From the NCBI GenBank assembly GCA_026708305.1, contig JAPOVD010000005.1, positions 1 to 64,000 on the forward strand: 64,000 nt of DNA. The letters run 5' to 3'. The notes beneath the pieces are model-generated. The model saw only the letters and a list, made by a program, of their open reading frames with translations. It ran no database searches and had not been told where the DNA came from. A program made the position numbers and the translations under genes. This document shows positions 1-64,000 of the stretch, in pieces. Within the stretch, counting starts at the first letter, position 1, and every line of letters begins with the position of its first letter. Source of the stretch: Nitrososphaerota archaeon (lineage in GTDB: Archaea; Thermoproteota; Nitrososphaeria; Nitrososphaerales; Nitrosopumilaceae).

Positions 1-405
1 GCGAACTCATCTTATCCAATTAGCCTCGATTCGTTGCAAACGATAAACACAAGTATAAATTCTATTAAAGATGGAATTGCTTTTTATAAATTAACAGTTC
101 AAAATTACCATGATGGTATGATTGTAGTTCAAATAATAGATCCAAATAGTAATGTAGTAGATAATAAAAAAATTAAAACAAAACAATCAATAAATTATTT
201 TGATTTAATTTACGATGGAAAATATGTAATTTCAATAACAGGTGTTGATGAATTGAACTACGTTAAGCTAGATTTTGGTAAAATTAATTTACCTGTCATT
301 TATTCTAGTTTAGTAATAATTATAGCTGGTGCCATTTTGATATTTGTCAAATTTTTTTATAGCATTACAACTCAGAAAATTATACATCCAGAATTGAAAA
401 CTTGA
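1..405 (+). CDS. C-terminally membrane-anchored protein, 5' end cut by window
   Basis: The reading frame is open from base 1, so the first in-frame start inside the window (TTG at 34) is probably not the true start and the gene begins upstream. What remains is about 100 residues of polar, beta-rich sequence followed by one hydrophobic segment near the C-terminus (LPVIYSSLVIIIAGAILIF) and a short basic tail. This is the layout of an exported domain held by a single C-terminal membrane helix. I do not recognise the family. The 3' end overlaps the convergent membrane gene by about 34 bases. Confidence 0.6.
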   Translation, partial: ANSSYPISLDSLQTINTSINSIKDGIAFYKLTVQNYHDGMIVVQIIDPNSNVVDNKKIKTKQSINYFDLIYDGKYVISITGVDELNYVKLDFGKINLPVIYSSLVIIIAGAILIFVKFFYSITTQKIIHPELKT

Positions 406-968
406 TAAATTGGAACACATGCAACTGTGCTAAAAATCAATAAACTAAAGTTAAAAAATAGCCAACAAATTGATGAAAAAAACAAAAACATTGGAAATAT
501 AATTATCATGTGTTTCGTGTGAGGACTAATTTTTATCGAAATGATCAATGAACCAAAAGTGGCAATTACAAGACCAGATTCTAATATTTGATGCGGTAAT
601 GAAATTAGCCCGTCTAAACCAAAAACTTCATGCGAAATTGAATCAGCATAACCAGCTAAAAGTTGCAATGTAGATCCTATGACTATCATTAATAACCCAA
701 ATTTAATATTAGTTTTATTTTTTAATAAGATTATCATACTAATTACTGCAGTAGTAGATGTCATTATAATTCCAAAATAAATCACTAGATGTTGTATGGT
801 CCAAAAATATTCAGGTTCATGTAAGATGTGTGATAAAGAGTCCCAAACTCCGCCACATATCTCTAAAAATGAGCCACATATAGCCATGAACAAAATTATT
901 TTTTCTATGTCAGTACGATTAGGTTTTACATTATGATGATAATAACACGCAAATTTTTTAATGTTCAA
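372..968 (-). CDS. Polytopic membrane protein with duplicated D-x3-H-x12-H motif
   Basis: About 198 residues with five or six predicted membrane helices. The open frame runs back to an ATG at 1055, but that extension would cross the divergent gene. A TATA-like element at about 988-998 fits a leaderless TTG at 968 (or 977), which I prefer. Two copies of one signature are visible: Asp-Ser-Leu-Ser-His then His 13 residues later (after GGVW), and Asp-Ser-Ile-Ser-His then His 13 residues later (after AGYA). The spacing equals the Asp156/His160/His173 metal site of PmoC/AmoC. Inference: a metal-binding membrane protein of unknown role. It is not AmoC itself, because the length and the rest of the sequence differ. 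Confidence 0.6.
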   Translation of the reverse strand: MNIKKFACYYHHNVKPNRTDIEKIILFMAICGSFLEICGGVWDSLSHILHEPEYFWTIQHLVIYFGIIMTSTTAVISMIILLKNKTNIKFGLLMIVIGSTLQLLAGYADSISHEVFGLDGLISLPHQILESGLVIATFGSLIISIKISPHTKHMIIIFPMFLFFSSICWLFFNFSLLIFSTVACVPIYQVFNSGCIIF

Positions 969-984
969 TTTTACCAAACTTTGA

Positions 985-1000
985 AATGAATTATATATAC
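985..1000. promoter_or_regulatory. Shared TATA-like element of a divergent gene pair
   Basis: The A/T run ttatatata here lies about 20-28 bases from the TTG at 968 on the minus strand and from the ATG at 1017 on the plus strand. It can serve as a TATA box in either direction. This spacing supports leaderless starts for both genes and argues against the longer upstream start of the minus-strand gene. Confidence 0.4.
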
Positions 1001-1016
1001 GCCTTATGGCATAATT

Positions 1017-1268
1017 ATGATAACATTGAACCCTGGAATTGGAATTATAAAACACAAATTAGAACAAGATAAAGACGCAATAGCATTAGCAATATCAATT
1101 ATGATAAAAAAATATAACAAATCAAGAATAAATGTTTTAGAAACTAAATACGATTACAATTCTGGAGAATGGTATGTAGCATTAAGCATTCCTGATAAAA
1201 AAATGATTGTAAGATTAAATTCTCTAGATGGAAAATTATTAGGTATTAATGAGATTTCGAATTCTTAA
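1017..1268 (+). CDS. Small PepSY-like hypothetical protein
   Basis: 83 residues. An N-terminal amphipathic helix (DAIALAISIMIKKY) is followed by strands with WYVALSIPDKK and a closing LNSLDGKLLG. This resembles the helix-plus-strand pattern of PepSY/YpeB-like domains (ends in D-x-x-G-x-L), but no signal peptide is seen and the match is by pattern only. The last 23 bases overlap the convergent SufT-like gene. Confidence 0.55.
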   Translation: MITLNPGIGIIKHKLEQDKDAIALAISIMIKKYNKSRINVLETKYDYNSGEWYVALSIPDKKMIVRLNSLDGKLLGINEISNS

Positions 1269-1890
1269 ATTCAACATTCGAAAAGTTGCTTTGAGGTATT
1301 ACTATCAATCCACCTTCACGCAATTGATTGATTAATTGTAAAACTTCTTTTTCTACTTGTGCACGCTTTAAACCTGTTTTTTGTGAAAATATATCCACCA
1401 ATTCTGTTATTTTTCTATTTCCATTACAAAGTTTCCAGAAGTCTATTATGTGTTGATTGACCATAAATCCTTGATTATGTTCATTAGACAGCACTAATGA
1501 TCCATCATCTTGTTTGAGTAGTTTACCTACTCCCTGAGGCATAGCAGTATCATAATTTATAGGTACAGGATTTCCAGTTATCGACATACTTTTGAGAATA
1601 GATTTTCCTTCTTCAGACATCTTGTCTATTGACCATGGAGGATCCCATACTATATCTACTTTCACTTGGTTTACACCAGGAACCTTTTTTGTATATCTGG
1701 TCACATCCTGTATCAGTGTTTCATGCAATGGACATCCTTGTGTAGTCATTGTCATTTTGATATTAACGTCGTTTTTATCAGAAACATCAATTCCATATAT
1801 TAACCCCATATCAACTATACTGATTGGTACTTCAGGATCCATGCATTGTTTTAATGATTTGGTGATTTGATCAACGTTAACTACATTCAT
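1246..1890 (-). CDS. SufT/MIP18-like Fe-S assembly factor fused to a PqqD-like domain
   Basis: 214 residues. Residues 1-100 form a DUF59/MIP18 domain, seen in DPEVPISIVDMGLIYGI and in TTQGCPLHETL with the conserved cysteine, then the WDPPWS motif. DUF59 proteins (SufT, PaaD, MIP18) help mature iron-sulfur proteins. Residues about 140-200 look like a PqqD-type winged helix (FWKLCNGNRKITELVDIF), a domain that usually binds peptides. The fusion suggests a carrier or adaptor role in Fe-S delivery, which is inference. It lies 34 bases downstream of mtnA on the same strand. Confidence 0.8.
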   Translation of the reverse strand: MNVVNVDQITKSLKQCMDPEVPISIVDMGLIYGIDVSDKNDVNIKMTMTTQGCPLHETLIQDVTRYTKKVPGVNQVKVDIVWDPPWSIDKMSEEGKSILKSMSITGNPVPINYDTAMPQGVGKLLKQDDGSLVLSNEHNQGFMVNQHIIDFWKLCNGNRKITELVDIFSQKTGLKRAQVEKEVLQLINQLREGGLIVIPQSNFSNVEFKNSKSH

Positions 1891-1924
1891 AGATCAAAAA
1901 TCTAACTTAAATAATAAAAACTTT

Positions 1925-2959
1925 CTACTTGGTTTCAAATATTTTTTTAATGGATATTTCATATGGTTGCTCTAAAATACCTTTTTCGGTTATTATTCCA
2001 TTTATCATGGAAGGAGGAGTTATATCAAATGCTGGATTTATTACACCTACATCTTCAGGCGCAGTTTTGTTATTCCCTATATTAGTGACTTCGTTTGGAT
2101 TACGTTGCTCAATTGTTATATCATCTGGTTTATGTTTTAAGTCAAATGTTGATAATGGAGCAGCTACATAAAATGGTATTTGATGATGCTTAGCAAGTAT
2201 CGCTAATTGATATGTTCCAATTTTATTGAATACATGACCTGTTAATAGAATCCTATCTGCTCCGACTATCACTTTGTTTACTAGTTTATTGGCCATTACA
2301 TAACCAGCTGCAGTATCAGGAATTATATCAACATCAATTCCATCATATTTTAGTTCAAAAGCTGTAAGTCTAGATCCTTGTTGTATCGGTCTTGTTTCAG
2401 TTGCGATTACTTTTACTTTTTTTCCTATTTCTTTAGTAGAACGTATTACTCCTAATGCAGTACCATAAGAAACTGTGGCCAAAGAACCAGCATTACAATG
2501 GGTCATGACAACATCATTATCACCAAACAATTTTGAACCGTGTTTACCAATAGCAACGTTTGTAGCTACATCATCTATAGCTAATTTGTTAGCAGTTGCA
2601 AGAACAGATTTTTTGATTTTATTAACACTATTATGTTTTATAGCAGCTTGCATGACTTTTTCTAAGCCCCATGATAAGTTTATTGCAGTGGGTCTTGTCT
2701 CAAAAAGTATTTTTTTTGCGTTTTCGAGATCATGTATTAATTCTTCAGCTGCAGCAGCTTTGCTTTCGATAGCAGCTAAAGACAAGCCATAAGCTCCAGC
2801 TACACATATGGCTGGAGCACCTCTAATGATCAATTTTTTTATTGCATTTGCTATTTCTATGTATTTAGTGCATTTTACAAATACTAAATCTTGTGGTAAT
2901 TTTGTTTGATCAATCATAATCACTGAATTATTTTTCCATTCTATGGTTTTAACTACCAA
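1925..2959 (-). CDS. mtnA: S-methyl-5-thioribose-1-phosphate isomerase (MtnA family)
   Basis: 344 residues of the eIF2B-alpha/beta/delta-related isomerase family. It converts an aldose 1-phosphate (methylthioribose-1-phosphate) to the ketose in methionine salvage. Family marks are RGAPA at 46-50, ETRP at 188-191, the catalytic cysteine Cys155 in THCNAGSLAT and the catalytic aspartate Asp235 in GADRI. Related archaeal enzymes act on ribose-1,5-bisphosphate, so the substrate is not certain. The TETRPIQQGSRLTA and GTYQLA stretches favour MtnA. Length is normal for the family. Confidence 0.88.
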   Translation of the reverse strand: MVVKTIEWKNNSVIMIDQTKLPQDLVFVKCTKYIEIANAIKKLIIRGAPAICVAGAYGLSLAAIESKAAAAEELIHDLENAKKILFETRPTAINLSWGLEKVMQAAIKHNSVNKIKKSVLATANKLAIDDVATNVAIGKHGSKLFGDNDVVMTHCNAGSLATVSYGTALGVIRSTKEIGKKVKVIATETRPIQQGSRLTAFELKYDGIDVDIIPDTAAGYVMANKLVNKVIVGADRILLTGHVFNKIGTYQLAILAKHHQIPFYVAAPLSTFDLKHKPDDITIEQRNPNEVTNIGNNKTAPEDVGVINPAFDITPPSMINGIITEKGILEQPYEISIKKIFETK

Positions 2960-3058
2960 TTATAACCACAACACAAACAAACGATATTCTCTATTAAATT
3001 ATACATGATTGAGAGATCATCACTGCTTCAATACTTTCCGTTAATTTTTATAAAATAA

Positions 3059-4726
3059 TTAGATATCTAATGCTTGTTGTGCATTATGAAGAATATTACT
3101 TTTAGCACATCCAGATGCTAATTCATCTCCTGCACCGCGCCTCATTAATCCTCTATAAAGACCATCCTCTAACTTAACGCCTTCTCTTTTTTCCCATTCT
3201 TCAACTGTAATAGAATATTTTTTCTGAATTCTATCTCTGTACCATTCTGGAATAACATTGAAAGCACAAAATGGTATAATTCTTAAATCTGGTGTCAAAT
3301 AATGTATATCACATCTTTGTAATCTCTCTAGATCTTCGTTGTATTTATCTTGAAAATGCATCATGCCTAAAAATAATCCTTTAACATGCCAAGATCCTAC
3401 AGAATTAAATGTCCTTTTCATAAGTATTTGTCCAAACATCTTTGCTAAATCTAGTCCAGCTGGTTGTTTCTTCTTATCTATAAAACTAGAAAGTTTTCGT
3501 ACAACTTCGAGCATTGTAAAGTATTTATTTTTTCCAGAACGTATTTCGTCTGCTTTATCTTCAAACAATTCTAACATTCCTTGTATATCACAAAATTTAG
3601 TCAACGGAATAAATTTTTTCGTTTCTTCATCTTCAAATATGTATGTACCTGCACCGCACGCAAAATGTATTGATAATTCATACTTAGGGCGTGATGAAAA
3701 AGCTTCTATCACATTTGTTAATGGCATACAACTTGGAACCGGGAACCAGTCATCTATAGTCACTTCCCCGTCAGTTTGTTCTTCTATTCTTTGAATGCAA
3801 TCAGGTATAGTGATTCTATATTTTTCACGTTCGGTTTTACCCATTCTACCAGTTAATGAAACAGGTTGAAAATTCACTGCATGTACAACATCCATGTTTT
3901 TCTGTGCATATCTGATAATTCCACCAAGTTCATGATCATTTATTGATTTAATTACAGTTGGTACGAAAACTACAGTAGTGCCAGTTTTTCTACAGCTGTC
4001 TAATGTATATGGTATTTCCCAATGGTTCTTTGGATTAGTACGAGGAGTCACACCATCGAAACTAAGATACAGATTATTGCAGCCAGCAAGTCTGACTTCT
4101 CTTGCTGCCTCTGGATCCATTGCGTGTCTGATACCATTAGTATTCATTTGTATATGATCAACGCCTTCTTCTTTCATTATTTTTATAATTTCAGTTATAT
4201 CGTCACGTAACATTGGTTCACCGCCAGTTATTTGTATTGAATTTCCAGGTATTGGACGTTCAGCACGTAGTGTTTTCATCATAGATCTTACTTGATCGTG
4301 AGATGGTTCATACATATAAGCACCTTCTAATCCTTTTTTAACATAAAAAAAGCAATACCAACAAGTTAAATCGCATCTATTGGTCACTATCATATTAGCT
4401 AATCCACTATGAGAAAGATGATTAGAACATAAACCACAATTATTCGGACATGAACATTTATCTATCATTACATTTGGTGCGTGAGTTCCTTTTCCATCCA
4501 TCCAATATGTACTAAATTTTTGATATAATTCATATGAACCAAAATAAAGTTCTTCGCATTCACCGTGAGAAGGACATACTTTTGTCATGTATACTTTTCC
4601 TTCTCTTTCAAATATCTCTGCATCCAATATCATATTACATTCAGGACATATGCTTTGAGTGAATCTAATAGTAGATTTTTTTCCTATTCTTTTAATAGAT
4701 TGATTAGAAATTTGAATTAATGCCAT
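3059..4726 (-). CDS. tes: Radical SAM tetraether lipid synthase (Tes family)
   Basis: 555 residues. Tes (MJ0619/MA_1486 family) joins two archaeal diether lipids tail to tail to make GDGT membrane lipids, using several iron-sulfur clusters. The N-terminal zinc/cluster-type region shows CPEC (27-30), CPSHG (51-55) and Cys91, 93, 97 and 100. The radical SAM cysteines are Cys118-x3-Cys122-x2-Cys125, followed by the SAM-binding TGGEP. The C-terminal part holds PFCAFN and a late cysteine (SGCAKSN). Members of this family were earlier called dihydropterin dimethyltransferases. A TATA-like element lies about 25 bases before the ATG, and a TrmB regulator is transcribed divergently. The Tes assignment is strong for an archaeon that makes GDGTs. 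Confidence 0.85.
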   Translation of the reverse strand: MALIQISNQSIKRIGKKSTIRFTQSICPECNMILDAEIFEREGKVYMTKVCPSHGECEELYFGSYELYQKFSTYWMDGKGTHAPNVMIDKCSCPNNCGLCSNHLSHSGLANMIVTNRCDLTCWYCFFYVKKGLEGAYMYEPSHDQVRSMMKTLRAERPIPGNSIQITGGEPMLRDDITEIIKIMKEEGVDHIQMNTNGIRHAMDPEAAREVRLAGCNNLYLSFDGVTPRTNPKNHWEIPYTLDSCRKTGTTVVFVPTVIKSINDHELGGIIRYAQKNMDVVHAVNFQPVSLTGRMGKTEREKYRITIPDCIQRIEEQTDGEVTIDDWFPVPSCMPLTNVIEAFSSRPKYELSIHFACGAGTYIFEDEETKKFIPLTKFCDIQGMLELFEDKADEIRSGKNKYFTMLEVVRKLSSFIDKKKQPAGLDLAKMFGQILMKRTFNSVGSWHVKGLFLGMMHFQDKYNEDLERLQRCDIHYLTPDLRIIPFCAFNVIPEWYRDRIQKKYSITVEEWEKREGVKLEDGLYRGLMRRGAGDELASGCAKSNILHNAQQALDI

Positions 4727-4755
4727 ACAATGTGTAAAACATGTTAGTATTTAAT

Positions 4756-4803
4756 AAATTTCATACTAGCCCCCGTATTATTTAGTATGGAAATATGAAA
4801 TTT
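4756..4803. promoter_or_regulatory. Nested inverted repeats between tes and trmB, candidate operator
   Basis: Two interleaved perfect inverted repeats lie in the 105-bp divergent region. The outer arms are aaatttcata (4756-4765) and tatgaaattt (4794-4803); the inner arms are catacta (4762-4768) and tagtatg (4783-4789). They sit between and partly over the TATA-like boxes of the two genes (about 4747-4757 and 4798-4807). This is a typical place for a regulator that controls both promoters. Binding by the adjacent TrmB protein is inference. Confidence 0.55.
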
Positions 4804-4831
4804 AAATAGAAAAAAAACATGAATATTATAA

Positions 4832-5596
4832 ATGAGTATTTCATATAAAACACGTAAATCATTAGAAAAAATAGGATTAACTAGTTATGAAATCAGGACT
4901 TACATTTCATTATTAAAAGAAAATGAACTCACCGCTTCTGATTTAAGTCAAAGATCAGGTGTGCCATATTCTAAAATATATGAGATTTTAGGTTCTTTGG
5001 AAAGTAAAGGATGGGTGGGTTCAGACGAATCTAGACCTACAAAATATTTTGCTAGATCACCTACTACAGGTTTAGAACACACTAGACAAAATTTTGAATT
5101 GGAATTTAAAGAAAATCAAAGCACTATTTTAAATGAATTGATTCCTCTCTATGAAAAGAGCGGTACTAATGAAAAACCAGATATTTGGGTTTTAACTGGT
5201 GTAGTAAACATTAGTATAAAAATTTTAGAGATGATCGAGCTATGTAAAAACGAAGTGATGATAGCGCTTCCTGAAATAGACGAACACCTTGTAAAACAAT
5301 CAATACCAAAATTACGATCGTTGCACGATAAAGGTATCAAAATAACAATACTTATCTCCGATAAAATAGATACGCGATATTTAAAACCTATATACAATAT
5401 AGCTAAAATTAAAATTAAAAAATCATTATTTGGAAGTGGAATAATTTGTGATAAAAGATATGTCATAATATTATTTGGAAAGACTAAGAAACTTGATGAA
5501 TACGTAGCAATTTGGGCAGATCATATAGGACTAGCTGGATTTGCTAAAGAGTATTTTGAATATTTATTAAAAGATTCTGAAGAAGTAATTTTATGA
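4832..5596 (+). CDS. TrmB-family transcriptional regulator
   Basis: 254 residues. The N-terminal winged helix-turn-helix (about 10-75) has the TrmB pattern: LTSYEIRTYISLLKENELTA, then SGVPYSKIYEILGSLESKGWV. A phospholipase D-like or effector-binding C-terminal domain follows (about 115-245). TrmB proteins are archaeal repressors or activators that often respond to sugars or metabolites. The gene is divergent from tes with an inverted repeat between them, so control of membrane tetraether synthesis is a reasonable guess. The ligand is unknown. A TATA-like tttaaata lies about 25 bases before the ATG. Confidence 0.85.
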   Translation: MSISYKTRKSLEKIGLTSYEIRTYISLLKENELTASDLSQRSGVPYSKIYEILGSLESKGWVGSDESRPTKYFARSPTTGLEHTRQNFELEFKENQSTILNELIPLYEKSGTNEKPDIWVLTGVVNISIKILEMIELCKNEVMIALPEIDEHLVKQSIPKLRSLHDKGIKITILISDKIDTRYLKPIYNIAKIKIKKSLFGSGIICDKRYVIILFGKTKKLDEYVAIWADHIGLAGFAKEYFEYLLKDSEEVIL

Positions 5597-5881
5597 AATT
5601 TTTCATTTATTATAATATCATTAAAAAATATCAAACTTATTAAATTAGACAACCAAAAAGTATACTGTTATATACAATGTAACACATAATTATATTTTGA
5701 AATTACAAATAACTAATTATGCGATTTACTTCAATCATGCTTTTGAGTTATGAAATGATTTTAATAATATAAATCAAACAAAACGTTATCTAATAATTTG
5801 CAAACGTTATATGTGAATCATACATAATATTATCATCGTTTCGGTGTTAAAAATATATGTGGTAGTTTCTTGAAGATTAGA
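5597..5881. other. AT-rich intergenic stretch with AAACGTTAT direct repeat
   Basis: This 285-base region has no open frame of note. It holds two copies of aaacgttat at 5781-5789 and 5802-5810, 21 bases apart, which is about two helical turns. Each contains the palindrome AACGTT. A TATA-like aaaaatatat lies at about 5850-5860 before the small cysteine-rich gene. The repeat could be a regulator site for that gene. Confidence 0.35.
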
Positions 5882-6013
5882 ATGGTTTGTTTTTGTGGGT
5901 GTAAGAAGTATATTAAAAATAAGAATGGGTTTAAAATAGGATGTATAACATGCGGACATGGACCACAAAATCATGAGGACATATTTAGAAATAAGAATGA
6001 ATTTGCCGCATAA
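5882..6013 (+). CDS. 43-residue cysteine-rich zinc-finger-like protein
   Basis: Start ATG at 5882, stop TAA at 6011-6013, with a TATA-like element about 28 bases upstream. The 43 residues carry Cys3-x-Cys5-Gly-Cys7 and then Cys21-x2-Cys24-Gly-His26-Gly, enough ligands for one zinc ribbon-like or treble-clef-like site, and end in a charged tail (EDIFRNKNEFAA). The frame has an in-frame stop upstream, and no better start than this ATG is seen. The cysteine spacing and the clean promoter make a real gene likely. The function is unknown; a nucleic-acid or protein contact domain is possible. Confidence 0.65.
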   Translation: MVCFCGCKKYIKNKNGFKIGCITCGHGPQNHEDIFRNKNEFAA

Positions 6014-6058
6014 ATTTTGTTGCAGACTCAGAACTCAAGATCAATATCATCATCAATT

Positions 6059-6097
<39 letters not shown>

Positions 6098-6181
6098 ATC
6101 ATCAACGTCTGCATACAATGTAATAAATATATCCACCTTTAAGAAGCTTGATAAATAGTAAAATACATAAAATTATTAAAA

Positions 6182-6604
6182 ATGGTAGAGATAGATACAC
6201 CGTCATCATTAGAAAACTTTAGAAAATTCATAATTGCTAGTACATGTAGTTCTTTTGCTCCAAAAGAATACTTGGAAGATCAAGAAATTTTTCCAGAGAG
6301 GGAAGATAGCTTAGGCGCAGTATATGTAGAAGCTGCAGATAAAGTCACATTAAAAAGAATCAGAGAAATAACATTCGTCAATGCAAGAGACATATTAGGT
6401 GTAATTTATAATTCCAAAAGTGGAAATACCAATTTAAAATGGAGACAAATTAGGAAAAATCACGGTAAAGTTACTGGGAATGCTTCACAAAATTCATTGG
6501 TAAACCTTGCAGAAGGAAATGTATTAACACTAGAATGGGTTGAAAATTATATCAAAAAAAAATTGACAAATAACATACATTTAGAAAAAAATAATGAAAA
6601 ATAG
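6182..6604 (+). CDS. Conserved-looking hypothetical protein upstream of pelota
   Basis: 140 residues, soluble, mixed charge, no membrane segment or known motif that I recognise. The middle part (VTLKRIREITFVNARDILGVIYNS) and WRQIRKNH suggest a small alpha/beta fold. It overlaps the pelota start by 11 bases on the same strand, so the two are probably co-transcribed and translationally coupled. A role linked to ribosome rescue is possible only by context. Confidence 0.6.
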   Translation: MVEIDTPSSLENFRKFIIASTCSSFAPKEYLEDQEIFPEREDSLGAVYVEAADKVTLKRIREITFVNARDILGVIYNSKSGNTNLKWRQIRKNHGKVTGNASQNSLVNLAEGNVLTLEWVENYIKKKLTNNIHLEKNNEK

Positions 6605-7634
6605 AATAATAGATAAAAATTCTATTTTTGTCATTCCTGAAGAATTGGATGATTTATTAGTTCTTCGCAGAGTAATTAAAAAAAATGATTTAGTAGCAAG
6701 TGAAACTACATGGTCATTAAAAAAAAGTGGCGAATATATCAGACCTAATAAAAAAGAAAGAGTTAAAATAAAAATACTATTGCAAGCAGATAAAGTATAT
6801 TTAGTAGGAGCATTTAATAGATTACAAATAAGTGGCAAAATAATAGAGACCAATAATGATTCTATTTCTTATGGATCACATCATTCTATTTACGTAGAAA
6901 TCAATAGCAGTATCAAAATTATTAAAGAGTGGACTGCTACTGAAAAAAATCTTATTAGTAGCAATATGGCTGCAGGGTTTTTATTATTATCAGTAGAGCG
7001 TGGCAATTATTGTATTGGGATTGTAAAGGGAACCCATTTACAAATATATCCAGAGACAAGTTTTGGATCTACTGGAAAACAATACAAAACAGATTTTAAT
7101 ATGGAAAAATTTTTAGACCAAATTAAAAAATCAATTATGTTATTATTGGAAAACAGTAATAACGTTATTGTTTTTGGTCCAGGAAATACAAAAAATAGAG
7201 TTGGCGATTATCTAAATAGAAAAATTAAAAATATAGATATCAGAATAACAGATGGAATAGAATCTGGAGGAGAAGACGGAATATACGTGTTTGTTAAATC
7301 AAAAATTATAAAAAATGTGATGCGCAATAGTAAACTTGCAAAAGTTGCATACATAATTAATGAAATCATGCTTTTAGCTGGAAGAAAAAGCAATAAATTT
7401 TCTATGGGTTTCAAACAAACCAATCTAGCTAACAAATATCATGCAGTTGAATCAGTAGTTTTTTCTTATAAAATTATAGAGGAAGAAAATGAAGAAGAGG
7501 TGATTAATTTTTTAAACAAGGTAGAAAATAGTGGCGCAAAAATATATGGTGTAGATTCTACTACGGATTTAGGATTAAGAGTAAATAGTATGGGCGGAAT
7601 TGTAGCGTTATTAAGATTTAGTTTTGACGTTTGA
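6594..7634 (+). CDS. pelA: Pelota (Dom34) mRNA surveillance protein
   Basis: 346 residues, the normal archaeal pelota length. Pelota enters the empty A site of stalled ribosomes with its GTPase partner (aEF1A in archaea) and, with ABCE1, splits them. The N-terminal Sm-like domain (about 1-130) shows DDLLVLRRVIKKNDLV. The central domain (about 135-255) has the NVIVFGPGNTKN strand, and the C-terminal eRF1-3-like domain follows with GVDSTTDLGLRVNSMGGIVALLRF. The GGQ motif of eRF1 is absent, as expected. The 3' end overlaps convergent cutA by 24 bases. Confidence 0.88.
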   Translation: MKNRIIDKNSIFVIPEELDDLLVLRRVIKKNDLVASETTWSLKKSGEYIRPNKKERVKIKILLQADKVYLVGAFNRLQISGKIIETNNDSISYGSHHSIYVEINSSIKIIKEWTATEKNLISSNMAAGFLLLSVERGNYCIGIVKGTHLQIYPETSFGSTGKQYKTDFNMEKFLDQIKKSIMLLLENSNNVIVFGPGNTKNRVGDYLNRKIKNIDIRITDGIESGGEDGIYVFVKSKIIKNVMRNSKLAKVAYIINEIMLLAGRKSNKFSMGFKQTNLANKYHAVESVVFSYKIIEEENEEEVINFLNKVENSGAKIYGVDSTTDLGLRVNSMGGIVALLRFSFDV

Positions 7635-7940
7635 TGTTTGAGATATTAACCAATCATAGTATTTTCTATCTACAGATACAGCTGGTATTTCAATTATTTC
7701 AGGTGTATCATATGAATGGGTTTTTTTAATAAAATCTACTAACGTTTGTTTGTTTTTATTAGTAGTTTTAAAAACAGTCAAAAATTCGTTACAGTTTTCG
7801 AGTTTTTTATTCCATGAATAAATTGACGAAATTTTGATAATATTTACGCAAGCGGCAATAGAATTATTAATGCATATAGACGCATTTTTCATAGCCAATT
7901 CTTTTTTATCATAAGTTGTCATCAAGATTATAAATTTCAT
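7611..7940 (-). CDS. cutA: CutA-like divalent cation tolerance protein
   Basis: 109 residues from the ATG at 7940; the longer frame to 8078 has no family match and would cross the next gene. CutA1 proteins form very stable trimers of unclear cellular role, linked historically to copper tolerance. Family marks are AACVNIIKISSIYSWNKKLE, then EFLTVFKTT, HSYDTPEIIEIPA and YYDWLIS at the end. Confidence in the family is high, in the physiological role low. Confidence 0.88.
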   Translation of the reverse strand: MKFIILMTTYDKKELAMKNASICINNSIAACVNIIKISSIYSWNKKLENCNEFLTVFKTTNKNKQTLVDFIKKTHSYDTPEIIEIPAVSVDRKYYDWLISQTSNVKTKS

Positions 7941-7983
7941 AGTAAACGATAAATGTATGTAATTAAAAAAAGTAATTGTTGTT

Positions 7984-9186
7984 TTGGAAATAGAATTACT
8001 GACAGAAAATTCAATAATATATGTATTGGCGATATGGATAGTTGCCGTAATCATTGCTAAAGCTTTGAAACTTGACAAGCATGGTTTTGAAATAAAATTG
8101 TACAGTATTGTGTATAAAAATTATAATGTACAATCAATATTTGCAAAAATATTAGCAAAAACTAGAACTGTTGTAAACGTTTTTGCAAATATTAGCATAG
8201 TATCAGGAGTTATAATGGTAGGAGTGGCATTTTGGTTTTTGTTAAGTAATATATTAAATTTTTTTGTGAAGCCAACAGAATTTTCAGAAGTAACATTGCT
8301 AATACCAGGAATAACATTAACATCATCAACGTCAATAACATATTTTTTGTTATCTATACCAATTGTCTTAATAATACATGAAGGAGCTCATGGCATAGTA
8401 GCTACCTTAGAGAAAATAAAAATTAAGTCTGGAGGATTTGCAGTGTTTATTGCAATGTTCGCAGGATTTGTTGAACCGGACGAAGAAAAGTTCGTGAAAG
8501 CTAACAAAATATCAAAATTAAAGGTTATCAGTGCAGGTGCCACTTCGAATGTTATATTTGCTATTATACTTGGCATGGTTTTAATAACAAATCCATTTTT
8601 TGCTATCGTAATGCCTGAACCGTTACTAAGCTGGTTTTACAGGTCTGTGGAAGGAGTGACCATAATTTCATTAATGAGTGATTCCGAAGCAGGGAAATCA
8701 GGGTTACAGCCAGACGACATAATAACCAGAATAAATAATACTGACATTAAAACTCCTCTTGATTTTCAAAAGATAAAAATAATCCCAAATGATGTTATCT
8801 CAATAGACGTAATAAGAGATGGTAAAGAATTAAACTTCGCAGTAAAAACAATAGAAAATCCAGAAGATCCAAAATCTGGTTTGATAGGGATAATAAGAGA
8901 TAATTCATTACCATATAAACCAAAATATGACATAATAGAATGGAAGAGTCCAGAAATTTCTATGTTTTTATTATGGCTATGGATGATTTCGTTTTTTATA
9001 GGGATTATCAACATGTTGCCACTACCTATACTAGATGGTGGTAAATTTATTTACAGCATAATAGAAGGAAAATTAAAAGAAAAAAGTGTAAAGATATTCA
9101 TGATTGCAATATATTTAGGCACATTTATTATATTTGGATTAAACATAGCTTTATCATATATAAAATCTGGCTGGTTTACTATATGA
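7984..9186 (+). CDS. Site-2 protease (M50) with PDZ domain
   Basis: 400 residues from a TTG start. This is an intramembrane zinc metalloprotease. The zinc motif HEGAH is at 132-136 inside a membrane helix, and the second motif NMLPLPILDGG is at about 343-353, supplying the aspartate ligand. A PDZ-like domain lies at about 225-295 (SGLQPDDIITRINNTDIKT). Helices flank both ends. Such proteases cut membrane-bound regulators or signal peptide remnants. The stop overlaps the next start by 4 bases, so the two genes are coupled. Confidence 0.88.
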   Translation: MEIELLTENSIIYVLAIWIVAVIIAKALKLDKHGFEIKLYSIVYKNYNVQSIFAKILAKTRTVVNVFANISIVSGVIMVGVAFWFLLSNILNFFVKPTEFSEVTLLIPGITLTSSTSITYFLLSIPIVLIIHEGAHGIVATLEKIKIKSGGFAVFIAMFAGFVEPDEEKFVKANKISKLKVISAGATSNVIFAIILGMVLITNPFFAIVMPEPLLSWFYRSVEGVTIISLMSDSEAGKSGLQPDDIITRINNTDIKTPLDFQKIKIIPNDVISIDVIRDGKELNFAVKTIENPEDPKSGLIGIIRDNSLPYKPKYDIIEWKSPEISMFLLWLWMISFFIGIINMLPLPILDGGKFIYSIIEGKLKEKSVKIFMIAIYLGTFIIFGLNIALSYIKSGWFTI

Positions 9187-10100
9187 CAGAATCTAAAGTA
9201 TTCATGAAACAAACATGTAACAAATGTGACGGAAAAGCAGTTTTTTATCGCAAATATTCAGGAGAAAGACTATGCAAACAATGTTTTTCAAATTCTATCA
9301 TACAAAAAACAGCTAGAGCTATTTCCAAATATAAAATGATAAAAAGATGTGATAACGTAGCGGTAGCTGTATCTGGAGGGAAGGATTCATTGGCTTTGTT
9401 ATATGTATTAAATAAAATATCAGAAAAATTCGAATTTAATATTGAGGCAATAACAATAGATGAAGGGATAAAAGGATATAGGGAAGAATCATTACAAATA
9501 GCCTGTAATTTTTGTAAGCAGTTACATATTAAACATCATGTATATTCTTATAAAAAAATATTTAAATTAACATTAGATGACGCTTTAGATTTAAGAACTG
9601 CTAAAATATCTTCATGTTCTATTTGTGGTATTTTAAGAAGAAGGGCCATGGACATAGCAGCAAAGGAAATAGGTTACAATATAATAGCAACTGGACATAA
9701 TTTGGATGATCTAATACAAACATTCATGATAAATATGATTTCTGGAGATACCAAAAAAATAAGTACCATGTATCCAGGTTCTACAAATAAAATAAAACCA
9801 TTTTCTGAGATCTATGAATCAGAAATAGTTTTTTTTGCATATATTAATAAAATACCTTTTCAGTCAGAACCATGTTCACACATGTATGAAGGAATACGCA
9901 CTCAAATACGTGAATTTGTAAACATGTTAGAACAAAAACATTCTGGAGTAAAAAACAATTTGTTAAGCTCCATTTTAAAACTCACTAATACAAAAAATTC
10001 ATACCGCAATGAGAAAAAATCATGTATGAGATGTGGCAATATTTGTACTAATAACATATGTTCTGTATGCAATATGATATCAAACATTAAAAAATCCTAA
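9183..10100 (+). CDS. TtuA/Ncs6-family tRNA 2-thiolation enzyme
   Basis: 305 residues. The ATP-pyrophosphatase P-loop SGGKDS is at 64-69. An N-terminal zinc finger uses Cys12/15/31/34 and a C-terminal one Cys281/284/293/296. The Fe-S ligands expected in TtuA are Cys145, Cys148 and Cys231. Enzymes of this family thiolate U34 or position 54 of tRNAs, using a ubiquitin-like sulfur carrier. The GHNLDD motif is followed by L-I-Q rather than the usual E-A-Q. Whether it acts at position 34 or 54 cannot be told from this sequence. Confidence 0.85.
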   Translation: MTESKVFMKQTCNKCDGKAVFYRKYSGERLCKQCFSNSIIQKTARAISKYKMIKRCDNVAVAVSGGKDSLALLYVLNKISEKFEFNIEAITIDEGIKGYREESLQIACNFCKQLHIKHHVYSYKKIFKLTLDDALDLRTAKISSCSICGILRRRAMDIAAKEIGYNIIATGHNLDDLIQTFMINMISGDTKKISTMYPGSTNKIKPFSEIYESEIVFFAYINKIPFQSEPCSHMYEGIRTQIREFVNMLEQKHSGVKNNLLSSILKLTNTKNSYRNEKKSCMRCGNICTNNICSVCNMISNIKKS

Positions 10101-10105
10101 TGCAA

Positions 10106-10117
10106 ATATAACATACA
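10106..10117 (+). promoter_or_regulatory. TATA-like element of SRP RNA gene
   Basis: aatataacata is centred about 25 bases before the 5' strand of helix 1 of the SRP RNA. This is the usual archaeal TATA distance. Confidence 0.4.
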
Positions 10118-10134
10118 ATTGTATAATAGTACGG

Positions 10135-10452
10135 TAGTAGGTAGGATCAGGGTGCTAGCCGTGCCCTATTCTGAAACCGGCTATAAGCAGAGGTCAGCAA
10201 CTACGAGATAAACTTCGTAATTGATGAATTCCCGCTTAATATGTGAAAATGAAATCACGCCAAAGAGGGCAAATACAGATCTAGGATCATTCGAAAGAAC
10301 GATCTAACAAGATCGAGCTATCGAAATGGATGAGGACCTGGAGGGAGCAATCCTAAGGTAGGATATCTGCGCTTCTTTGTCAACGTGTTAGATTTCATAT
10401 GTTTTGAAATGGGATCTTTAGTTATGATTGGAATTCGTGGATCTACTACTAT
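10135..10452 (+). ncRNA. Archaeal signal recognition particle RNA (7S)
   Basis: About 318 bases, the usual archaeal length. The ends pair perfectly as helix 1: tagtagtag (10136-10144) with ctactacta (10443-10451). The 5' Alu-like domain shows TAGCCG and CGGCTA, which can form the loop-loop or helix 2-4 contacts. A hairpin ttc-gaaa-gaa near 10290-10300 fits helix 6, and the hallmark SRP54-binding helix 8 is at about 10328-10354 (CCTGGAGGGAGCAATCC, close to the bacterial CCGGAAGGAAGCAGCC). The RNA scaffolds SRP54 and SRP19 for membrane protein targeting. The next gene starts only 6 bases beyond it. Confidence 0.9.
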
Positions 10453-10457
10453 AAATT

Positions 10458-10775
10458 ATGAATAAGCATATAAAATACATGTACGATTATGAAAAAATAA
10501 AACCCGAACTGCCAAAAAAAATTCAAACATTGTTTGATGAATTACGAAATTTTTGTTTATCTTTAGGAAATGATGTTATAGAAGATGTGAGGATGCATAG
10601 AATAGTTTTTTGTAAATCAATTAATTTTAGATGGTTTGCAGACATAAAACCTGACAACAATACATTGCTAATAAAAATACAAAAAAATAGAAAAGAAAGC
10701 AAAATAATTAATTCAAATTACGACATAAACGAAATAAAAAAAATAATTCGTGACGCATATGAAAAAATAAATTAA
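10458..10775 (+). CDS. DUF5655-like small protein
   Basis: 105 residues. The order of DELRNFCLSLGNDV, then RMHRIVFCKSINFRWFADIKP, LLIKIQ and a closing IKKIIRDAYEKI matches the DUF5655 pattern, a domain otherwise found alone or at the end of predicted nuclease-like proteins. The function is unknown. It begins 6 bases after the SRP RNA, so read-through from that strong promoter may supply its transcript. Confidence 0.6.
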   Translation: MNKHIKYMYDYEKIKPELPKKIQTLFDELRNFCLSLGNDVIEDVRMHRIVFCKSINFRWFADIKPDNNTLLIKIQKNRKESKIINSNYDINEIKKIIRDAYEKIN

Positions 10776-11059
10776 TACAAAACATCAAATGTTTTAAATT
10801 TACCAGTATATTTTTCGCTTTTAGTTTTCACTTTTTCTACTATAGCATTAGCAGGATCACGATGGCACCAATTGATTACAACAAATACATTTCCATATGC
10901 ACCTTCAATAATGGCTTCTACACTTCCATCATCCAAATTTTTAGTCCAACCACGTACGTTATTTTTGATTGCAATAGTTTTTAACGTTTGTCTAAAAAAT
11001 ACATTTTGCACCTTGCCAGAAATGATAACATGGATTCTTAGATTACGTTTTTTCACCAA
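10772..11059 (-). CDS. acyP: Acylphosphatase
   Basis: 95 residues, the standard length. It hydrolyses acyl phosphates such as carbamoyl phosphate. The phosphate-binding loop GKVQNVFFR carries the catalytic arginine, and the catalytic asparagine follows in VRGWTKNLDDGSVEAIIEG. In most members the loop reads GxVQGVxFR, so Asn for Gly is a small change. It overlaps the convergent DUF5655 gene by 4 bases. Confidence 0.88.
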   Translation of the reverse strand: MVKKRNLRIHVIISGKVQNVFFRQTLKTIAIKNNVRGWTKNLDDGSVEAIIEGAYGNVFVVINWCHRDPANAIVEKVKTKSEKYTGKFKTFDVLY

Positions 11060-11110
11060 TAAGCGATATCACATCATAAGAATTATTTATTTCATGTAGT
11101 GTTTTGTAGT

Positions 11111-11836
11111 TTATTTCCGTTTTTTGATTCTTGCTCTTCCTGTTTTTTGTGCGGCTATACTACCAACTTTTGCACCCGGTGGAGCATTTCTAGAAACCGT
11201 AGAACTTTGTCCAACGTGTTGGTGTCTTCCACCTCCATGAGGATGAACATATGCAGCTTGTGCAACTCCTCTTACAATAGGATATTTTCTACCTTTTGAT
11301 CTAAAACGTCTCCATTTCATGCCAGCTGACATAAATGGTTTATCAGCAGCTCCACCACCAGCAATTGTACCTATCATTGCTCTATTTTTAGGATTAAGAG
11401 TAACAAATTTTCCCGAAGGGAGTTTGATTGTAACTCCATTAGATCCATGTGAAAAAATGGTAGCTGTTGTACCGGCAGATTTTACCATTGTGCCTCCATC
11501 ACCAAAGTATTTTTCAATGTTACAAACACTGGTACCATCTGGTATGTTTTGAATGCTTATTATACTACCAGACGAGATATCAGATTTAAGCCCAAATTGA
11601 ATTTTAGAATTGATCCGCGTTCCAAGAACTGCAGGAATATATGAAATGTCACTATGAAATTTGACTTTTGCAAGAGGGGCATCTCGTCCTCTTTCATGCA
11701 ATAAATCTAGAATTTTTCCTTCGTGTTGTGCTGATAATGGGTAAGATGGATACTTTGTTTTGGATATTTTTCTATCACTGGCTCTAAATTGCATACCTCC
11801 GTGTCCACGTCTGCGTACTAATGGTCTTTTGCCCAC
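11111..11836 (-). CDS. rpl2: Ribosomal protein L2 (uL2)
   Basis: 241 residues from the GTG at 11836, which gives the family N-terminus (GKRPLVRRRGHGG). The longer frame to 11941 has no homologous sequence and would run into the divergent Cdc48 gene. L2 is a core 50S protein near the peptidyl-transferase centre. RKYPIVRGVAQAAYVHPHGG and GGRHQHVGQSSTVSRNAPPG are diagnostic. It is not in an S10-type ribosomal operon here: it stands alone between acyP and cdc48. Confidence 0.95.
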   Translation of the reverse strand: MGKRPLVRRRGHGGMQFRASDRKISKTKYPSYPLSAQHEGKILDLLHERGRDAPLAKVKFHSDISYIPAVLGTRINSKIQFGLKSDISSGSIISIQNIPDGTSVCNIEKYFGDGGTMVKSAGTTATIFSHGSNGVTIKLPSGKFVTLNPKNRAMIGTIAGGGAADKPFMSAGMKWRRFRSKGRKYPIVRGVAQAAYVHPHGGGRHQHVGQSSTVSRNAPPGAKVGSIAAQKTGRARIKKRK

Positions 11837-11932
11837 AAAACAAAGCTTGTTAATAATAATTTTAAGGTTATGATTCATGATCGAAGAAAATTTAAACGTA
11901 AAAGATATAAAAAAATATGAGAGAATTTGGCT

Positions 11933-14119
11933 ATGGATCAAAATGCTCTATCCCTGAAGGTATTAGAAGCATACACTAGAGATGTAGGAAGAGGTGTAGC
12001 TAGAATCGATTATGACTCTATGGATACGCTTAACGCTTCAACTGGAGATGTAATTGAAATCAAAGGAAAAAGAAGAACTGTTGCTAAATGTTTGCCTCTT
12101 TATCCATCAGATGAAGGAAAAGGAATAATAAGAATAGACGGATTAGGTCGTAATAATTCTGGAATTGCGATAGGAGATACAATTTCAGTGAGAAAGATAA
12201 AAGCAGTAGCTGCTGAAAAAGTTGTAGTGGCACCATTGGAAGCTATACCACCTATAGATGAACGATATTTGGCAGACGCTTTAGAAAGTGTACCGTTAAT
12301 AAAAGGAGATAACGTAATGGTGCCTTATTTTGGAGGTAGACTAACTTTTCAAGTTATTAGTGTATCACCATTAGCTGATGCAGTATTAATAACACAAAAA
12401 ACAGTATTCCACATAGCAGAAAAAGGAGAGACATTACGTGGTGTACCACAAGTTACATATGAAGATATAGGAGGTTTAACTGACGAAATTAAAAAAGTAA
12501 GAGAAATGATAGAGCTTCCATTACGACATCCAGAAATATTTGAAAAGTTAGGAATAGAAGCTCCAAAAGGCGTTTTACTTTATGGTCCTCCTGGAACTGG
12601 CAAAACTTTACTTGCAAAAGCAGTAGCTAATGAAAGCAATGCTCATTTTATAAGTATATCAGGTCCTGAGATAATGAGTAAATTCTATGGAGAGAGTGAA
12701 GCTAGATTAAGAGAGATTTTCAAAGAAGCTAGAGAAAAAGCACCATCAATAATTTTTGTAGACGAAATAGACTCTATTGCACCAAAACGAGAAGAAGTAA
12801 CAGGAGAAGTAGAACGTAGGGTGGTTTCACAAATGTTGTCATTAATGGATGGATTAGAAGCACGAGGAAAAGTGATAGTAATATCTGCTACTAACAGACC
12901 AAATGCTATAGATCCTGCTCTTAGAAGACCAGGAAGATTTGACAGGGAAATTGAAATAAAAGTTCCTGATAAAAAAGGCAGAAAGGACATTTTAGCTATA
13001 CATACTAGAAATATGCCTTTATCTGATAATGTAAATTTAGATAAAGTAGCTTCCATAAGTCATGGATATGTAGGAGCAGATTTAGAATACTTGTGTAAAG
13101 AAAGTGCGATGAAATGCCTACGCAGATTATTGCCTGAGCTTAATTTGGAAGATGAAAAGATACCTCCAGAAACATTAGATAAGCTTATTGTAAATTCTGA
13201 AGATTTTCAAAAAGCTCTAGTAGAAGTCACTCCATCTGGAATGAGAGAAGTGTTTATAGAGAATCCAGATGTGAAGTGGGAAGAAGTAGGAGGACTAACA
13301 GCAGTAAAAAGAGAATTACAAGAAGCAGTAGAATGGCCAATGAAATACCCTGCATTATATGATAAGCTAGGACATAAGATGCCAAGAGGAATATTATTAC
13401 ACGGTCATAGTGGCACTGGCAAAACTTTACTTGCAAAAGCAGTAGCTACACAAAGCGAAGCAAATTTTGTGTCAGTACGAGGTCCAGAGTTATTATCAAA
13501 ATGGGTTGGTGAATCAGAGAGAGGAATACGTGAAATATTTAGAAGAGCTAGACAAGCATCACCATGTGTTATATTTTTTGATGAGATTGATTCTATTGCT
13601 CCAATTAGAGGAGCTGGAGGAGAAACAGCAGTTGCGGAGAGAGTTGTAAGTCAATTATTAACAGAATTAGATGGAATGGAAAATTTACACGGTGTTGTTG
13701 TGTTAGCAGCTACAAACAGAGCAGATATGATAGATCCAGCATTATTAAGACCAGGAAGATTTGATAAAATAATTCAGATTCCGATTCCAGATAAAGAAAG
13801 TCGTAGAAGTATCTTAGATATAAATATAAAATCCATACCAATAGTACTTGATCCTAATAATCCTGATCATGTAGATCTTGACAAAATAGCAGAAATGACT
13901 GATGGCATGAGTGGAGCCGACGTAGCTGCTATAGCAAACACGGCAGTATCATTAGTAATTCATGAATATTTAGACAACCATCCAGCAGTTAAGGAAATAG
14001 AAAAAAGCGCATCAAATGCTAAAGTGACCATGAAACATTTCGAGGAAGCTGTAAAGAAAGTAAGAGAACAAAAAGATTTGAAAATAGGACAAAAAGTTGT
14101 TGCATCGTATTACAGATAA
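11933..14119 (+). CDS. Cdc48/VAT-type AAA ATPase
   Basis: About 728 residues. The N-terminal double-psi barrel and 4-beta domains (about 1-175) are followed by two AAA modules, each with Walker A, Walker B (DEID) and sensor/arginine-finger motifs. D1 Walker A is GPPGTGKT. D2 reads GHSGTGKT, a change in the first positions that keeps GKT. VAT unfolds substrates for the proteasome. A TATA-like tataaaaa (about 11906-11913) favours the ATG at 11933; a TTG at 11927 is the alternative. A second Cdc48 is encoded at 49.8-51.9 kb. Confidence 0.92.
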
Positions 14120-14140
14120 AGAAAGCCGTCATTTTATAAA

Positions 14141-15412
14141 ATGCCATATAACACATATGATGATGAAATTGTTTTAATTGAATCACAAGCTTCTATAGGA
14201 GACATCATCAAAATAGAATGTAATGAACTATATTATACTGGAATGCTTATGCCTAGATATCAATATACCAATCAAAAAAATATAGTTATTAAACTGCATA
14301 ATGGATACAATGTTGGGCTGCCAATAAAAGAAATAACTAAAATACAAGTTATCAAAAAAAAATCAAAGATTGATTCTATTTCATATAGCATTAGAAAAAA
14401 CGATGCAGCGCGTCCTAAAATTTTGCTTTTGTCTACTGGCGGCACCATTGCAAGTAGTTTAGACTATATTACAGGAGCAGTATCACCTACATTTAGCAGC
14501 GATGATATAAAAAAATTAATTCCAGAAATTTCTCAATTTGCAAATATAGACACGGAAGTCGTTTTTTTGGAATCTTCAGAGAATATTCTTCCTGCACATT
14601 GGAAGCGTATAGCTGAAATTATAATTACTAAAAAAAATCTACAATATTCAGGTATTATAATTTCACATGGGACTGATACAATGCATTATACTGCCGCATA
14701 TCTATCATTTGCTTTAGTAGGATTTCCAATACCAATAGTGTTAGTAGGATCACAAAGATCATTGGATAGGCCGTCATCAGATGCAGCAATGAATCTAATT
14801 TCTACTATTCAATTTATTACAAAATATAAATCTCAAGGAGTTTTCGTAGCAATGCATCATGGTGGAAACGATGATGTAATAGCATGTCATATTGGAACTA
14901 GAGTAAGAAAAAATCATACTAGTAAAAGAAGTGCATTTCAAACTATTGGAGGTAAGCCAGCATTTTTAATAAATGATGGCCACATCACTAAAAATACAGA
15001 TAAAGTTTTTAATCATAAATATGAAGCAAAATTAAATCTTGATCCACGTGTAGCGTTAATAAAATACTATCCTGGATATAATCCAGAACTCTTAGAATAT
15101 GTGATAAAATGTAATTATAGAGCTATAATTTTTGAAGGTACAGGATTAGGACATGTAGGAAATATATTATATAAGAATATAAAACATGCTAACGAAAAAA
15201 ATATTTTTTTAGGCATGACATCACAATGTATAAATGGATTTATCCAAATGAACGTTTATGAAAGTGGTAGAAAATTGATAAATTTAGGGATTACACCACT
15301 AAATATGATTCCAGAGACAGCATTAGTAAAAGCAATGTGGGCATTAGGTAATTCTCATAATATCCAGGAAATGAAAAAAATAATGCTAAAAAATGTGGCT
15401 TTTGAATTTTAA
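14141..15412 (+). CDS. gatD: Glutamyl-tRNA(Gln) amidotransferase subunit D
   Basis: 423 residues. GatD is the asparaginase-like subunit that releases ammonia from Asn or Gln for GatE. An N-terminal small beta domain (about 1-80) is followed by the asparaginase fold, with the first nucleophile motif TGGTIA (99-104) and the second motif HGTDT (176-180). The length is usual for archaeal GatD. The stop codon overlaps the gatE start by one base, so the heterodimer subunits are translationally coupled. Confidence 0.95.
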   Translation: MPYNTYDDEIVLIESQASIGDIIKIECNELYYTGMLMPRYQYTNQKNIVIKLHNGYNVGLPIKEITKIQVIKKKSKIDSISYSIRKNDAARPKILLLSTGGTIASSLDYITGAVSPTFSSDDIKKLIPEISQFANIDTEVVFLESSENILPAHWKRIAEIIITKKNLQYSGIIISHGTDTMHYTAAYLSFALVGFPIPIVLVGSQRSLDRPSSDAAMNLISTIQFITKYKSQGVFVAMHHGGNDDVIACHIGTRVRKNHTSKRSAFQTIGGKPAFLINDGHITKNTDKVFNHKYEAKLNLDPRVALIKYYPGYNPELLEYVIKCNYRAIIFEGTGLGHVGNILYKNIKHANEKNIFLGMTSQCINGFIQMNVYESGRKLINLGITPLNMIPETALVKAMWALGNSHNIQEMKKIMLKNVAFEF

Positions 15413-17304
15413 TGTTTATGAACACAGAATTACAAAAAATAGGATTATTGGTAGGGATTGAAATACACCAACAACTATTAACATCCAAGAAATTATTTTG
15501 TAGTTGCAAGAATGATGAAGGTTCTAATATTTCAAAAAAAATTTTACGAAGATTACGTATGTCGAGAGGAGAGTTGGGCAATTATGACAAGTCGTCCGTA
15601 TTTGAAAATATGAAATCTAAAACCATATTATATTCAGCTGCCAAGAATAGTTGTTTGGTAGAAGAAGATGAAGAACCTCCACACGAACTAAATCCTGCCG
15701 CTAAAAACATTGCAATTACAATTGCAACGAACATTAATTCTAACATTTTTAATGAGACTTACATAATGAGAAAAACTGTCATAGATGGATCAAATACAAG
15801 TGGGTTTCAAAGAAGTGTATTAATATCTTCTGGAGGAGTTATTAAACTGAATGATCGAGATGTTAAAATAGAAACAATTTGCCTAGAAGAAGATTCTGCT
15901 CGATTTATAGTAGAGAGAGAAAATGTAAAGGAATATAGCTTGGATCGTTTAGGGATACCTTTAATAGAAATTGCTTTAGCACCAATATGTACAACTCCTT
16001 CAGAAATTAGAAAAATTGCTTTCAATATTGGAATGATATTAAGGACAACAAAAAATGTAAAACGAGGTCTTGGCACGATAAGACAGGATGTAAATGTATC
16101 TATTAATGGTGGATCCATAGTGGAGATAAAGGGTTTACAAAATTTAGATCAATTGGAAAAAGTAACACAGTATGAAATAAAAAGACAACAAGAATTATTA
16201 AAAATTGTAGATATTTTTAAATCTAAAAATTTAGATTCAATATCAAATAATAATGTACATGATGTAACAAAACTAATCAAAAATTATGAAATGAAGCAAT
16301 GTGGCTTAGAAAGTAATTACAAAGTGATGATAATAAAAATGATAAATTTCATAAAATTTTTGAATTATGAACGTTCTCAATATATGAAAATATACGAAGA
16401 ATTGATTCAAATTGCAAGATTTTTTAGAATAAATCAAATTTACCATTCTGATAATGCGTATAAAAATGAAATAGCTGGCAAACACCTAGATAAAATTATG
16501 TCCATTCTAAAAATCAACCATAAAGATGATGGGTTTATATTAATTAAAGGAAACGAAAAAGATATAGATATAGCAATAAAATATTTAATAAAAAGAATAA
16601 ACGAATCAAAAACTACTGTTCCGTCTGAAACTAGGAAAGCTACCAAAGATGGACGTACTGTATTTATGAGACCAAAATCAGGAGCGGACAGAATGTATCC
16701 AGAAACCGATTTACCACCAATTATAATAACAAAAGAAGAAATTAAAGTTGCAAATCGTAATAAATATAAATCATGGGAAGAATCCATAACGCACATCAAA
16801 AAAAAATATGGGTTAAGTTCACAACTTGCTGAACAAATGTTTGATTCTGAATATTTAGAGTTGTTTGAACATATATGCAAAAGTACTAAGGTTTCTCCAA
16901 ACTTTGTTGCTTCATCTTTATGTTCTACAATAACAAAACTACAAAGAGAAAACTTAGGTTCATCTCATCTGAATGAAGTTGAAATTTTAAACGTATTTAA
17001 CTTATTATCAGAAAAAAAAATAACAAATGAATCTGTTGAAATGATCTTCATGGGTTTAATGTCTAAAAAATTACAGACAGCTGATGAGTATATTCATAAC
17101 GCATCAAAGATTAATGACGAACAAGTAAATCTACTAATAGATGAATTAATTAATAATAGTATTGATTTTATATACAAGGAAAAAGACAGATCAGTAAATA
17201 AACTGATGGGTAGGATAATGAAAGATCTGCGCGGTAAAGTAGATGGAAAGAAAATAAATCAATTACTACAAAAAAAAATTTCTCTAATATTACAAAACGA
17301 TTAG
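15412..17304 (+). CDS. gatE: Glutamyl-tRNA(Gln) amidotransferase subunit E
   Basis: 630 residues. GatE is the GatB-like kinase/transamidase subunit that turns Glu-tRNA(Gln) into Gln-tRNA(Gln). The N-terminus (IGLLVGIEIHQQLLTSKKLFC) and the ETRKATKDGRTVFMRPKSGADRMYPETDLPP segment are diagnostic. The archaeal insertion domain and a C-terminal YqeY-like tail (NKLMGRIMKDLRGKVDGKKIN) are present. Its substrate tRNA(Gln) is encoded 5 kb downstream. Confidence 0.95.
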   Translation: MFMNTELQKIGLLVGIEIHQQLLTSKKLFCSCKNDEGSNISKKILRRLRMSRGELGNYDKSSVFENMKSKTILYSAAKNSCLVEEDEEPPHELNPAAKNIAITIATNINSNIFNETYIMRKTVIDGSNTSGFQRSVLISSGGVIKLNDRDVKIETICLEEDSARFIVERENVKEYSLDRLGIPLIEIALAPICTTPSEIRKIAFNIGMILRTTKNVKRGLGTIRQDVNVSINGGSIVEIKGLQNLDQLEKVTQYEIKRQQELLKIVDIFKSKNLDSISNNNVHDVTKLIKNYEMKQCGLESNYKVMIIKMINFIKFLNYERSQYMKIYEELIQIARFFRINQIYHSDNAYKNEIAGKHLDKIMSILKINHKDDGFILIKGNEKDIDIAIKYLIKRINESKTTVPSETRKATKDGRTVFMRPKSGADRMYPETDLPPIIITKEEIKVANRNKYKSWEESITHIKKKYGLSSQLAEQMFDSEYLELFEHICKSTKVSPNFVASSLCSTITKLQRENLGSSHLNEVEILNVFNLLSEKKITNESVEMIFMGLMSKKLQTADEYIHNASKINDEQVNLLIDELINNSIDFIYKEKDRSVNKLMGRIMKDLRGKVDGKKINQLLQKKISLILQND

Positions 17305-17309
17305 CTTAT

Positions 17310-17564
17310 CTAATTCAGTTTACGTCGTCCAGTGCCACGTCCTATAGAGACATAATGTCCTTTTGTAGATGTTGTTTTAGTATCTTTAATATCAGCAAGT
17401 TTAATATTCTTAGTACCACGGCCAACTGTAACATATGCATCATTAGCCATTTCCTTTTGTTTTTTTTGATATTCTTTATATCTTTCACCAGCCCATGTAG
17501 ATTTACTATTTTTAACATTTTTTCTTGATGTACCTCTACCACTAACTTTTGTCACTATGCCCAT
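17310..17564 (-). CDS. Small basic protein with three G-R-G-T repeats
   Basis: 84 residues, strongly basic, low in hydrophobic content. The same short unit appears three times: VSGRGTSRKN near the N-terminus, VTVGRGTKNIKLADIK in the middle and VSIGRGTGRRKL at the C-terminus, spaced about 30-40 residues apart. It stands alone between gatE and tRNA-Leu. I do not know a function. Basic GRGT units could contact nucleic acid, which is inference only. Confidence 0.65.
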   Translation of the reverse strand: MGIVTKVSGRGTSRKNVKNSKSTWAGERYKEYQKKQKEMANDAYVTVGRGTKNIKLADIKDTKTTSTKGHYVSIGRGTGRRKLN

Positions 17565-17611
17565 ATGTAGAATTTCAATAACTATTGTTTAAACTTGTTC
17601 ATCAATTAAAA

Positions 17612-17693
17612 TGCGGAAAATGGGATTTGAACCCACGAACTCCTAGAGATAAGGATCTGAACCTTACACCTTTGGCCACTTGGTTATTTCCGC
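17612..17693 (-). tRNA. tRNA-Leu(CAG)
   Basis: 82 bases, type II tRNA. The acceptor GCGGAAA pairs with TTTCCGC with discriminator A. The anticodon stem TAAGG/CCTTA encloses loop TTCAGAT, so the anticodon is CAG (Leu). A long variable arm (TCTCTAGGAG) and T arm GTGGG-TTCAAAT-CCCAT are visible. No intron, and CCA is not encoded. A TATA-like element lies about 27 bases upstream (17717-17727). Confidence 0.96.
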
Positions 17694-17745
17694 AATATAA
17701 AAGAAAAAAGAAATTGCAAATAAATAGATAATGCGGATGGCAAGT

Positions 17746-18840
17746 TTATTTTTTATAAATATTCTCTTTAAGATTTTTGATTATTTCTTTTTGATATCCA
17801 TTTAATTTTTTTGGTATCTCAATTACTAATCTAACATATTGATCTCCATAACCATAATTTTGTGGCAGACCTTTGTTTTTTAGTTTAATTATAGTATTAG
17901 GTTGGCTTCCTTGTTCGATATGAATTTTTTCTTCTCCATGTAACGTAGGTACAACAGTTTTTGCTCCCAATGCAGCATCAAACATGTTGATTTTTTTATC
18001 ATAAAAAATATTTGAGCCATCTCTCTTAAAATATTTGTGATGTTTGATCATTATACGTAAAATTAGATCGCCATTCACCCCATTTGGAACAAATTCCCCC
18101 TCTTCTGGTATTGTATAATCTCCGTTATCTACACCAGGTGGAATCCTAAATTTTACTTGTTTAATTCCTTTTTTAGTTCCATTGCCTTTACAATTTTTAC
18201 AAGGTTTATCTATTCTACTTCCATTTCCTTTACAAGATCTACATGGTTCAACAGTTACAAAAGTAGAGAATCCCATATTACGAGTATTCCTAACTTGTCC
18301 ATTGCCATCACAAGTAGAACATGTTATTTTGTATGTTCCAGGGTAACAACCAGATCCATTACATACATCACACTTGACATTTTTGTTGAGAGATATTTCC
18401 ATTTGTTTTCCATGTAATACGTCTTCAAGAGTTATTGAAGTTTCATATAATAGATCACGTCCACGATGTTGCTGTTTTCCGAATCCAAATCCTCCGCCAC
18501 GTAGATTTTCAAATATAGATTCAAATCCACCTCCAGCTTTTCCAAATAAATCATTTAAGATGTCATCGAAATTGCTGCCTGCGCCTTTAAAAATATCTTC
18601 TGTACTATACCTACCATCAACTCCAGAGTGACCATATTTATCATAAACATTACGTTTTTCTGGATCTGATAGAATTGCATAAGCCTCAGAAATTTCTTTA
18701 AAATGTTCTACAGCATCATTAGATTTATTTCTGTCTGGATGGAATTTTAAAGCTAGTTTACGATATTGTGATTTTATTTCATTTTGTGATGAGTCTTTAG
18801 CTACGCCTAAAACTTCATAGTAATCACGTTTTGAACTCAA
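17746..18840 (-). CDS. dnaJ: Chaperone DnaJ (Hsp40)
   Basis: 364 residues from a TTG start. The J domain (1-70) has HPD at 34-36 for stimulating DnaK. A Gly/Phe-rich linker (about 75-125) follows, then four CxxCxGxG zinc motifs (about 150-215) and the C-terminal substrate-binding beta domains. It is a full-length type I DnaJ. It lies 30 bases downstream of dnaK on the same strand and completes the Hsp70 set. Confidence 0.95.
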   Translation of the reverse strand: MSSKRDYYEVLGVAKDSSQNEIKSQYRKLALKFHPDRNKSNDAVEHFKEISEAYAILSDPEKRNVYDKYGHSGVDGRYSTEDIFKGAGSNFDDILNDLFGKAGGGFESIFENLRGGGFGFGKQQHRGRDLLYETSITLEDVLHGKQMEISLNKNVKCDVCNGSGCYPGTYKITCSTCDGNGQVRNTRNMGFSTFVTVEPCRSCKGNGSRIDKPCKNCKGNGTKKGIKQVKFRIPPGVDNGDYTIPEEGEFVPNGVNGDLILRIMIKHHKYFKRDGSNIFYDKKINMFDAALGAKTVVPTLHGEEKIHIEQGSQPNTIIKLKNKGLPQNYGYGDQYVRLVIEIPKKLNGYQKEIIKNLKENIYKK

Positions 18841-18869
18841 TTCTATTTTATATAAGTAATCAAAATCTA

Positions 18870-20678
18870 TTATTTTTGCTTGTTATTTTGTGAAGTTTCT
18901 TGGTTAGAAGATTGTTGTCCAGTTTGTGCGTTTTTATATAGTTCAGTCGTAATTTCATTTACCAAGCCAGTCAATTTATCAAGTTTAGTTTTTATTACTT
19001 CTTTATCTTCATTAATAGATTCTTTCAGATCTTTTATTGCATCACTAATTTTGATTCCTTGTTCTTGGCTTATCTTGCCTTTCAAATCATGATTTATTAA
19101 TTTCTCTGTTGTGTATATATAGCTCTCTGCTTGGTTTTTAATGTCAATTGTTTCCTTCTTAGTTTTATCTGCTTCAGCAAATTTTTCTGCGTCTTGTTTC
19201 AATTTTTCAATTTCATCAGTAGATAATTTAGTCGCTGCTTCTATTGTTATTTTTGCTTCTTTTTTAGTTCCTAGATCTTTTGCAGTAACATTTAGAATTC
19301 CATTAGCATCAATATCAAATTTGACTTCAATTTGCGGTATCCCTCTTGGTGCAGGAGGTATATTAGTTAAATTAAAACTTCCAAGAGAAACATTGTCAGT
19401 AGCCATTGGTCTTTCACCTTGCACTATATGTATTGTAACAGCAGTTTGATTGTCAGCAGCAGTAGTAAAAACTTTATTTTTAGATGTGGGTATTGTGGTA
19501 TTACGATCAATTAATGGTTCTCTTACTCCACCCAAAGTTTCAATGCCTAAAGTTAGTGGAGTTACATCTAATAATACAATATCACTTGTTACATCTCCTG
19601 CAATTATTCCAGCTTGTATTGCTGCACCCAGTGCAACAGCCTCCATTGGATCAACACCACTTTCTGGAGATTTACCTATTACATCGCCTACAAATTTTCT
19701 AACAAGTGGGATTCTAGTAGGGCCGCCAATCAATACAATCTTATTAATATCAGAATTAGAAAGCTTTGCATCACTCAATGATTTTTCTATTGAAGATCTG
19801 CATTTCCCCACTATTGGCATAATAAGTTCATCAAGTTTAGCCCTAGTTAGCTTAATTTCTAAATTTTGTGGTCCTTTAGAATGATCATAAGAAATGAATG
19901 GTAAGTTAACGTCAGTTTCCATCACAGTAGATAGTTCTATTTTCGCTTTTTCTGCAGCCTCTCTTATTCTTGTCATTGCAGTGTTATCTTTTGATAGATC
20001 GATTCCTGTATTTTTTCTGAATTCATCAATTATATAATCTATTATTACTTTATCCATATCTGTACCTCCTAAATTAGTGTCTCCAGATGTACTCATAACT
20101 TCAAATACACCACTGCCCATTTCCATAATTGTCACATCAAGAGTTCCACCACCAAAATCAAATACCAACATCTTCATATCACTTTTTGTTTTATCTAATC
20201 CAAATGCCAATGAAGCCGCTGTAGGTTCATTTATTATTCTAACTACATCGATACCAGCAATAGTACCAGCATCTTTAGTAGCTTGCCTTTGGTTATCATC
20301 AAAATAAGCAGGTACTGTAATTACTGCTTTTTCTATTTTTTCCCCGATAAACGCTTCCGCATCTTTTTTTATTTTTTGTAAGATGAATGCAGATATTTGT
20401 TGTGGTTTGTACTGTTTATCATTTATTTTAAATATATGATCTGTACCCATCTTTCTTTTAGCAGCGACTATTGTTTTTTCTGGATTTGTTATTGCCTGTC
20501 TTCTTGCAGGCTCACCTACTAATAATTCATCATCTTTACTAAAAGCTACATATGATGGAAATGCTTTCCCACCAATTGATGTACCTTCAGCTGCAGGTAT
20601 CAATACAGGTTTTCCTCCCATCATTACAGCAGCAGCTGAATTACTTGTTCCCAAATCAATTCCAATTATTTTAACCAT
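18870..20678 (-). CDS. dnaK: Chaperone DnaK (Hsp70)
   Basis: 602 residues from the ATG at 20678, which gives the typical [18 protein letters not shown] start; an in-frame GTG lies three codons upstream. The nucleotide-binding domain (1-365) has [16 protein letters not shown] and IGGPTRIP. The linker [17 protein letters not shown] and the beta/lid substrate domain follow, then a Q/N-rich tail. Among archaea, Hsp70 is generally taken as acquired from bacteria. The start overlaps the grpE stop region, so grpE-dnaK are coupled. Confidence 0.96.
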
Positions 20679-20679
20679 T

Positions 20680-21222
20680 TCATTCACATTTTGACTTTTT
20701 TGAAATTATTACTATACTTGGTTTTATTACTCTATTATGTGAAATATATCCTTTCCTAATTTCATGTACAATAGTATTTTCATCCAATTCCTTATCCTCA
20801 ATTACTTTTATTGCTTCATGTAAATGTGGATCAAATATTTCACCCAAAGCATCGATAACTTTTACTTTATACTTTGATAACAAGATTTCGATATTTTTTA
20901 TTATAGAATCTAAACCTTTGACGTTAACATGTTCTTCATTTAATACATTTTTTGCTCGTTCTAAATCATCATAAATTTGAAGGAAATCAATCATAAATAC
21001 ATCTAGTTTTTGTTCTACTTGATTAGATACATTCAATTTAGTTTGTCTCTCCAAGTTGTTATAGTCTGCAATAGATCGTTTTAGTTTTTCTTCTATTATT
21101 AACCTGCGTTCCTTCTCATCATCTAATCGCTTGCGTAAATTTCCTGCCTCATCAAAATTGTTGTTATTATCATTATTCCGATTATTAGTTGGATTCACGT
21201 CGTTGTTATTATTATTTTGCAA
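20680..21222 (-). CDS. grpE: Nucleotide exchange factor GrpE
   Basis: 180 residues from a TTG start. GrpE releases ADP from DnaK. An Asn-rich, probably disordered N-terminus (about 1-25) leads into the long coiled coil ([21 protein letters not shown]) and the C-terminal beta wing, with the family signature [10 protein letters not shown] and the late IRKGY. First gene of grpE-dnaK-dnaJ. Confidence 0.93.
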
Positions 21223-21258
21223 TTTATTAAAATATCCAATTACGTAATTTTATTTTTT

Positions 21259-22380
21259 TCATATAACTTCGCATAATGGATTTGCTTTTATAATTATAAC
21301 GTGATTATCTTTTTTTTCTTTTATAATATAATCATAATCAGGCTTAGAACATGCTATAACAATCAAAGTTTTATCCGTATGATATACATTAACATTTTGT
21401 TTGGTATAAGATTCTACGTCTACCACATAATCTCTTAATTTAGAAACTATATTGGACAGTATTTCTAGTTTGTCACCGCGAATTTCTGTATAGTCCAGTT
21501 TCCATGATAATGCGATTTTAGTTTTACTTGATTTAAGATCGTTTTTTTTAAGAATTAATTTTATTACATCAATTAACCTTTTTACATAATTAGTTATACT
21601 TTTTATACTACCGTTTATTAAATACATAAAAGCAGGAGCAGTATCTAAAGATAATTTTATTGAATGTAGGTCATACGATTCATATATAATGTCATCAAGA
21701 TATATATCACTATATTCTAAATATGAAGAATCATACTTTATTTTTTCATCTTTTATTAACTTACAAACTTCTAATATACTACATACTTTTGAAAACTTAG
21801 AAATTATGTACACAATATGATAATGTTCAGCAGCCTGTATATGTATGAAGTTTTTTTGATCTATGTTTAGAAGTTCACTTAGAATGTTGTCATTTCTCTT
21901 ATTAAAAGATCCTATGAATTGTGGTTTATGTACATTACTTAAAGGATAATAAAAGTACGATATGGATTTACCTACTTCAAAACCTGTAACATGTTCTAAT
22001 ATAGATATGTTTTCATCATTGCCTCCAATACCAGTAGGCAAACAACAAATCATAGAACTTTTTTCAGCCATGTGTCCTACAACATCTTTAAATTTAGATC
22101 GTACTTCATTTGTTGTTTCCGATTCTATCTTTCTTATTAACGGTGCAAAAAAAACATACCGAGAATTAGAAATAGCTGTGTCAAGAGGAATCATTGATAA
22201 TAACGGCTCGTCTTCCAATAATGAAGATATAGTAGGATAACTATTCGCTATTTCAGATGTTATGAATATAGCCATTAAGTTTGATTCATCTATTATGTAG
22301 ACGCTCGCATTTTTAGACATAGTACAAGCTAGAGAATAACTTTCTGTAGTAATACCATAGATCACCACGTTAGGTTTCAT
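21259..22380 (-). CDS. Divergent nucleotide-sugar-dehydrogenase-like protein
   Basis: 373 residues from the ATG at 22380; an ATG five codons upstream is the alternative. The N-terminus (KPNVVIYGITTESYSLACTM, then VYIIDES) looks like a Rossmann strand-turn-helix, but the dinucleotide-binding glycines are reduced to G-x-T-x-E. Near the C-terminus, ALSWKLDYTEIRGDKLEIL recalls the WKxxTDDxRxSP region of UDP-glucose/GDP-mannose dehydrogenases. The expected catalytic cysteine motif is not clear. It may be a distant or non-catalytic member. Confidence in a real gene is higher than in its family. Confidence 0.5.
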   Translation of the reverse strand: MKPNVVIYGITTESYSLACTMSKNASVYIIDESNLMAIFITSEIANSYPTISSLLEDEPLLSMIPLDTAISNSRYVFFAPLIRKIESETTNEVRSKFKDVVGHMAEKSSMICCLPTGIGGNDENISILEHVTGFEVGKSISYFYYPLSNVHKPQFIGSFNKRNDNILSELLNIDQKNFIHIQAAEHYHIVYIISKFSKVCSILEVCKLIKDEKIKYDSSYLEYSDIYLDDIIYESYDLHSIKLSLDTAPAFMYLINGSIKSITNYVKRLIDVIKLILKKNDLKSSKTKIALSWKLDYTEIRGDKLEILSNIVSKLRDYVVDVESYTKQNVNVYHTDKTLIVIACSKPDYDYIIKEKKDNHVIIIKANPLCEVI

Positions 22381-22499
22381 GAATAAAATTATCATAAAGG
22401 ATAAGAAAAACGTTGTTAAAGCACATTCAAGTATAAAATGATTACATCAAACAAATAGAAAATATCATTAATGGGTTTTAGTTACCATTATTGTCCGGC

Positions 22500-22587
22500 A
22501 GCCCGGTAGAATCATAATGCCGAGTGTAGAGGTCAAGCATAAGGGCCTTTGGAGCCTTTGACCCCAGTTCGAATCTGGGCCGGGCTA
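22500..22587 (+). tRNA. tRNA-Gln(TTG) with a 15-nt D-arm intron
   Basis: The acceptor AGCCCGG pairs with CCGGGCT, discriminator A at 22587. The anticodon stem AGGGC/GCCTT encloses loop CTTTGGA, anticodon TTG (Gln). The T arm is CCCAG-TTCGAAT-CTGGG. The linear sequence does not fold at the D arm until bases 22510-22524 are removed. Splicing then gives TAG-TGTAGAGGTCAAGCAT, the D arm normal for archaeal Gln/Glu tRNA. The mature form is 73 nt. CCA is not encoded. The product is charged with Glu and amidated by GatDE. Confidence 0.92.
22510..22524 (+). other. Noncanonical tRNA intron (after position 10)
   Basis: Intron sequence AATCATAATGCCGAG. A bulge-helix-bulge can be drawn: exon strand CGGT pairs with intron strand GCCG (with one G-T pair), flanked by 3-nt bulges AGA (cut after AG) and AGT (cut after AG), plus a tiny AT/AT inner stem closed by CATA. 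The outer helix is weak, so it is a relaxed motif. Splicing at these bulges reproduces exactly the exon junction needed for a normal tRNA. Confidence 0.75.
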
Positions 22588-22872
22588 CAAAAATTCAATC
22601 AGACACAATCATTACAAAATTTGTTTTTAAAATTTAATTAACTACATAGATGGATTTCATAATTAAAATAATAAAATAAAAATATAAACCATCCATGATG
22701 ATTAGTTTTAATTCTCTAAATTACATTACAAAAAACATATTTTGATAATCATTACAAGCATTTTGTCAATATATAAAATACAACATAATATGATTAAAAG
22801 GATATTTTATTATGAAATAACAGTAATTTGAACTAAAATTTTTATTAATGCATTTTAACAATAATAATGTAA
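22588..22872. other. AT-rich intergenic stretch, nothing recognised
   Basis: 285 bases after tRNA-Gln with very low G+C and no convincing open frame, hairpin or repeat. The final part likely contains the promoter of the RPA-like gene (A/T runs about 25-30 bases before the TTG at 22873). Confidence 0.4.
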
Positions 22873-24261
22873 TTGTCAGAATTTGAAGATTTATTAAAGA
22901 AATTATTAGATCATAAACCTGAAATTAAAAATAAAATATATGAAATGATAAAAGAGAAAAAAAAAATTGTAGGTGCTGGCTATCTTACAGATCAAGGAGC
23001 ACTTTTTTTAATAGCGTCAGATCTAGGTGTAAAATTATCAGATCCACTAAAAATAGAAATGAGTTTGGATGAATTGTATATAGGAGCTAAAGAAATAACC
23101 TTAGAAGCGAAAGTTATTAGCATGTCTCCTGTAAGGAGATTTATACGTAAAGATGGAAGCGAGCTCCTTCTTAGGATTGTTATAATATATGATGAACATT
23201 CTACTGCGTCTGTAAAACTTTGGAATGAGAAATCAAATTTAAATGATGTTAAAGAATTACGATCTGGAGATTCTATCAAGATAACTAAAGCATATGTACG
23301 TGCCGATATAAATGGAGAACCTGTTATTAACATTGGTCAAAATTCTGAAATAAGTAAAATCGATAACATTAGCAAAATACCAGATATTGATTCAATAACT
23401 ATAGATGTAAGTAACATACACGATATTAAAAAAAATTTAGTAATATCTGGAATTCTAAGTGACACAATACAATTAATCAGGTTTGTTAATTCAAAAGGAC
23501 ATAAATCTACCGCATTAAGATTATCTATCAAAGGCGATGATGGAAAAATAATGAGAGTAATTTTATGGGGAAAAGATGAATCAGATTTGCCTAGAAATAT
23601 ACCTACTGATACAAAAATCAAATTAATTGGAGTCAATTCTAAAACAGGCAAATATGGTAATCTTGAAATTCATGGTAACGAAAGTACTATTATCGATGTA
23701 GGCATCATAGAAAATGAGCTAAATATCATAATATTGAAGATATTAGCAATTATTAGAACTGGTTTTGATCACATAATTACTTTAGGTATAAATCAACAAA
23801 AGTCTATTTTTAAAATTAAAAATATAGCTGAAGGTAAAATCAATTACGAAGTAGGAAACACTGTAGAATTCACACCATCTAAAATATATGGAAATACTAT
23901 GATCATAGACAAGGATTCTTTAGTTAAGATTGTAGCTGAATATGATGACATTGAACAACGCACTAAAATTACAGATATAATCCCAGGAAAAGAATATTGT
24001 GTGGAAGCAATTGTACTAAAAATATCTGATAAAAATGTGGTACGTACAAAGATAGGAGAATCAATAGAGATGACAAGCATGCTAATAGAAGACGATAGTG
24101 GAAATATACTAGTTAAAGGGTGGAGGGAACAAACAAAACTAATAGAATTATGTGCAATTGGAGATATAATAAACATAATAAATGTAGATGCAAAAAGTGG
24201 AATAGATGGGAGTTCAGAATTACTACTAAATAGATTTACTAAAATTACTAAAAAGAATTAA
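22873..24261 (+). CDS. rpa: RPA-like single-stranded DNA-binding protein
   Basis: 462 residues from a TTG start. An N-terminal helical segment (about 1-60) with the GAGYLTDQGALFLIASDLG pattern typical of archaeal RPA large subunits precedes at least three OB folds (about 70-160, 175-270, 350-455), each showing strands such as SVKLWNEKS, RVILWGKDES and LVKGWREQ. It binds ssDNA in replication and repair. No C-terminal zinc finger is seen. It ends 4 bases over the convergent lhr gene. Confidence 0.85.
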   Translation: MSEFEDLLKKLLDHKPEIKNKIYEMIKEKKKIVGAGYLTDQGALFLIASDLGVKLSDPLKIEMSLDELYIGAKEITLEAKVISMSPVRRFIRKDGSELLLRIVIIYDEHSTASVKLWNEKSNLNDVKELRSGDSIKITKAYVRADINGEPVINIGQNSEISKIDNISKIPDIDSITIDVSNIHDIKKNLVISGILSDTIQLIRFVNSKGHKSTALRLSIKGDDGKIMRVILWGKDESDLPRNIPTDTKIKLIGVNSKTGKYGNLEIHGNESTIIDVGIIENELNIIILKILAIIRTGFDHIITLGINQQKSIFKIKNIAEGKINYEVGNTVEFTPSKIYGNTMIIDKDSLVKIVAEYDDIEQRTKITDIIPGKEYCVEAIVLKISDKNVVRTKIGESIEMTSMLIEDDSGNILVKGWREQTKLIELCAIGDIINIINVDAKSGIDGSSELLLNRFTKITKKN

Positions 24262-26951
24262 TTCCAAAATCCTTTTGTAATTATATATTGTCTTTCAGCT
24301 TGGTAAATTTGTTCGTATAAGATAGTACTATCAACCATATTCTTCAATATTCGTGCTGCTGTATCTACACCTATTCCATATCCTGACAAAACTAGCAATG
24401 CTATCTGTCCAAAACTTTCAATTAGTGAAGAGATTTTCCATGCTTTATTAAATCTAATAAGTTCATTTTTTGACATTTTTTTACCGTCATGTTTTTTTTG
24501 TATGATTTTTTGTAATTCGTGATCAGAATAAAAAGTTGCCGTGATCTGTCTGCTTTTACAGTAAGGACAAAAAATAGTTTTTGGTATTTCTTTTGTAGAA
24601 GCTACTAGCTGCCATACTCCACATCGCACACAAATAAGCCTATGTTTATTCTCGTACAGTCTATTTTTCACTGTGTTTAAAATGCCCTTATCTATACATG
24701 ACGGAGATGAATAATATCTAGCAGTACTATTTAGGACTGGTTTTGATAAATCAGAAAAATGATCTACATCATGCCATTTTAGTAGTATATCATGACTACG
24801 TATTTTAAATAATAACGATTCTAAATTTTTGATATCAAATTTATCATGAAGGAGCTCACGTATTGCTTCATGTACTATTTCTGTATTTTGGTATTTTTCA
24901 TAAATAAATCTAGCAGTTTTTTTATTATAACTCATATTGTTTTCTAATACGCCAAATTTTTTTGCCATGCACCAAGTTTTCCAATTTAGATTATGAGTTC
25001 CTACAAGTGAAATTCTAATTAGATCATTAAGGTCGTATTTATCAAACAAGATTTCAGTAAAAATTCTTTGAGAAATTATTGATTTAGATGAAATAACTAT
25101 TCTATATGCATCAGAACTGGAATCAGTCAAAAATCCAGATAATGAAGAAATCATTGAAGATAGTAAAGTTGCCAATGCAGAATTAGTTTTAGTACCAAAA
25201 CAAGCATGTAGTATAATGACGTTTTTCATAGCTTCAATAACAATTGTTTTTTCATTTGGTATATCATATGTGCTATTGGATTTCAGTTTAAATAATTCTA
25301 AATTTGATTTGGTTCTAAGTTCTGCAACTTTTTGAGAAATTATATAATCAATTGGTATATTTTCTCCTTCCCAATATGGAATGGTAGTTTCTCCAGAATT
25401 AAATTGCTCAACATTTATTTTTAACTCATCATCGTCGATGTTTATTATACGCCATTGCGTACCTCGTAAAACAAAAATATTTCCATAGTCACATGCAATA
25501 GCTACAAATCTTTGATCTAATGTGCCTATTATTTTTTTGTTAATCGTATCAAATACTTTAAATTTAATTACATCGACAATTGTCGAAATATTGTCAAAAT
25601 AATATCGAAACGATTTAAAATTTTTATTTATCATGTCTTTGTTATAGTTGATTAATTTATGATATTTCAGTAAATTGATTAGCTTAAGAAAATCAGATTC
25701 GTTAACAGTTCGAAATGGATATGCTTTAACAGAAATATCAAATGCCTCACGTACAGATAATTTTCCTAATTGTATAACCAATCCTACAATATTATGCGCT
25801 AATACATCTAATGCATTTACATGTATTTTTTGTTCTTCTAATGATTTAGATTTTATTGATGCTACTAGAGCTTTTGATTCAAATTCATCATCAACATTAT
25901 TAACAATTATTAATCCCGTTGCAGGTGAATTAAACCCATGTTTACTTCTACCTATTCTTTGTATTAGCTTTAATACTTGCTTAGGAGAGCCATATTGTAT
26001 AACCAATTCTACAGAAGGAATATCTATTCCTAATTCCATTGATGATGTACATACTACTACATTTGTTTTATTTTCTCTTAATGCGTATTCGGTTTCTTCT
26101 CTTATTATTCTTGATAATGAACCGTGATGTAATTCTATATTAAAGTCTGATTTTTCTTTAAGTATAGAAGCCATAAGTTCTGATTCAGCTCTAGTATTTG
26201 TAAATAAAAGTATTGGAGAATGTACATCCATATTTGACAAAAAATTTATTATGTAATTTGCTGAGTCGCCAATAGTTCCATTTATATATTTTATTTTGAT
26301 ATCATATTGTCTTTGCGATTTATCTTGCACTATAATAAATTTTCTTTTTGAGCCTACCAAAAATTTAGCGGATTCAATTGTATTTTTGATTGTGGCGGAT
26401 AATCCTATTCTAGTAATATCTAGTTGCGAATTTACTGTTAGTCTTTCTAATGCTAATGAAAGTTGTGTACCACGTTTGCTGTTTAATAATTCGTGTATTT
26501 CATCTATAACAACCCATTCCAATTCTGATAAAGCTAGTAACATTTTTTTTTGTATCAAAAGAGCTACTAATGTTTCAGGGGTAGTGATTAAAATATCTGG
26601 CGGATTATTTGATATGTATTTTCTTGTAGATGTAGTAGTGTCACCATGCCTAACGTTTATTGATAAATTGTATATTTTAGCATGTTTTATTATTCTTTTA
26701 AATACATCACGGTTTAATGATTTTAATGGCGTGATGTATAATGCTTTGATTTTACCAATTTGTTTTGATTTTAAAATATGATAAAATATCGGCACTATGG
26801 CAGATTCGGTTTTTCCTGATCCTGTTGGAGCTATTACTAATGTGTCTTTTTTTTGTAATATAGGCATCAATGATTTTTTTTGTATTCTAGTAAGCATAGT
26901 AAATCCCAACATATGGAAATATGAAATGATATCAGGATTAATTAAATTCAT
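24258..26951 (-). CDS. lhr: Lhr-type DEAD/DEAH helicase
   Basis: 897 residues. The superfamily 2 core has Walker A APTGSGKTES (41-50), the TPLKSLNRD motif (about 74-82), DEIH (150-153), SAT, and helicase C with LVIQYGSPKQVLKLIQRIGRSKHG. The Lhr winged helix and beta-barrel region follow, then a four-cysteine zinc site near the C-terminus (ICVRCG and IFCPYC). Lhr proteins act in DNA repair and possibly RNA metabolism. Length and architecture match archaeal Lhr-core helicases. Confidence 0.9.
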   Translation of the reverse strand: MNLINPDIISYFHMLGFTMLTRIQKKSLMPILQKKDTLVIAPTGSGKTESAIVPIFYHILKSKQIGKIKALYITPLKSLNRDVFKRIIKHAKIYNLSINVRHGDTTTSTRKYISNNPPDILITTPETLVALLIQKKMLLALSELEWVVIDEIHELLNSKRGTQLSLALERLTVNSQLDITRIGLSATIKNTIESAKFLVGSKRKFIIVQDKSQRQYDIKIKYINGTIGDSANYIINFLSNMDVHSPILLFTNTRAESELMASILKEKSDFNIELHHGSLSRIIREETEYALRENKTNVVVCTSSMELGIDIPSVELVIQYGSPKQVLKLIQRIGRSKHGFNSPATGLIIVNNVDDEFESKALVASIKSKSLEEQKIHVNALDVLAHNIVGLVIQLGKLSVREAFDISVKAYPFRTVNESDFLKLINLLKYHKLINYNKDMINKNFKSFRYYFDNISTIVDVIKFKVFDTINKKIIGTLDQRFVAIACDYGNIFVLRGTQWRIINIDDDELKINVEQFNSGETTIPYWEGENIPIDYIISQKVAELRTKSNLELFKLKSNSTYDIPNEKTIVIEAMKNVIILHACFGTKTNSALATLLSSMISSLSGFLTDSSSDAYRIVISSKSIISQRIFTEILFDKYDLNDLIRISLVGTHNLNWKTWCMAKKFGVLENNMSYNKKTARFIYEKYQNTEIVHEAIRELLHDKFDIKNLESLLFKIRSHDILLKWHDVDHFSDLSKPVLNSTARYYSSPSCIDKGILNTVKNRLYENKHRLICVRCGVWQLVASTKEIPKTIFCPYCKSRQITATFYSDHELQKIIQKKHDGKKMSKNELIRFNKAWKISSLIESFGQIALLVLSGYGIGVDTAARILKNMVDSTILYEQIYQAERQYIITKGFWN

Positions 26952-26986
26952 GTGTTATACTAAAATACACAATGTAAAATGTATTT

Positions 26987-27625
26987 TCATTTATCTATGC
27001 AAATTCCATTATAATTTATTTGATAATAAAATGATTCCGATGCCCACGGTGTAGACAATATACCATAATATTTTTTATTAATTTTCTGTAAACATATTTT
27101 AATATGGGCATACATATCTACAATATTTTTCAGATGCTCAAATTCCGTTCTGTTGATTTGAGATGCGTTATTGGTCACAATAATTGGGATTTTTTTTTTG
27201 ATCGCAGTTAAAGATAGGCGGTGCATATATTTCATGAATAATGTATGTTTTTCAAACTTGTTTTTATATTCAAAAGAAAATAGATCTGTTACATCATCAA
27301 TCACTAGTAACAAAATATCACCGAATTGCATATTTTGTATGTGATCCATTTGTTCTGCAGTGTTAATTATGCGAAGAATTTTCACTCGGTCTAGCAAATT
27401 CATGTTCATTCCATACTTTTCTATTATTTTAGCCATTTTTTCTGGTCTAAAATCACCTGTGATGTCATGATAAATAATTTGTCCGGATCTATTTTGTAGT
27501 AAATTTATTGAAATTTGCATAGAAAGCTGTGTTTTTCCTGTCCCTCTAGCTCCAAATATATTTATTAATACTCCGTTTTCAACGGCATCTAGAAAAGCAT
27601 CTAATTTTTTAATTCCAGTAATCAT
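26987..27625 (-). CDS. radB: RadB/RecA-family ATPase
   Basis: 212 residues. Walker A is GARGTGKT (25-32) and Walker B is LLLVIDD (about 105-111), with the opening TGIKKLDAFLDAVENG typical of RadA/RadB/KaiC cores. The N-terminal helix-hairpin-helix domain of RadA is absent, as in RadB paralogs. RadB modulates recombination. It sits beside lhr on the same strand, separated by about 35 bases. Confidence 0.78.
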   Translation of the reverse strand: MITGIKKLDAFLDAVENGVLINIFGARGTGKTQLSMQISINLLQNRSGQIIYHDITGDFRPEKMAKIIEKYGMNMNLLDRVKILRIINTAEQMDHIQNMQFGDILLLVIDDVTDLFSFEYKNKFEKHTLFMKYMHRLSLTAIKKKIPIIVTNNASQINRTEFEHLKNIVDMYAHIKICLQKINKKYYGILSTPWASESFYYQINYNGICIDK

Positions 27626-27721
27626 TTAAGCTATTAAAATATAAACCGCAATTGGTTTTATATATAATATGCAAGGAAAGCTTTTATTCTTTAAAAACGA
27701 TGCTTGACAAGTGGATGATTA

Positions 27722-27964
27722 TTGTCGCAACAAAATTTAAAAAGACCATTAACTGCGTTACAAAAGCATACTAAAAAGAATGTCACTATTAGATTGAAAA
27801 ATGAAATAGAATACAAAGGTAAAATGAGCAATGTGGATTCATACATGAATTTGATTATGACCGATGCAGAAGAACTTCACGAAGGAAAAGTCGTAGCAAA
27901 CTATGGAAGAGTGATTGTAAGAGGTAATAACGTATTGTTCATAAAGTTAGAAAATGAATTATGA
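27722..27964 (+). CDS. Archaeal LSm (Sm-like) protein
   Basis: 80 residues from a TTG start. Sm1 motif: VTIRLKNEIEYKGKMSNVDSYMNLIM; Sm2 motif: YGRVIVRGNNVLFI. LSm proteins form heptameric rings that bind U-rich RNA. The length is typical. It lies 7 bases upstream of metK, probably in one transcript. Confidence 0.93.
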   Translation: MSQQNLKRPLTALQKHTKKNVTIRLKNEIEYKGKMSNVDSYMNLIMTDAEELHEGKVVANYGRVIVRGNNVLFIKLENEL

Positions 27965-27971
27965 TGGATGA

Positions 27972-29141
27972 TTGACAGAAAAAGAATTTCTTTTTACTTC
28001 AGAATCAGTAACAGAAGGACATCCAGATAAGATTTGTGATCAAATATCAGATGCTATTTTAGATGAATATATGAAATTAGATCCAAATTGCAGAGTAGCA
28101 ATTGAAGCAATAACAACTAGCGATCTAGTAGTTGTAGTAGGAGAAGTGTCATCAACTGCAAAAATTACTAATAAAAGAATAAATGACACAATAAGAAAAA
28201 CAATTAAAGATATAGGGTACAATAAGCCTGATTTAAAATTTGATTCAAAATCTTGTGAAATAATATTAAAATTACATTCACAAAGCCCAAATATAGATTT
28301 GGGCATAACTCCAACTTCTGTAAAAGAACAAGGTGCTGGAGATCAGGGAATAATGTTTGGTTATGCTACAAATGAAACTAGAGAATTAATGCCAATGCCA
28401 GTCATGTTAGCACACAAACTTACACATCAATTATCAAATGTTAGAAAATTAAAAGAAATAACATGGATGAGGCCTGATGGAAAATCACAAGTTTCAGTTC
28501 AATACAAAAATAATAAACCAATAAAGATAACTAACATAGTAATTTCTGTTCAACATGATCCAGATGTTTCAAACGATGAGATAAGAAATACTGTCATACA
28601 AAAAGTAATACGCCCAGTATGTAAAGATTTATGGAATGACGATATTAAAATATTAATAAACCCTACTGGTAGGTTTGAAATTGGAGGTCCTCATAGTGAT
28701 GCAGGGTTAACAGGGAGAAAAATTATTGTAGATACATATGGAGGACAAGGGCGTCATGGAGGAGGATCTTTTTCAGGCAAAGATCCGTCGAAAGTAGATA
28801 GATCTGCATCATATATGTGTAGGTATATTGCTAAAAACATAGTAGCTTCTGGACTATCAGATAAATGCGAAATACAAATTGCATATGCGATAGGCGTATC
28901 AAATCCAATATCTTTGATGATAAATACATTTGGCACAGGTAAAATTAAAGATAAAAGCATCGAAATGCTAGTTAAAAAACATTTTGATTTACGTCCTGCT
29001 TCCATAATATCAAAATTAAAATTGAAAAGACCTATATACAAAAAAACTGCCACGTATGGTCATTTCGGAAGAAATGAGCCTGAATTTACATGGGAGTTAG
29101 TAGACAAAGCAGAATCACTAAGAAGATCCATTAAAATTTAA
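27972..29141 (+). CDS. metK: S-adenosylmethionine synthetase, bacterial-type
   Basis: 389 residues from a TTG start. It makes SAM from methionine and ATP. The N-terminus (FTSESVTEGHPDKICDQISDAILD), GAGDQGIMFGYATNET and GGGSFSGKDPSKVDRSASY are signatures of the bacterial/eukaryotic MetK family and not of the diverged archaeal MAT (MJ1208 type). SAM feeds the methyltransferases of the cobalamin genes and the radical SAM enzyme here. The 3' end overlaps the next convergent gene by 24 bases. Confidence 0.94.
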   Translation: MTEKEFLFTSESVTEGHPDKICDQISDAILDEYMKLDPNCRVAIEAITTSDLVVVVGEVSSTAKITNKRINDTIRKTIKDIGYNKPDLKFDSKSCEIILKLHSQSPNIDLGITPTSVKEQGAGDQGIMFGYATNETRELMPMPVMLAHKLTHQLSNVRKLKEITWMRPDGKSQVSVQYKNNKPIKITNIVISVQHDPDVSNDEIRNTVIQKVIRPVCKDLWNDDIKILINPTGRFEIGGPHSDAGLTGRKIIVDTYGGQGRHGGGSFSGKDPSKVDRSASYMCRYIAKNIVASGLSDKCEIQIAYAIGVSNPISLMINTFGTGKIKDKSIEMLVKKHFDLRPASIISKLKLKRPIYKKTATYGHFGRNEPEFTWELVDKAESLRRSIKI

Positions 29142-29999
29142 AGCTGATTGTATATTTTTAAGTTTGATGCCGGTTATCTTTGTAATTCTATTTGGGTTTC
29201 CAGTAAAACTTCCTACTAATATATTCAAATCATCTACACAATACACATTAGAATATCCTCTAATCGCTTGAAAATATGATTGTTCCATATCAATAAATTG
29301 AGTTTGTTGTTCAAGTTTTTTAGCTTGTTTAAAAATTTCAACAAATTTTTTAAAGCTTATGACTTCAGGCCCTACCAGATCAAATATATTATTTGTAAAA
29401 AGAGAATTGCTAATTGCATTGATCATTATTTCTATCACATCATTAATAAAAATTGGCTGAATCACATAATTTCCAGATCCAGGTACAAAAATTTGGTTAT
29501 ATTTTAGAGCATTTTTCATTATTTTCTTTGATAAAGGATCTTGATTTCCGATTATATAAGATGGTCTAAATATAACGTAATCTAAACCAGACTTTATAAT
29601 TTCATCTTCTGCACGATGTTTAGAAATAAAATAACTTAAAGTGTTATATTTTGAAACTCCTAGACCACTTATATGGATTATTTTTTGAATGTTAGCATTT
29701 TTACATATTTCAACAATGGTTTTTGTTAGATTCGTATTTGTGGAATAATAATCTTCATAAATTGTTTTCCTTCCGGATCCAATAAGGTTAATTAACACAT
29801 CATAATTTTTTATTCTATTCGAAATAGATACATCTATGTTGTTAACAAGTATCTTATCTTCTTCAACATACGCTTCAAAATCTTTTCTAGAAATAGAAAC
29901 AAAGTTAAATTTCTTTCTATGTAATGATTTACGAAGATTAGTTCCTAGATATCCGTTTGCTCCAGCTACAATTATTTTTGCATTGTTGTTACTAATCAT
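29118..29999 (-). CDS. NAD(P)-binding SDR/epimerase (NDUFA9-like)
   Basis: 293 residues. The N-terminal dinucleotide motif is GANGYLGTNL. The atypical extended SDR pattern (IIHISGLGVS, then YFISKHRAEDEI with Tyr-x3-Lys-like spacing, FRPSYIIG) matches the NDUFA9/NmrA-like group. Related proteins act as sugar-nucleotide epimerases, quinone-biosynthesis helpers or complex I accessory subunits. The substrate cannot be told here. Confidence 0.78.
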   Translation of the reverse strand: MISNNNAKIIVAGANGYLGTNLRKSLHRKKFNFVSISRKDFEAYVEEDKILVNNIDVSISNRIKNYDVLINLIGSGRKTIYEDYYSTNTNLTKTIVEICKNANIQKIIHISGLGVSKYNTLSYFISKHRAEDEIIKSGLDYVIFRPSYIIGNQDPLSKKIMKNALKYNQIFVPGSGNYVIQPIFINDVIEIMINAISNSLFTNNIFDLVGPEVISFKKFVEIFKQAKKLEQQTQFIDMEQSYFQAIRGYSNVYCVDDLNILVGSFTGNPNRITKITGIKLKNIQSALNFNGSS

Positions 30000-30038
30000 T
30001 ATTAATATATATTTAATTTTAAACTAATTATAAAACAA

Positions 30039-30446
30039 TTGTTGGAACTAATCACATGTTATAGGATATTGGGAGTACGTGATAACGCCACATTGAAAGA
30101 AATAAAAGATGCATATAGAATTTTAACTTTAAAATATCATCCCGACAGAAATAAAGAAAATATGGATGAAAAATTCAAACAGATAATAGAAGCATACCAG
30201 ATATTAAAAAGGCATAAATCAGATTCTATAAAAATAAGTCGAAACAATAATTTTTATACTAATAGAAAAACCAATATAAAAACAAATTTCAACACTATTA
30301 ACAATGATTTCAAAATGCATGAAGATGAATTAAGCCAAAATTATGATCGTGAAGAGAACGCGTCACATAAAATAACCCATCTTTTACTCTATGGTGGGTT
30401 ATCTATAATGGCTTTTTGGATAATTATTTCTGAAGCTATGAAATAA
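30039..30446 (+). CDS. J-domain protein with C-terminal membrane anchor
   Basis: 135 residues from a TTG start. Residues 1-65 form a J domain with the HPD motif ([10 protein letters not shown]). The middle is Asn-rich and basic, and the C-terminus is one hydrophobic segment ([19 protein letters not shown]). It would recruit Hsp70 to the membrane. It is followed after 2 bases by cbiD on the same strand. A link to cobalamin synthesis is not implied by sequence. Confidence 0.8.
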
Positions 30447-30448
30447 AA

Positions 30449-31537
30449 ATGCATCAAAATAAAACATACAAAAAACTTAAAACTGGTTTTACCACTGGCA
30501 CATGTGCAACTGCTGCATCTAAGGCTGCAATATTATCTATTATGAATCAAAAAAAAATAGATGAAATAGAAGTAACGTTGCCTAATAAAAAGCACGTCAT
30601 AATGAAAATAAATTCGTGTGTATTTCAAACAAAACATTCTAGGTGTTCAGTTATAAAATATGGGGGCGATGATCCTGATGTAACTCATGGAGCCGAAATT
30701 ATTACCGATGTTTACTTAACAAATCATGGTAATAAAATAGAAATTTATGGTGGCAAAGGAGTAGGGATAGTAACAAAACCAGGATTAGGCTTAGAAATAG
30801 GAAAGGCTGCAATAAATAATACCCCAAAAAAAATGATCATAAACAATATTAATGAATTGTTTTCAGATTTGCTTAAAAAAAATGGTATAAAAATAATAAT
30901 CTCAGTTCCAAATGGAGATAAGATAGCAAAACATACAGATAATCCGCGACTTGGTATAAAAAATGGAATATCAATTCTTGGTACAAGTGGTATAGTGATA
31001 CCATATTCTACAGCATCATTCGCAGCGTCAATAAGACAAAATTTGGATGTGTGTGTAGCTACCAACAATACAAAAATTGCATTATCAGTAGGAAGTAGAA
31101 GCGAAGAATATATTAAAAATATAATAAAAATTCCAAATCATTGCTTTGTTCAGATGGGGGATTTTGCAGGATATACAATGTCCCAATGCGTTCAAAAAAA
31201 AATCAAGATGGCATATATAGTTGGTTTGATTGCAAAATTTGCAAAGATATCAACAGGAATAAAACAAACTCATGTTAAAGGATCAAAAGTAAATATGATT
31301 TTTCTTTCTAAATTAGCTAAAAAATGTAATACTGATAGTAACACGCTAAAACTAATTAAAACAGCACATACAGCTAGGCACGTTTATGAAATAATAAAAG
31401 AAAAAAAGATGGATAATTTTTTTAATGAATTGTGTATAGAAGTGTATAAACAGATGAGAAAACATTCAGAATCTAAAATTGTATTGAATGTTATTTTATT
31501 TGATTTTGATGGTAACATAATAGGAAGATATCCTTAA
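30449..31537 (+). CDS. cbiD: Cobalt-precorrin-5B C1-methyltransferase
   Basis: 362 residues. CbiD methylates C1 during ring contraction in anaerobic cobalamin synthesis. The diagnostic opening KTGFTTGTCATAASKAA and the YGGDDPDVTHGAEI and PGLGLEIGKAAIN segments are present. First gene of the cbiD-cbiG-cbiX-cbiC run. Confidence 0.95.
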   Translation: MHQNKTYKKLKTGFTTGTCATAASKAAILSIMNQKKIDEIEVTLPNKKHVIMKINSCVFQTKHSRCSVIKYGGDDPDVTHGAEIITDVYLTNHGNKIEIYGGKGVGIVTKPGLGLEIGKAAINNTPKKMIINNINELFSDLLKKNGIKIIISVPNGDKIAKHTDNPRLGIKNGISILGTSGIVIPYSTASFAASIRQNLDVCVATNNTKIALSVGSRSEEYIKNIIKIPNHCFVQMGDFAGYTMSQCVQKKIKMAYIVGLIAKFAKISTGIKQTHVKGSKVNMIFLSKLAKKCNTDSNTLKLIKTAHTARHVYEIIKEKKMDNFFNELCIEVYKQMRKHSESKIVLNVILFDFDGNIIGRYP

Positions 31538-31558
31538 TAAAATAAAACTCCTTTAAAC

Positions 31559-32620
31559 ATGACATTGGAAAAAATAGCAGTAGTTGCAATAACAAAAAAC
31601 GGGATTAATATAAGTAAAAACATTGCAAACACAATCAAGTTTTGTAAAATTTATGCACCAATAAAATTTTCAACAAAAGATAAAAAAATAACGTGGTATT
31701 CAAAATCTACATCTGATCAAATTAAAGATTTATTTCATAAAAATGATGCGTTGATTTGTTTATTTTCTTTGGGGGCTGTGATAAGGATAATTGCATCACA
31801 AATTAAAAGTAAAGATACAGATCCAGCCGTAATAGCCATAGATGATAAAGCAAAATTTGTAATTAGTACGTTATCAGGACATATTGGTGGTGCAAATGAA
31901 CTTACTAGCAAGCTTGCAATAATCTTAAATGCAATTCCAGTAATTACCACTGCTTCAGAAGTGAACAAAACAATACCAGTAGACATGCTAGGAAGTAAGT
32001 TTAATTGGTCAATTGAATCGAAATCACTAATAACAAAAATTAGTGCGCTTATGATAAACGAAGAAAAAATAGGAGTATACCAAGAAGTAGGAGAAACGAG
32101 TTGGCGCGATAAACTTCCAAAAAATGTAACTGTTTATCAGAACATAAATACATTAAAAAAATCAAAGTCTAAGGCATTTTTAGTTATTTCTGATAGAATA
32201 ATCAAAGACGAGTATATTTTAAATAATTCTATAATATATAGACCACGTAGTTTGGTAATAGGAATAGGATTGCATCATGATACAACAAAAGAGACTATTA
32301 AAAATAACTTAACAAAATGTTTAACAATGTTTGATCTATCAGAAAAATCTATAGCAAAATTTGCAACAATCAATAAAAAATTCAATGTAAAAGGTTTGAT
32401 AGAATTGAGTAAAGAAATCAACATAGGAATAAAATATTTTGAAAGAAATGAATTAGCAAACATCAATGTTCCAAATCCATCAAAGATTGTAAATAAATTT
32501 GAAAAAACATTCAGTGTAGCCGAAGCTTCAGCTATATTAGGTTCGCATGGAAAATTAGTTATAGAAAAGCAAAAATTTCCTCCTGATATGACTATATCAA
32601 TAGCGAGAATTATAAATTGA
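31559..32620 (+). CDS. cbiG: Cobalt-precorrin-5A hydrolase
   Basis: 353 residues. CbiG opens the delta-lactone ring and releases acetaldehyde. Core motifs: ICLFSLGAVIRIIA, the DDKAKFVISTLSGHIGGANELT segment and a C-terminal domain starting at GIGLHHDTTKETI and ending with AEASAILGSHGKLVIEKQKF. Both N- and C-terminal domains are present. The stop overlaps the cbiX start by 4 bases (TTGA). Confidence 0.93.
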   Translation: MTLEKIAVVAITKNGINISKNIANTIKFCKIYAPIKFSTKDKKITWYSKSTSDQIKDLFHKNDALICLFSLGAVIRIIASQIKSKDTDPAVIAIDDKAKFVISTLSGHIGGANELTSKLAIILNAIPVITTASEVNKTIPVDMLGSKFNWSIESKSLITKISALMINEEKIGVYQEVGETSWRDKLPKNVTVYQNINTLKKSKSKAFLVISDRIIKDEYILNNSIIYRPRSLVIGIGLHHDTTKETIKNNLTKCLTMFDLSEKSIAKFATINKKFNVKGLIELSKEINIGIKYFERNELANINVPNPSKIVNKFEKTFSVAEASAILGSHGKLVIEKQKFPPDMTISIARIIN

Positions 32621-33366
32621 ATGGCGTAATAATAGTGGATAGAGGCAGCAAAAGTTACGAAGTTAAAAAAGAGTTAAGCGAAATCTGTTTTAAAATAAAA
32701 AATGAAACAAAATGTTTATTTTCAAAATATTGTTTTCTAGAAGTAACAGAACCACAAATAGATGAAGTGCTAAATGATTGTTTTAAATTACATATGGATA
32801 AATTGATTATAATTCCATATTTTTTATATTCGGGTAAGAAAGTGAAACTAGCAATAAATAGGATTATGAAATTCTATAATAAAACTACTACCAAAATAAT
32901 CATATCAAAGCCAATGTTGATGCACACATTAATTATAAAAGCTATTGAACACAGAATAAGTAAAGCTATGCAAAAAAATAATATCACTATCAATAAACAA
33001 AATATAGACGTATTAATTATTTGCCATGGTAGTAAGGAATCAAATTCTCATTTTTCCATAATGTATGTTATAGATGAACTACGTCCCAAATATAGAAATG
33101 TCAAACATTGTTTTCTAGAGATAGAAAATCCAGACATTAATAATGGCATATTATATTGTGCAAATAAAAATCCTGATGTGTTGGTTATAGTGTTATATTT
33201 TTTGCATAGTGGAATTCATGTAAAATATGATGTGCATAAGGAGTTAGATCCTGCAATTAAGAAATATAAACTGAAAAAAGTTATCATTACAGATCACATT
33301 GGCAAGGACAAAAATTTTTCAGATTTAGTAATTAAGCGTTATAGAGAGGTAGAAAATGCAAATTGA
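32617..33366 (+). CDS. cbiX: Sirohydrochlorin cobaltochelatase, tandem CbiX
   Basis: 249 residues from a TTG start, two CbiX halves in one chain. CbiX inserts cobalt into sirohydrochlorin. The second half keeps both metal-site histidines: His137 in CHGSKES and His201 in FLHSGIHVKYD. The first half has lost them: VDRGSK has Arg9 in place of the first His, and FLYSGKKVKL has Lys in place of the second. So one site is probably catalytic and the other structural. It overlaps cbiC by 11 bases. Confidence 0.85.
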   Translation: MNGVIIVDRGSKSYEVKKELSEICFKIKNETKCLFSKYCFLEVTEPQIDEVLNDCFKLHMDKLIIIPYFLYSGKKVKLAINRIMKFYNKTTTKIIISKPMLMHTLIIKAIEHRISKAMQKNNITINKQNIDVLIICHGSKESNSHFSIMYVIDELRPKYRNVKHCFLEIENPDINNGILYCANKNPDVLVIVLYFLHSGIHVKYDVHKELDPAIKKYKLKKVIITDHIGKDKNFSDLVIKRYREVENAN

Positions 33367-33979
33367 CATAGGAAAAAACATAGAAGACATGAGTATGCAA
33401 ATAATTGAAAAAGAAATAGGAAAACATCAATATACTGGATCTGAATGGGCGATAGTAAAAAGAGTCATACATACTACTGCAGATTTTGATTTTGCGAAGA
33501 AAAACAAAATCATATTTCATCAAACTGCAATACAAAATGGCATCAATGCATTAAAAATTGGTTGCGAATTAGTTGTGGATGTTAATGGCGTAATAGGAGG
33601 ACTACACAAAAAAAATTTAATTGACTTCAAAGTAAATGTTATTTGTAATATTTCAAACACAATGGTCAGAGACAAAGCTAAAAAATATAATAAAACTATT
33701 TCCCAGATGTCTATGAGAGAATCCATTATGCATATGAATGATGGAATAATAGCCATCGGTAACGCCCCAACTGCATTAATCGAAGTAGTCAAAATGTGTA
33801 ATGAGAAAGTTATTAAACCGAAATTAATAGTAGGAATTCCAGTTGGATTTATATCAGCAACAGAATCAAAAGAAATGTTAAGAAAAAGTAAAGTCCCATT
33901 CATTACAAATGCAGGACGTAAAGGTGGTAGTGCATGTGCGGCTGCAATAATAAATGCTTTATTTAGATTAATGATGTAG
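33356..33979 (+). CDS. cbiC: Cobalt-precorrin-8 methylmutase
   Basis: 207 residues. CbiC moves a methyl group from C11 to C12. The catalytic His39 in RVIHTTADFDF and the closing GFISATESKEMLRKSKVPFITNAGRKGGS are conserved. Length is normal. Last gene of this plus-strand cobalamin run; it converges on cbiA. Confidence 0.95.
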   Translation: MQIDIGKNIEDMSMQIIEKEIGKHQYTGSEWAIVKRVIHTTADFDFAKKNKIIFHQTAIQNGINALKIGCELVVDVNGVIGGLHKKNLIDFKVNVICNISNTMVRDKAKKYNKTISQMSMRESIMHMNDGIIAIGNAPTALIEVVKMCNEKVIKPKLIVGIPVGFISATESKEMLRKSKVPFITNAGRKGGSACAAAIINALFRLMM

Positions 33980-33988
33980 AATTCCAAT

Positions 33989-35341
33989 TCATTTTTTCAT
34001 ATGTTGCGTACACTCGCGTATTAAGTTCTTCATGTGTTTCTTGTTAAAATAAATATGCATGTATGATGCTAAAGTTTTATAACAAATCAAACCATCTTGC
34101 TTATTTTTAATTCCATCTCCCAATGATAATTTATATGCAAATTTAGAATCATTTCGCACATAATCTACTTTTGAATAATGAAATTCATGGCCTTTGGCTT
34201 TCATATTTTTATTAGACAAAATTGAAGAGGCATTAATAATGCCTTTAGTATAATTCAATTTGAGTTTATTTGTCATATGTATTTCACAATCAAGTAATCT
34301 AGTCATAGGATAAACTTTATTTTTATTAGATATAGAATTTGATAAATACATTAACCCTCCACATTCAGCATAAATCGGAGTTTCATCCTCGGCCATTTTT
34401 TTAATGCAATTCTTCATTTGAGTATTTTGTTCTAAAATGTTACCAAAGACCTCTGGAAAACCTCCTCCAATATAAATTCCATCACAATCAGGCGGTGTAT
34501 CATCATGCATAGGACTAAAATATTGTAGAACGGCTCCTGATTTTTTAAGCAAATCTAAGTTATCATAGTAATAAAAATTAAAAGCCTGATCAAGTGCTAT
34601 TGCTATTTTAACTTTTTTTTTATCTTTCTTGTCTTTATTTTTCATTGACAAGTTTTTAGAATTATATGCGACATCAATAATTTTTGCCATATTAAGAGAA
34701 TCAGAAATTTTATTTGATATTTTTTTGATATTGCTAATTGAGATTGATTTTTCAGTTGCTGGAACTAATCCCAAGTAACGTGAATTAATGACTAAATTTT
34801 CATCTTTGTATATAGAACCTAAAACTGGTAAATTCAAGCATCGCAAAGCTTGTTTGCACATAGATTCGTGTTTTTTACTATGTAATTTATTTAAGATAAA
34901 CCCAACGATATTAGAATGTTGTTGAAATTTTTTATAGCCAAATGCTGTAGCTGCTATAGAACGTGCTGTTTTACTTGCATCCAAAATTAAGATAACAGGG
35001 GCATTCAATATATTTGAGATTTGATATGTATTTGCAAAATTAGAACTTCCATATGCACCGTCATAAAATCCCATAACACCTTCTATGACAGAAATATTAG
35101 AAGAAGAATTTCTAACAAAACTTTTTAATACGTCTGTTTTTCCCATCAACCACATATCAAGATTTCTTGCATTTGTATTTGATATTGCAGAAAGATAACT
35201 TGGATCAATATAATCAGGCCCTACTTTGAATGGTTGTACACTATAACCTTTTTTTATCATTCCAAAAATGATGCCTAGTGTTATGGATGTTTTCCCTACA
35301 CCACTTTTTGTACCTGCAATTACAATACGCGGAATTTTCAA
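33989..35341 (-). CDS. cbiA: Cobyrinate a,c-diamide synthase
   Basis: 450 residues. CbiA amidates carboxylates a and c of cobyrinic acid with ATP and glutamine. P-loop GTKSGVGKT is at 10-18, the KVGPDYIDPSYL motif at about 39-50, and the GATase domain nucleophile is Cys327 in YAECGGLMYLS, with GGGFPEVF before it. Divergent from cobO with a 50-bp shared promoter region. Confidence 0.95.
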   Translation of the reverse strand: MKIPRIVIAGTKSGVGKTSITLGIIFGMIKKGYSVQPFKVGPDYIDPSYLSAISNTNARNLDMWLMGKTDVLKSFVRNSSSNISVIEGVMGFYDGAYGSSNFANTYQISNILNAPVILILDASKTARSIAATAFGYKKFQQHSNIVGFILNKLHSKKHESMCKQALRCLNLPVLGSIYKDENLVINSRYLGLVPATEKSISISNIKKISNKISDSLNMAKIIDVAYNSKNLSMKNKDKKDKKKVKIAIALDQAFNFYYYDNLDLLKKSGAVLQYFSPMHDDTPPDCDGIYIGGGFPEVFGNILEQNTQMKNCIKKMAEDETPIYAECGGLMYLSNSISNKNKVYPMTRLLDCEIHMTNKLKLNYTKGIINASSILSNKNMKAKGHEFHYSKVDYVRNDSKFAYKLSLGDGIKNKQDGLICYKTLASYMHIYFNKKHMKNLIRECTQHMKK

Positions 35342-35391
35342 TTAACTACAAAATAAATAAATAATGTAATAAATATTAACCCAGCCAAACA

Positions 35392-35922
35392 ATGAAAAAA
35401 GGATTAATAATCGTATATACAGGCAGCGGCAAGGGAAAAACAACAGCGGCTTTAGGGTTAGCTTTAAGATCATTAGGGCATAATCACAATGTTTGTATGG
35501 TACAATTCATTAAAGGATCTTGGCATTATGGCGAAATGACTTCAGCAAATCTTCTAAAACCAAGATTCGAATTAATAGCTGGAGGCAGAGGTTTTGTTGG
35601 TATCATTGATGATAATAAACCAGTAGTAGAACATAAACAAATTGCACAACAAACAATTAACATTTGTAAAAAAAAAATGTTGTCTAAAAAATACAACACA
35701 ATAATCCTAGATGAGATTAATTATGCAGTAAATATAAACTTAATTAAATTAGACGATGTTATCGATATAATAAAATTAAAACCGTTTGAACAAAATCTTG
35801 TACTGACTGGCAATTATGCTAGAAGCGAAATAATAGAATTAGCTGATTTAGTAACTGAAATGAAAGAGATCAAACATCCATTCAAAAAAGGTATCAAAGC
35901 AAAAGAAGGAATAGATTTTTAA
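35392..35922 (+). CDS. cobO: Corrinoid adenosyltransferase (CobA/CobO type)
   Basis: 176 residues. It attaches 5'-deoxyadenosine to cob(I)alamin or an intermediate. The P-loop TGSGKGKTTA (about 10-19), the VQFIKGSWHYGE stretch and LVLTGN are family marks. Translation passes straight into aIF2 alpha by a TAATG overlap, so a cofactor gene and a translation gene share one transcript. Confidence 0.93.
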   Translation: MKKGLIIVYTGSGKGKTTAALGLALRSLGHNHNVCMVQFIKGSWHYGEMTSANLLKPRFELIAGGRGFVGIIDDNKPVVEHKQIAQQTINICKKKMLSKKYNTIILDEINYAVNINLIKLDDVIDIIKLKPFEQNLVLTGNYARSEIIELADLVTEMKEIKHPFKKGIKAKEGIDF

Positions 35923-36773
35923 TGAACGAGAATAAAACTATACAAAAGAGTAAAATAATGTCTGCAGAAATTTCAGAACTTCCAGAAAAAGGAGAAATAG
36001 TAATAGCAACAATCATTAAGATTAATGATCATGGTGCTTATGTAAGCCTTGATGAATACAATAAAATACAAGGTTTTTTGCACATTTCTGAAATTGCTCC
36101 AGGATGGATAAGATCTGTAAATAAATATGTAAAAATTGGTGAAAAAAAAGTACTTTTGGTAAAAAATGTTAACGCAAAAAGTAAAGATGTAGATTTATCT
36201 TTAAAACAAGTATCAAATGATCAAAAGAAAAAAAAACTCATGCATACAAAAAAGTATGAAAAAGGAAAAAAAATAATTCAAACAATACAAGAAAAAATAA
36301 ATATGACGGATTCTGATATAGAAAAATTAGAAGAAAGATTATGTTCAAAATATGATTCTGTATACGATGCGTTTACAGATATTGCTTCAAAAGGAATAGA
36401 AGTTATTTCAGATTTAGAATTGTCTGAAAATATCAAAGAAACAATAAATGAAACTTGTTCAAAAATAAAGCTGCCCATGGTTGAAATTAGAGGAATATTA
36501 GAAATTTCTAATAAGAAATCTAACGGTGTAGAAATAATAAAAAAAATTTTAACAAATATAGTTAAAAATAATAAAGAAAGTGTGAAGATAACCTACATAG
36601 GAGCTCCAAAATATAGATTAAGTATAATAAAACCAGATTTTAAATCTGCTGAAAAAAAATTAAAACCAATATTAACAGAAATTAAAAAACAAATAGAAAA
36701 AAAAGGGCGGTTTAATTTTATGCGAGAGTATTCAAAAAAAAACAAGAGAGTCATAATTGAGGTATCAACTTAG
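35922..36773 (+). CDS. eif2a: Translation initiation factor aIF2 alpha
   Basis: 283 residues from the overlapping ATG; an internal ATG at 35961 is the more family-like start (SAEISELPEKGEIV). The S1 OB fold (about 15-90) has GAYVSLDEYNKIQGFLHISEIAPGWIR. The helical middle and the alpha/beta C-terminal domain that binds aIF2 gamma follow. Partner of aIF2 gamma at 38 kb. nop10 overlaps its end, a pairing common in archaea. Confidence 0.94.
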   Translation: MNENKTIQKSKIMSAEISELPEKGEIVIATIIKINDHGAYVSLDEYNKIQGFLHISEIAPGWIRSVNKYVKIGEKKVLLVKNVNAKSKDVDLSLKQVSNDQKKKKLMHTKKYEKGKKIIQTIQEKINMTDSDIEKLEERLCSKYDSVYDAFTDIASKGIEVISDLELSENIKETINETCSKIKLPMVEIRGILEISNKKSNGVEIIKKILTNIVKNNKESVKITYIGAPKYRLSIIKPDFKSAEKKLKPILTEIKKQIEKKGRFNFMREYSKKNKRVIIEVST

Positions 36774-36912
36774 AAAATGTAATAAATGTAAAGTATATAC
36801 AATGAATGACAATTGTTCTAATTGTAATACACAATCAAATTCAGTACATCCAGCAAAATTTTCTTTAAGTGACAAATACTTGAAATATAGAACAAGAGAT
36901 AAATACGCGTAA
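36757..36912 (+). CDS. nop10: H/ACA RNP protein Nop10
   Basis: 51 residues from TTG at 36757; it overlaps the end of aIF2 alpha by 17 bases. The zinc ribbon has Cys8-x2-Cys11 and Cys20-x2-Cys23, followed by the Nop10 signature HPAKFSLSDKYLKYR. Nop10 joins Cbf5, Gar1 and L7Ae in guide-RNA pseudouridylation. The aIF2 alpha-nop10 order supports the call. Confidence 0.93.
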   Translation: MRYQLRKCNKCKVYTMNDNCSNCNTQSNSVHPAKFSLSDKYLKYRTRDKYA

Positions 36913-37572
36913 TTATTCTTTAGTTAGAATTTCTACATTACAGCAATTTACTATTTTTTTTAGCTCATAAGCATCAGATATGCTTCCCACTATAGTGCCA
37001 TAATGCATTGGAATTGCTAATTTTGGTCTTATTTTGTCAATTACAGATGCTGCTTCTTGTACATTCATGACATACGTACCACTAACAGGAATTAATAATA
37101 CATCAGTCTTAATCTCATTCATTTCTGGTATAAAGTCAGAATCACCAATATAATAAATTGAAACATTTTGTATATTAATGAGAAACCCTACTTTGTTATC
37201 TCTTTTAGGGTGAAATGGTTTTTTAGTATCTGGGTTTATTTTATTAATATTGTAAGCCGGTACTGCTTTGATTTTAATATTGTAAATTATTTTTTCGTCA
37301 TAAGGCAACATTCCAATTATTTGTTTACATTTTATATGCGATATTTTATCAATACATTCCATAGATGAAATTATTATAGAATTATTATCTGCTACCTTTG
37401 ACAAGTCTTCAATACTAAGATGATCAAAATGACTATGAGAGATCAAAATTATATCTGTTTTTATCGATTTTGTTAATTTGTATGGATCAATGCAAATTTT
37501 TTTATCAGAGTCATCTATGATGAATGTATCATGACCACACCATCTTATTTTGACATTATTGATCTCAAACAT
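36913..37572 (-). CDS. Metallo-beta-lactamase-fold hydrolase (UlaG-like)
   Basis: 219 residues. The metal motif HSHFDH is at 46-51, an early WCGHDTFIIDD strand pair is typical, GDSDF supplies the bridging aspartate and PMHYGTI the late histidine. It is a UlaG/L-ascorbate-type member of the MBL superfamily. The substrate is unknown. It abuts nop10 end to end without a gap. Confidence 0.82.
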   Translation of the reverse strand: MFEINNVKIRWCGHDTFIIDDSDKKICIDPYKLTKSIKTDIILISHSHFDHLSIEDLSKVADNNSIIISSMECIDKISHIKCKQIIGMLPYDEKIIYNIKIKAVPAYNINKINPDTKKPFHPKRDNKVGFLINIQNVSIYYIGDSDFIPEMNEIKTDVLLIPVSGTYVMNVQEAASVIDKIRPKLAIPMHYGTIVGSISDAYELKKIVNCCNVEILTKE

Positions 37573-37608
37573 GATTTGTATAACTAATGTGATTAGAATT
37601 AAATTTTA

Positions 37609-37995
37609 CTATTCAATTATTATGCGATCATTTGCTAAAGAAATGATTGATCCTCCAATATCTTTTATTCTCTTTTTTAGTGCTGTATCTAATGTGGCTA
37701 TTATTATTCTGTTATTATATTTAGCATTTAGAAACAATACATTATCAACATGATCATGATTTTCCAAGTTTATAATATCAAGAGTCTTGGTAAAATTTAA
37801 TGCACGTATCGCAGCACTGTGCTTTTTTACATTATTACGAAGTCTATTTAATTCTGTAATTAATACATTTGGTACTACAAATTTGATTGGGCCTATTTCA
37901 GTGTCCAAATTATGAATATTTTTTATTTTTTTTGTAGTAATTTGTATTAGAAAACTTGTGTCACAAATAACATCAACCAATAGTACCGGCCCCAA
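37609..37995 (-). CDS. PIN-domain protein (Fcf1/VapC-like)
   Basis: 128 residues from TTG at 37995 (TTG at 37980 is an alternative). Acidic positions of a PIN nuclease are present: Asp in VICDTSFLI, Glu in VPNVLITELNRL and the late Asp in IIATLDTALKKRI. It overlaps the aIF2 gamma end by 23 bases or less, a linkage seen for archaeal Fcf1/Utp24-like rRNA-processing nucleases. No antitoxin gene is adjacent, so a ribosome role is likelier than a toxin. Confidence 0.78.
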   Translation of the reverse strand: MGPVLLVDVICDTSFLIQITTKKIKNIHNLDTEIGPIKFVVPNVLITELNRLRNNVKKHSAAIRALNFTKTLDIINLENHDHVDNVLFLNAKYNNRIIIATLDTALKKRIKDIGGSIISLANDRIIIE

Positions 37996-39238
37996 TTAGT
38001 CTCCATCTATCCAATATGCGTCTGCTAATTGCAACATTACTATTATTAAACAAACAAGCGGGTCTTGTAAATTCTATTTCTATGGTTTTATTATTAGATT
38101 TTTTTACCCTAGATAATATTGGCGCAGTACCTATATTCAATCTCAAATATTCTCCTGGTTTAATAGGAGAGATTTTTGTATCTTCAATATCTCCAACTGC
38201 AGAATCAAATAAAACTACGTTAATTTTTGCAGTTAAAGAGTTTTCTGGCAATGTTCCTGGTTTTCCAATTACAGAACCTATAAGTGAATCTCCTCTTGTT
38301 AACGATGGATCAAGTTTTGTCCCAATTGCTATCAATCCTCCAGGTTTAGCTATTGGAACTTTTCCAGCACTAGTTTGCAATGATGTTATTTCTGTTAGTA
38401 TTGGTTCATATAATTTATTTTTGTCATTAATTATTCCTGGTTTGATCTCTATCTCATCGCCTACTTTTAGTATACCTTGCGTTAAACTACCACCTATAAT
38501 ACCACCCTTTATATCATCTATTTCTGTGCCTGGCTTATTCACATCAAAAGATCTTATAACATGCATTATAGAATTTTTAGATTCATTTCTAATCGGTGTT
38601 TTTATTGTAGATTCTATATAATAGATCAACGCATTTAAATTCAATCCTGATTGTGCTGAAATTGGAACAATAGGACACTCATTATCTATATTAGTATTTT
38701 TTATGAAGTTTTGTATATCATGATAATTTTTTATTGCGTCTTCATATGTTATTAAATCTACTTTGTTTTGAACTATCACAATTTGTTTTATACCAAGTGT
38801 TTGTAATGCCAATAAATGTTCTTTGGTTTGTGGTTTTGGTACCTTTTCATTTGCAGCTATTATCAACATCGCACCATCCATTATTGCAGAACCAGATAGC
38901 ATATTTGCCATCAAACTTTCATGCCCAGGGCTATCAACAAAGCTCACAACTCTAGAAAACTTGCTAGATTCATTGCAATTAGGACATTTGCTTTGTGTAG
39001 AATAACAAAATGGAGGTTTACATTGTTCACATTTATAAAATGCTGCGTCTGAATAACCAACTCTAATTGTAATTCCACGTTTTAATTCTTGGCTATGTAC
39101 ACTTGTCCATACTCCAGTCAATGATTGAATCAAAGTAGTTTTACCATGATCTACATGTCCGGCAGTACCTATATTTACACATGGTTGAAAACCATATTTT
39201 TTTATGTACCACTCAGGAAGAGTTTCACTCCAATGCAT
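37973..39238 (-). CDS. eif2g: Translation initiation factor aIF2 gamma
   Basis: 421 residues. GTPase motifs: GHVDHGKT (27-34), DSPGH (102-106) and NKVD (158-161). A zinc knuckle uses Cys70/73/85/88. Domains II and III follow with GGSLTQGILKVGDEIEIKPG. It carries initiator Met-tRNA to the ribosome with aIF2 alpha. Followed in the operon by the PIN gene and preceded by S6e. Confidence 0.95.
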   Translation of the reverse strand: MHWSETLPEWYIKKYGFQPCVNIGTAGHVDHGKTTLIQSLTGVWTSVHSQELKRGITIRVGYSDAAFYKCEQCKPPFCYSTQSKCPNCNESSKFSRVVSFVDSPGHESLMANMLSGSAIMDGAMLIIAANEKVPKPQTKEHLLALQTLGIKQIVIVQNKVDLITYEDAIKNYHDIQNFIKNTNIDNECPIVPISAQSGLNLNALIYYIESTIKTPIRNESKNSIMHVIRSFDVNKPGTEIDDIKGGIIGGSLTQGILKVGDEIEIKPGIINDKNKLYEPILTEITSLQTSAGKVPIAKPGGLIAIGTKLDPSLTRGDSLIGSVIGKPGTLPENSLTAKINVVLFDSAVGDIEDTKISPIKPGEYLRLNIGTAPILSRVKKSNNKTIEIEFTRPACLFNNSNVAISRRILDRWRLIGAGTIG

Positions 39239-39270
39239 TAGTAAAAACTGAAAAATTCCAATATGTAATC

Positions 39271-39633
39271 TTATTGATTTTTATTTGATATTTCTAATTT
39301 ACCATCAAATTTACAGTTTACTTGATGAATCTCTTCTGAAATTATATTTCCTCTTATAAGTTTACGTATTCTTTGTCCTTTGCCAATGTTTTGTAGTCCA
39401 ATACCATGCGTTAACAAGATATATTTTTTAGATGTTCCATCAACATCAGCTCGCATTGGAATTCCAGAGGAATCGCTACCGCCAGTAATTTTTAGATTTC
39501 CGTTTAGATCCACTATAGATGCGTTTATTTGATCTCCTATTTTTAGGCCAAGTAAGTTATTTGCATTATTTTTTAATTCCATTGAGGTAGATTTTCCTAT
39601 TTTATCAGAGATATTTAATTTAAAATTAACCAA
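39271..39633 (-). CDS. rps6e: Ribosomal protein S6e
   Basis: 120 residues from a TTG start. The conserved core is LLGLKIGDQI, then LKITGGSDSSGIPMRADVDG and a basic IGKGQRIRKLIRGN. Archaeal S6e is short and lacks the phosphorylated tail of eukaryotes. It lies just upstream of aIF2 gamma on the same strand, a common archaeal order. Confidence 0.92.
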   Translation of the reverse strand: MVNFKLNISDKIGKSTSMELKNNANNLLGLKIGDQINASIVDLNGNLKITGGSDSSGIPMRADVDGTSKKYILLTHGIGLQNIGKGQRIRKLIRGNIISEEIHQVNCKFDGKLEISNKNQ

Positions 39634-39659
39634 GGAATAAAAAAACCATATGCCATTAA

Positions 39660-39848
39660 TTAATCTTTATTATATGACGTATTGTTTGGTATATAATCAT
39701 AAGAAAGTGTAGCTGCAATTTCTTTCATTATTCCGATGTATTCGTCATATGTAGATTTAAACCCACAATGAGTACACTTGATGATAGCTAATTGATCATC
39801 CATGAATGCAATGTTTGAACATTTAGGACATTTAGCATCCATATACAT
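39660..39848 (-). CDS. Small zinc-ribbon protein
   Basis: 62 residues (an ATG two codons in is equally possible). One zinc ribbon: CPKCSNIAFMDDQLAIIKCTHCG, that is Cys-x2-Cys and Cys-x2-Cys 15 residues apart. The C-terminal half is a short acidic helix with no known motif. It lies 26 bases upstream of rps6e on the same strand, so it may be a ribosome- or transcription-linked factor. No function is known to me. Confidence 0.7.
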   Translation of the reverse strand: MYMDAKCPKCSNIAFMDDQLAIIKCTHCGFKSTYDEYIGIMKEIAATLSYDYIPNNTSYNKD

Positions 39849-39896
39849 TAAAAACTTATTTGAACGCTATATAATGTTTTAATTATCATATGGTAT

Positions 39897-39968
39897 GCGA
39901 AGTTAGTCTAGTGGTATGACGTCAGCTTCCCAAGCTGAAGAACACGTGTTCAAATCACGTACTTCGCA
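39897..39968 (+). tRNA. tRNA-Gly(CCC)
   Basis: 72 bases. The acceptor GCGAAGT pairs with ACTTCGC, discriminator A. Anticodon stem TCAGC/GCTGA encloses TTCCCAA, anticodon CCC (Gly). T arm CGTGT-TCAAATC-ACG is visible. No intron; CCA is not encoded. It is convergent with the C39/TPR gene, whose stop lies one base beyond it. Confidence 0.95.
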
Positions 39969-39969
39969 C

Positions 39970-40929
39970 TCATATTTTTTTTAATAGATTCATAACATCA
40001 CTACTGTCTTTTGGATTTCTAGTGTATTTTAAATAATTATTAAAATCAGATCTAGCATCTTCTTTTTTATTTTGATTTAGTCTTGCTATTCCACGATTTT
40101 TATATATTGGTCCGAATCTTTCAGGGTTTATTTCTATTGCTTTAGTATAATTATGTTCTGCTGTTTTAAATTGTTTATTCTTTAAATAATAGTTACCAAG
40201 TCCTCTATAAGCTAAGTAATATTTATTGTTAATATCAATGCATTTTTTATAATACATTATACAATCATCAGAGTTTCTTTTATTAAGCATACTTCCTAAA
40301 GCAGATAAAGCTGTAACGTTTTTTTCATTAAGACTAATAGACTTTTCTAGTAAGGCTACTGCATCTTCAACATTATTTTGTGCGTTAGATCGTTCAGATA
40401 GAAAATATAATCTATTTGATTTTTCCATGTTATTATTTTGTGGTTTTATATTATAGATTATATCAGTAGGCGCTATTAGTATCATTATTCTATTATCTTC
40501 ATGCCATAGCTTATCAAATTGTTTCTCAGGTATTATTCCAACTTGATCTGGCTTTGGTATATAATGCATAACTGTTTTTTCAATATCATCATAACCTGAA
40601 ATTATAGATGCATGTTGTGTTGTTTGGTACAAACCTGGTAGAATAACTATAGGCGGGATTCCCATATCAATTATCTTTTTAAGTTCACCTAAGGAAGAAT
40701 TCAAAATCAGGCTAGCTAATCCATATCTCTCTGCAAGTTCTATTCCTTCTATTAATATACTTCCATTCAAATTAGTATATTTTTTTTCATTTTCTTTAGC
40801 CTCAGATATTGGTAAATCAATATTCCAGTACTTAGAAACTACGTTTATTGCTAGTGGAAGGCATAAATGTTCATTTGAAATTAATGGCAGATATAATTCA
40901 CTAGATGACGACTCCATAAATGTGATCAT
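39970..40929 (-). CDS. C39-like peptidase domain with TPR repeats
   Basis: 319 residues. Residues about 10-165 resemble a papain-like C39/BtrH-type domain: Cys23 in NEHLCLPLAINVVSKYW and His106 in QTTQHASIISGYDD. From about 175 to 310 come at least three tetratricopeptide repeats (SALGSMLNKRNSDDCIMYYKK, AYRGLGNYYLKNKQFKTAEHNYTKAIEINP). No signal peptide is seen. The protein may process or bind a peptide, with TPRs for partner docking. The substrate is unknown. ATG at 40917 is an alternative start. Confidence 0.72.
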   Translation of the reverse strand: MITFMESSSSELYLPLISNEHLCLPLAINVVSKYWNIDLPISEAKENEKKYTNLNGSILIEGIELAERYGLASLILNSSLGELKKIIDMGIPPIVILPGLYQTTQHASIISGYDDIEKTVMHYIPKPDQVGIIPEKQFDKLWHEDNRIMILIAPTDIIYNIKPQNNNMEKSNRLYFLSERSNAQNNVEDAVALLEKSISLNEKNVTALSALGSMLNKRNSDDCIMYYKKCIDINNKYYLAYRGLGNYYLKNKQFKTAEHNYTKAIEINPERFGPIYKNRGIARLNQNKKEDARSDFNNYLKYTRNPKDSSDVMNLLKKI

Positions 40930-40940
40930 ATATAATGATA

Positions 40941-41495
40941 TTAAAAACTATCAAGTGATAAGAAAGATTTAAGAATTGTTAATCCGTCTAGAGTCATTTC
41001 AGGATGAAATTGTGTTCCAAAAATGTTGTGATTTGAATATTGTATTAATTCGTAAAAACAGTCTTGAGATTTAGCAAGACAAGAAATAGATCTGCCAACT
41101 TTAGATATTCTATAACGATGACTTTTAAATATTCTATACGAATTATGATTACAGATTAAATTAGTTTTAATTATTTTCATTGCAGTAATTCCACGATTAA
41201 TCGAATCCATTTTTATTATTGTACCACCTAATGATAAAGCCATGATTTCTGCACCGTAACATATGCCAAGTAGGTGTTTATCACAAGATATACAATGATT
41301 GATTATTTTAGAATTGATTATATTCATTAATTTATTATTATGTTGTCGTCCAGTAAGAATAAAAGAATCAAATTTATCAATTAACCTAATAACTTTAAAA
41401 TATGGTAAGACAGTGAATTGTGATTTTATAATCTTAAGAAATGAAATTAAATTATCATTGTATAACGAACCATTATCTACAATCAAAATGTTCAT
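40941..41495 (-). CDS. Class I glutamine amidotransferase (GuaA-N-like)
   Basis: 184 residues. The nucleophile is Cys79 in LGICYGAEIMALSLGG; His164 and Glu166 in GTQFHPEMT complete the triad. The fold and length match the amidotransferase half of GMP synthase. No synthetase half is adjacent, so whether it supplies ammonia to GuaA encoded elsewhere or to another enzyme is open. It lies 11 bases upstream of the C39/TPR gene on the same strand. Confidence 0.8.
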   Translation of the reverse strand: MNILIVDNGSLYNDNLISFLKIIKSQFTVLPYFKVIRLIDKFDSFILTGRQHNNKLMNIINSKIINHCISCDKHLLGICYGAEIMALSLGGTIIKMDSINRGITAMKIIKTNLICNHNSYRIFKSHRYRISKVGRSISCLAKSQDCFYELIQYSNHNIFGTQFHPEMTLDGLTILKSFLSLDSF

Positions 41496-41548
41496 TGTGT
41501 ATAAGAAGAGTATTTGATATTTAACAAATTACAAATTAATTAGTTATA

Positions 41549-44398
41549 TTAATCTCCAATGTTAATAGACATATAATGGATTTCAGGGAAATTGTTTGTA
41601 ATCATAATTGTGCCAAAGTTTATTGTATTTTCTGTTTGCCACATTATTATTCTACTGCTTCTTGGTTTTACAAAATCGTCAATAAATTCTAAGATTGATT
41701 CTTTAGTTAGTTCCAAATCATTTTCAGTGAAAAACGTTATTTCTTGTTCTTTGAATGACAATGGTATTTGTATCGATGTTGGATATACTATTGTAAGTTG
41801 TTGATTTTGGAATATTGACTTTACAATTTCGATTCTTGAATTTTTATTTAATCCGTTTTCTTGTGAATCATTTATTGTTATACCTGATAGTTTTTTTAGA
41901 TATGCTTCGAATGCTTTTTCTTGTGTATCTCCTAATCCCACATAATATTCTCCTGTAAATGCAGCCCCTACAGCTGCTATCGTACCCAATTGTGCAACAA
42001 CTCCTCCAGAACCAGCTGTATAGACAGGTATAAAGTATACATCATGTTCTCCTACTTGATATAGAATATTGTCACCGATTCTAGGATTACGTAATAGTGT
42101 TTTTAGTTGTGCAAAATCTGGATCACGATCTAATGCCTCACGTACAGCTGTTGGCCCAATAAGCTTAGTTGTTGAGTCTAATGGTATTTCATAGAATTGC
42201 ATATCACCTAAATCGTCCAGATCATTTTCTACAATCATATATCCAGCTAAGTTTCTCCCTTGTGAGCCACGTAACTCTAATGAAAGTAATCCTAAAAATT
42301 CAGGTTTAGAGAATCCAGGCGGTTTCGCTTCAATATAATATGTGCTTAATCCAAGTGGTATTTCATAGAATTCGTTAGCTTGTATGAATGTCTCAATATC
42401 TGTCACATGATAAATATTGTACATTTCTGTTTTCCAGTTAAAAAGTTCTTGAGGATATCTTATTTGATTTTCAAGCCAGCTTGGGATTTCAATAAATTGT
42501 TCTTGATATTTTTTTTCAAACATGTTACTAAAAAAATTATCTCCAGACTTCAATAACGATATGTTTCCATCATATGTATCTATTAATGCATATCCTACTA
42601 ATCTTAGATATGGGTTTCCCACAGACCATGGTACGTTATGTGTATCAAATCCTATAATAAGCGGTATTAACCAATACGAGTTTTTGCCGTCTGTTACTGG
42701 GAATGTGTCAAGTTCTTTTCCAAATAAATTATATAAGAAATACGGGTACAGTATATTCATCCTTTCATTTACGTCTTTGTATCTCATTATATGTATTGAG
42801 TCTGTAGGGAAAGATAACAAAAAATTAGGTTCAAATATCCAGCTCAATGGAGGCGGTACATTCAAGCCACCATTTCCAGAATAAAATGAATTATTAAGTT
42901 CAGCACTGTTATTATTCCTATTTTCAGGATATGCAGACCATGTACGATCTAACAAACCTCCTTCACCATAATAAATTGCTCGTTGTTTAAAAAATTCACT
43001 GCTATCTACTATTTGTCCATTAGTAGCATTTAATGTGAGAAATCCATTTGGTACATGTGTATATACTAAGTGTTCATTATACCATTTATTTTCATTGCTT
43101 ACTGATTGTGGTAAAACTGGTTTCATGGATGCAGTCCAATATAAAGAATCATTAAATCTGAGTATGTCGTTATCTTCAAAATCTACATATGGTATTAAGC
43201 CTATTTCAGGTTTTAATTTTGCAAATGCTGCATCCCAATCCCATATTCTGATCACATCAAGCAAATTTTTATTTTCTTGTATGTATTCTTGAATATGATT
43301 TGGCGGGATAGATTTTATAGATATGTAATGTTGCTTTTCTTTTACTGTTTCCAAATCTCCCAAATATCTATTAATAGCTATTTGTTGTGCAGTGTATGGA
43401 CCAAGATATTCTATTTTTCTTGCATCAGCTATGCTATTATTAACAGTCATTATAGTAATGATAACAATAACCACAGTAGCTAGTATTAAAATACGCATGT
43501 AAATATCACGTTTTAACATAAGAGTAAATACTTTTGATCTAATTTTATCAAGAAATGAAAATGATAATAATATAAATCCTATTACAAAAGTTCCAGCGAT
43601 AGAATATTTTGTATTATAATCAATATGATCGGTAAAAAACATATTAAGTCCGAACCACAGAACTGCAGTGCCGGCAATTATTTCTACAGTGGATACATAA
43701 TCAAGATATCTTGGCTTTACTTTTATTGAATCATTTAGGTAAGATGTAAAGATGGAAATAATTCGATCTATCCCAACATATATGATTAATCTTACACCAA
43801 TTGCAGCCAATACTGGAGGAAATATTATTAATAAAGACGGGATCATGGGCACAACGTTTTCAATAGAATATGATGGATCAATAGGTGGAGTAAAAAATGG
43901 AAGGGCAAATAAAACAGAAGAGTTTTCTAACCCAAGTGAATTACCTTCATAAAGATAAGTAATTGCAAAGCCAAACATAATATTAGAAAAAAACGCTCCA
44001 AACAACAAAATTTTGGTAAGTTGCCAAATTACAAAATGAGTTGTTGATAGTTTGTAATCTTTAAAATTAGAAACATTATTAATTATAGCACTTTTGTTTT
44101 TATTATTCAATATGTTTATAGATGTATAAATAAGATACCAAAAAATGGATTTTTTTGATAATGCATTGATCCTAACAAATGCAATAGCTGATAAAATCAA
44201 GGAAGAAATAACGGAATATAATAATGGTTTAGTGAATTTATCATCGAATTCATTTATATTCATGGATAATTCTACCCCTTTACTGCCAACTATAACGAAT
44301 ATTGCAATAGATATGGCTATCACTATACCTAATCGTAGGTATTTGCTAGCACGGGGCGAAGATGGGTTGTCTTCAGTTGACGCGTTATACAAAATCAC
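41549..44398 (-). CDS. UPF0182-family large membrane protein
   Basis: 949 residues. About seven membrane helices in the first 330 residues are followed by a long outer domain, with the COG1615 pattern (AINRYLGDLETVKEKQHYISIK, then LYWTASMKPVLPQS, YTHVPNGFLTLN and YYGEGGLLDRTWSAYP). The family is widespread in bacteria and in some archaea, with no agreed function. It is full length. The C-terminal third includes FIPVYTAGSGGVVAQLGTIAAVG, which is normal for the family. Confidence 0.88.
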   Translation of the reverse strand: MILYNASTEDNPSSPRASKYLRLGIVIAISIAIFVIVGSKGVELSMNINEFDDKFTKPLLYSVISSLILSAIAFVRINALSKKSIFWYLIYTSINILNNKNKSAIINNVSNFKDYKLSTTHFVIWQLTKILLFGAFFSNIMFGFAITYLYEGNSLGLENSSVLFALPFFTPPIDPSYSIENVVPMIPSLLIIFPPVLAAIGVRLIIYVGIDRIISIFTSYLNDSIKVKPRYLDYVSTVEIIAGTAVLWFGLNMFFTDHIDYNTKYSIAGTFVIGFILLSFSFLDKIRSKVFTLMLKRDIYMRILILATVVIVIITIMTVNNSIADARKIEYLGPYTAQQIAINRYLGDLETVKEKQHYISIKSIPPNHIQEYIQENKNLLDVIRIWDWDAAFAKLKPEIGLIPYVDFEDNDILRFNDSLYWTASMKPVLPQSVSNENKWYNEHLVYTHVPNGFLTLNATNGQIVDSSEFFKQRAIYYGEGGLLDRTWSAYPENRNNNSAELNNSFYSGNGGLNVPPPLSWIFEPNFLLSFPTDSIHIMRYKDVNERMNILYPYFLYNLFGKELDTFPVTDGKNSYWLIPLIIGFDTHNVPWSVGNPYLRLVGYALIDTYDGNISLLKSGDNFFSNMFEKKYQEQFIEIPSWLENQIRYPQELFNWKTEMYNIYHVTDIETFIQANEFYEIPLGLSTYYIEAKPPGFSKPEFLGLLSLELRGSQGRNLAGYMIVENDLDDLGDMQFYEIPLDSTTKLIGPTAVREALDRDPDFAQLKTLLRNPRIGDNILYQVGEHDVYFIPVYTAGSGGVVAQLGTIAAVGAAFTGEYYVGLGDTQEKAFEAYLKKLSGITINDSQENGLNKNSRIEIVKSIFQNQQLTIVYPTSIQIPLSFKEQEITFFTENDLELTKESILEFIDDFVKPRSSRIIMWQTENTINFGTIMITNNFPEIHYMSINIGD

Positions 44399-44445
44399 TT
44401 TATATTAAAATGTCATAAATTAATGTTTTACCTAAAAATTTGAAT

Positions 44446-45519
44446 TTAATTATATATTTCTGCTAAACCTTTACAAATCATGTATACTGCAGCATATTTA
44501 GGAACATTTATACGTTCATTTTCAAAAGGACCAAATTTTTTATTTTTTAACGTAAACCTAATAGGGCAATTTGCTAGAATTTCCGTAGGTAAATTGTCTA
44601 TTAAACATGCATCATGCATAGGATCAAATTCATCCAAATCTTTACATAATATTTTGGACATGCCACTTTTGCTATTAATAGATCCAGCTAATCTAAATAC
44701 TCTGTGTATATCAACTGTTACACTTGGATCAATGATAGTTCTTGATAATCTAATATGCGTATTGGATTTAGAATAAACCATAAAATTATTTTTATATGAG
44801 CTTTGATCTTTGTTAAACACAATATTCTGATAATTTTGATTTATTCTATCTGATTTTTTGAATTCCATATTATTATTTATTTCTGTTAATATGTAACGTG
44901 GCATTATGTAATCTACAATATCAGTTCTTTCATGTGAACCCAACGTTTGATATTGAGAATTGTTTATATAAATATGAAAGCCGTCATTGCCAGAAAAATA
45001 AACAAAAATATGTTGCGTTTCAATTCCTAAGTTGTCAATAAGAATTGTTAGTAGTTTTTTCACTTCCTTTTTTGCTGCTGCTATACAATATTTACATAAT
45101 ACTGAAATAGATTTAACATTGTTAGAATTACATTTAGAACAATTAGATTTTTTCGTAGAAATAGTATTACAATTAATACATTTTATACATGTGTGAGACT
45201 CTCTACATCTTAATTGTAGATCTTTAGAATCTATATCAAATATCAAATCAGCTTTTTTCCAGTTTTTTTCGTCCATAGGTAACGTAGGAAATGAATAACA
45301 TGCATTAGAACAATAAATATCAGAAGGAGTTTTTGTAATTAACAGTAAATGTAATTCTTTATCAGATTTTAATGAAATATGTCTATATAATTTGGAATCA
45401 AATTTTCTGTACGCGAATTCTCTCTCTTTTGGAGTATCTGGAACATGGAGCAAATCAAAGTTATCAAAGTAATATTTTTTGAAAACTTTTTCTAGCATTG
45501 ATAAACTTTTCTTGTTCAT
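44446..45519 (-). CDS. priS: DNA primase small subunit PriS
   Basis: 357 residues, catalytic primase subunit. The metal aspartates lie in LIFDIDSKD (Asp95, Asp97). A zinc-binding cysteine cluster follows (about 105-147: CIKCINC, CSKC, CKYC). FVYFSGNDGFHIY is the signature usually written FSGxRGxH, here with Asn-Asp. The stop region of priL overlaps its start by 4 bases, so the two subunits are coupled. Confidence 0.93.
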   Translation of the reverse strand: MNKKSLSMLEKVFKKYYFDNFDLLHVPDTPKEREFAYRKFDSKLYRHISLKSDKELHLLLITKTPSDIYCSNACYSFPTLPMDEKNWKKADLIFDIDSKDLQLRCRESHTCIKCINCNTISTKKSNCSKCNSNNVKSISVLCKYCIAAAKKEVKKLLTILIDNLGIETQHIFVYFSGNDGFHIYINNSQYQTLGSHERTDIVDYIMPRYILTEINNNMEFKKSDRINQNYQNIVFNKDQSSYKNNFMVYSKSNTHIRLSRTIIDPSVTVDIHRVFRLAGSINSKSGMSKILCKDLDEFDPMHDACLIDNLPTEILANCPIRFTLKNKKFGPFENERINVPKYAAVYMICKGLAEIYN

Positions 45520-46562
45520 TTTCTTTTAAATTGGAACGGATTCACAATATTATTACATTCTGATGTTGCGAAGCATAAATTATGTATTTTTATTTTTTTG
45601 CATGATGGGCAATTATATTTAGTTTTGCTACCAGAGATCCCAGCTAAATGTTGGATTTGATATAGTGTAATTTTTTCGTTATAATCAGGTGCTTTTTTAA
45701 ATAGTGTCACAATTTCATTGACAGATTTCTTTTTCCCTAACAAGAACGTTGCAAGCATCAATCTTCCAAAATGAGATAAATTTTCGCCATCATCTAGTAC
45801 ATGAAGTGCATGCTTTATACAAGGTGGGTATACTGTAGAAACAGTAGAAGCAACATTGAATTTTTTTGTCATTATATTTATGTTATTTATATAATTTTGT
45901 AGTGAATGTTTTATGTTTCCTACTTTTATTGATTGTATTCTAGAAAATATATAATAATTAATTTTTTGTCTAAGCAACCTAACTGTTTCATGCGGAGTTA
46001 AAAATACAAAGCCATGATGCACATATCTATTCACTAATTTCCATTCTAATTCATGAAAGTGAATAGAGTGTTTGAGATAATCAGGCACAGATATGATAAA
46101 ATAATCATTATTTTTTTGTATATTAATAGAAAATAATTCTTTAATTATTTTAATTGCAAGTTCTTGTTGGCTTTTTTTGTATTCTAATTGTTTTCTGATA
46201 TTATCAGAATGTATATTTATTTTGGCTTCTAAGTCTTTTTCTAAATGTTTTTCTGCACGTCTAGCTTCTGATAAAGCAAATTTTTTTATTAAAACATCAG
46301 CGTTCGATAGTTTTAATAAAACTACTGCAATTATAAAAGAAAAGATCTCTCTAGGTAGAAATGATGGTTTATTAATATTTTTGTTTAAATATATTTTGCC
46401 ATTGGCAGCCGATTTTATTCTTTCATATGCCATATCAATAATTAATTTGTGATCTGGATCATTAACAAATTGTTCTAATGTAAAACCTTTATCCTTTAGA
46501 TATTCCTTTGCTTCTGCAATGAAAGGATATTTTATTATTTCATCAGTACCTAGATTTAGCAT
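45516..46562 (-). CDS. priL: DNA primase large subunit PriL
   Basis: 348 residues. The C-terminal Fe-S domain contains the expected cysteines: YPPCIKHALHVL, YNCPSCKKIKI, HNLCFATSECNN. The FGRLMLATFLLGKKKSVNEIV segment is typical. PriL regulates primer length and initiation. First gene of priL-priS; the divergent DP1/Orc1/oriC cluster lies 9 kb away. Confidence 0.92.
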   Translation of the reverse strand: MLNLGTDEIIKYPFIAEAKEYLKDKGFTLEQFVNDPDHKLIIDMAYERIKSAANGKIYLNKNINKPSFLPREIFSFIIAVVLLKLSNADVLIKKFALSEARRAEKHLEKDLEAKINIHSDNIRKQLEYKKSQQELAIKIIKELFSINIQKNNDYFIISVPDYLKHSIHFHELEWKLVNRYVHHGFVFLTPHETVRLLRQKINYYIFSRIQSIKVGNIKHSLQNYINNINIMTKKFNVASTVSTVYPPCIKHALHVLDDGENLSHFGRLMLATFLLGKKKSVNEIVTLFKKAPDYNEKITLYQIQHLAGISGSKTKYNCPSCKKIKIHNLCFATSECNNIVNPFQFKRK

Positions 46563-46603
46563 TAGTATTATACATTCAGTAAAATTTTGATTTAAGAGTA
46601 TTG

Positions 46604-48061
46604 TTAATGGATAAAAATTTTATTTGTTAAAAATGATTTGATTTCATTTATTTTTATTCTCTTTTGGCTCATGTCGTCACGTATCCTTATTGTTACAGTT
46701 TGATCTTTTATAGTTTGATAATCAACAGTTATTACAAAAGGAGTGCCAATCTCATCAAGACGTCTGTAACGTCTTCCTACAGTACCAGAATGATCCAAAA
46801 ATGCAATAAAATTTTTTTTCATTTCAGAATATATTACATCTGCTTGTTCTTCTAATCCATCTTTTTTTAATAATGATAAAATGCCTACATGAATGGGAGC
46901 TAGATAAGGTTTCAACATCAAAACTGTTCGTTTATTTATAACATCATTTTTTAAATTATGTTCTAATATAGAATAAAGACTTCTGTCTATACCCATAGAA
47001 ATTTCAAATACATGTGGTGTGATTTTTTCATCATGGTCAATCACAGAATAATTTTCTTTGCTAAATTTAGCATGATTAAGTAAATCATAATTTGTTCTAT
47101 AATTGCAAGATACCAATTCTAACCATCCAATTGTAGTTTCTGCTTCAAAATCAAAAGATGATTCTGAATAAAACGCTTTTTCTTTTTCAGACAACTTACG
47201 AAATCGTGTTTTTGTCATGTCAATACCAGTTTTTGCATAAAATTTTGTTAATAACCCCATATAATAAGCAATTAACATGTTGGGTATGAATTTAGAATCA
47301 ACTGCTTCTTTACACGATATAACATTTGTTTCACCATCTATAGAAATACGAATAAGAGTGTTATCTATTTTTAATAATTTTTGATGAGAATTCAATTCAT
47401 TTGGATTACAAAATATTTCTATCTCAGCTTGATAAAATTCTCTTAATCTCAATATGCTTTGTCTAGGAGCAATTTCATTTCTAAAACTTTTCCCTATTTG
47501 AGCAACTCCGAACGGTAGCTTTCCACGCATGATCTTAAATAACCTTGGAAAATCGACGAATATTGATTGGCATGTTTCTGGACGAAGATACGCAAGTTCG
47601 TTTTCAGGACCAATTCCAATTGAAAACATCATGTTAAATCTAGTAGGTTTTAAAAATTTATTGCTACATTTTGGGCAATGTATGTTATTTTTAGTTATGA
47701 GATCATCATATTTATGTAGTGGTTCGTTCTCGCCTAGATTAATTTTTGTTTTTTCAATTATTAATTTATCAGCTCGAAATGTAGAATTACATTTTTGACA
47801 TTTAATTATTGGATCTGTAAAATTTTTAGCATGTCCGGATGCAATAAAAACTGATTTTGACATGATTTGAGATCCGTCTATTTCCAATATATCATCATGT
47901 CTTATTATTTCACGTCTCCATAATTCAATAAAATTATTTTTAAAATTCACACCAAGTGGTCCATATTCCCAAAATCCAGCTGATTTATCTGGATATATAT
48001 CACAACTTGGGAAATAAAATCCTTTTTTTAGTGCAAAGTTCATTACTGTTTCATAATCCAT
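46604..48061 (-). CDS. glyS: Glycyl-tRNA synthetase
   Basis: 485 residues, single-chain alpha2 class II type. Class II motifs are visible: GFWEYGPLGVNFKNNFIELWRRE, FGVAQIGKSFRNEIAPRQSILRLREFYQAEIEIF, and ISMGIDRSLYSILEHN. The N-terminal zinc insert has CQKCNSTF and CPKCSNKF. The C-terminal anticodon domain ends in TVTIRIRDDMSQKRIKINEI. It charges tRNA-Gly, including the CCC form at 39.9 kb. Confidence 0.96.
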   Translation of the reverse strand: MDYETVMNFALKKGFYFPSCDIYPDKSAGFWEYGPLGVNFKNNFIELWRREIIRHDDILEIDGSQIMSKSVFIASGHAKNFTDPIIKCQKCNSTFRADKLIIEKTKINLGENEPLHKYDDLITKNNIHCPKCSNKFLKPTRFNMMFSIGIGPENELAYLRPETCQSIFVDFPRLFKIMRGKLPFGVAQIGKSFRNEIAPRQSILRLREFYQAEIEIFCNPNELNSHQKLLKIDNTLIRISIDGETNVISCKEAVDSKFIPNMLIAYYMGLLTKFYAKTGIDMTKTRFRKLSEKEKAFYSESSFDFEAETTIGWLELVSCNYRTNYDLLNHAKFSKENYSVIDHDEKITPHVFEISMGIDRSLYSILEHNLKNDVINKRTVLMLKPYLAPIHVGILSLLKKDGLEEQADVIYSEMKKNFIAFLDHSGTVGRRYRRLDEIGTPFVITVDYQTIKDQTVTIRIRDDMSQKRIKINEIKSFLTNKIFIH

Positions 48062-48092
48062 TATATTTAATACAAATTAATAGAATAAATTT

Positions 48093-48950
48093 CTAATCTC
48101 TATATGCAAGTTCTTTTGTTTTTTTAATATTATCTAGATCATTACGTATGCTATCTATTGGAGTTTCTAAAATTATTGGAATTTTGAGTTTATTAACAAA
48201 TTTAATTATGTTACTTAATCCGAATTCACCTATTTGGCCTAAACCAATATGATAATGTCTATCGATATTAGAATTTAGTTTATTTTTAGAATCATTAAGA
48301 TGTAATAATTTGAAATTTTCAATTCCAATATACTGATCAAATTCTTCAAACATTTTTTGAATTCCATGATTGTTTCTTATATCATATCCAGAAGCAAATA
48401 CATGGCATGTGTCTATACAAATTCCAAATTTTTGTTTAGTTAATCGATTGAAAATGGATGCTAGTTGTTTAAAATCATAGCCTAAGGAATTTTTTTGTCC
48501 TGATGAATTTTCTAGAAGCACCATTACATCTTTTTCGTTTACATTTTTCAAGGCATCAACAAGTCTTCTAATCCCTTTTGTCTCACCAGAATCCATGTGG
48601 CTACCTAGATGTGCTACTAAATAATGTATTCCTAATTTTGCACATCTAGAAGCTTCTTGTTTTAATGCATAAATAGATTTTTCATAAATAATGTTGCTTG
48701 GTGAAGCTAAATTAGGCAGATAGGGCATATGAACTATTGTAGAAAATTCATCAATTGCGCTAGACAATAATTTTTGTTTAAATTTTTTTACATTATTATT
48801 ATTTAGTTCTTTTGCATTCCAGCTTCTTGGACTCCTTGTAAATATTTGAAACGCTGAACAATTTTTAGATACAGCATTGTCCACAGAATTATCAATAGAA
48901 CCAGCTATTGAAACATGACATCCAACTTTCAATATGAATAATAAAAACAT
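48093..48950 (-). CDS. nfo: Endonuclease IV (AP endonuclease)
   Basis: 285 residues; the true start may be the TTG giving LKVGCHVSIAGSIDN. It cuts DNA 5' to abasic sites with a three-zinc centre. Motifs: HMPYLPNLASP, VAHLGSHMDSGE, FGICIDTCHVFASGYDI, LLHLNDSKNKL and DRHYHIGLGQIG, together covering the usual His/Asp/Glu ligands. A repair role near the replication genes. Confidence 0.93.
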   Translation of the reverse strand: MFLLFILKVGCHVSIAGSIDNSVDNAVSKNCSAFQIFTRSPRSWNAKELNNNNVKKFKQKLLSSAIDEFSTIVHMPYLPNLASPSNIIYEKSIYALKQEASRCAKLGIHYLVAHLGSHMDSGETKGIRRLVDALKNVNEKDVMVLLENSSGQKNSLGYDFKQLASIFNRLTKQKFGICIDTCHVFASGYDIRNNHGIQKMFEEFDQYIGIENFKLLHLNDSKNKLNSNIDRHYHIGLGQIGEFGLSNIIKFVNKLKIPIILETPIDSIRNDLDNIKKTKELAYRD

Positions 48951-49098
48951 GTCATAAATTAGTATTTACCAAAATAAACCATTTAAATTACATTTTATTA
49001 TGTTTTTTAATTATTAATTAAATTAGTCAAATGTATTCATAAACTCATTAATATTATAAAAAATAAATGTGTATATAAAAATTTTATTTAAAAAAATG

Positions 49099-49740
49099 TT
49101 AGTCTATCTGTTCATCGGTAGACTGAGTAAAGTTATTGGGTACAGATGGGAGTTTGTCGTTGGTTTTTTGTTCTGCCATAACTGCTGCTTCTTGCAATAT
49201 TTTTTCAGTTTCTTCATTGGTAGAATCAGATTCTATATTAAATGATTCATCAGTTAGCGAATCCATCATAAGTCCATTTAATGTTTGTGTCATTGAGTTT
49301 AGTTCTGAATCTGCTTCTGGCATAAATCTTCCAATAGACGTCTTTAATCCTTTCATTGTAGACACAGCAGGAGCTATTGCAACCATTGCGTCACCAAGAT
49401 CATGGATAGTAGTTAATCTTAGTTGAACTTGTTCTAAAGACATACGAGCGTTACTAAGCATTTTTGAGACTTTACGTATTTCAGCTAATTCATTAGATAA
49501 TACTTTACTAGTTATAGAATCATGTCGTTGCATTGAAGTTACAATACGTTGAAAAATATTAGAATCTCTATCTTTAAGTTTTGAAAGCATCAAGTCTATT
49601 TTAGATATCTGTGTTTGTAATTTATTAACAGCATTTTGTATTCTAGGTTTTAGTGCTTGTTGTGGTTTAACAACATCACGTAATTTGCCGGTCATACTTT
49701 GTGTTTCTTGTCGAGTCCAAGTTTTATCAAAATTTGTCAT
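49099..49740 (-). CDS. cdvB: ESCRT-III-like cell division protein CdvB
   Basis: 213 residues. The long helical core (about 15-150; QQALKPRIQNAVNKLQTQIS, ISKIDLMLSKLKDRDSNIF, RKVSKMLSNARMSLEQVQLR) is the Snf7-like ESCRT-III fold of Thaumarchaeota. The tail is acidic and Ser/Thr-rich with a possible MIM-like end. CdvB paralogs make the division ring and constrict the membrane. This one is directly downstream of a Cdc48-type ATPase and not of CdvC. Several paralogs usually exist in a genome. Confidence 0.85.
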   Translation of the reverse strand: MTNFDKTWTRQETQSMTGKLRDVVKPQQALKPRIQNAVNKLQTQISKIDLMLSKLKDRDSNIFQRIVTSMQRHDSITSKVLSNELAEIRKVSKMLSNARMSLEQVQLRLTTIHDLGDAMVAIAPAVSTMKGLKTSIGRFMPEADSELNSMTQTLNGLMMDSLTDESFNIESDSTNEETEKILQEAAVMAEQKTNDKLPSVPNNFTQSTDEQID

Positions 49741-49812
49741 AAATGTGATTAAAAAAATATGTTCTTAATATAAAGTGTATATTAAGATCAACTTTAGATT
49801 AAATTTATCTGA

Positions 49813-51942
49813 CTAGATTTTTAGTTTGTTTTTTTTATTATTATCGATCGTGTTAATAGGGTCAATAAAATCACTTTGAATTAGTTTGATATCATTCACT
49901 ACATTATTTTTATTATTCAAATAACGTTTTAGTGCTAAAATAGCAGCTCTATCGCACACAGAAGATATCTCAGAGCCACTAAATTTTGTAGTTAGTTCTG
50001 CAAGTTTTTTAAAATCTACTTTTTCATCTATAGGTTTTGTTTTCGTGTGTACTCTAAATATATTTTCACGGTCTTGGTAATCAGGTGATGGAACTTCAAT
50101 TATTCTATCAAATCTGCCTGGCCTTAATAATGCCGGATCTATCATATCCAATCTATTAGTTGCACCAATAACCAATACATCATGTAATTCTTCTAAACCA
50201 TCGATCTCAGTCAAAATTTGTGATACAACTTTTTCAGTGACATTAGACCCAGAACTCATACTTCGTTTGGATATTATTGAATCTATTTCATCAAAAAATA
50301 TGATGCAGGGTGAAGCTTGTCTGGCTTTCCTGAATATTTCACGTATTCCCCTCTCTGATTCCCCTACCCATTTTGATAGTAGTTCAGGTCCTTTTATACT
50401 AATGAAATTAGATTGTGTTAAATTTGCTATAGCTTTTGCTAATAATGTTTTTCCAGTTCCTGGTGGTCCATATAGAAGTATTCCTTTTACTTGTCTTGCA
50501 CCAACGTGTTTAAAAGCTTCTTTATGTTTAATTGGTAGTTCTATAATCTCACGTAATTCATTCTTTACTTCTTCTAAGCCACCCACATCATTCCACGATA
50601 CATAAGGTATTTGAATCAATATTTCTCTTAATGCAGATGGTTTAATTTCTTTTAATGCATTATTGAAATCTTCATCATTTATTTTGATCTTCTTTAATAC
50701 TGATGAGGAGATTTTATCTTCATTCATGTTTATTTGTGGTAATATTCTACGCATTGAATTCAAAGCTGCTTCTTTAATTAGCATTTGCAAATCAGCACCT
50801 ACAAAACCATGTGTCTTTTTTGCTATATTTACAAGATCTACTTTATCATCAATTGGAACTCCATGTGTGTGTATATTAATTATTTCATGTCTCTCTTCGT
50901 AGTTAGGAATTCTGATCTCAATTTCTTTATCAAATCTGCCTGGTCTTCTAAGTGCAATATCTATGCTATCTCTTCTATTAGTAGCTGCAATAACAATAAC
51001 TTTACCTCTGTTCTTTATTCCATCCATTAATGACAACATTTGTGAAACCACCCTACGTTCTACTTCTCCTGTTACTTCTTCTCGTTTTGGTGCAATAGAG
51101 TCTATTTCATCAATAAAAATTATTGAAGGTGAATATTCTTCTGCTTTTTTAAATATTTTTCGTAGCCTTTCTTCACTTTCACCATAATATTTACCCATTA
51201 TTTCAGGTCCAGATACGCTTATGAAATATGCATTAGTTTCTCCAGCAACAGCTTTTGCTAATAATGTTTTTCCAGTTCCTGGTGGTCCATATAATAAAAC
51301 ACCTTTTGGTGCAGCAACTCCAACTTTTTCAAATAATTCTGGATGTCTTAATGGCAATTCTATCATTTCTCTAATTTTACGTATTTCTTTTTTTAATCCA
51401 CCTAAATCATCATATGTTATTCTTGAAACAGAAAAATCTGGAGTTTTAAGCATGTGACCTAGTTCGAAATGAGTATCTCCAGAAATTATTACTGGCGATG
51501 AGGGAACAGTATCGGTTATAACTAATTGTAATTTATCACCAAATTGTGTATTTATTACTACAGTATCACCTGTTGCGAATACATGACCGTCGTAAGCATC
51601 AATCATATGTTCTTCAAAGCCCTCTATAGATAGTTTTTCTGTAGAAGATAAAATTATTTTTTTAGCGCTATTAGCTTCTACTATCCGTATTGAAATTTTT
51701 TCTCCAATCCCAGATCCGATATTATAACGAGTAAGGCCATCTATTTTTATTATTGATGTGCCATAATCTTCTTGTGAACCAGACCATAATTTAACGTAAT
51801 TTTTTTTATTACCTATTAATTCAAGTATTTGCCCAGTTACTAAATTATTTTCTTCAACTATTTTTGGATCAATTATTGCTATTCCTTTACCGATATGCCG
51901 CTTTGCAATTTCAGCTATAGTTAAGGTTGTTTTATTTATATT
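49813..51942 (-). CDS. Second Cdc48/VAT-type AAA ATPase, start codon missing or frameshifted
   Basis: The frame encodes about 709 residues: N-domain barrels (INKTTLTIAEIAKRHIGKG, VKLWSGSQEDYGTSIIKIDG), D1 with GPPGTGKT and [10 protein letters not shown], and D2 with GPPGTGKT and DEIDSIISKR. The first ATG in this frame is at 51606, far inside the N-domain, so a start there would lose half of it. Upstream the frame is open to a stop at 51946-51948 with no ATG, GTG or TTG. In another frame, ATG GTG ATG TAA lies at 51941-51952. One base fewer (T at 51943) would fuse this to the main frame as MVMNINKTTLT. So it is a frameshift, a sequencing error, or a rare ATA start at 51939. Confidence 0.85.
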   Translation of the reverse strand, partial: NINKTTLTIAEIAKRHIGKGIAIIDPKIVEENNLVTGQILELIGNKKNYVKLWSGSQEDYGTSIIKIDGLTRYNIGSGIGEKISIRIVEANSAKKIILSSTEKLSIEGFEEHMIDAYDGHVFATGDTVVINTQFGDKLQLVITDTVPSSPVIISGDTHFELGHMLKTPDFSVSRITYDDLGGLKKEIRKIREMIELPLRHPELFEKVGVAAPKGVLLYGPPGTGKTLLAKAVAGETNAYFISVSGPEIMGKYYGESEERLRKIFKKAEEYSPSIIFIDEIDSIAPKREEVTGEVERRVVSQMLSLMDGIKNRGKVIVIAATNRRDSIDIALRRPGRFDKEIEIRIPNYEERHEIINIHTHGVPIDDKVDLVNIAKKTHGFVGADLQMLIKEAALNSMRRILPQINMNEDKISSSVLKKIKINDEDFNNALKEIKPSALREILIQIPYVSWNDVGGLEEVKNELREIIELPIKHKEAFKHVGARQVKGILLYGPPGTGKTLLAKAIANLTQSNFISIKGPELLSKWVGESERGIREIFRKARQASPCIIFFDEIDSIISKRSMSSGSNVTEKVVSQILTEIDGLEELHDVLVIGATNRLDMIDPALLRPGRFDRIIEVPSPDYQDRENIFRVHTKTKPIDEKVDFKKLAELTTKFSGSEISSVCDRAAILALKRYLNNKNNVVNDIKLIQSDFIDPINTIDNNKKNKLKI

Positions 51943-51960
51943 ACATCACCATAAAAAAAA

Positions 51961-52446
51961 TTATTTGATTTCGATTGTTTTGGTTTTTGGTTTTTGTGTT
52001 TTTATCAAATTAAATTTGACTTCAAGTATGCCGTTTGTATATTTAGCAGATCCAGAATTTTTATCTATATTCTCATCTAATTTTGTTTCTATATAATATT
52101 TTTTTTCTCCATGTTCTCCCTTGATTTGTATTTTATCTTCGTCCGTAGTTATTTTGATGTTGCTTTTATCTAATCCTGGCATCTCAGTTACTAATTTCAC
52201 TACATCAGCATTTACTATTTTGTCAATTAATGGTTCTTTAGTTTTTGATGTAAGAAGCGAACCTGGTTTTACATTACCATACTCTCTAATCACTGGTTTA
52301 CCATCAGGACCGATAGTTAATGCGTATCCATAATAATATGGACTCGAATCAATATTTGATTTTTCTTGTTTGAATAACTCATCCACATTTATGAAAGGAT
52401 AAGAAATTTTCTTGAATATTTTATCTATTTCATCATCGAATATCAT
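51961..52446 (-). CDS. hsp20: Hsp20 small heat shock protein
   Basis: 161 residues. N-terminal region with the archaeal YYYGYALTIGPDGKPVIREYGN motif, then the alpha-crystallin domain (about 75-150: VVKLVTEMPGLDKSNIKITTDEDKIQIKGE and YTNGILEVKFNL). It holds unfolding proteins. It is 9-19 bases upstream of the second Cdc48 on the same strand, so the two probably form one stress-linked transcript. Confidence 0.9.
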   Translation of the reverse strand: MIFDDEIDKIFKKISYPFINVDELFKQEKSNIDSSPYYYGYALTIGPDGKPVIREYGNVKPGSLLTSKTKEPLIDKIVNADVVKLVTEMPGLDKSNIKITTDEDKIQIKGEHGEKKYYIETKLDENIDKNSGSAKYTNGILEVKFNLIKTQKPKTKTIEIK

Positions 52447-52506
52447 GTCATATTCACAATTTTTTGTAATGCAAATTACATAATATAAATTTAACTGAAA
52501 TTATAA

Positions 52507-52532
52507 TTATATTATTACATGAGATAATATAA
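52507..52532. promoter_or_regulatory. AT-only inverted repeat between hsp20 and the ACT-like gene
   Basis: Perfect 9-bp arms ttatattat (52507-52515) and ataatataa (52524-52532) around an 8-base spacer. Composition is all A/T, so chance is a real possibility. TATA-like runs for hsp20 are at about 52479-52489. It lies in the promoter region of two divergent genes. Confidence 0.3.
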
Positions 52533-52590
52533 AATTATTTATATTTGCATTTTTTACAAACTATAAATATCATATATGTTAAATTAATAA

Positions 52591-53238
52591 ATGCCAATAC
52601 CAGATGTGGTGAAAGAGATAATAACTCATAATAGATCAATTTATGATTGTATGAAAATGGATGTAATTAATTATACAGCGTTAGCTGTAAAAATACAACC
52701 AGAAGTAGAACGGATCATAGGCAGTCCAGCAAATTTAAACACAATTGTAGTTGCAATAAAACGATATTCTGACTCGTTTGAACAAAAAATAAAAATAAAG
52801 AAAGAAGCAGTATTAAAAAATGTAAGGTTATCTTTAACTGATAAAATAATGGATGTAAAATTTTCTTTGGACGATATAGATAGAAACGAGACTTCTGATA
52901 TAATGAATAAATTTTCTAGAATGAAATCAGATTATGAATTTTTTAGGTTAGCTGATTCACTCATAGTGTTAGCTGAAGATATAGATGATGTTAGAAAGAT
53001 GTTTTCGACATTTCCAAATAATGAAAATTTATTTAATACAGGGTTAGCAAAATTAAAAATAACATTAACAAATAGTGAAAACAGAAGCGATATTACATCT
53101 TACATAACTGAATTACTACATAATAATGGAATAGAAATGAAAAATGCATTTTTTAGTAGCGATAGTATAATAATAGTAATAGATGCAAATGATGCATCTA
53201 GAGCGTATCAAATTTTATATTCTGAGATAAATCGTTAA
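52591..53238 (+). CDS. Hypothetical protein with C-terminal ACT-like domain
   Basis: 215 residues. Residues 1-60 (IITHNRSIYDCMKMDVINYTALAVKIQPEVERI) and a C-terminal alpha/beta region (SYITELLHNNGIEMKNAFFSSDSIIIVIDANDASRAYQIL) follow the ACT pattern: helix, strand, strand, helix. ACT domains bind small ligands, often amino acids. No catalytic domain is attached, so a regulatory role is inferred. Similar ACT-like proteins occur in other archaea. Confidence 0.6.
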   Translation: MPIPDVVKEIITHNRSIYDCMKMDVINYTALAVKIQPEVERIIGSPANLNTIVVAIKRYSDSFEQKIKIKKEAVLKNVRLSLTDKIMDVKFSLDDIDRNETSDIMNKFSRMKSDYEFFRLADSLIVLAEDIDDVRKMFSTFPNNENLFNTGLAKLKITLTNSENRSDITSYITELLHNNGIEMKNAFFSSDSIIIVIDANDASRAYQILYSEINR

Positions 53239-53241
53239 ATA

Positions 53242-53577
53242 TTATATTCCAAGATTTTCAGCTTTTGTTAATTCTAAGTATACTTTATCGCCTACAGATA
53301 AGTTAAGTTCTTTATATTCATGTATATCCAACTTCATAGATGTGATTGCCCCAGAAGAACCTAATGCGCCTCCAGATAACATCTTATTAAGTCCTCTCAT
53401 CATGTCATCCATATTAGAAAAACCAACCATATTAGTTCCAAATGGAGAAGAAAGAGGCTGGTTATTTTCTTTGATATCCTTACTTGATGATAGTGATAGT
53501 ACCACATATGGAGAACCGTCATGAGATGCATCTATACGTACTATGATGTATTCTTTTTTCATAAAAAACATGTTCAT
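53242..53577 (-). CDS. Hypothetical small protein
   Basis: 111 residues (ATG at 53562 is a likely start, giving MKKEYIIVRIDASHDGSP). N- and C-terminal beta segments (EYIIVRIDAS, SVGDKVYLELTKAE) frame a Ser/Gly/Met-rich middle with FGTNMVGFSNMDDMMRGLNKM. It lacks membrane segments and known motifs, and ends 3 bases from the convergent ACT-like gene. Function unknown. Confidence 0.55.
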   Translation of the reverse strand: MNMFFMKKEYIIVRIDASHDGSPYVVLSLSSSKDIKENNQPLSSPFGTNMVGFSNMDDMMRGLNKMLSGGALGSSGAITSMKLDIHEYKELNLSVGDKVYLELTKAENLGI

Positions 53578-53643
53578 ATATGGTTATTTTATTGTATCTT
53601 CAACAATTCATTTTATATAAACAATACAAAAAATATGATATAA

Positions 53644-54117
53644 ATGGATGTTAGTGAAAAAATTCATACACATTTGCTTTCAGTATGGATGGAAGTAAAA
53701 AGATTAGTCATGATAGGTGGTAAAGAGGGAATGTTATTTCTAACAGATAAACATCTAATATTTGTATATAAAACTAAAGCAAAAATAAAATGGTGGCAAT
53801 ATGCTGTAACAAAACAAGTTATTCATATGATGAAGACAAAACAAACAATAGTTAAACATGATGGATATAATGAAGCTAATCTAATAGAAGATTTGAAAGA
53901 TAAAAGAAATATAGAAATTAGATTTAAAGATATTTTAAACATTAAACAAGAAGAAAAAAAATGGGGAAGTGTTTTAAATTTAGTATATATTGTGGGTAAT
54001 AAAGAAAAAAAATGTAGATTTTCTATTGTTCAGGATTGGGTGAAATATCCTTTAAAAGAGCCTACTAAGTATATGAAAGTAGATTGGGAACCGTTTATAA
54101 AAAAAATACGTATGTAA
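53644..54117 (+). CDS. PH-domain-like hypothetical protein
   Basis: 157 residues. The pattern GKEGMLFLTDKHLIFVYKTK, then IEIRFKDILNIKQE and LVYIVG resembles bacterial PH (bPH) or GRAM-like domains, which bind lipids or proteins. It is basic. It lies directly upstream of cbiE by one base, so the two share a transcript. No link to cobalamin is known. Confidence 0.6.
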   Translation: MDVSEKIHTHLLSVWMEVKRLVMIGGKEGMLFLTDKHLIFVYKTKAKIKWWQYAVTKQVIHMMKTKQTIVKHDGYNEANLIEDLKDKRNIEIRFKDILNIKQEEKKWGSVLNLVYIVGNKEKKCRFSIVQDWVKYPLKEPTKYMKVDWEPFIKKIRM

Positions 54118-54118
54118 A

Positions 54119-54835
54119 ATGACTTCCTATTCATCAAAAGTTTTTGCAGTAGGAGTAGGACCTGGAGCTTATGAATATATAACAGATGTTGTACGAAATA
54201 TAATTTTGGAAGCTGATGTCATAATAGGATACAAGTTTACATTGAATACAATAAAATGTCTAATAAAAAATAAAAACGTGCATGTAGTAAATATGAAAAA
54301 TCAGGAAGAAGTGTATAAAAAAATAAAAAACAAAATGAAATATAAGAAAATAGTAGTGCCATTTACAGGTGATGTGAATTTTTCCGAATCAGAAGTTGTA
54401 GATAGACTGATCCAAATATTTAAAAACGTGATACTAATTCCAGGAATTAGTTCTACTCAAGTAGCAGCTGCAAAAGCTCGTATTGCTTTAGATAAAACGA
54501 AAATAATTACCTTTCATATATCAACATCGATAGAAAATAAAAAAATAGAATTACAAAAAGGATTATTGGATGGGTTTAACATAATTATGCTGCCTAGGCC
54601 CTGGCCAACAAAACCTAAAAAACAATTTATGCATTCAGAATTTGCATTATATCTAAAAAAAAACGGATTTAATACATCAAGCATGCAAGTTATTGTATAC
54701 GAGTATCTTACAACTAAAAATGAAAAAATATTTTCAGGTAAAGTTAGCGATTTAGAAAATATGAGTTTTTCTGATTTATCAATAATAGTTATAAAACAAT
54801 CCAAATTAGAATCCTATCACGATATTAAATACTAG
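54119..54835 (+). CDS. cbiE: Cobalt-precorrin-7 C5-methyltransferase
   Basis: 238 residues of the SAM-dependent tetrapyrrole methyltransferase fold. AVGVGPGAYEYITDVVRNIILEADVIIGYKF is the first motif, and VPFTGDVNFSESE, then IPGISSTQVAAAKARI continue the pattern. CbiE methylates C5, with CbiT acting at C15. CbiT is not fused and not in the window. It is 20 kb from the other cobalamin genes. Confidence 0.88.
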   Translation: MTSYSSKVFAVGVGPGAYEYITDVVRNIILEADVIIGYKFTLNTIKCLIKNKNVHVVNMKNQEEVYKKIKNKMKYKKIVVPFTGDVNFSESEVVDRLIQIFKNVILIPGISSTQVAAAKARIALDKTKIITFHISTSIENKKIELQKGLLDGFNIIMLPRPWPTKPKKQFMHSEFALYLKKNGFNTSSMQVIVYEYLTTKNEKIFSGKVSDLENMSFSDLSIIVIKQSKLESYHDIKY

Positions 54836-55349
54836 TATCGTGTAACGATGTTAACATGTAGTCTTCTACAAAACCTCCTAAAAACAATAAAATCGTTGAT
54901 ATTAATATTTCAACAGATGTTGAAATTAAATCTGATTTAATTGAAAGTTTTTTAATAATTTTATGTGTTAATAGAAAACTTCTAGACATTGCTATTGAAT
55001 ATGCAGATAATTCTAACAATCCAAAAGGTGTAAAATATAATAATTTAAGTGGATCTATGGAAGATAATGATGGTTTGATTGATTCTAATGCAGCAAATGC
55101 GTATCCTGTAGACCATGAAGAGAAAAAACCCCAAAGCATACCAAAGCCAGGAATAAACATGGGTAAAGCTATAATAATATTATGAAGAAAAATTCCAACA
55201 GAATTAATTTCTTGTATTATTTTGTTAAAATCTTCAATAAATTTTTCTGCGTCTGTTTTATTTACTTCAGTTTTAGTTCCGGAATAATAAATAATTGTAA
55301 ACAAAAATAGAAAAACAAAAAAAACTAAAATTCTTTTCATATCAATCAT
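54825..55349 (-). CDS. SpoIIM-family membrane protein
   Basis: 174 residues with about five hydrophobic segments. The family pattern is FLHNIIIALPMFIPGFGMLWGFFSSWSTGYAFAAL and FTPFGLLELSAYSIAMSRSF, with conserved His-Asn, Gly and Glu. SpoIIM/DUF95 proteins are common in archaea; their role outside sporulation is not known. It overlaps cbiE by 11 bases at its 3' end. Confidence 0.8.
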   Translation of the reverse strand: MIDMKRILVFFVFLFLFTIIYYSGTKTEVNKTDAEKFIEDFNKIIQEINSVGIFLHNIIIALPMFIPGFGMLWGFFSSWSTGYAFAALESIKPSLSSIDPLKLLYFTPFGLLELSAYSIAMSRSFLLTHKIIKKLSIKSDLISTSVEILISTILLFLGGFVEDYMLTSLHDTSI

Positions 55350-55412
55350 ATTAATTTTAATAATTTAGGAGCTTCGTATAATATATTTATTCAATCAACT
55401 ATTGGATCATAG

Positions 55413-56810
55413 TTGAATAGAAAATTCGAAGTTGTAATGAACTATGCTTTAGAAAAGGGATACCAAGTACAGCCAAACATATTAGAATTGTGTGAAGTGA
55501 TCAATATTGATGAAATCAAAAATGTGATACAAAAAATAATTAATAAAAAAAAACAAAGCGATTGTATAATAACAAAAAAAGATTTTGATGAATATATAAA
55601 TGACAAAATAATAGTTCAACATGATGTTTTGTTTGATCCTACATCACAAATTGCATCAGATGAGGGAATGCATGGATATTATTCATTATTCAAAGATCGT
55701 TTTACAAAACTAAAAAAAACAATTAGTAAAAGATCAGAAATTAGTAAAATATATACAATATCAGAAATATCAAATAGTAAAAATAATACCATGATATATG
55801 TTTGTGGTTTATTATTAAAACGTGATTCTGAAAAGAAGTTTACAAGATTATTAATAGATGATTTGACAGATTCGCTTGAAATTTTAGTTTTTGAAGAAGA
55901 TGTAAAAAATATTGCAAATATGTTGCTTTTAGATCAGTTTGCTGTATTTAAAATTCAAGTTAATATTAATAAAAATATTGTTTGTAAAGATATAATATTG
56001 CCGGACATACCAAAACATAAGCATAATAGATCGAGAACTAATGCTTGCGCTGCTTTCTTATCAGATTTACATATAGGTAGTAAATATTTTATGGAGAAAG
56101 AAATAAACAATTTCATTTCATGGCTATCTAGTGATAATAATATAGCAAAAAAAATTCGTTTCATAGTAATTTCTGGAGATTTAATAGATGGTATTGGTAT
56201 TTATCCGGATCAAAAAGACGAGCTTGATTTAGACAGTATAGATAAGCAATTATACAAAGCTGTAAGTATTTTAAAAAAAATCCCTAAACATATTAAAATA
56301 TTTATAATACCTGGTAATCATGATCCTGGAAGACGAGCTTTACCACAACCAGCAATACAAAAAAAACATAAATATTTCCAGAATTGTGAGAATATATTTT
56401 TGTTAGGAAATCCATCATTAATTTCATTAAATAATGTCAAAATATTAGCATATCATGGACAAAGTATAGATGATGTAGTAAAAACAACTCCTGGAATGCA
56501 TTATAATAAACCTACTGCTGTAATGAAATTATTGTTAAGATCCAGACATTTAAGTCCTATATATGGAAGTAGGACGCCAATAGCACCTGAATCTCATGAT
56601 ATGTTAATAATTAATGAAATTCCTGATATTTTTATTACCGGTCATGTTCATATAATTGATTATGATAGTTATCGTGGAATTTTGTTAATTAATTCAGGTA
56701 CATGGCAAAAGCAAACACCATTTCAATCTAGTGTTGGTATTACACCAACTCCAGGTGTTGTGATGATTATAGATTTGAAAACATTTACAATATACCAAAA
56801 TAATTTTTAG
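55413..56810 (+). CDS. polB: DNA polymerase D small subunit DP1
   Basis: 465 residues from a TTG start. An N-terminal helical region and OB fold (about 125-200) precede the calcineurin-like phosphoesterase domain with FLSDLHIGS (Asp218, His220), SGDLIDG (255-256), PGNHDPG (about 301) and ITGHVHI. This is the proofreading 3'-5' exonuclease subunit of the family D polymerase. DP2 is encoded 4 kb further on. Confidence 0.94.
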   Translation: MNRKFEVVMNYALEKGYQVQPNILELCEVINIDEIKNVIQKIINKKKQSDCIITKKDFDEYINDKIIVQHDVLFDPTSQIASDEGMHGYYSLFKDRFTKLKKTISKRSEISKIYTISEISNSKNNTMIYVCGLLLKRDSEKKFTRLLIDDLTDSLEILVFEEDVKNIANMLLLDQFAVFKIQVNINKNIVCKDIILPDIPKHKHNRSRTNACAAFLSDLHIGSKYFMEKEINNFISWLSSDNNIAKKIRFIVISGDLIDGIGIYPDQKDELDLDSIDKQLYKAVSILKKIPKHIKIFIIPGNHDPGRRALPQPAIQKKHKYFQNCENIFLLGNPSLISLNNVKILAYHGQSIDDVVKTTPGMHYNKPTAVMKLLLRSRHLSPIYGSRTPIAPESHDMLIINEIPDIFITGHVHIIDYDSYRGILLINSGTWQKQTPFQSSVGITPTPGVVMIIDLKTFTIYQNNF

Positions 56811-56811
56811 A

Positions 56812-58041
56812 TTATAATATATCACAAAATATTGTGTCGTTTTTTAAAGTATTAATAATAGTTTGATATGATATTGAAGATGTATATTTTTTTGTTCTAC
56901 CATGAATGCCTTGACTTATTATTCTACCATTGATCATTCCAGATAGCTCTAATTCGCTTAGTATTTGTGTTACTCTTCTTTGTGTTAATTCTTTTTGGCT
57001 GATTTTTTTACAAAATTCTTTATAAATAGCATATATTTCTCCTGTATAAAATTTTTTTGCTTTTAATACTGATAAAATAAGTAATTTTTCATGTAAAGAA
57101 TATGATTTGATAGCCGTTACTTCTTTATCTTCTTCCATTTTTTTATATGCAGATTTAATGTGATATTGTTTTACCATGTTAGATTGTTCTCTTTCTGCTA
57201 TTTCTCCAGCAACCCTTAAAAGATCAATTGCACGTCGTGCATCTCCATGTTCTCTACCAGCTAACGCAGAACAAAGATTTAATGCTGAATCTTCTACAGA
57301 ATTTGGTATGAATGCTTGTTTTATTCTCTCTATTAAAATTTCTTTTAATTGATGAACATTATAATTTGGAAAAATTATTTCTTCTTCACTAAGACTACTT
57401 ATCACTCTAGGATCTAATCTTTCTTTAAATGTAAGATCATTAGATATACCTATAATTGTTAATGAGCCATGAATAATTCTTTCATTGGCTCGTGTAAGTT
57501 GATATAAAATATCTTTACCAGTTTTTGATATTAGATCAGCTAAATTATCGATCTCATCAATTACAAATACAGTATTAAAATTATTTTTAATTATGGTTTT
57601 GATTATTATATTAAACACCATACTAATTGATAATCCTGTTTTAGGTATCCAATCTTCATTATTCTGTAATGGTTTTTTTGATTTAATTCCTAATTGAGAA
57701 CCCAAACTAACTAAAAGACCATATAATGTCATTTCGTCCTTCGAATTAGTATAAACAAGTTTAATTGGAAATTTATTAGTTTTAATATTATCTATTATTA
57801 ATTTTAGAATTTTTTTTACAACCAATGTTTTACCAGTACCTGGTTTTCCATAAATCAATAAATTTGATGGTCTTGATCCTTTTAAAATTGGCGATAATGA
57901 TTGTAAAACTTTTTCTTGTTCATCTTGTCTATGTAATATATTATCTGGAAAATAAGAAAAATGTAAAACATTACGATCTTTAATTAATGTTTTTCCATTT
58001 TTTATTGAATTTAACAAATTTTTTAAATGATCATCAAACAT
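56812..58041 (-). CDS. orc1: Orc1/Cdc6 replication initiator
   Basis: About 409 residues from the ATG at 58041; ATG at 58050 is the alternative. AAA+ core with Walker A YGKPGTGKT (about 65-72) and Walker B FVIDEID (about 160-165), sensor/arginine motifs (EHGDARRAIDLLR), and a C-terminal winged helix that binds origin DNA (YTGEIYAIYKEFCKKIS, RRVTQILSELELSGMI). It sits directly beside the origin repeats, as expected for an initiator that binds them. Confidence 0.94.
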   Translation of the reverse strand: MFDDHLKNLLNSIKNGKTLIKDRNVLHFSYFPDNILHRQDEQEKVLQSLSPILKGSRPSNLLIYGKPGTGKTLVVKKILKLIIDNIKTNKFPIKLVYTNSKDEMTLYGLLVSLGSQLGIKSKKPLQNNEDWIPKTGLSISMVFNIIIKTIIKNNFNTVFVIDEIDNLADLISKTGKDILYQLTRANERIIHGSLTIIGISNDLTFKERLDPRVISSLSEEEIIFPNYNVHQLKEILIERIKQAFIPNSVEDSALNLCSALAGREHGDARRAIDLLRVAGEIAEREQSNMVKQYHIKSAYKKMEEDKEVTAIKSYSLHEKLLILSVLKAKKFYTGEIYAIYKEFCKKISQKELTQRRVTQILSELELSGMINGRIISQGIHGRTKKYTSSISYQTIINTLKNDTIFCDIL

Positions 58042-58128
58042 AGACACCATAATTTCATATTAAATTGATAAAGAATTAATTAATTTGTTTAGAATTTTTT
58101 ATTAATATGGTAATTTTTTTTAAGAAAA

Positions 58129-58149
58129 TTCACTTGAAATAATGGTGTG
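58129..58149 (+). promoter_or_regulatory. ORB-like element 1
   Basis: TTCACTTGAAATAATGGTGT: the CACTTGAAA-type half resembles the mini-ORB core and the GGTGT resembles the G-rich end. It is in the opposite orientation to elements 2 and 3. Confidence 0.65.
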
Positions 58150-58201
58150 TGAGTAGTTAACTATTGTGAACTTAAGTTAATTATACTATAATAAAACTAT
58201 T

Positions 58202-58225
58202 AAACACCTTTATTTCTACTCCGGA
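58202..58225 (-). promoter_or_regulatory. ORB-like element 2
   Basis: Reading the minus strand gives GGAGTAGAAATAAAGGTGTT. It shares GAAATA-x-x-GGTGT with the other two elements. Confidence 0.65.
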
Positions 58226-58262
58226 TTTCAAATTTCCAAGTTAACATAGTTAAAATTTATAA

Positions 58263-58285
58263 TAACACCTCTATTTCCATTCCAA
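58263..58285 (-). promoter_or_regulatory. ORB-like element 3
   Basis: The minus strand reads GGAATGGAAATAGAGGTGTT, the closest of the three to the archaeal consensus (TGGAAA then G-rich). It lies 61 bases from element 2 in the same orientation. Confidence 0.65.
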
Positions 58286-58334
58286 GAAGGATTTTCTACA
58301 TATTTTTAATTGATTTTTTTTTACTGTTAATAAT

Positions 58335-58390
58335 TTTGTTAATATTAAGAAGAATCTGGCTCAATATTAACAAACTAATTTGTTAACAAA
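58335..58390. repeat. TTTGTTAA dyads in the origin
   Basis: TTTGTTAATATT (58335-58346) and its perfect inverse AATATTAACAAA (58363-58374) are followed by the perfect palindrome TTTGTTAACAAA (58379-58390). GTTAAC also occurs at 58156 and 58240. The set could bind an initiator or a DNA-binding protein, or help DNA open. Confidence 0.7.
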
Positions 58391-58438
58391 TATAGTTTAA
58401 ACATTTCAAGTGTTAATAATAATGTTTAGTATTAAATT

Positions 58439-58825
58439 ATGGTGGAAAAACGTTTTAGGATGGATTTAAAAGATGATAAAGGTGTTAAGTATAATTTTAA
58501 TATTGAAGGAGAAATAACAAAAGATAAAATCATCAAAGTTTTTGAATTAATGGAATTGTTAAATTTACAACAAGAAAAAACTAAAATTAAATTAGATTCA
58601 ATTGGGTCTAAAATTTGGAATATAATTTATAAATATTTTTTTACTATGAGTTTTACTTCCACAATGATTTTAGAGAAATTTGAAGATGAATATGATCAAC
58701 CAATTAAACTTAGTATCATTTCTACTTATTTACTCCGTTTTGTTAATAAAGGTAAAATAACACGCTCAAAATCTGGTAGAGAATGGAGTTATAAAATAAA
58801 AACGTTAACTACAATGAATTCATAA
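58439..58825 (+). CDS. Small winged-helix-like protein beside the origin
   Basis: 128 residues. The N-terminal 30 residues are charged. The C-terminal half (about 60-122) looks like a winged helix: FTSTMILEKFEDEYDQPIKLSIISTYLLRFVNKGKITRSKSGREWSYKIK, with a wing ending in an aromatic strand. It starts at the edge of the origin repeats (58439), which also overlap its promoter region. Function unknown; an origin- or DNA-linked role is inferred from place only. Confidence 0.6.
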   Translation: MVEKRFRMDLKDDKGVKYNFNIEGEITKDKIIKVFELMELLNLQQEKTKIKLDSIGSKIWNIIYKYFFTMSFTSTMILEKFEDEYDQPIKLSIISTYLLRFVNKGKITRSKSGREWSYKIKTLTTMNS

Positions 58826-59296
58826 AACTTGTTTTCCTTTTTTTGTTATAAAATAATTAAATGGTCTAGATTTGGTATTTCGATTTACATATCCATTTTC
58901 GTATAGATTTTTCATTAATCTTGCTACATGTTCTCTTGTTTTTTTAATTGCTTTTTGAATATCACGTGATGTAAGTGATTTATCATTTAATAATCCTAAA
59001 ATTTCTAATAATGTAGTGTTTTCAATTAAATTTGAATTACTATGTTGCGTCAATATTGCGTGAGTAGTTTGTTTTTTTGGATTAAACACTTGTAATTCAG
59101 TATTTTGAAAATTTAATAAATTAAATTGCATGTCTAAATCCAATAATTTTTGTTCGTAAAATTCTAATTTGGAAAAAATATCATTACGAATTTTGGTTAT
59201 ATTTTTATGAATTAAATGATTAATAATTATTAAAATAATTATCATAGTTATAGCTAACATCATAAATAATAATATTAATTGATTAAAATCAATCAT
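58820..59296 (-). CDS. Membrane-anchored winged-helix protein
   Basis: 158 residues. One N-terminal membrane helix (about 7-28: ILLFMMLAITMIIILIIINH) is followed by a coiled-coil-like segment (30-70), then a C-terminal winged helix (about 95-158: LEILGLLNDKSLTSRDIQKAIKKTREHVARLMKNLYENGYV). The layout would tether DNA to the membrane or sense envelope state. TATA-like element at about 59319-59329. It overlaps the convergent neighbour by 6 bases. Confidence 0.65.
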   Translation of the reverse strand: MIDFNQLILLFMMLAITMIIILIIINHLIHKNITKIRNDIFSKLEFYEQKLLDLDMQFNLLNFQNTELQVFNPKKQTTHAILTQHSNSNLIENTTLLEILGLLNDKSLTSRDIQKAIKKTREHVARLMKNLYENGYVNRNTKSRPFNYFITKKGKQVL

Positions 59297-59351
59297 ATAT
59301 CACAGATGTAACATCACATAATTATAAATGTTTAAAGTTTTATACTTATTA

Positions 59352-59711
59352 TTATAACAATTTTGTTTGTTTAATCAATTGATTTATCACAAGAATAATT
59401 TTATCAATATCCATAATTTGATTTGAGTATTTAATTAGAGATACTTGTTTTGCTAATTTTAAAATAATATTAATTGTTTTTTCATCAATAATTTCAAAAC
59501 AAGAGAGAAGTAACATTGTATGTTGTAATCGATTTAATTTTATTCGTATTTGTTTTACTTGTCTGTAATATGCTCCTGATGTTATAGGTAATCTTGTCTT
59601 CTCTTTTTTTCTCTCATTTAAAATTATTTCAAATTGCCGTTGTGTTAATTGTGATTTTTTTATTAATTCTGTAATTATATCATTAAATTTATTTATTTTT
59701 TTGTTTGTCAT
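59352..59711 (-). CDS. Small HTH-like protein under a palindromic operator
   Basis: 119 residues from the ATG at 59711 (alternative ATG at 59720). Basic, all-helical. LTQRQFEIILNERKKEK and SGAYYRQVKQIRIKLNRLQHTMLLLSCFEII suggest a helix-turn-helix or similar DNA-binding protein. The start codon lies at the end of a perfect 10-bp inverted repeat, with TATA just upstream. Autoregulation is likely. It sits between the origin and GGGP synthase. Confidence 0.6.
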   Translation of the reverse strand: MTNKKINKFNDIITELIKKSQLTQRQFEIILNERKKEKTRLPITSGAYYRQVKQIRIKLNRLQHTMLLLSCFEIIDEKTINIILKLAKQVSLIKYSNQIMDIDKIILVINQLIKQTKLL

Positions 59712-59733
59712 ACTATACATATTTGTATAGTAT
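59710..59733. promoter_or_regulatory. Perfect palindromic operator
   Basis: ATACTATACA-tatt-TGTATAGTAT: 10-bp perfect arms with a 4-base spacer (59710-59719, 59724-59733). It covers the transcription start and start codon of the minus-strand gene, and lies just downstream of its TATA (about 59731-59742). A repressor bound here would block transcription. Confidence 0.7.
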
Positions 59734-59772
59734 TAAATAACTTTATAGTAATTTAAATAAAAATAATATATC

Positions 59773-60525
59773 ATGAATAATAATATTCAAAATAAATTAT
59801 TAGAAGAGTTAAAATATAAAAAAACAATAGTGTTTGTTTTAATTGATTCTGAAAACATGGATATAAATTTGGCAGTTAATTGTGCAAAACACTCTGAATT
59901 TATTGGTGTTTCTGCCATCTTAATAGGAGGTTCATCTGTTATTGATCAATTAGAGATGATAAAATTAGTTGGTGAATTAAAAAAAAACACATCAATACCG
60001 ATAATACTATTTCCAGGTAATATAACCGGAGTTATTCCTGGAGCTGATGCAATTTTATTTACATCTCTTTTAAATTCTGAAAACCCATATTTTATTTCGA
60101 AAGCACAAGCTCTTGCTGCTCCAACAATATTGAAATTTAATCTTGAACCTTTATCAACTGCATATATAATAATTGGAACTGGAACTACAGCTGAATTTAT
60201 AGGCTCAGCAAAAGGGATCCCATTTAAAAAAAATAAATTAGCTGCAGCATATGCATTAGCAGCAAAATTTTTTGGTATGAAATTTGTTTACCTTGAAGCT
60301 GGCTCTGGAGCTAATACTACTGTATGCCCAGAAATGGTGAAAGAAGTTAAGAAAATATTTAATGGCGTTCTAATTGTAGGAGGTGGTATCAATGATTATA
60401 TTACTGCAAAGAAGTTATCTGATGCTGGTGCAGACATACTAGTAATTGGCACATTATTAGAAAAAAAAAATAATTTTGATGAACTAAAAAAAATCGTAAA
60501 TGTTATAAATGGAAAGAAATTCTAA
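59773..60525 (+). CDS. ggps: Geranylgeranylglyceryl phosphate synthase
   Basis: 250 residues, TIM-barrel prenyltransferase. It joins glycerol-1-phosphate and geranylgeranyl diphosphate, the first committed step of archaeal lipid synthesis. Motifs: VLIDSEN near the N-terminus, GVSAILIGGSS, IPIILFPGNITGVIPGADAILF, and YLEAGSGANTT and VGGGINDYITAKKLSDAGADILVIGT. It overlaps DP2 by 17 bases, so replication and lipid genes share a transcript. Confidence 0.92.
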   Translation: MNNNIQNKLLEELKYKKTIVFVLIDSENMDINLAVNCAKHSEFIGVSAILIGGSSVIDQLEMIKLVGELKKNTSIPIILFPGNITGVIPGADAILFTSLLNSENPYFISKAQALAAPTILKFNLEPLSTAYIIIGTGTTAEFIGSAKGIPFKKNKLAAAYALAAKFFGMKFVYLEAGSGANTTVCPEMVKEVKKIFNGVLIVGGGINDYITAKKLSDAGADILVIGTLLEKKNNFDELKKIVNVINGKKF

Positions 60526-63500
60526 AATATTCACATATATAAACGCAAGGAATATACCAAAATTTTATGTTGGTTATTATACTAACATTATAGAACAATT
60601 ATTTCAAAATTTTGAGATTTCAGCAAGTGCAAAATCAACATTAATTGACTCATCAGGTGTAATAGAATCTAAAATAGCATTTGATCTAGCTGATAGAGTT
60701 GCTAAAATGCATGATATTGATATTGCAGACACATTAAGAAACCTTTTAAAAAAAAAAGGTAAAGAACTATCTGCATTAGAAATTGCCGAAGATATAGTGT
60801 TAGGGAAATATATTGCACCAAACACAACAAAACAAAAAAAACTTGAATTAGCTATACGTGTAGGCCTCTCAATAGTTACTGAAGGTGTTACAATAGCTCC
60901 ACTACAAGGAATCCATGAGGTAACAATAAAAAAAAATAAAGATGATTCTGAATACCTATCAGTATCTATAGCTGGACCTATAAGATCTGCAGGGGGTACA
61001 GAATCTGCAGTTACAATATTAATTGCAGACTATATTAGAAAAGCTGCAGGATTATCAAAATATGAAGCTAATTCATTTGATGATGAAACAGGGAGATTTG
61101 TGGAGGAGCTCAGAATTTATGAGAGTGAAGCTCAAGGAAACTTCCAATTTCATGTATCTGATGAAGATATTACAAAAGTTATTTCAAATTTACCAGTAGA
61201 ACTAGCAGGCGTAGATACAGATCCATTTGAAGTAGTTAATCATAAAAACATGATACGTATAAAGACAAATCGTGTTAGAGGGGGCGCATTACGAGTTCTT
61301 AATGATGGGTTAATAGGAAGAGCAAAAAAACTACAAAAAAGAATAGAATTATACAAACTCGATGGTTGGGACTGGCTTAACGATCTTAAAGGCGCAATAC
61401 AAACAACTGATAAAACTGATTCGTCTACAAAAAGAATGAAAGAAGTCATTGCTGGCAGATCTGTGCTCTCTACCCCTAATAATATTGGAGGGTTTCGGCT
61501 AAGATATGGCCGCGCATGCAACACCGGATTCACAGCTGTAGGTATACACCCTGTGTTGGCAGAAATTTTGGAAAATTCAATTGTTGCTGGAACACAAATT
61601 AAAATGAATATTCCTGGAAAAGGAGCAACAATTGCGTTTGTAGATTCTATTGAACCGCCTATAATAAAACTTCGAAATGGTAATGTGATTAAAGTTCAAA
61701 ATATTGATCAGGCAATAAAGATAAAAAACAACATTGAAAAAATTATTTACCTAGGTGATATTTTAATATCTTTTGGTGACTTTATAGAAAATAATGCAAA
61801 ACTAATACCAACAGGTTATGTTGAAGAATATTGGAATGCTGAACTACATGAAATGTTAAATAATTCTGAAATCATAAAACATAACATAAATAAATTTCTT
61901 GAACAAACACCAACCTTACAAGAATCTATTGACATGTCCATCAATTTTGGGATTCCATTACACCCAAAATATTTGTATTATTGGGATCAAATAAAAATTG
62001 ATGATTTATACAAACTATTAAAACCAATAAAAATACAAAATAATGAAATATTATATGATCGTAGTAATAAAAACATATTAGAAAAATTAGGTGTACCGCA
62101 TGTATTAACAGAAAAACACATCTCTATAGTAGGACTGGATAAAGATATTTTGTATACTTTGTTATTTAGAAAAAACATTGTTTTTAATTCTAATTCTGTA
62201 GTAAAAATATTATCTAATTCATCAGGAATCAAAATCTGTAATAAATCATCAACAACTATAGGTGTTAGGATAGGACGCCCAGAAAAAGCGTCTATTCGTA
62301 AAATGAAACCACCAATCCATGTCATATTTCCAACAGGTGGAGTAGGTGGTGTTTCTAGAGATATATGTAAAGCTTCACAAAAAGAAAACTTCCATACTAT
62401 AATACATAATAAAATATGTTCACAATGTAATAACATATCAATTGGTATAAAATGTAAAAAATGTAATAATAAAACTAAAATCATATACTCATGTACTTTA
62501 TGTAAAATACATAATGCAACTAACATATGTAAAAAATGTAAAAAACAATGCGTTGTATACTCTAACAACTATTTTTCACTTAAAAAAGAATTATTAGCAA
62601 TACAAAAAACTATGGGAATTCGCGTTAAAAAACCACTCAAAGGTGTTAAAGAATTAATTGGACAAAATAAGGTAGCTGAACCACTGGAAAAAGGATTAAT
62701 TAGACAAAACTTAGATCTAACAGTATTTAGAGACGGTACAATTAGATTTGATTCCACTAATTCTCCATTAACTCATTTCAAACCAAAATGGATAAATGTT
62801 AGTACATCCATTCTTAAAAAACTTGGGTATGAAAAAGATATAGAAAATAAACCATTAACAAATTCCAATCAAATAATAGAATTACGTATACAGGATGTTA
62901 TAATTCCATATGAATGTGGAAAATCATTAATGAAGATATCCAAATATATAGATATAGAATTAGAAAAACTATATAAAAAAAACACATTTTACAATATATC
63001 TAATGTTTATGATCTTATAGGGCATTTAATAGTTGGTTTGGCGCCACATACTTCTGTAGGCATAATTGGAAGAATAATTGGATTTACGAAAACACATACA
63101 TGCTTCGCCACTCCTAATTGGCATTCTGCTAAGCGTAGAGATGCTGACGGCGATGCAGATTCAATAATATTACTTATGGATGTATTATTAAATTTCTCTA
63201 AAAATTTTTTATCTGATAAAATTGGTGGTTTGATGGATGCACCATTATTAATACAACCATTAGTAGTCCCACATGAATCACAATCACAAGCACATAATTT
63301 AGAAATAGTAAAAAAATATCCAATATCGTTTTTTAGATCGACTATAAAAAAACAAAAAGCTACAGATGTTAAATCTGTTGAATTAATAAAATCAAAACTA
63401 GATACGGAAAAACAGTTTTATGGATACCATTATACTCATGATACCTCTATATTGAATGTATCAAAATCTCGTAGTGCATATACTTCATTAAACTCGATGT

Positions 63501-63892
63501 TGGATAAATTTGATCTACAAATACGAAATGCTAATATAATAAATTCTATTGACACTGACGAAATGATATCTAATTTGATAACAACTCACATTATACCTGA
63601 CATAATGGGCAATCTTAGAGCTTACACAACACAAAAATTTAGATGTACATCTTGTGGTAAAAAATATAGGAGAGTCCCGCTTTTTTTTTATTGTAATTGT
63701 GGAAATAACTTAATTCAAACTATAACAAGATCTACTGTAGAAAAGTATCTTTCCTTCGCGATTAGACTAGCAAACAAATATTCAGTCAGCCCATACATTA
63801 AAAATAGAATATCTACATTATCAGAAGAGATAGATTTTATTTTTGGGCATAAAAATAACATACAATCTATTATTTCAGATTTTATAAAATAA
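60509..63892 (+). CDS. polC: DNA polymerase D large subunit DP2
   Basis: 1127 residues, catalytic subunit of the archaeal family D replicative polymerase, with a two-barrel active site. Motifs: SIAGPIRSAGGTESAV near 152-167, the zinc-finger cysteine cluster at about 635-690, the catalytic aspartates in RRDADGDADS (878-884), and a C-terminal zinc module (CTSCGKKYRRVPLFFYCNCG). No intein is seen. Full length for the family. Confidence 0.95.
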   Translation: MERNSKIFTYINARNIPKFYVGYYTNIIEQLFQNFEISASAKSTLIDSSGVIESKIAFDLADRVAKMHDIDIADTLRNLLKKKGKELSALEIAEDIVLGKYIAPNTTKQKKLELAIRVGLSIVTEGVTIAPLQGIHEVTIKKNKDDSEYLSVSIAGPIRSAGGTESAVTILIADYIRKAAGLSKYEANSFDDETGRFVEELRIYESEAQGNFQFHVSDEDITKVISNLPVELAGVDTDPFEVVNHKNMIRIKTNRVRGGALRVLNDGLIGRAKKLQKRIELYKLDGWDWLNDLKGAIQTTDKTDSSTKRMKEVIAGRSVLSTPNNIGGFRLRYGRACNTGFTAVGIHPVLAEILENSIVAGTQIKMNIPGKGATIAFVDSIEPPIIKLRNGNVIKVQNIDQAIKIKNNIEKIIYLGDILISFGDFIENNAKLIPTGYVEEYWNAELHEMLNNSEIIKHNINKFLEQTPTLQESIDMSINFGIPLHPKYLYYWDQIKIDDLYKLLKPIKIQNNEILYDRSNKNILEKLGVPHVLTEKHISIVGLDKDILYTLLFRKNIVFNSNSVVKILSNSSGIKICNKSSTTIGVRIGRPEKASIRKMKPPIHVIFPTGGVGGVSRDICKASQKENFHTIIHNKICSQCNNISIGIKCKKCNNKTKIIYSCTLCKIHNATNICKKCKKQCVVYSNNYFSLKKELLAIQKTMGIRVKKPLKGVKELIGQNKVAEPLEKGLIRQNLDLTVFRDGTIRFDSTNSPLTHFKPKWINVSTSILKKLGYEKDIENKPLTNSNQIIELRIQDVIIPYECGKSLMKISKYIDIELEKLYKKNTFYNISNVYDLIGHLIVGLAPHTSVGIIGRIIGFTKTHTCFATPNWHSAKRRDADGDADSIILLMDVLLNFSKNFLSDKIGGLMDAPLLIQPLVVPHESQSQAHNLEIVKKYPISFFRSTIKKQKATDVKSVELIKSKLDTEKQFYGYHYTHDTSILNVSKSRSAYTSLNSMLDKFDLQIRNANIINSIDTDEMISNLITTHIIPDIMGNLRAYTTQKFRCTSCGKKYRRVPLFFYCNCGNNLIQTITRSTVEKYLSFAIRLANKYSVSPYIKNRISTLSEEIDFIFGHKNNIQSIISDFIK

Positions 63893-63893
63893 T

Positions 63894-64000
63894 TTATTTA
63901 ATTTTTATATATTCATAAGCTTTGGTTTTATCATCAAAACAATATTTTACTTTTTGAAAATCATTTCTAAACATCTTTACTTTATTTTGTATTTTAACAG
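63894..64000 (-). CDS. C-terminal end of a gene that continues past the window
   Basis: The minus strand has an open frame ending at TAA (63894-63896) and running to the window edge, 34 visible residues, rich in Lys and aromatic residues (FQKVKYCFDDKTKAYEYIKIK). It is convergent with DP2, two bases apart. Too short to name; it could be a shadow. Confidence 0.35.
   Translation of the reverse strand, partial: VKIQNKVKMFRNDFQKVKYCFDDKTKAYEYIKIK

Follow-up and report, generated by a model that had tools for sequence, protein, structure and literature searches.

Introduction

Sulfolobus oriC1 is arranged as ORB2-DUE-ORB3 and is served by Orc1-1. It also carries an essential motif, ucm, which is bound by UBP, a 111-amino acid protein that binds DNA via beta-hairpins and contacts MCM (PMC12141716). 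Closer to the genome studied here is N. maritimus, whose single chromosomal origin was mapped in vivo by marker frequency by Pelve et al. in 2013, as cited in two papers (PMC4010727, PMC5333045). By analogy with N. maritimus, a study of another thaumarchaeal genome put the origin at ORB repeats beside a cdc gene (PMC5797428). Cumulative GC skew in N. limnia gave no obvious origin (PMC3043068). For the ORB itself, a published expression for Methanomicrobia (Ori-Finder 2/DoriC) reads TCCA[GC]T[GT]GAAA[CT][AG]A[AT]GGGGT (PMC4164010).

The locus described here lies in the window, a stretch of 64,000 nucleotides that makes up the first 64 kb of C9, a contig of 138 kb. The genome is a MAG of 836,782 bp in 9 contigs, 95.5% complete, and the host is a reduced, sponge-type ammonia-oxidising archaeon. 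A scan of named genomes with Orc1 returned a sole relative, Nitrosopumilaceae MAG WTHC01000027.1, with an Orc1 that is 87% identical. Positions 58044-58438 of the window are very probably where chromosome replication begins, an origin of the archaeal ORB/Orc1 type (oriC1 class). The assignment is based on the layout of the sequence, the conservation of that layout, and a skew turning point, from which the origin would be an active one. An origin of this type beside orc1 is ordinary and expected. The lead to follow is a second box within it, together with a candidate protein.

Genes around the origin

The gene order is PolD-DP1, orc1, the intergenic region, ORF128, a 158-amino acid gene, a 122-amino acid gene, PcrB-family/GGGP synthase, and PolD-DP2, with the following positions in the window.

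55413-56810, plus strand: DNA polymerase D small subunit DP1, neighbour gene (Pfam)
56812-58050, minus strand: orc1/cdc6 initiator gene (Pfam Cdc6_lid and Cdc6_C; TIGR02928)
58439-58825, plus strand: ORF128, gene for a winged-helix protein by predicted fold and homologue searches, divergent from orc1
58820-59296, minus strand: gene for a 158-amino acid protein, convergent with ORF128
59352-59720, minus strand: 122-amino acid gene beside the origin cluster
59773-60525, plus strand: PcrB-family/GGGP synthase gene, neighbour of the origin cluster
60509-63892, plus strand: DNA polymerase D large subunit DP2, neighbour gene (Pfam)

Genes for PolD subunits, identified by Pfam, thus lie on both sides of the orc1/ORF128 locus. 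Orc1 scores 352 bits against a TIGR02928 cut-off of 181, and among solved structures it comes nearest to archaeal Orc1, in 2qby_A (E ~1e-77) and 2v1u_A (E ~1e-74). The 158-amino acid protein has a hydrophobic segment at its N-terminus and a winged helix, with a weak TrmB-type match, at its C-terminus. The 122-amino acid gene has no match in Pfam or NCBIfam. In the sister MAG G001 the assembly breaks within the origin, with contig C13 (1-3025) beginning just upstream of ORB4 and contig C30 (1-324) beginning inside ORF128.

Four ORBs and an AT-rich gap

The intergenic region contains four ORBs, an AT-rich gap, and a group of boxes of a second kind.

58044-58056, minus strand: ORB1, GAAATTATGGTGT, overlapping the first ATG of orc1, with its G-end directed into orc1
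58136-58148, plus strand: ORB2, GAAATAATGGTGT(GTG), with its G-end directed at the AT-rich gap
58149-58203: AT-rich gap between ORB2 and ORB3, 55 bp and 80% A+T, a candidate unwinding element that holds the boxes GTTAAC, TGTGAA, and GTTAA
58204-58216, minus strand: ORB3, GAAATAAAGGTGT, facing back to orc1
58217-58264: spacer of 48 bp between ORB3 and ORB4, with the box pair TTAACTATGTTAAC on the minus strand (family consensus TTAACANTGTTAAC)
58265-58277, minus strand: ORB4, GAAATAGAGGTGT, 61 bp from ORB3 and facing back to orc1
58325-58416: TGTTAA box group on the ORF128 promoter side, with boxes at 58325, 58337, 58367, 58381/58383, and 58411, and including a dyad and a palindrome

An earlier note on this DNA had described three near-identical 13-mers here as ORB-like elements. 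These exist as described, as ORB2, ORB3, and ORB4, and the count falls short by one, ORB1 having been overlooked. Across the whole 836,782-bp genome, the only exact matches to GAAATARWGGTGT are ORB2, ORB3, and ORB4, all within 142 bp; the reversed-pattern control gives 1. With one mismatch allowed, there are 13 matches in the genome against 21 for the control, and the sole extra one nearby is ORB1. The polarity of ORB2 opposes that of ORB3 and ORB4 across the gap. The longest orc1 frame opens with MVSMFDD inside ORB1 (58039-58050). Because its first ATG falls within ORB1, the true start of orc1 is probably the second ATG, codon 4, at 58041.

Conservation of the ORBs

The 13-mer was sought upstream of orc1 in 29 family relatives. 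The four-ORB layout recurs among these Nitrosopumilaceae, with the orc1-proximal equivalent of ORB1 seen in nearly all of them, so that the conservation next to orc1 that the earlier note had named as a check is found in the family. The core, GAAA[CT], has four copies at the locus and is conserved in the family and the order. A pattern for the tandem ORB3/4 pair has hits in 143 of 200 family genomes (98 of 119 among the good ones) and none with the reversed control, and the pair adjoins orc1 in every matching genome for which the position of orc1 is known. In other families of the order, the ORB has the canonical form CTCCAGTGGAAATAAAGGGGT and the spacing is also ~61 bp.

The G-end is GGTGT in all four ORBs of the window, and the earlier note took this as a shift of the whole set. 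The relatives show otherwise. Their ORB1/2 mostly end in GGTGT(GTG), and their ORB3/4, about CTGGAGTGGAAATAAAGGGGT, carry GGGGT in nearly all cases; within the list of family pairs, GGTGT at both members of the pair is confined to two genomes, those of the window's genus. Judged from these alignments, GGTGT in ORB1/2 is an old feature, and ORB3/4 alone underwent a recent G-to-T change from GGGGT, in the window's genus only. The change occurs in an A+T-rich reduced genome. ORB function may be weakened in this genus, because its ORBs have lost the 5' ACGCCTGGA extension and end in GGTGT throughout. Substitutions in Orc1 that might have changed together with GGTGT were sought, and 13 columns are specific to the genus, roughly half of which fall at residues 84-148, with no obvious DNA contact among the 13.

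Nucleotide skew

Uncorrected curves of GC, purine, and keto skew along C9 do not turn at 58 kb, in agreement with the result from N. limnia. The skew was then corrected by using fourfold-degenerate sites only and subtracting the mean skew of each gene orientation. Corrected T-A skew on C9 forms a single V, with its minimum at ~54.5 kb, within 4 kb of the ORBs. The value at the ORBs is within 1% of the minimum (-359 against -356) and rises beyond, and none of 5000 gene permutations reaches the V (p<1/5000). Fourfold-site GC skew on C9 gives no signal. These curves cover a 138-kb contig of a 9-contig MAG and are not whole-chromosome curves. The skew inflection expected by the earlier note is therefore absent from raw GC skew and present in the orientation-corrected fourfold T-A skew.

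Two complete genomes show the same turning point. G020 was sampled at 20 x 20 kb, and contrasts were compared over every rotation of the circle at 10-kb intervals. The T-A residual and the G-C residual both change over at its orc1/ORB locus, where the arm contrast is largest (T-A 0.330, G-C -0.255, p<=0.0005); the T-A contrast of 0.333 at 1,230,000 lies, on the circle, 2 kb from position 0 (0.330). In G018 the T-A arm contrast is likewise largest at the orc1/ORB locus (0.111, p<=0.0005). For the window locus, strand-corrected T-A skew at fourfold sites locates the turning point even in a fragmented MAG.

The leading strand of G020 is C- and T-rich at fourfold sites, with a GC sign opposite to the usual bacterial pattern, and the GC sign of G018 is weakly the other way. 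Because the G-C sign differs between relatives, skew by itself cannot separate an origin from a terminus. What marks the locus as an origin rather than a terminus is the presence of orc1 and the ORBs, together with the fact that N. maritimus has a single, mapped origin. Taken with the conserved 13-mers, the corrected skew supports the earlier note's placement of an origin with ORB-like elements beside orc1.

A second origin motif

When relatives are aligned on their ORBs, a second motif comes to light. The spacer between ORB3 and ORB4 holds the fixed element TTAACANTGTTAAC, the gap between ORB2 and ORB3 holds three boxes (CTTAACA..TTAACA..TGTTAA), and the ORF128 side holds a GTTAAC pair, conserved as GTTAAC-N~12-GTTAACATTGACTGCCTA. 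The window retains all of these in slightly eroded versions.

In DNA of 81% A+T, inverted repeats are weak evidence when taken alone. Those listed by the earlier note are real, and their interest comes from the TGTTAA boxes that they contain or overlap, whose positions are conserved in relatives. Its dyad has arms at 58329-58349 and 58360-58380 (21 nt, 86%); its inverted CACTTGAAAT pair lies at 58131-58140 and 58403-58412; and its perfect palindrome of 12 bp is longer than stated, being ATTTGTTAACAAAT, 14 bp, at 58378-58391. TGTTAA boxes are contained in or overlapped by the dyad, the palindrome, and the second CACTTGAAAT arm. The dyad and the palindrome belong to the TGTTAA array and are not further ORBs. 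The CACTTGAAAT arm at 58403-58412 was considered as a fifth ORB and rejected, as the match spans 10 bp only and has no GG end.

TGTTAA is the form of the box in the Nitrosopumilaceae, where it is enriched about 10-fold. Each of 26 family origins has 5-13 boxes, with ~1 in dinucleotide shuffles (7 against 1.1 in the window). The densest cluster on C9 is the origin, with 9 boxes per 400 bp, and the next has 5. TGTGAA is often the enriched form elsewhere in the order, hence the general box TGTKAA, which is enriched (p<0.05) in 16 of the 18 genomes of the order set. An independent set, not used for motif discovery, consists of a further 18 genomes in which orc1 and ORF128 are adjacent and which represent other families of the phylum. 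The box is enriched (p<0.05) in 17 of them. When the set is pooled, TGTGAA tops a list of 1743 hexamers, with 78 occurrences where 9.4 are expected; ACCCCT and TGGAAA, which derive from the ORB, rank below it. A search of the open-access literature found no description of the TGTKAA box or of ORF128, and the box is apparently undescribed as a second origin motif.

The palindrome TTAACANTGTTAA also occurs outside the origin. In G005:C1:1092000-1101000 it lies at 3476, 3885, 4427, and 5258 of the stretch, and in a stretch of G030 at 3223, 4104, 4455, and 4645. These copies surround a divergent pair of genes, for a 110-amino acid winged-helix regulator and a membrane protein of 122/127 amino acids, and in G005 also a cupredoxin-like gene. 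They are probably operators of the 110-amino acid regulator.

ORF128 and its link to the boxes

The family of ORF128 is single-copy and was detected in 53 of 61 relatives (46 of 48 when restricted to good genomes) and in 128 of 200 genomes of the phylum. It falls in no Pfam family and has no NCBIfam match above cut-off. Wherever the two genes of an order genome share a contig or adjoin over the zero point of a circular contig, ORF128 is no more than 3 kb from orc1 (50 of 50); in other families of the phylum it is within 3.5 kb in 32 of 72 genomes. The protein is predicted to fold as a beta-hairpin and a helix, with a winged helix after them at residues 55-120 (pLDDT near 90 for the most part). 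A profile search of the PDB gives no close chain, and searches of solved structures and folds yield generic winged-helix matches only, Fur, MecI, and RosR among them. The STYLxR motif of the presumed recognition helix is invariant over 46 sequences.

The box and ORF128 are associated across the phylum, in a comparison that ignores kinship. In 10 genomes with the two genes far apart, enrichment of the box was seen upstream of orc1 in 4 and upstream of ORF128 in 1, which assigns the boxes to the origin. In genomes without ORF128 the box is enriched in 0 of 11 measurable cases, a weak control formed by other lineages, with an ORB core in the stretch analysed in four only. From these patterns ORF128 would bind the TGTKAA boxes. 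A contrary point is that the move of the box from TGTGAA to TGTTAA has no counterpart in the recognition helix, which is invariant.

Proposed working and alternatives

On established archaeal biology and by analogy with Sulfolobus oriC1, Orc1-ATP on the ORBs would recruit and load MCM in the 55-bp AT-rich gap, from which forks would depart both ways. The position of ORB1 over the orc1 start suggests that Orc1 could repress its own gene. The TGTKAA array, interleaved with the ORBs, is a component of the origin and not just of the promoter of the neighbouring gene, and its likeliest ligand would be the winged-helix ORF128. It is a fair prospect, though still a tentative one, that in much of Thermoproteota (the ammonia-oxidising archaea and many related families) the ORF128 family is a second sequence-specific origin factor besides Orc1, binding TGTKAA arrays among the ORBs and acting in origin opening, in MCM loading or release, or in timing, as a counterpart and not a homologue of Sulfolobus UBP/ucm. 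A second origin box present in much of the phylum, with a single-copy protein that tracks it, is now directly testable, and ORF128/TGTKAA is a concrete candidate.

The boxes could instead be weak extra Orc1 sites, or half-ORBs, with no second protein involved. TGTGAA is somewhat like the ORB core TGGAAA, and boxes and ORBs share one array. This reading is unlikely, as the box in its family form, TGTTAA, has moved further away from the ORB while the ORBs of the family stayed conserved, and the boxes often make a palindrome of their own, TTAACANTGTTAA. Genomes that bear Orc1 and are devoid of ORF128 are also devoid of boxes, a point tempered by the presence of the ORB core in only four of them. 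Another candidate ligand is the 110-amino acid winged-helix regulator, whose own locus bears TTAACANTGTTAA palindromes in Nitrosopumilus-type genomes, clustered around its gene and neighbours in G005 and G030 and coinciding with its gene in G015, G026, and G032. That the origin boxes are its operators is improbable: the regulator was not found in G000, G001, G020, or most order-level genomes, and the origins examined there keep their boxes. As a general binder of the box it was rejected, being absent where boxes persist.

Two further explanations dispense with an origin motif or with the origin itself. ORBs and boxes might serve only as operators of the divergent orc1 and ORF128 promoters, with Orc1 and ORF128 as regulators and replication starting elsewhere, and the overlap of ORB1 with the orc1 start and the placing of TGTTAA boxes at the ORF128 promoter agree with this. 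It is nevertheless highly improbable given the skew turning point at the locus in three genomes, the position of the ORB pair and the ORB2-ORB3 boxes away from the promoters, the presence of boxes at orc1 in 4 of 10 genomes where ORF128 is distant (at ORF128 in 1 of 10), and the single origin of N. maritimus, mapped in vivo (cited in PMC4010727). Least probable of all, to the point of being barely credible, is that low-complexity, AT-rich composition alone accounts for the enrichment. The intergenic region of the window is indeed 81% A+T, but counts in nearly all genomes exceed dinucleotide-preserving shuffles by several-fold to more than tenfold, the excess holds in relatives whose intergenic DNA is 45-59% G+C (G003, G024, and G029), and box positions are fixed relative to the ORBs.

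Comparison with known systems

The preferred reading, of an ORB/Orc1 origin with a second box and ORF128 as its candidate ligand, can be set beside the described systems. The N. maritimus origin shares with the window locus its family, its orc1 neighbourhood, and its ORB class. The window's genus, known here from sequence, differs in having GGTGT in all four ORBs and in lacking the 5' ACGCCTGGA extension. Against the Methanomicrobia expression, the order-level CTCCAGTGGAAATAAAGGGGT matches at every position but the one after GAAAT, where it has T for A/G. ORB3/4 of the Nitrosopumilaceae agree with it in their 3' half, and the family has TGGAGT where TCCAGT is expected, so that the dyad is lost; the window's genus departs further with GGTGT.

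WhiP is the winged-helix initiator of Sulfolobus oriC3. Like WhiP, ORF128 is encoded beside an origin as a winged-helix protein; compared by description, ORF128 differs in having one predicted winged helix with a short beta-hairpin and helix, and in lying beside an Orc1-type origin. Sulfolobus oriC1 and the window origin both place convergent ORBs around an AT-rich DUE and carry a second, non-ORB motif inside the DUE. That motif is ucm in Sulfolobus and the multi-copy TGTKAA box in the window. As a predicted winged helix, ORF128 has no detected relation to UBP and would be set apart from it by the beta-hairpin fold described for UBP. By analogy, ORF128 and the TGTKAA boxes could fill a role comparable to that of UBP and ucm.
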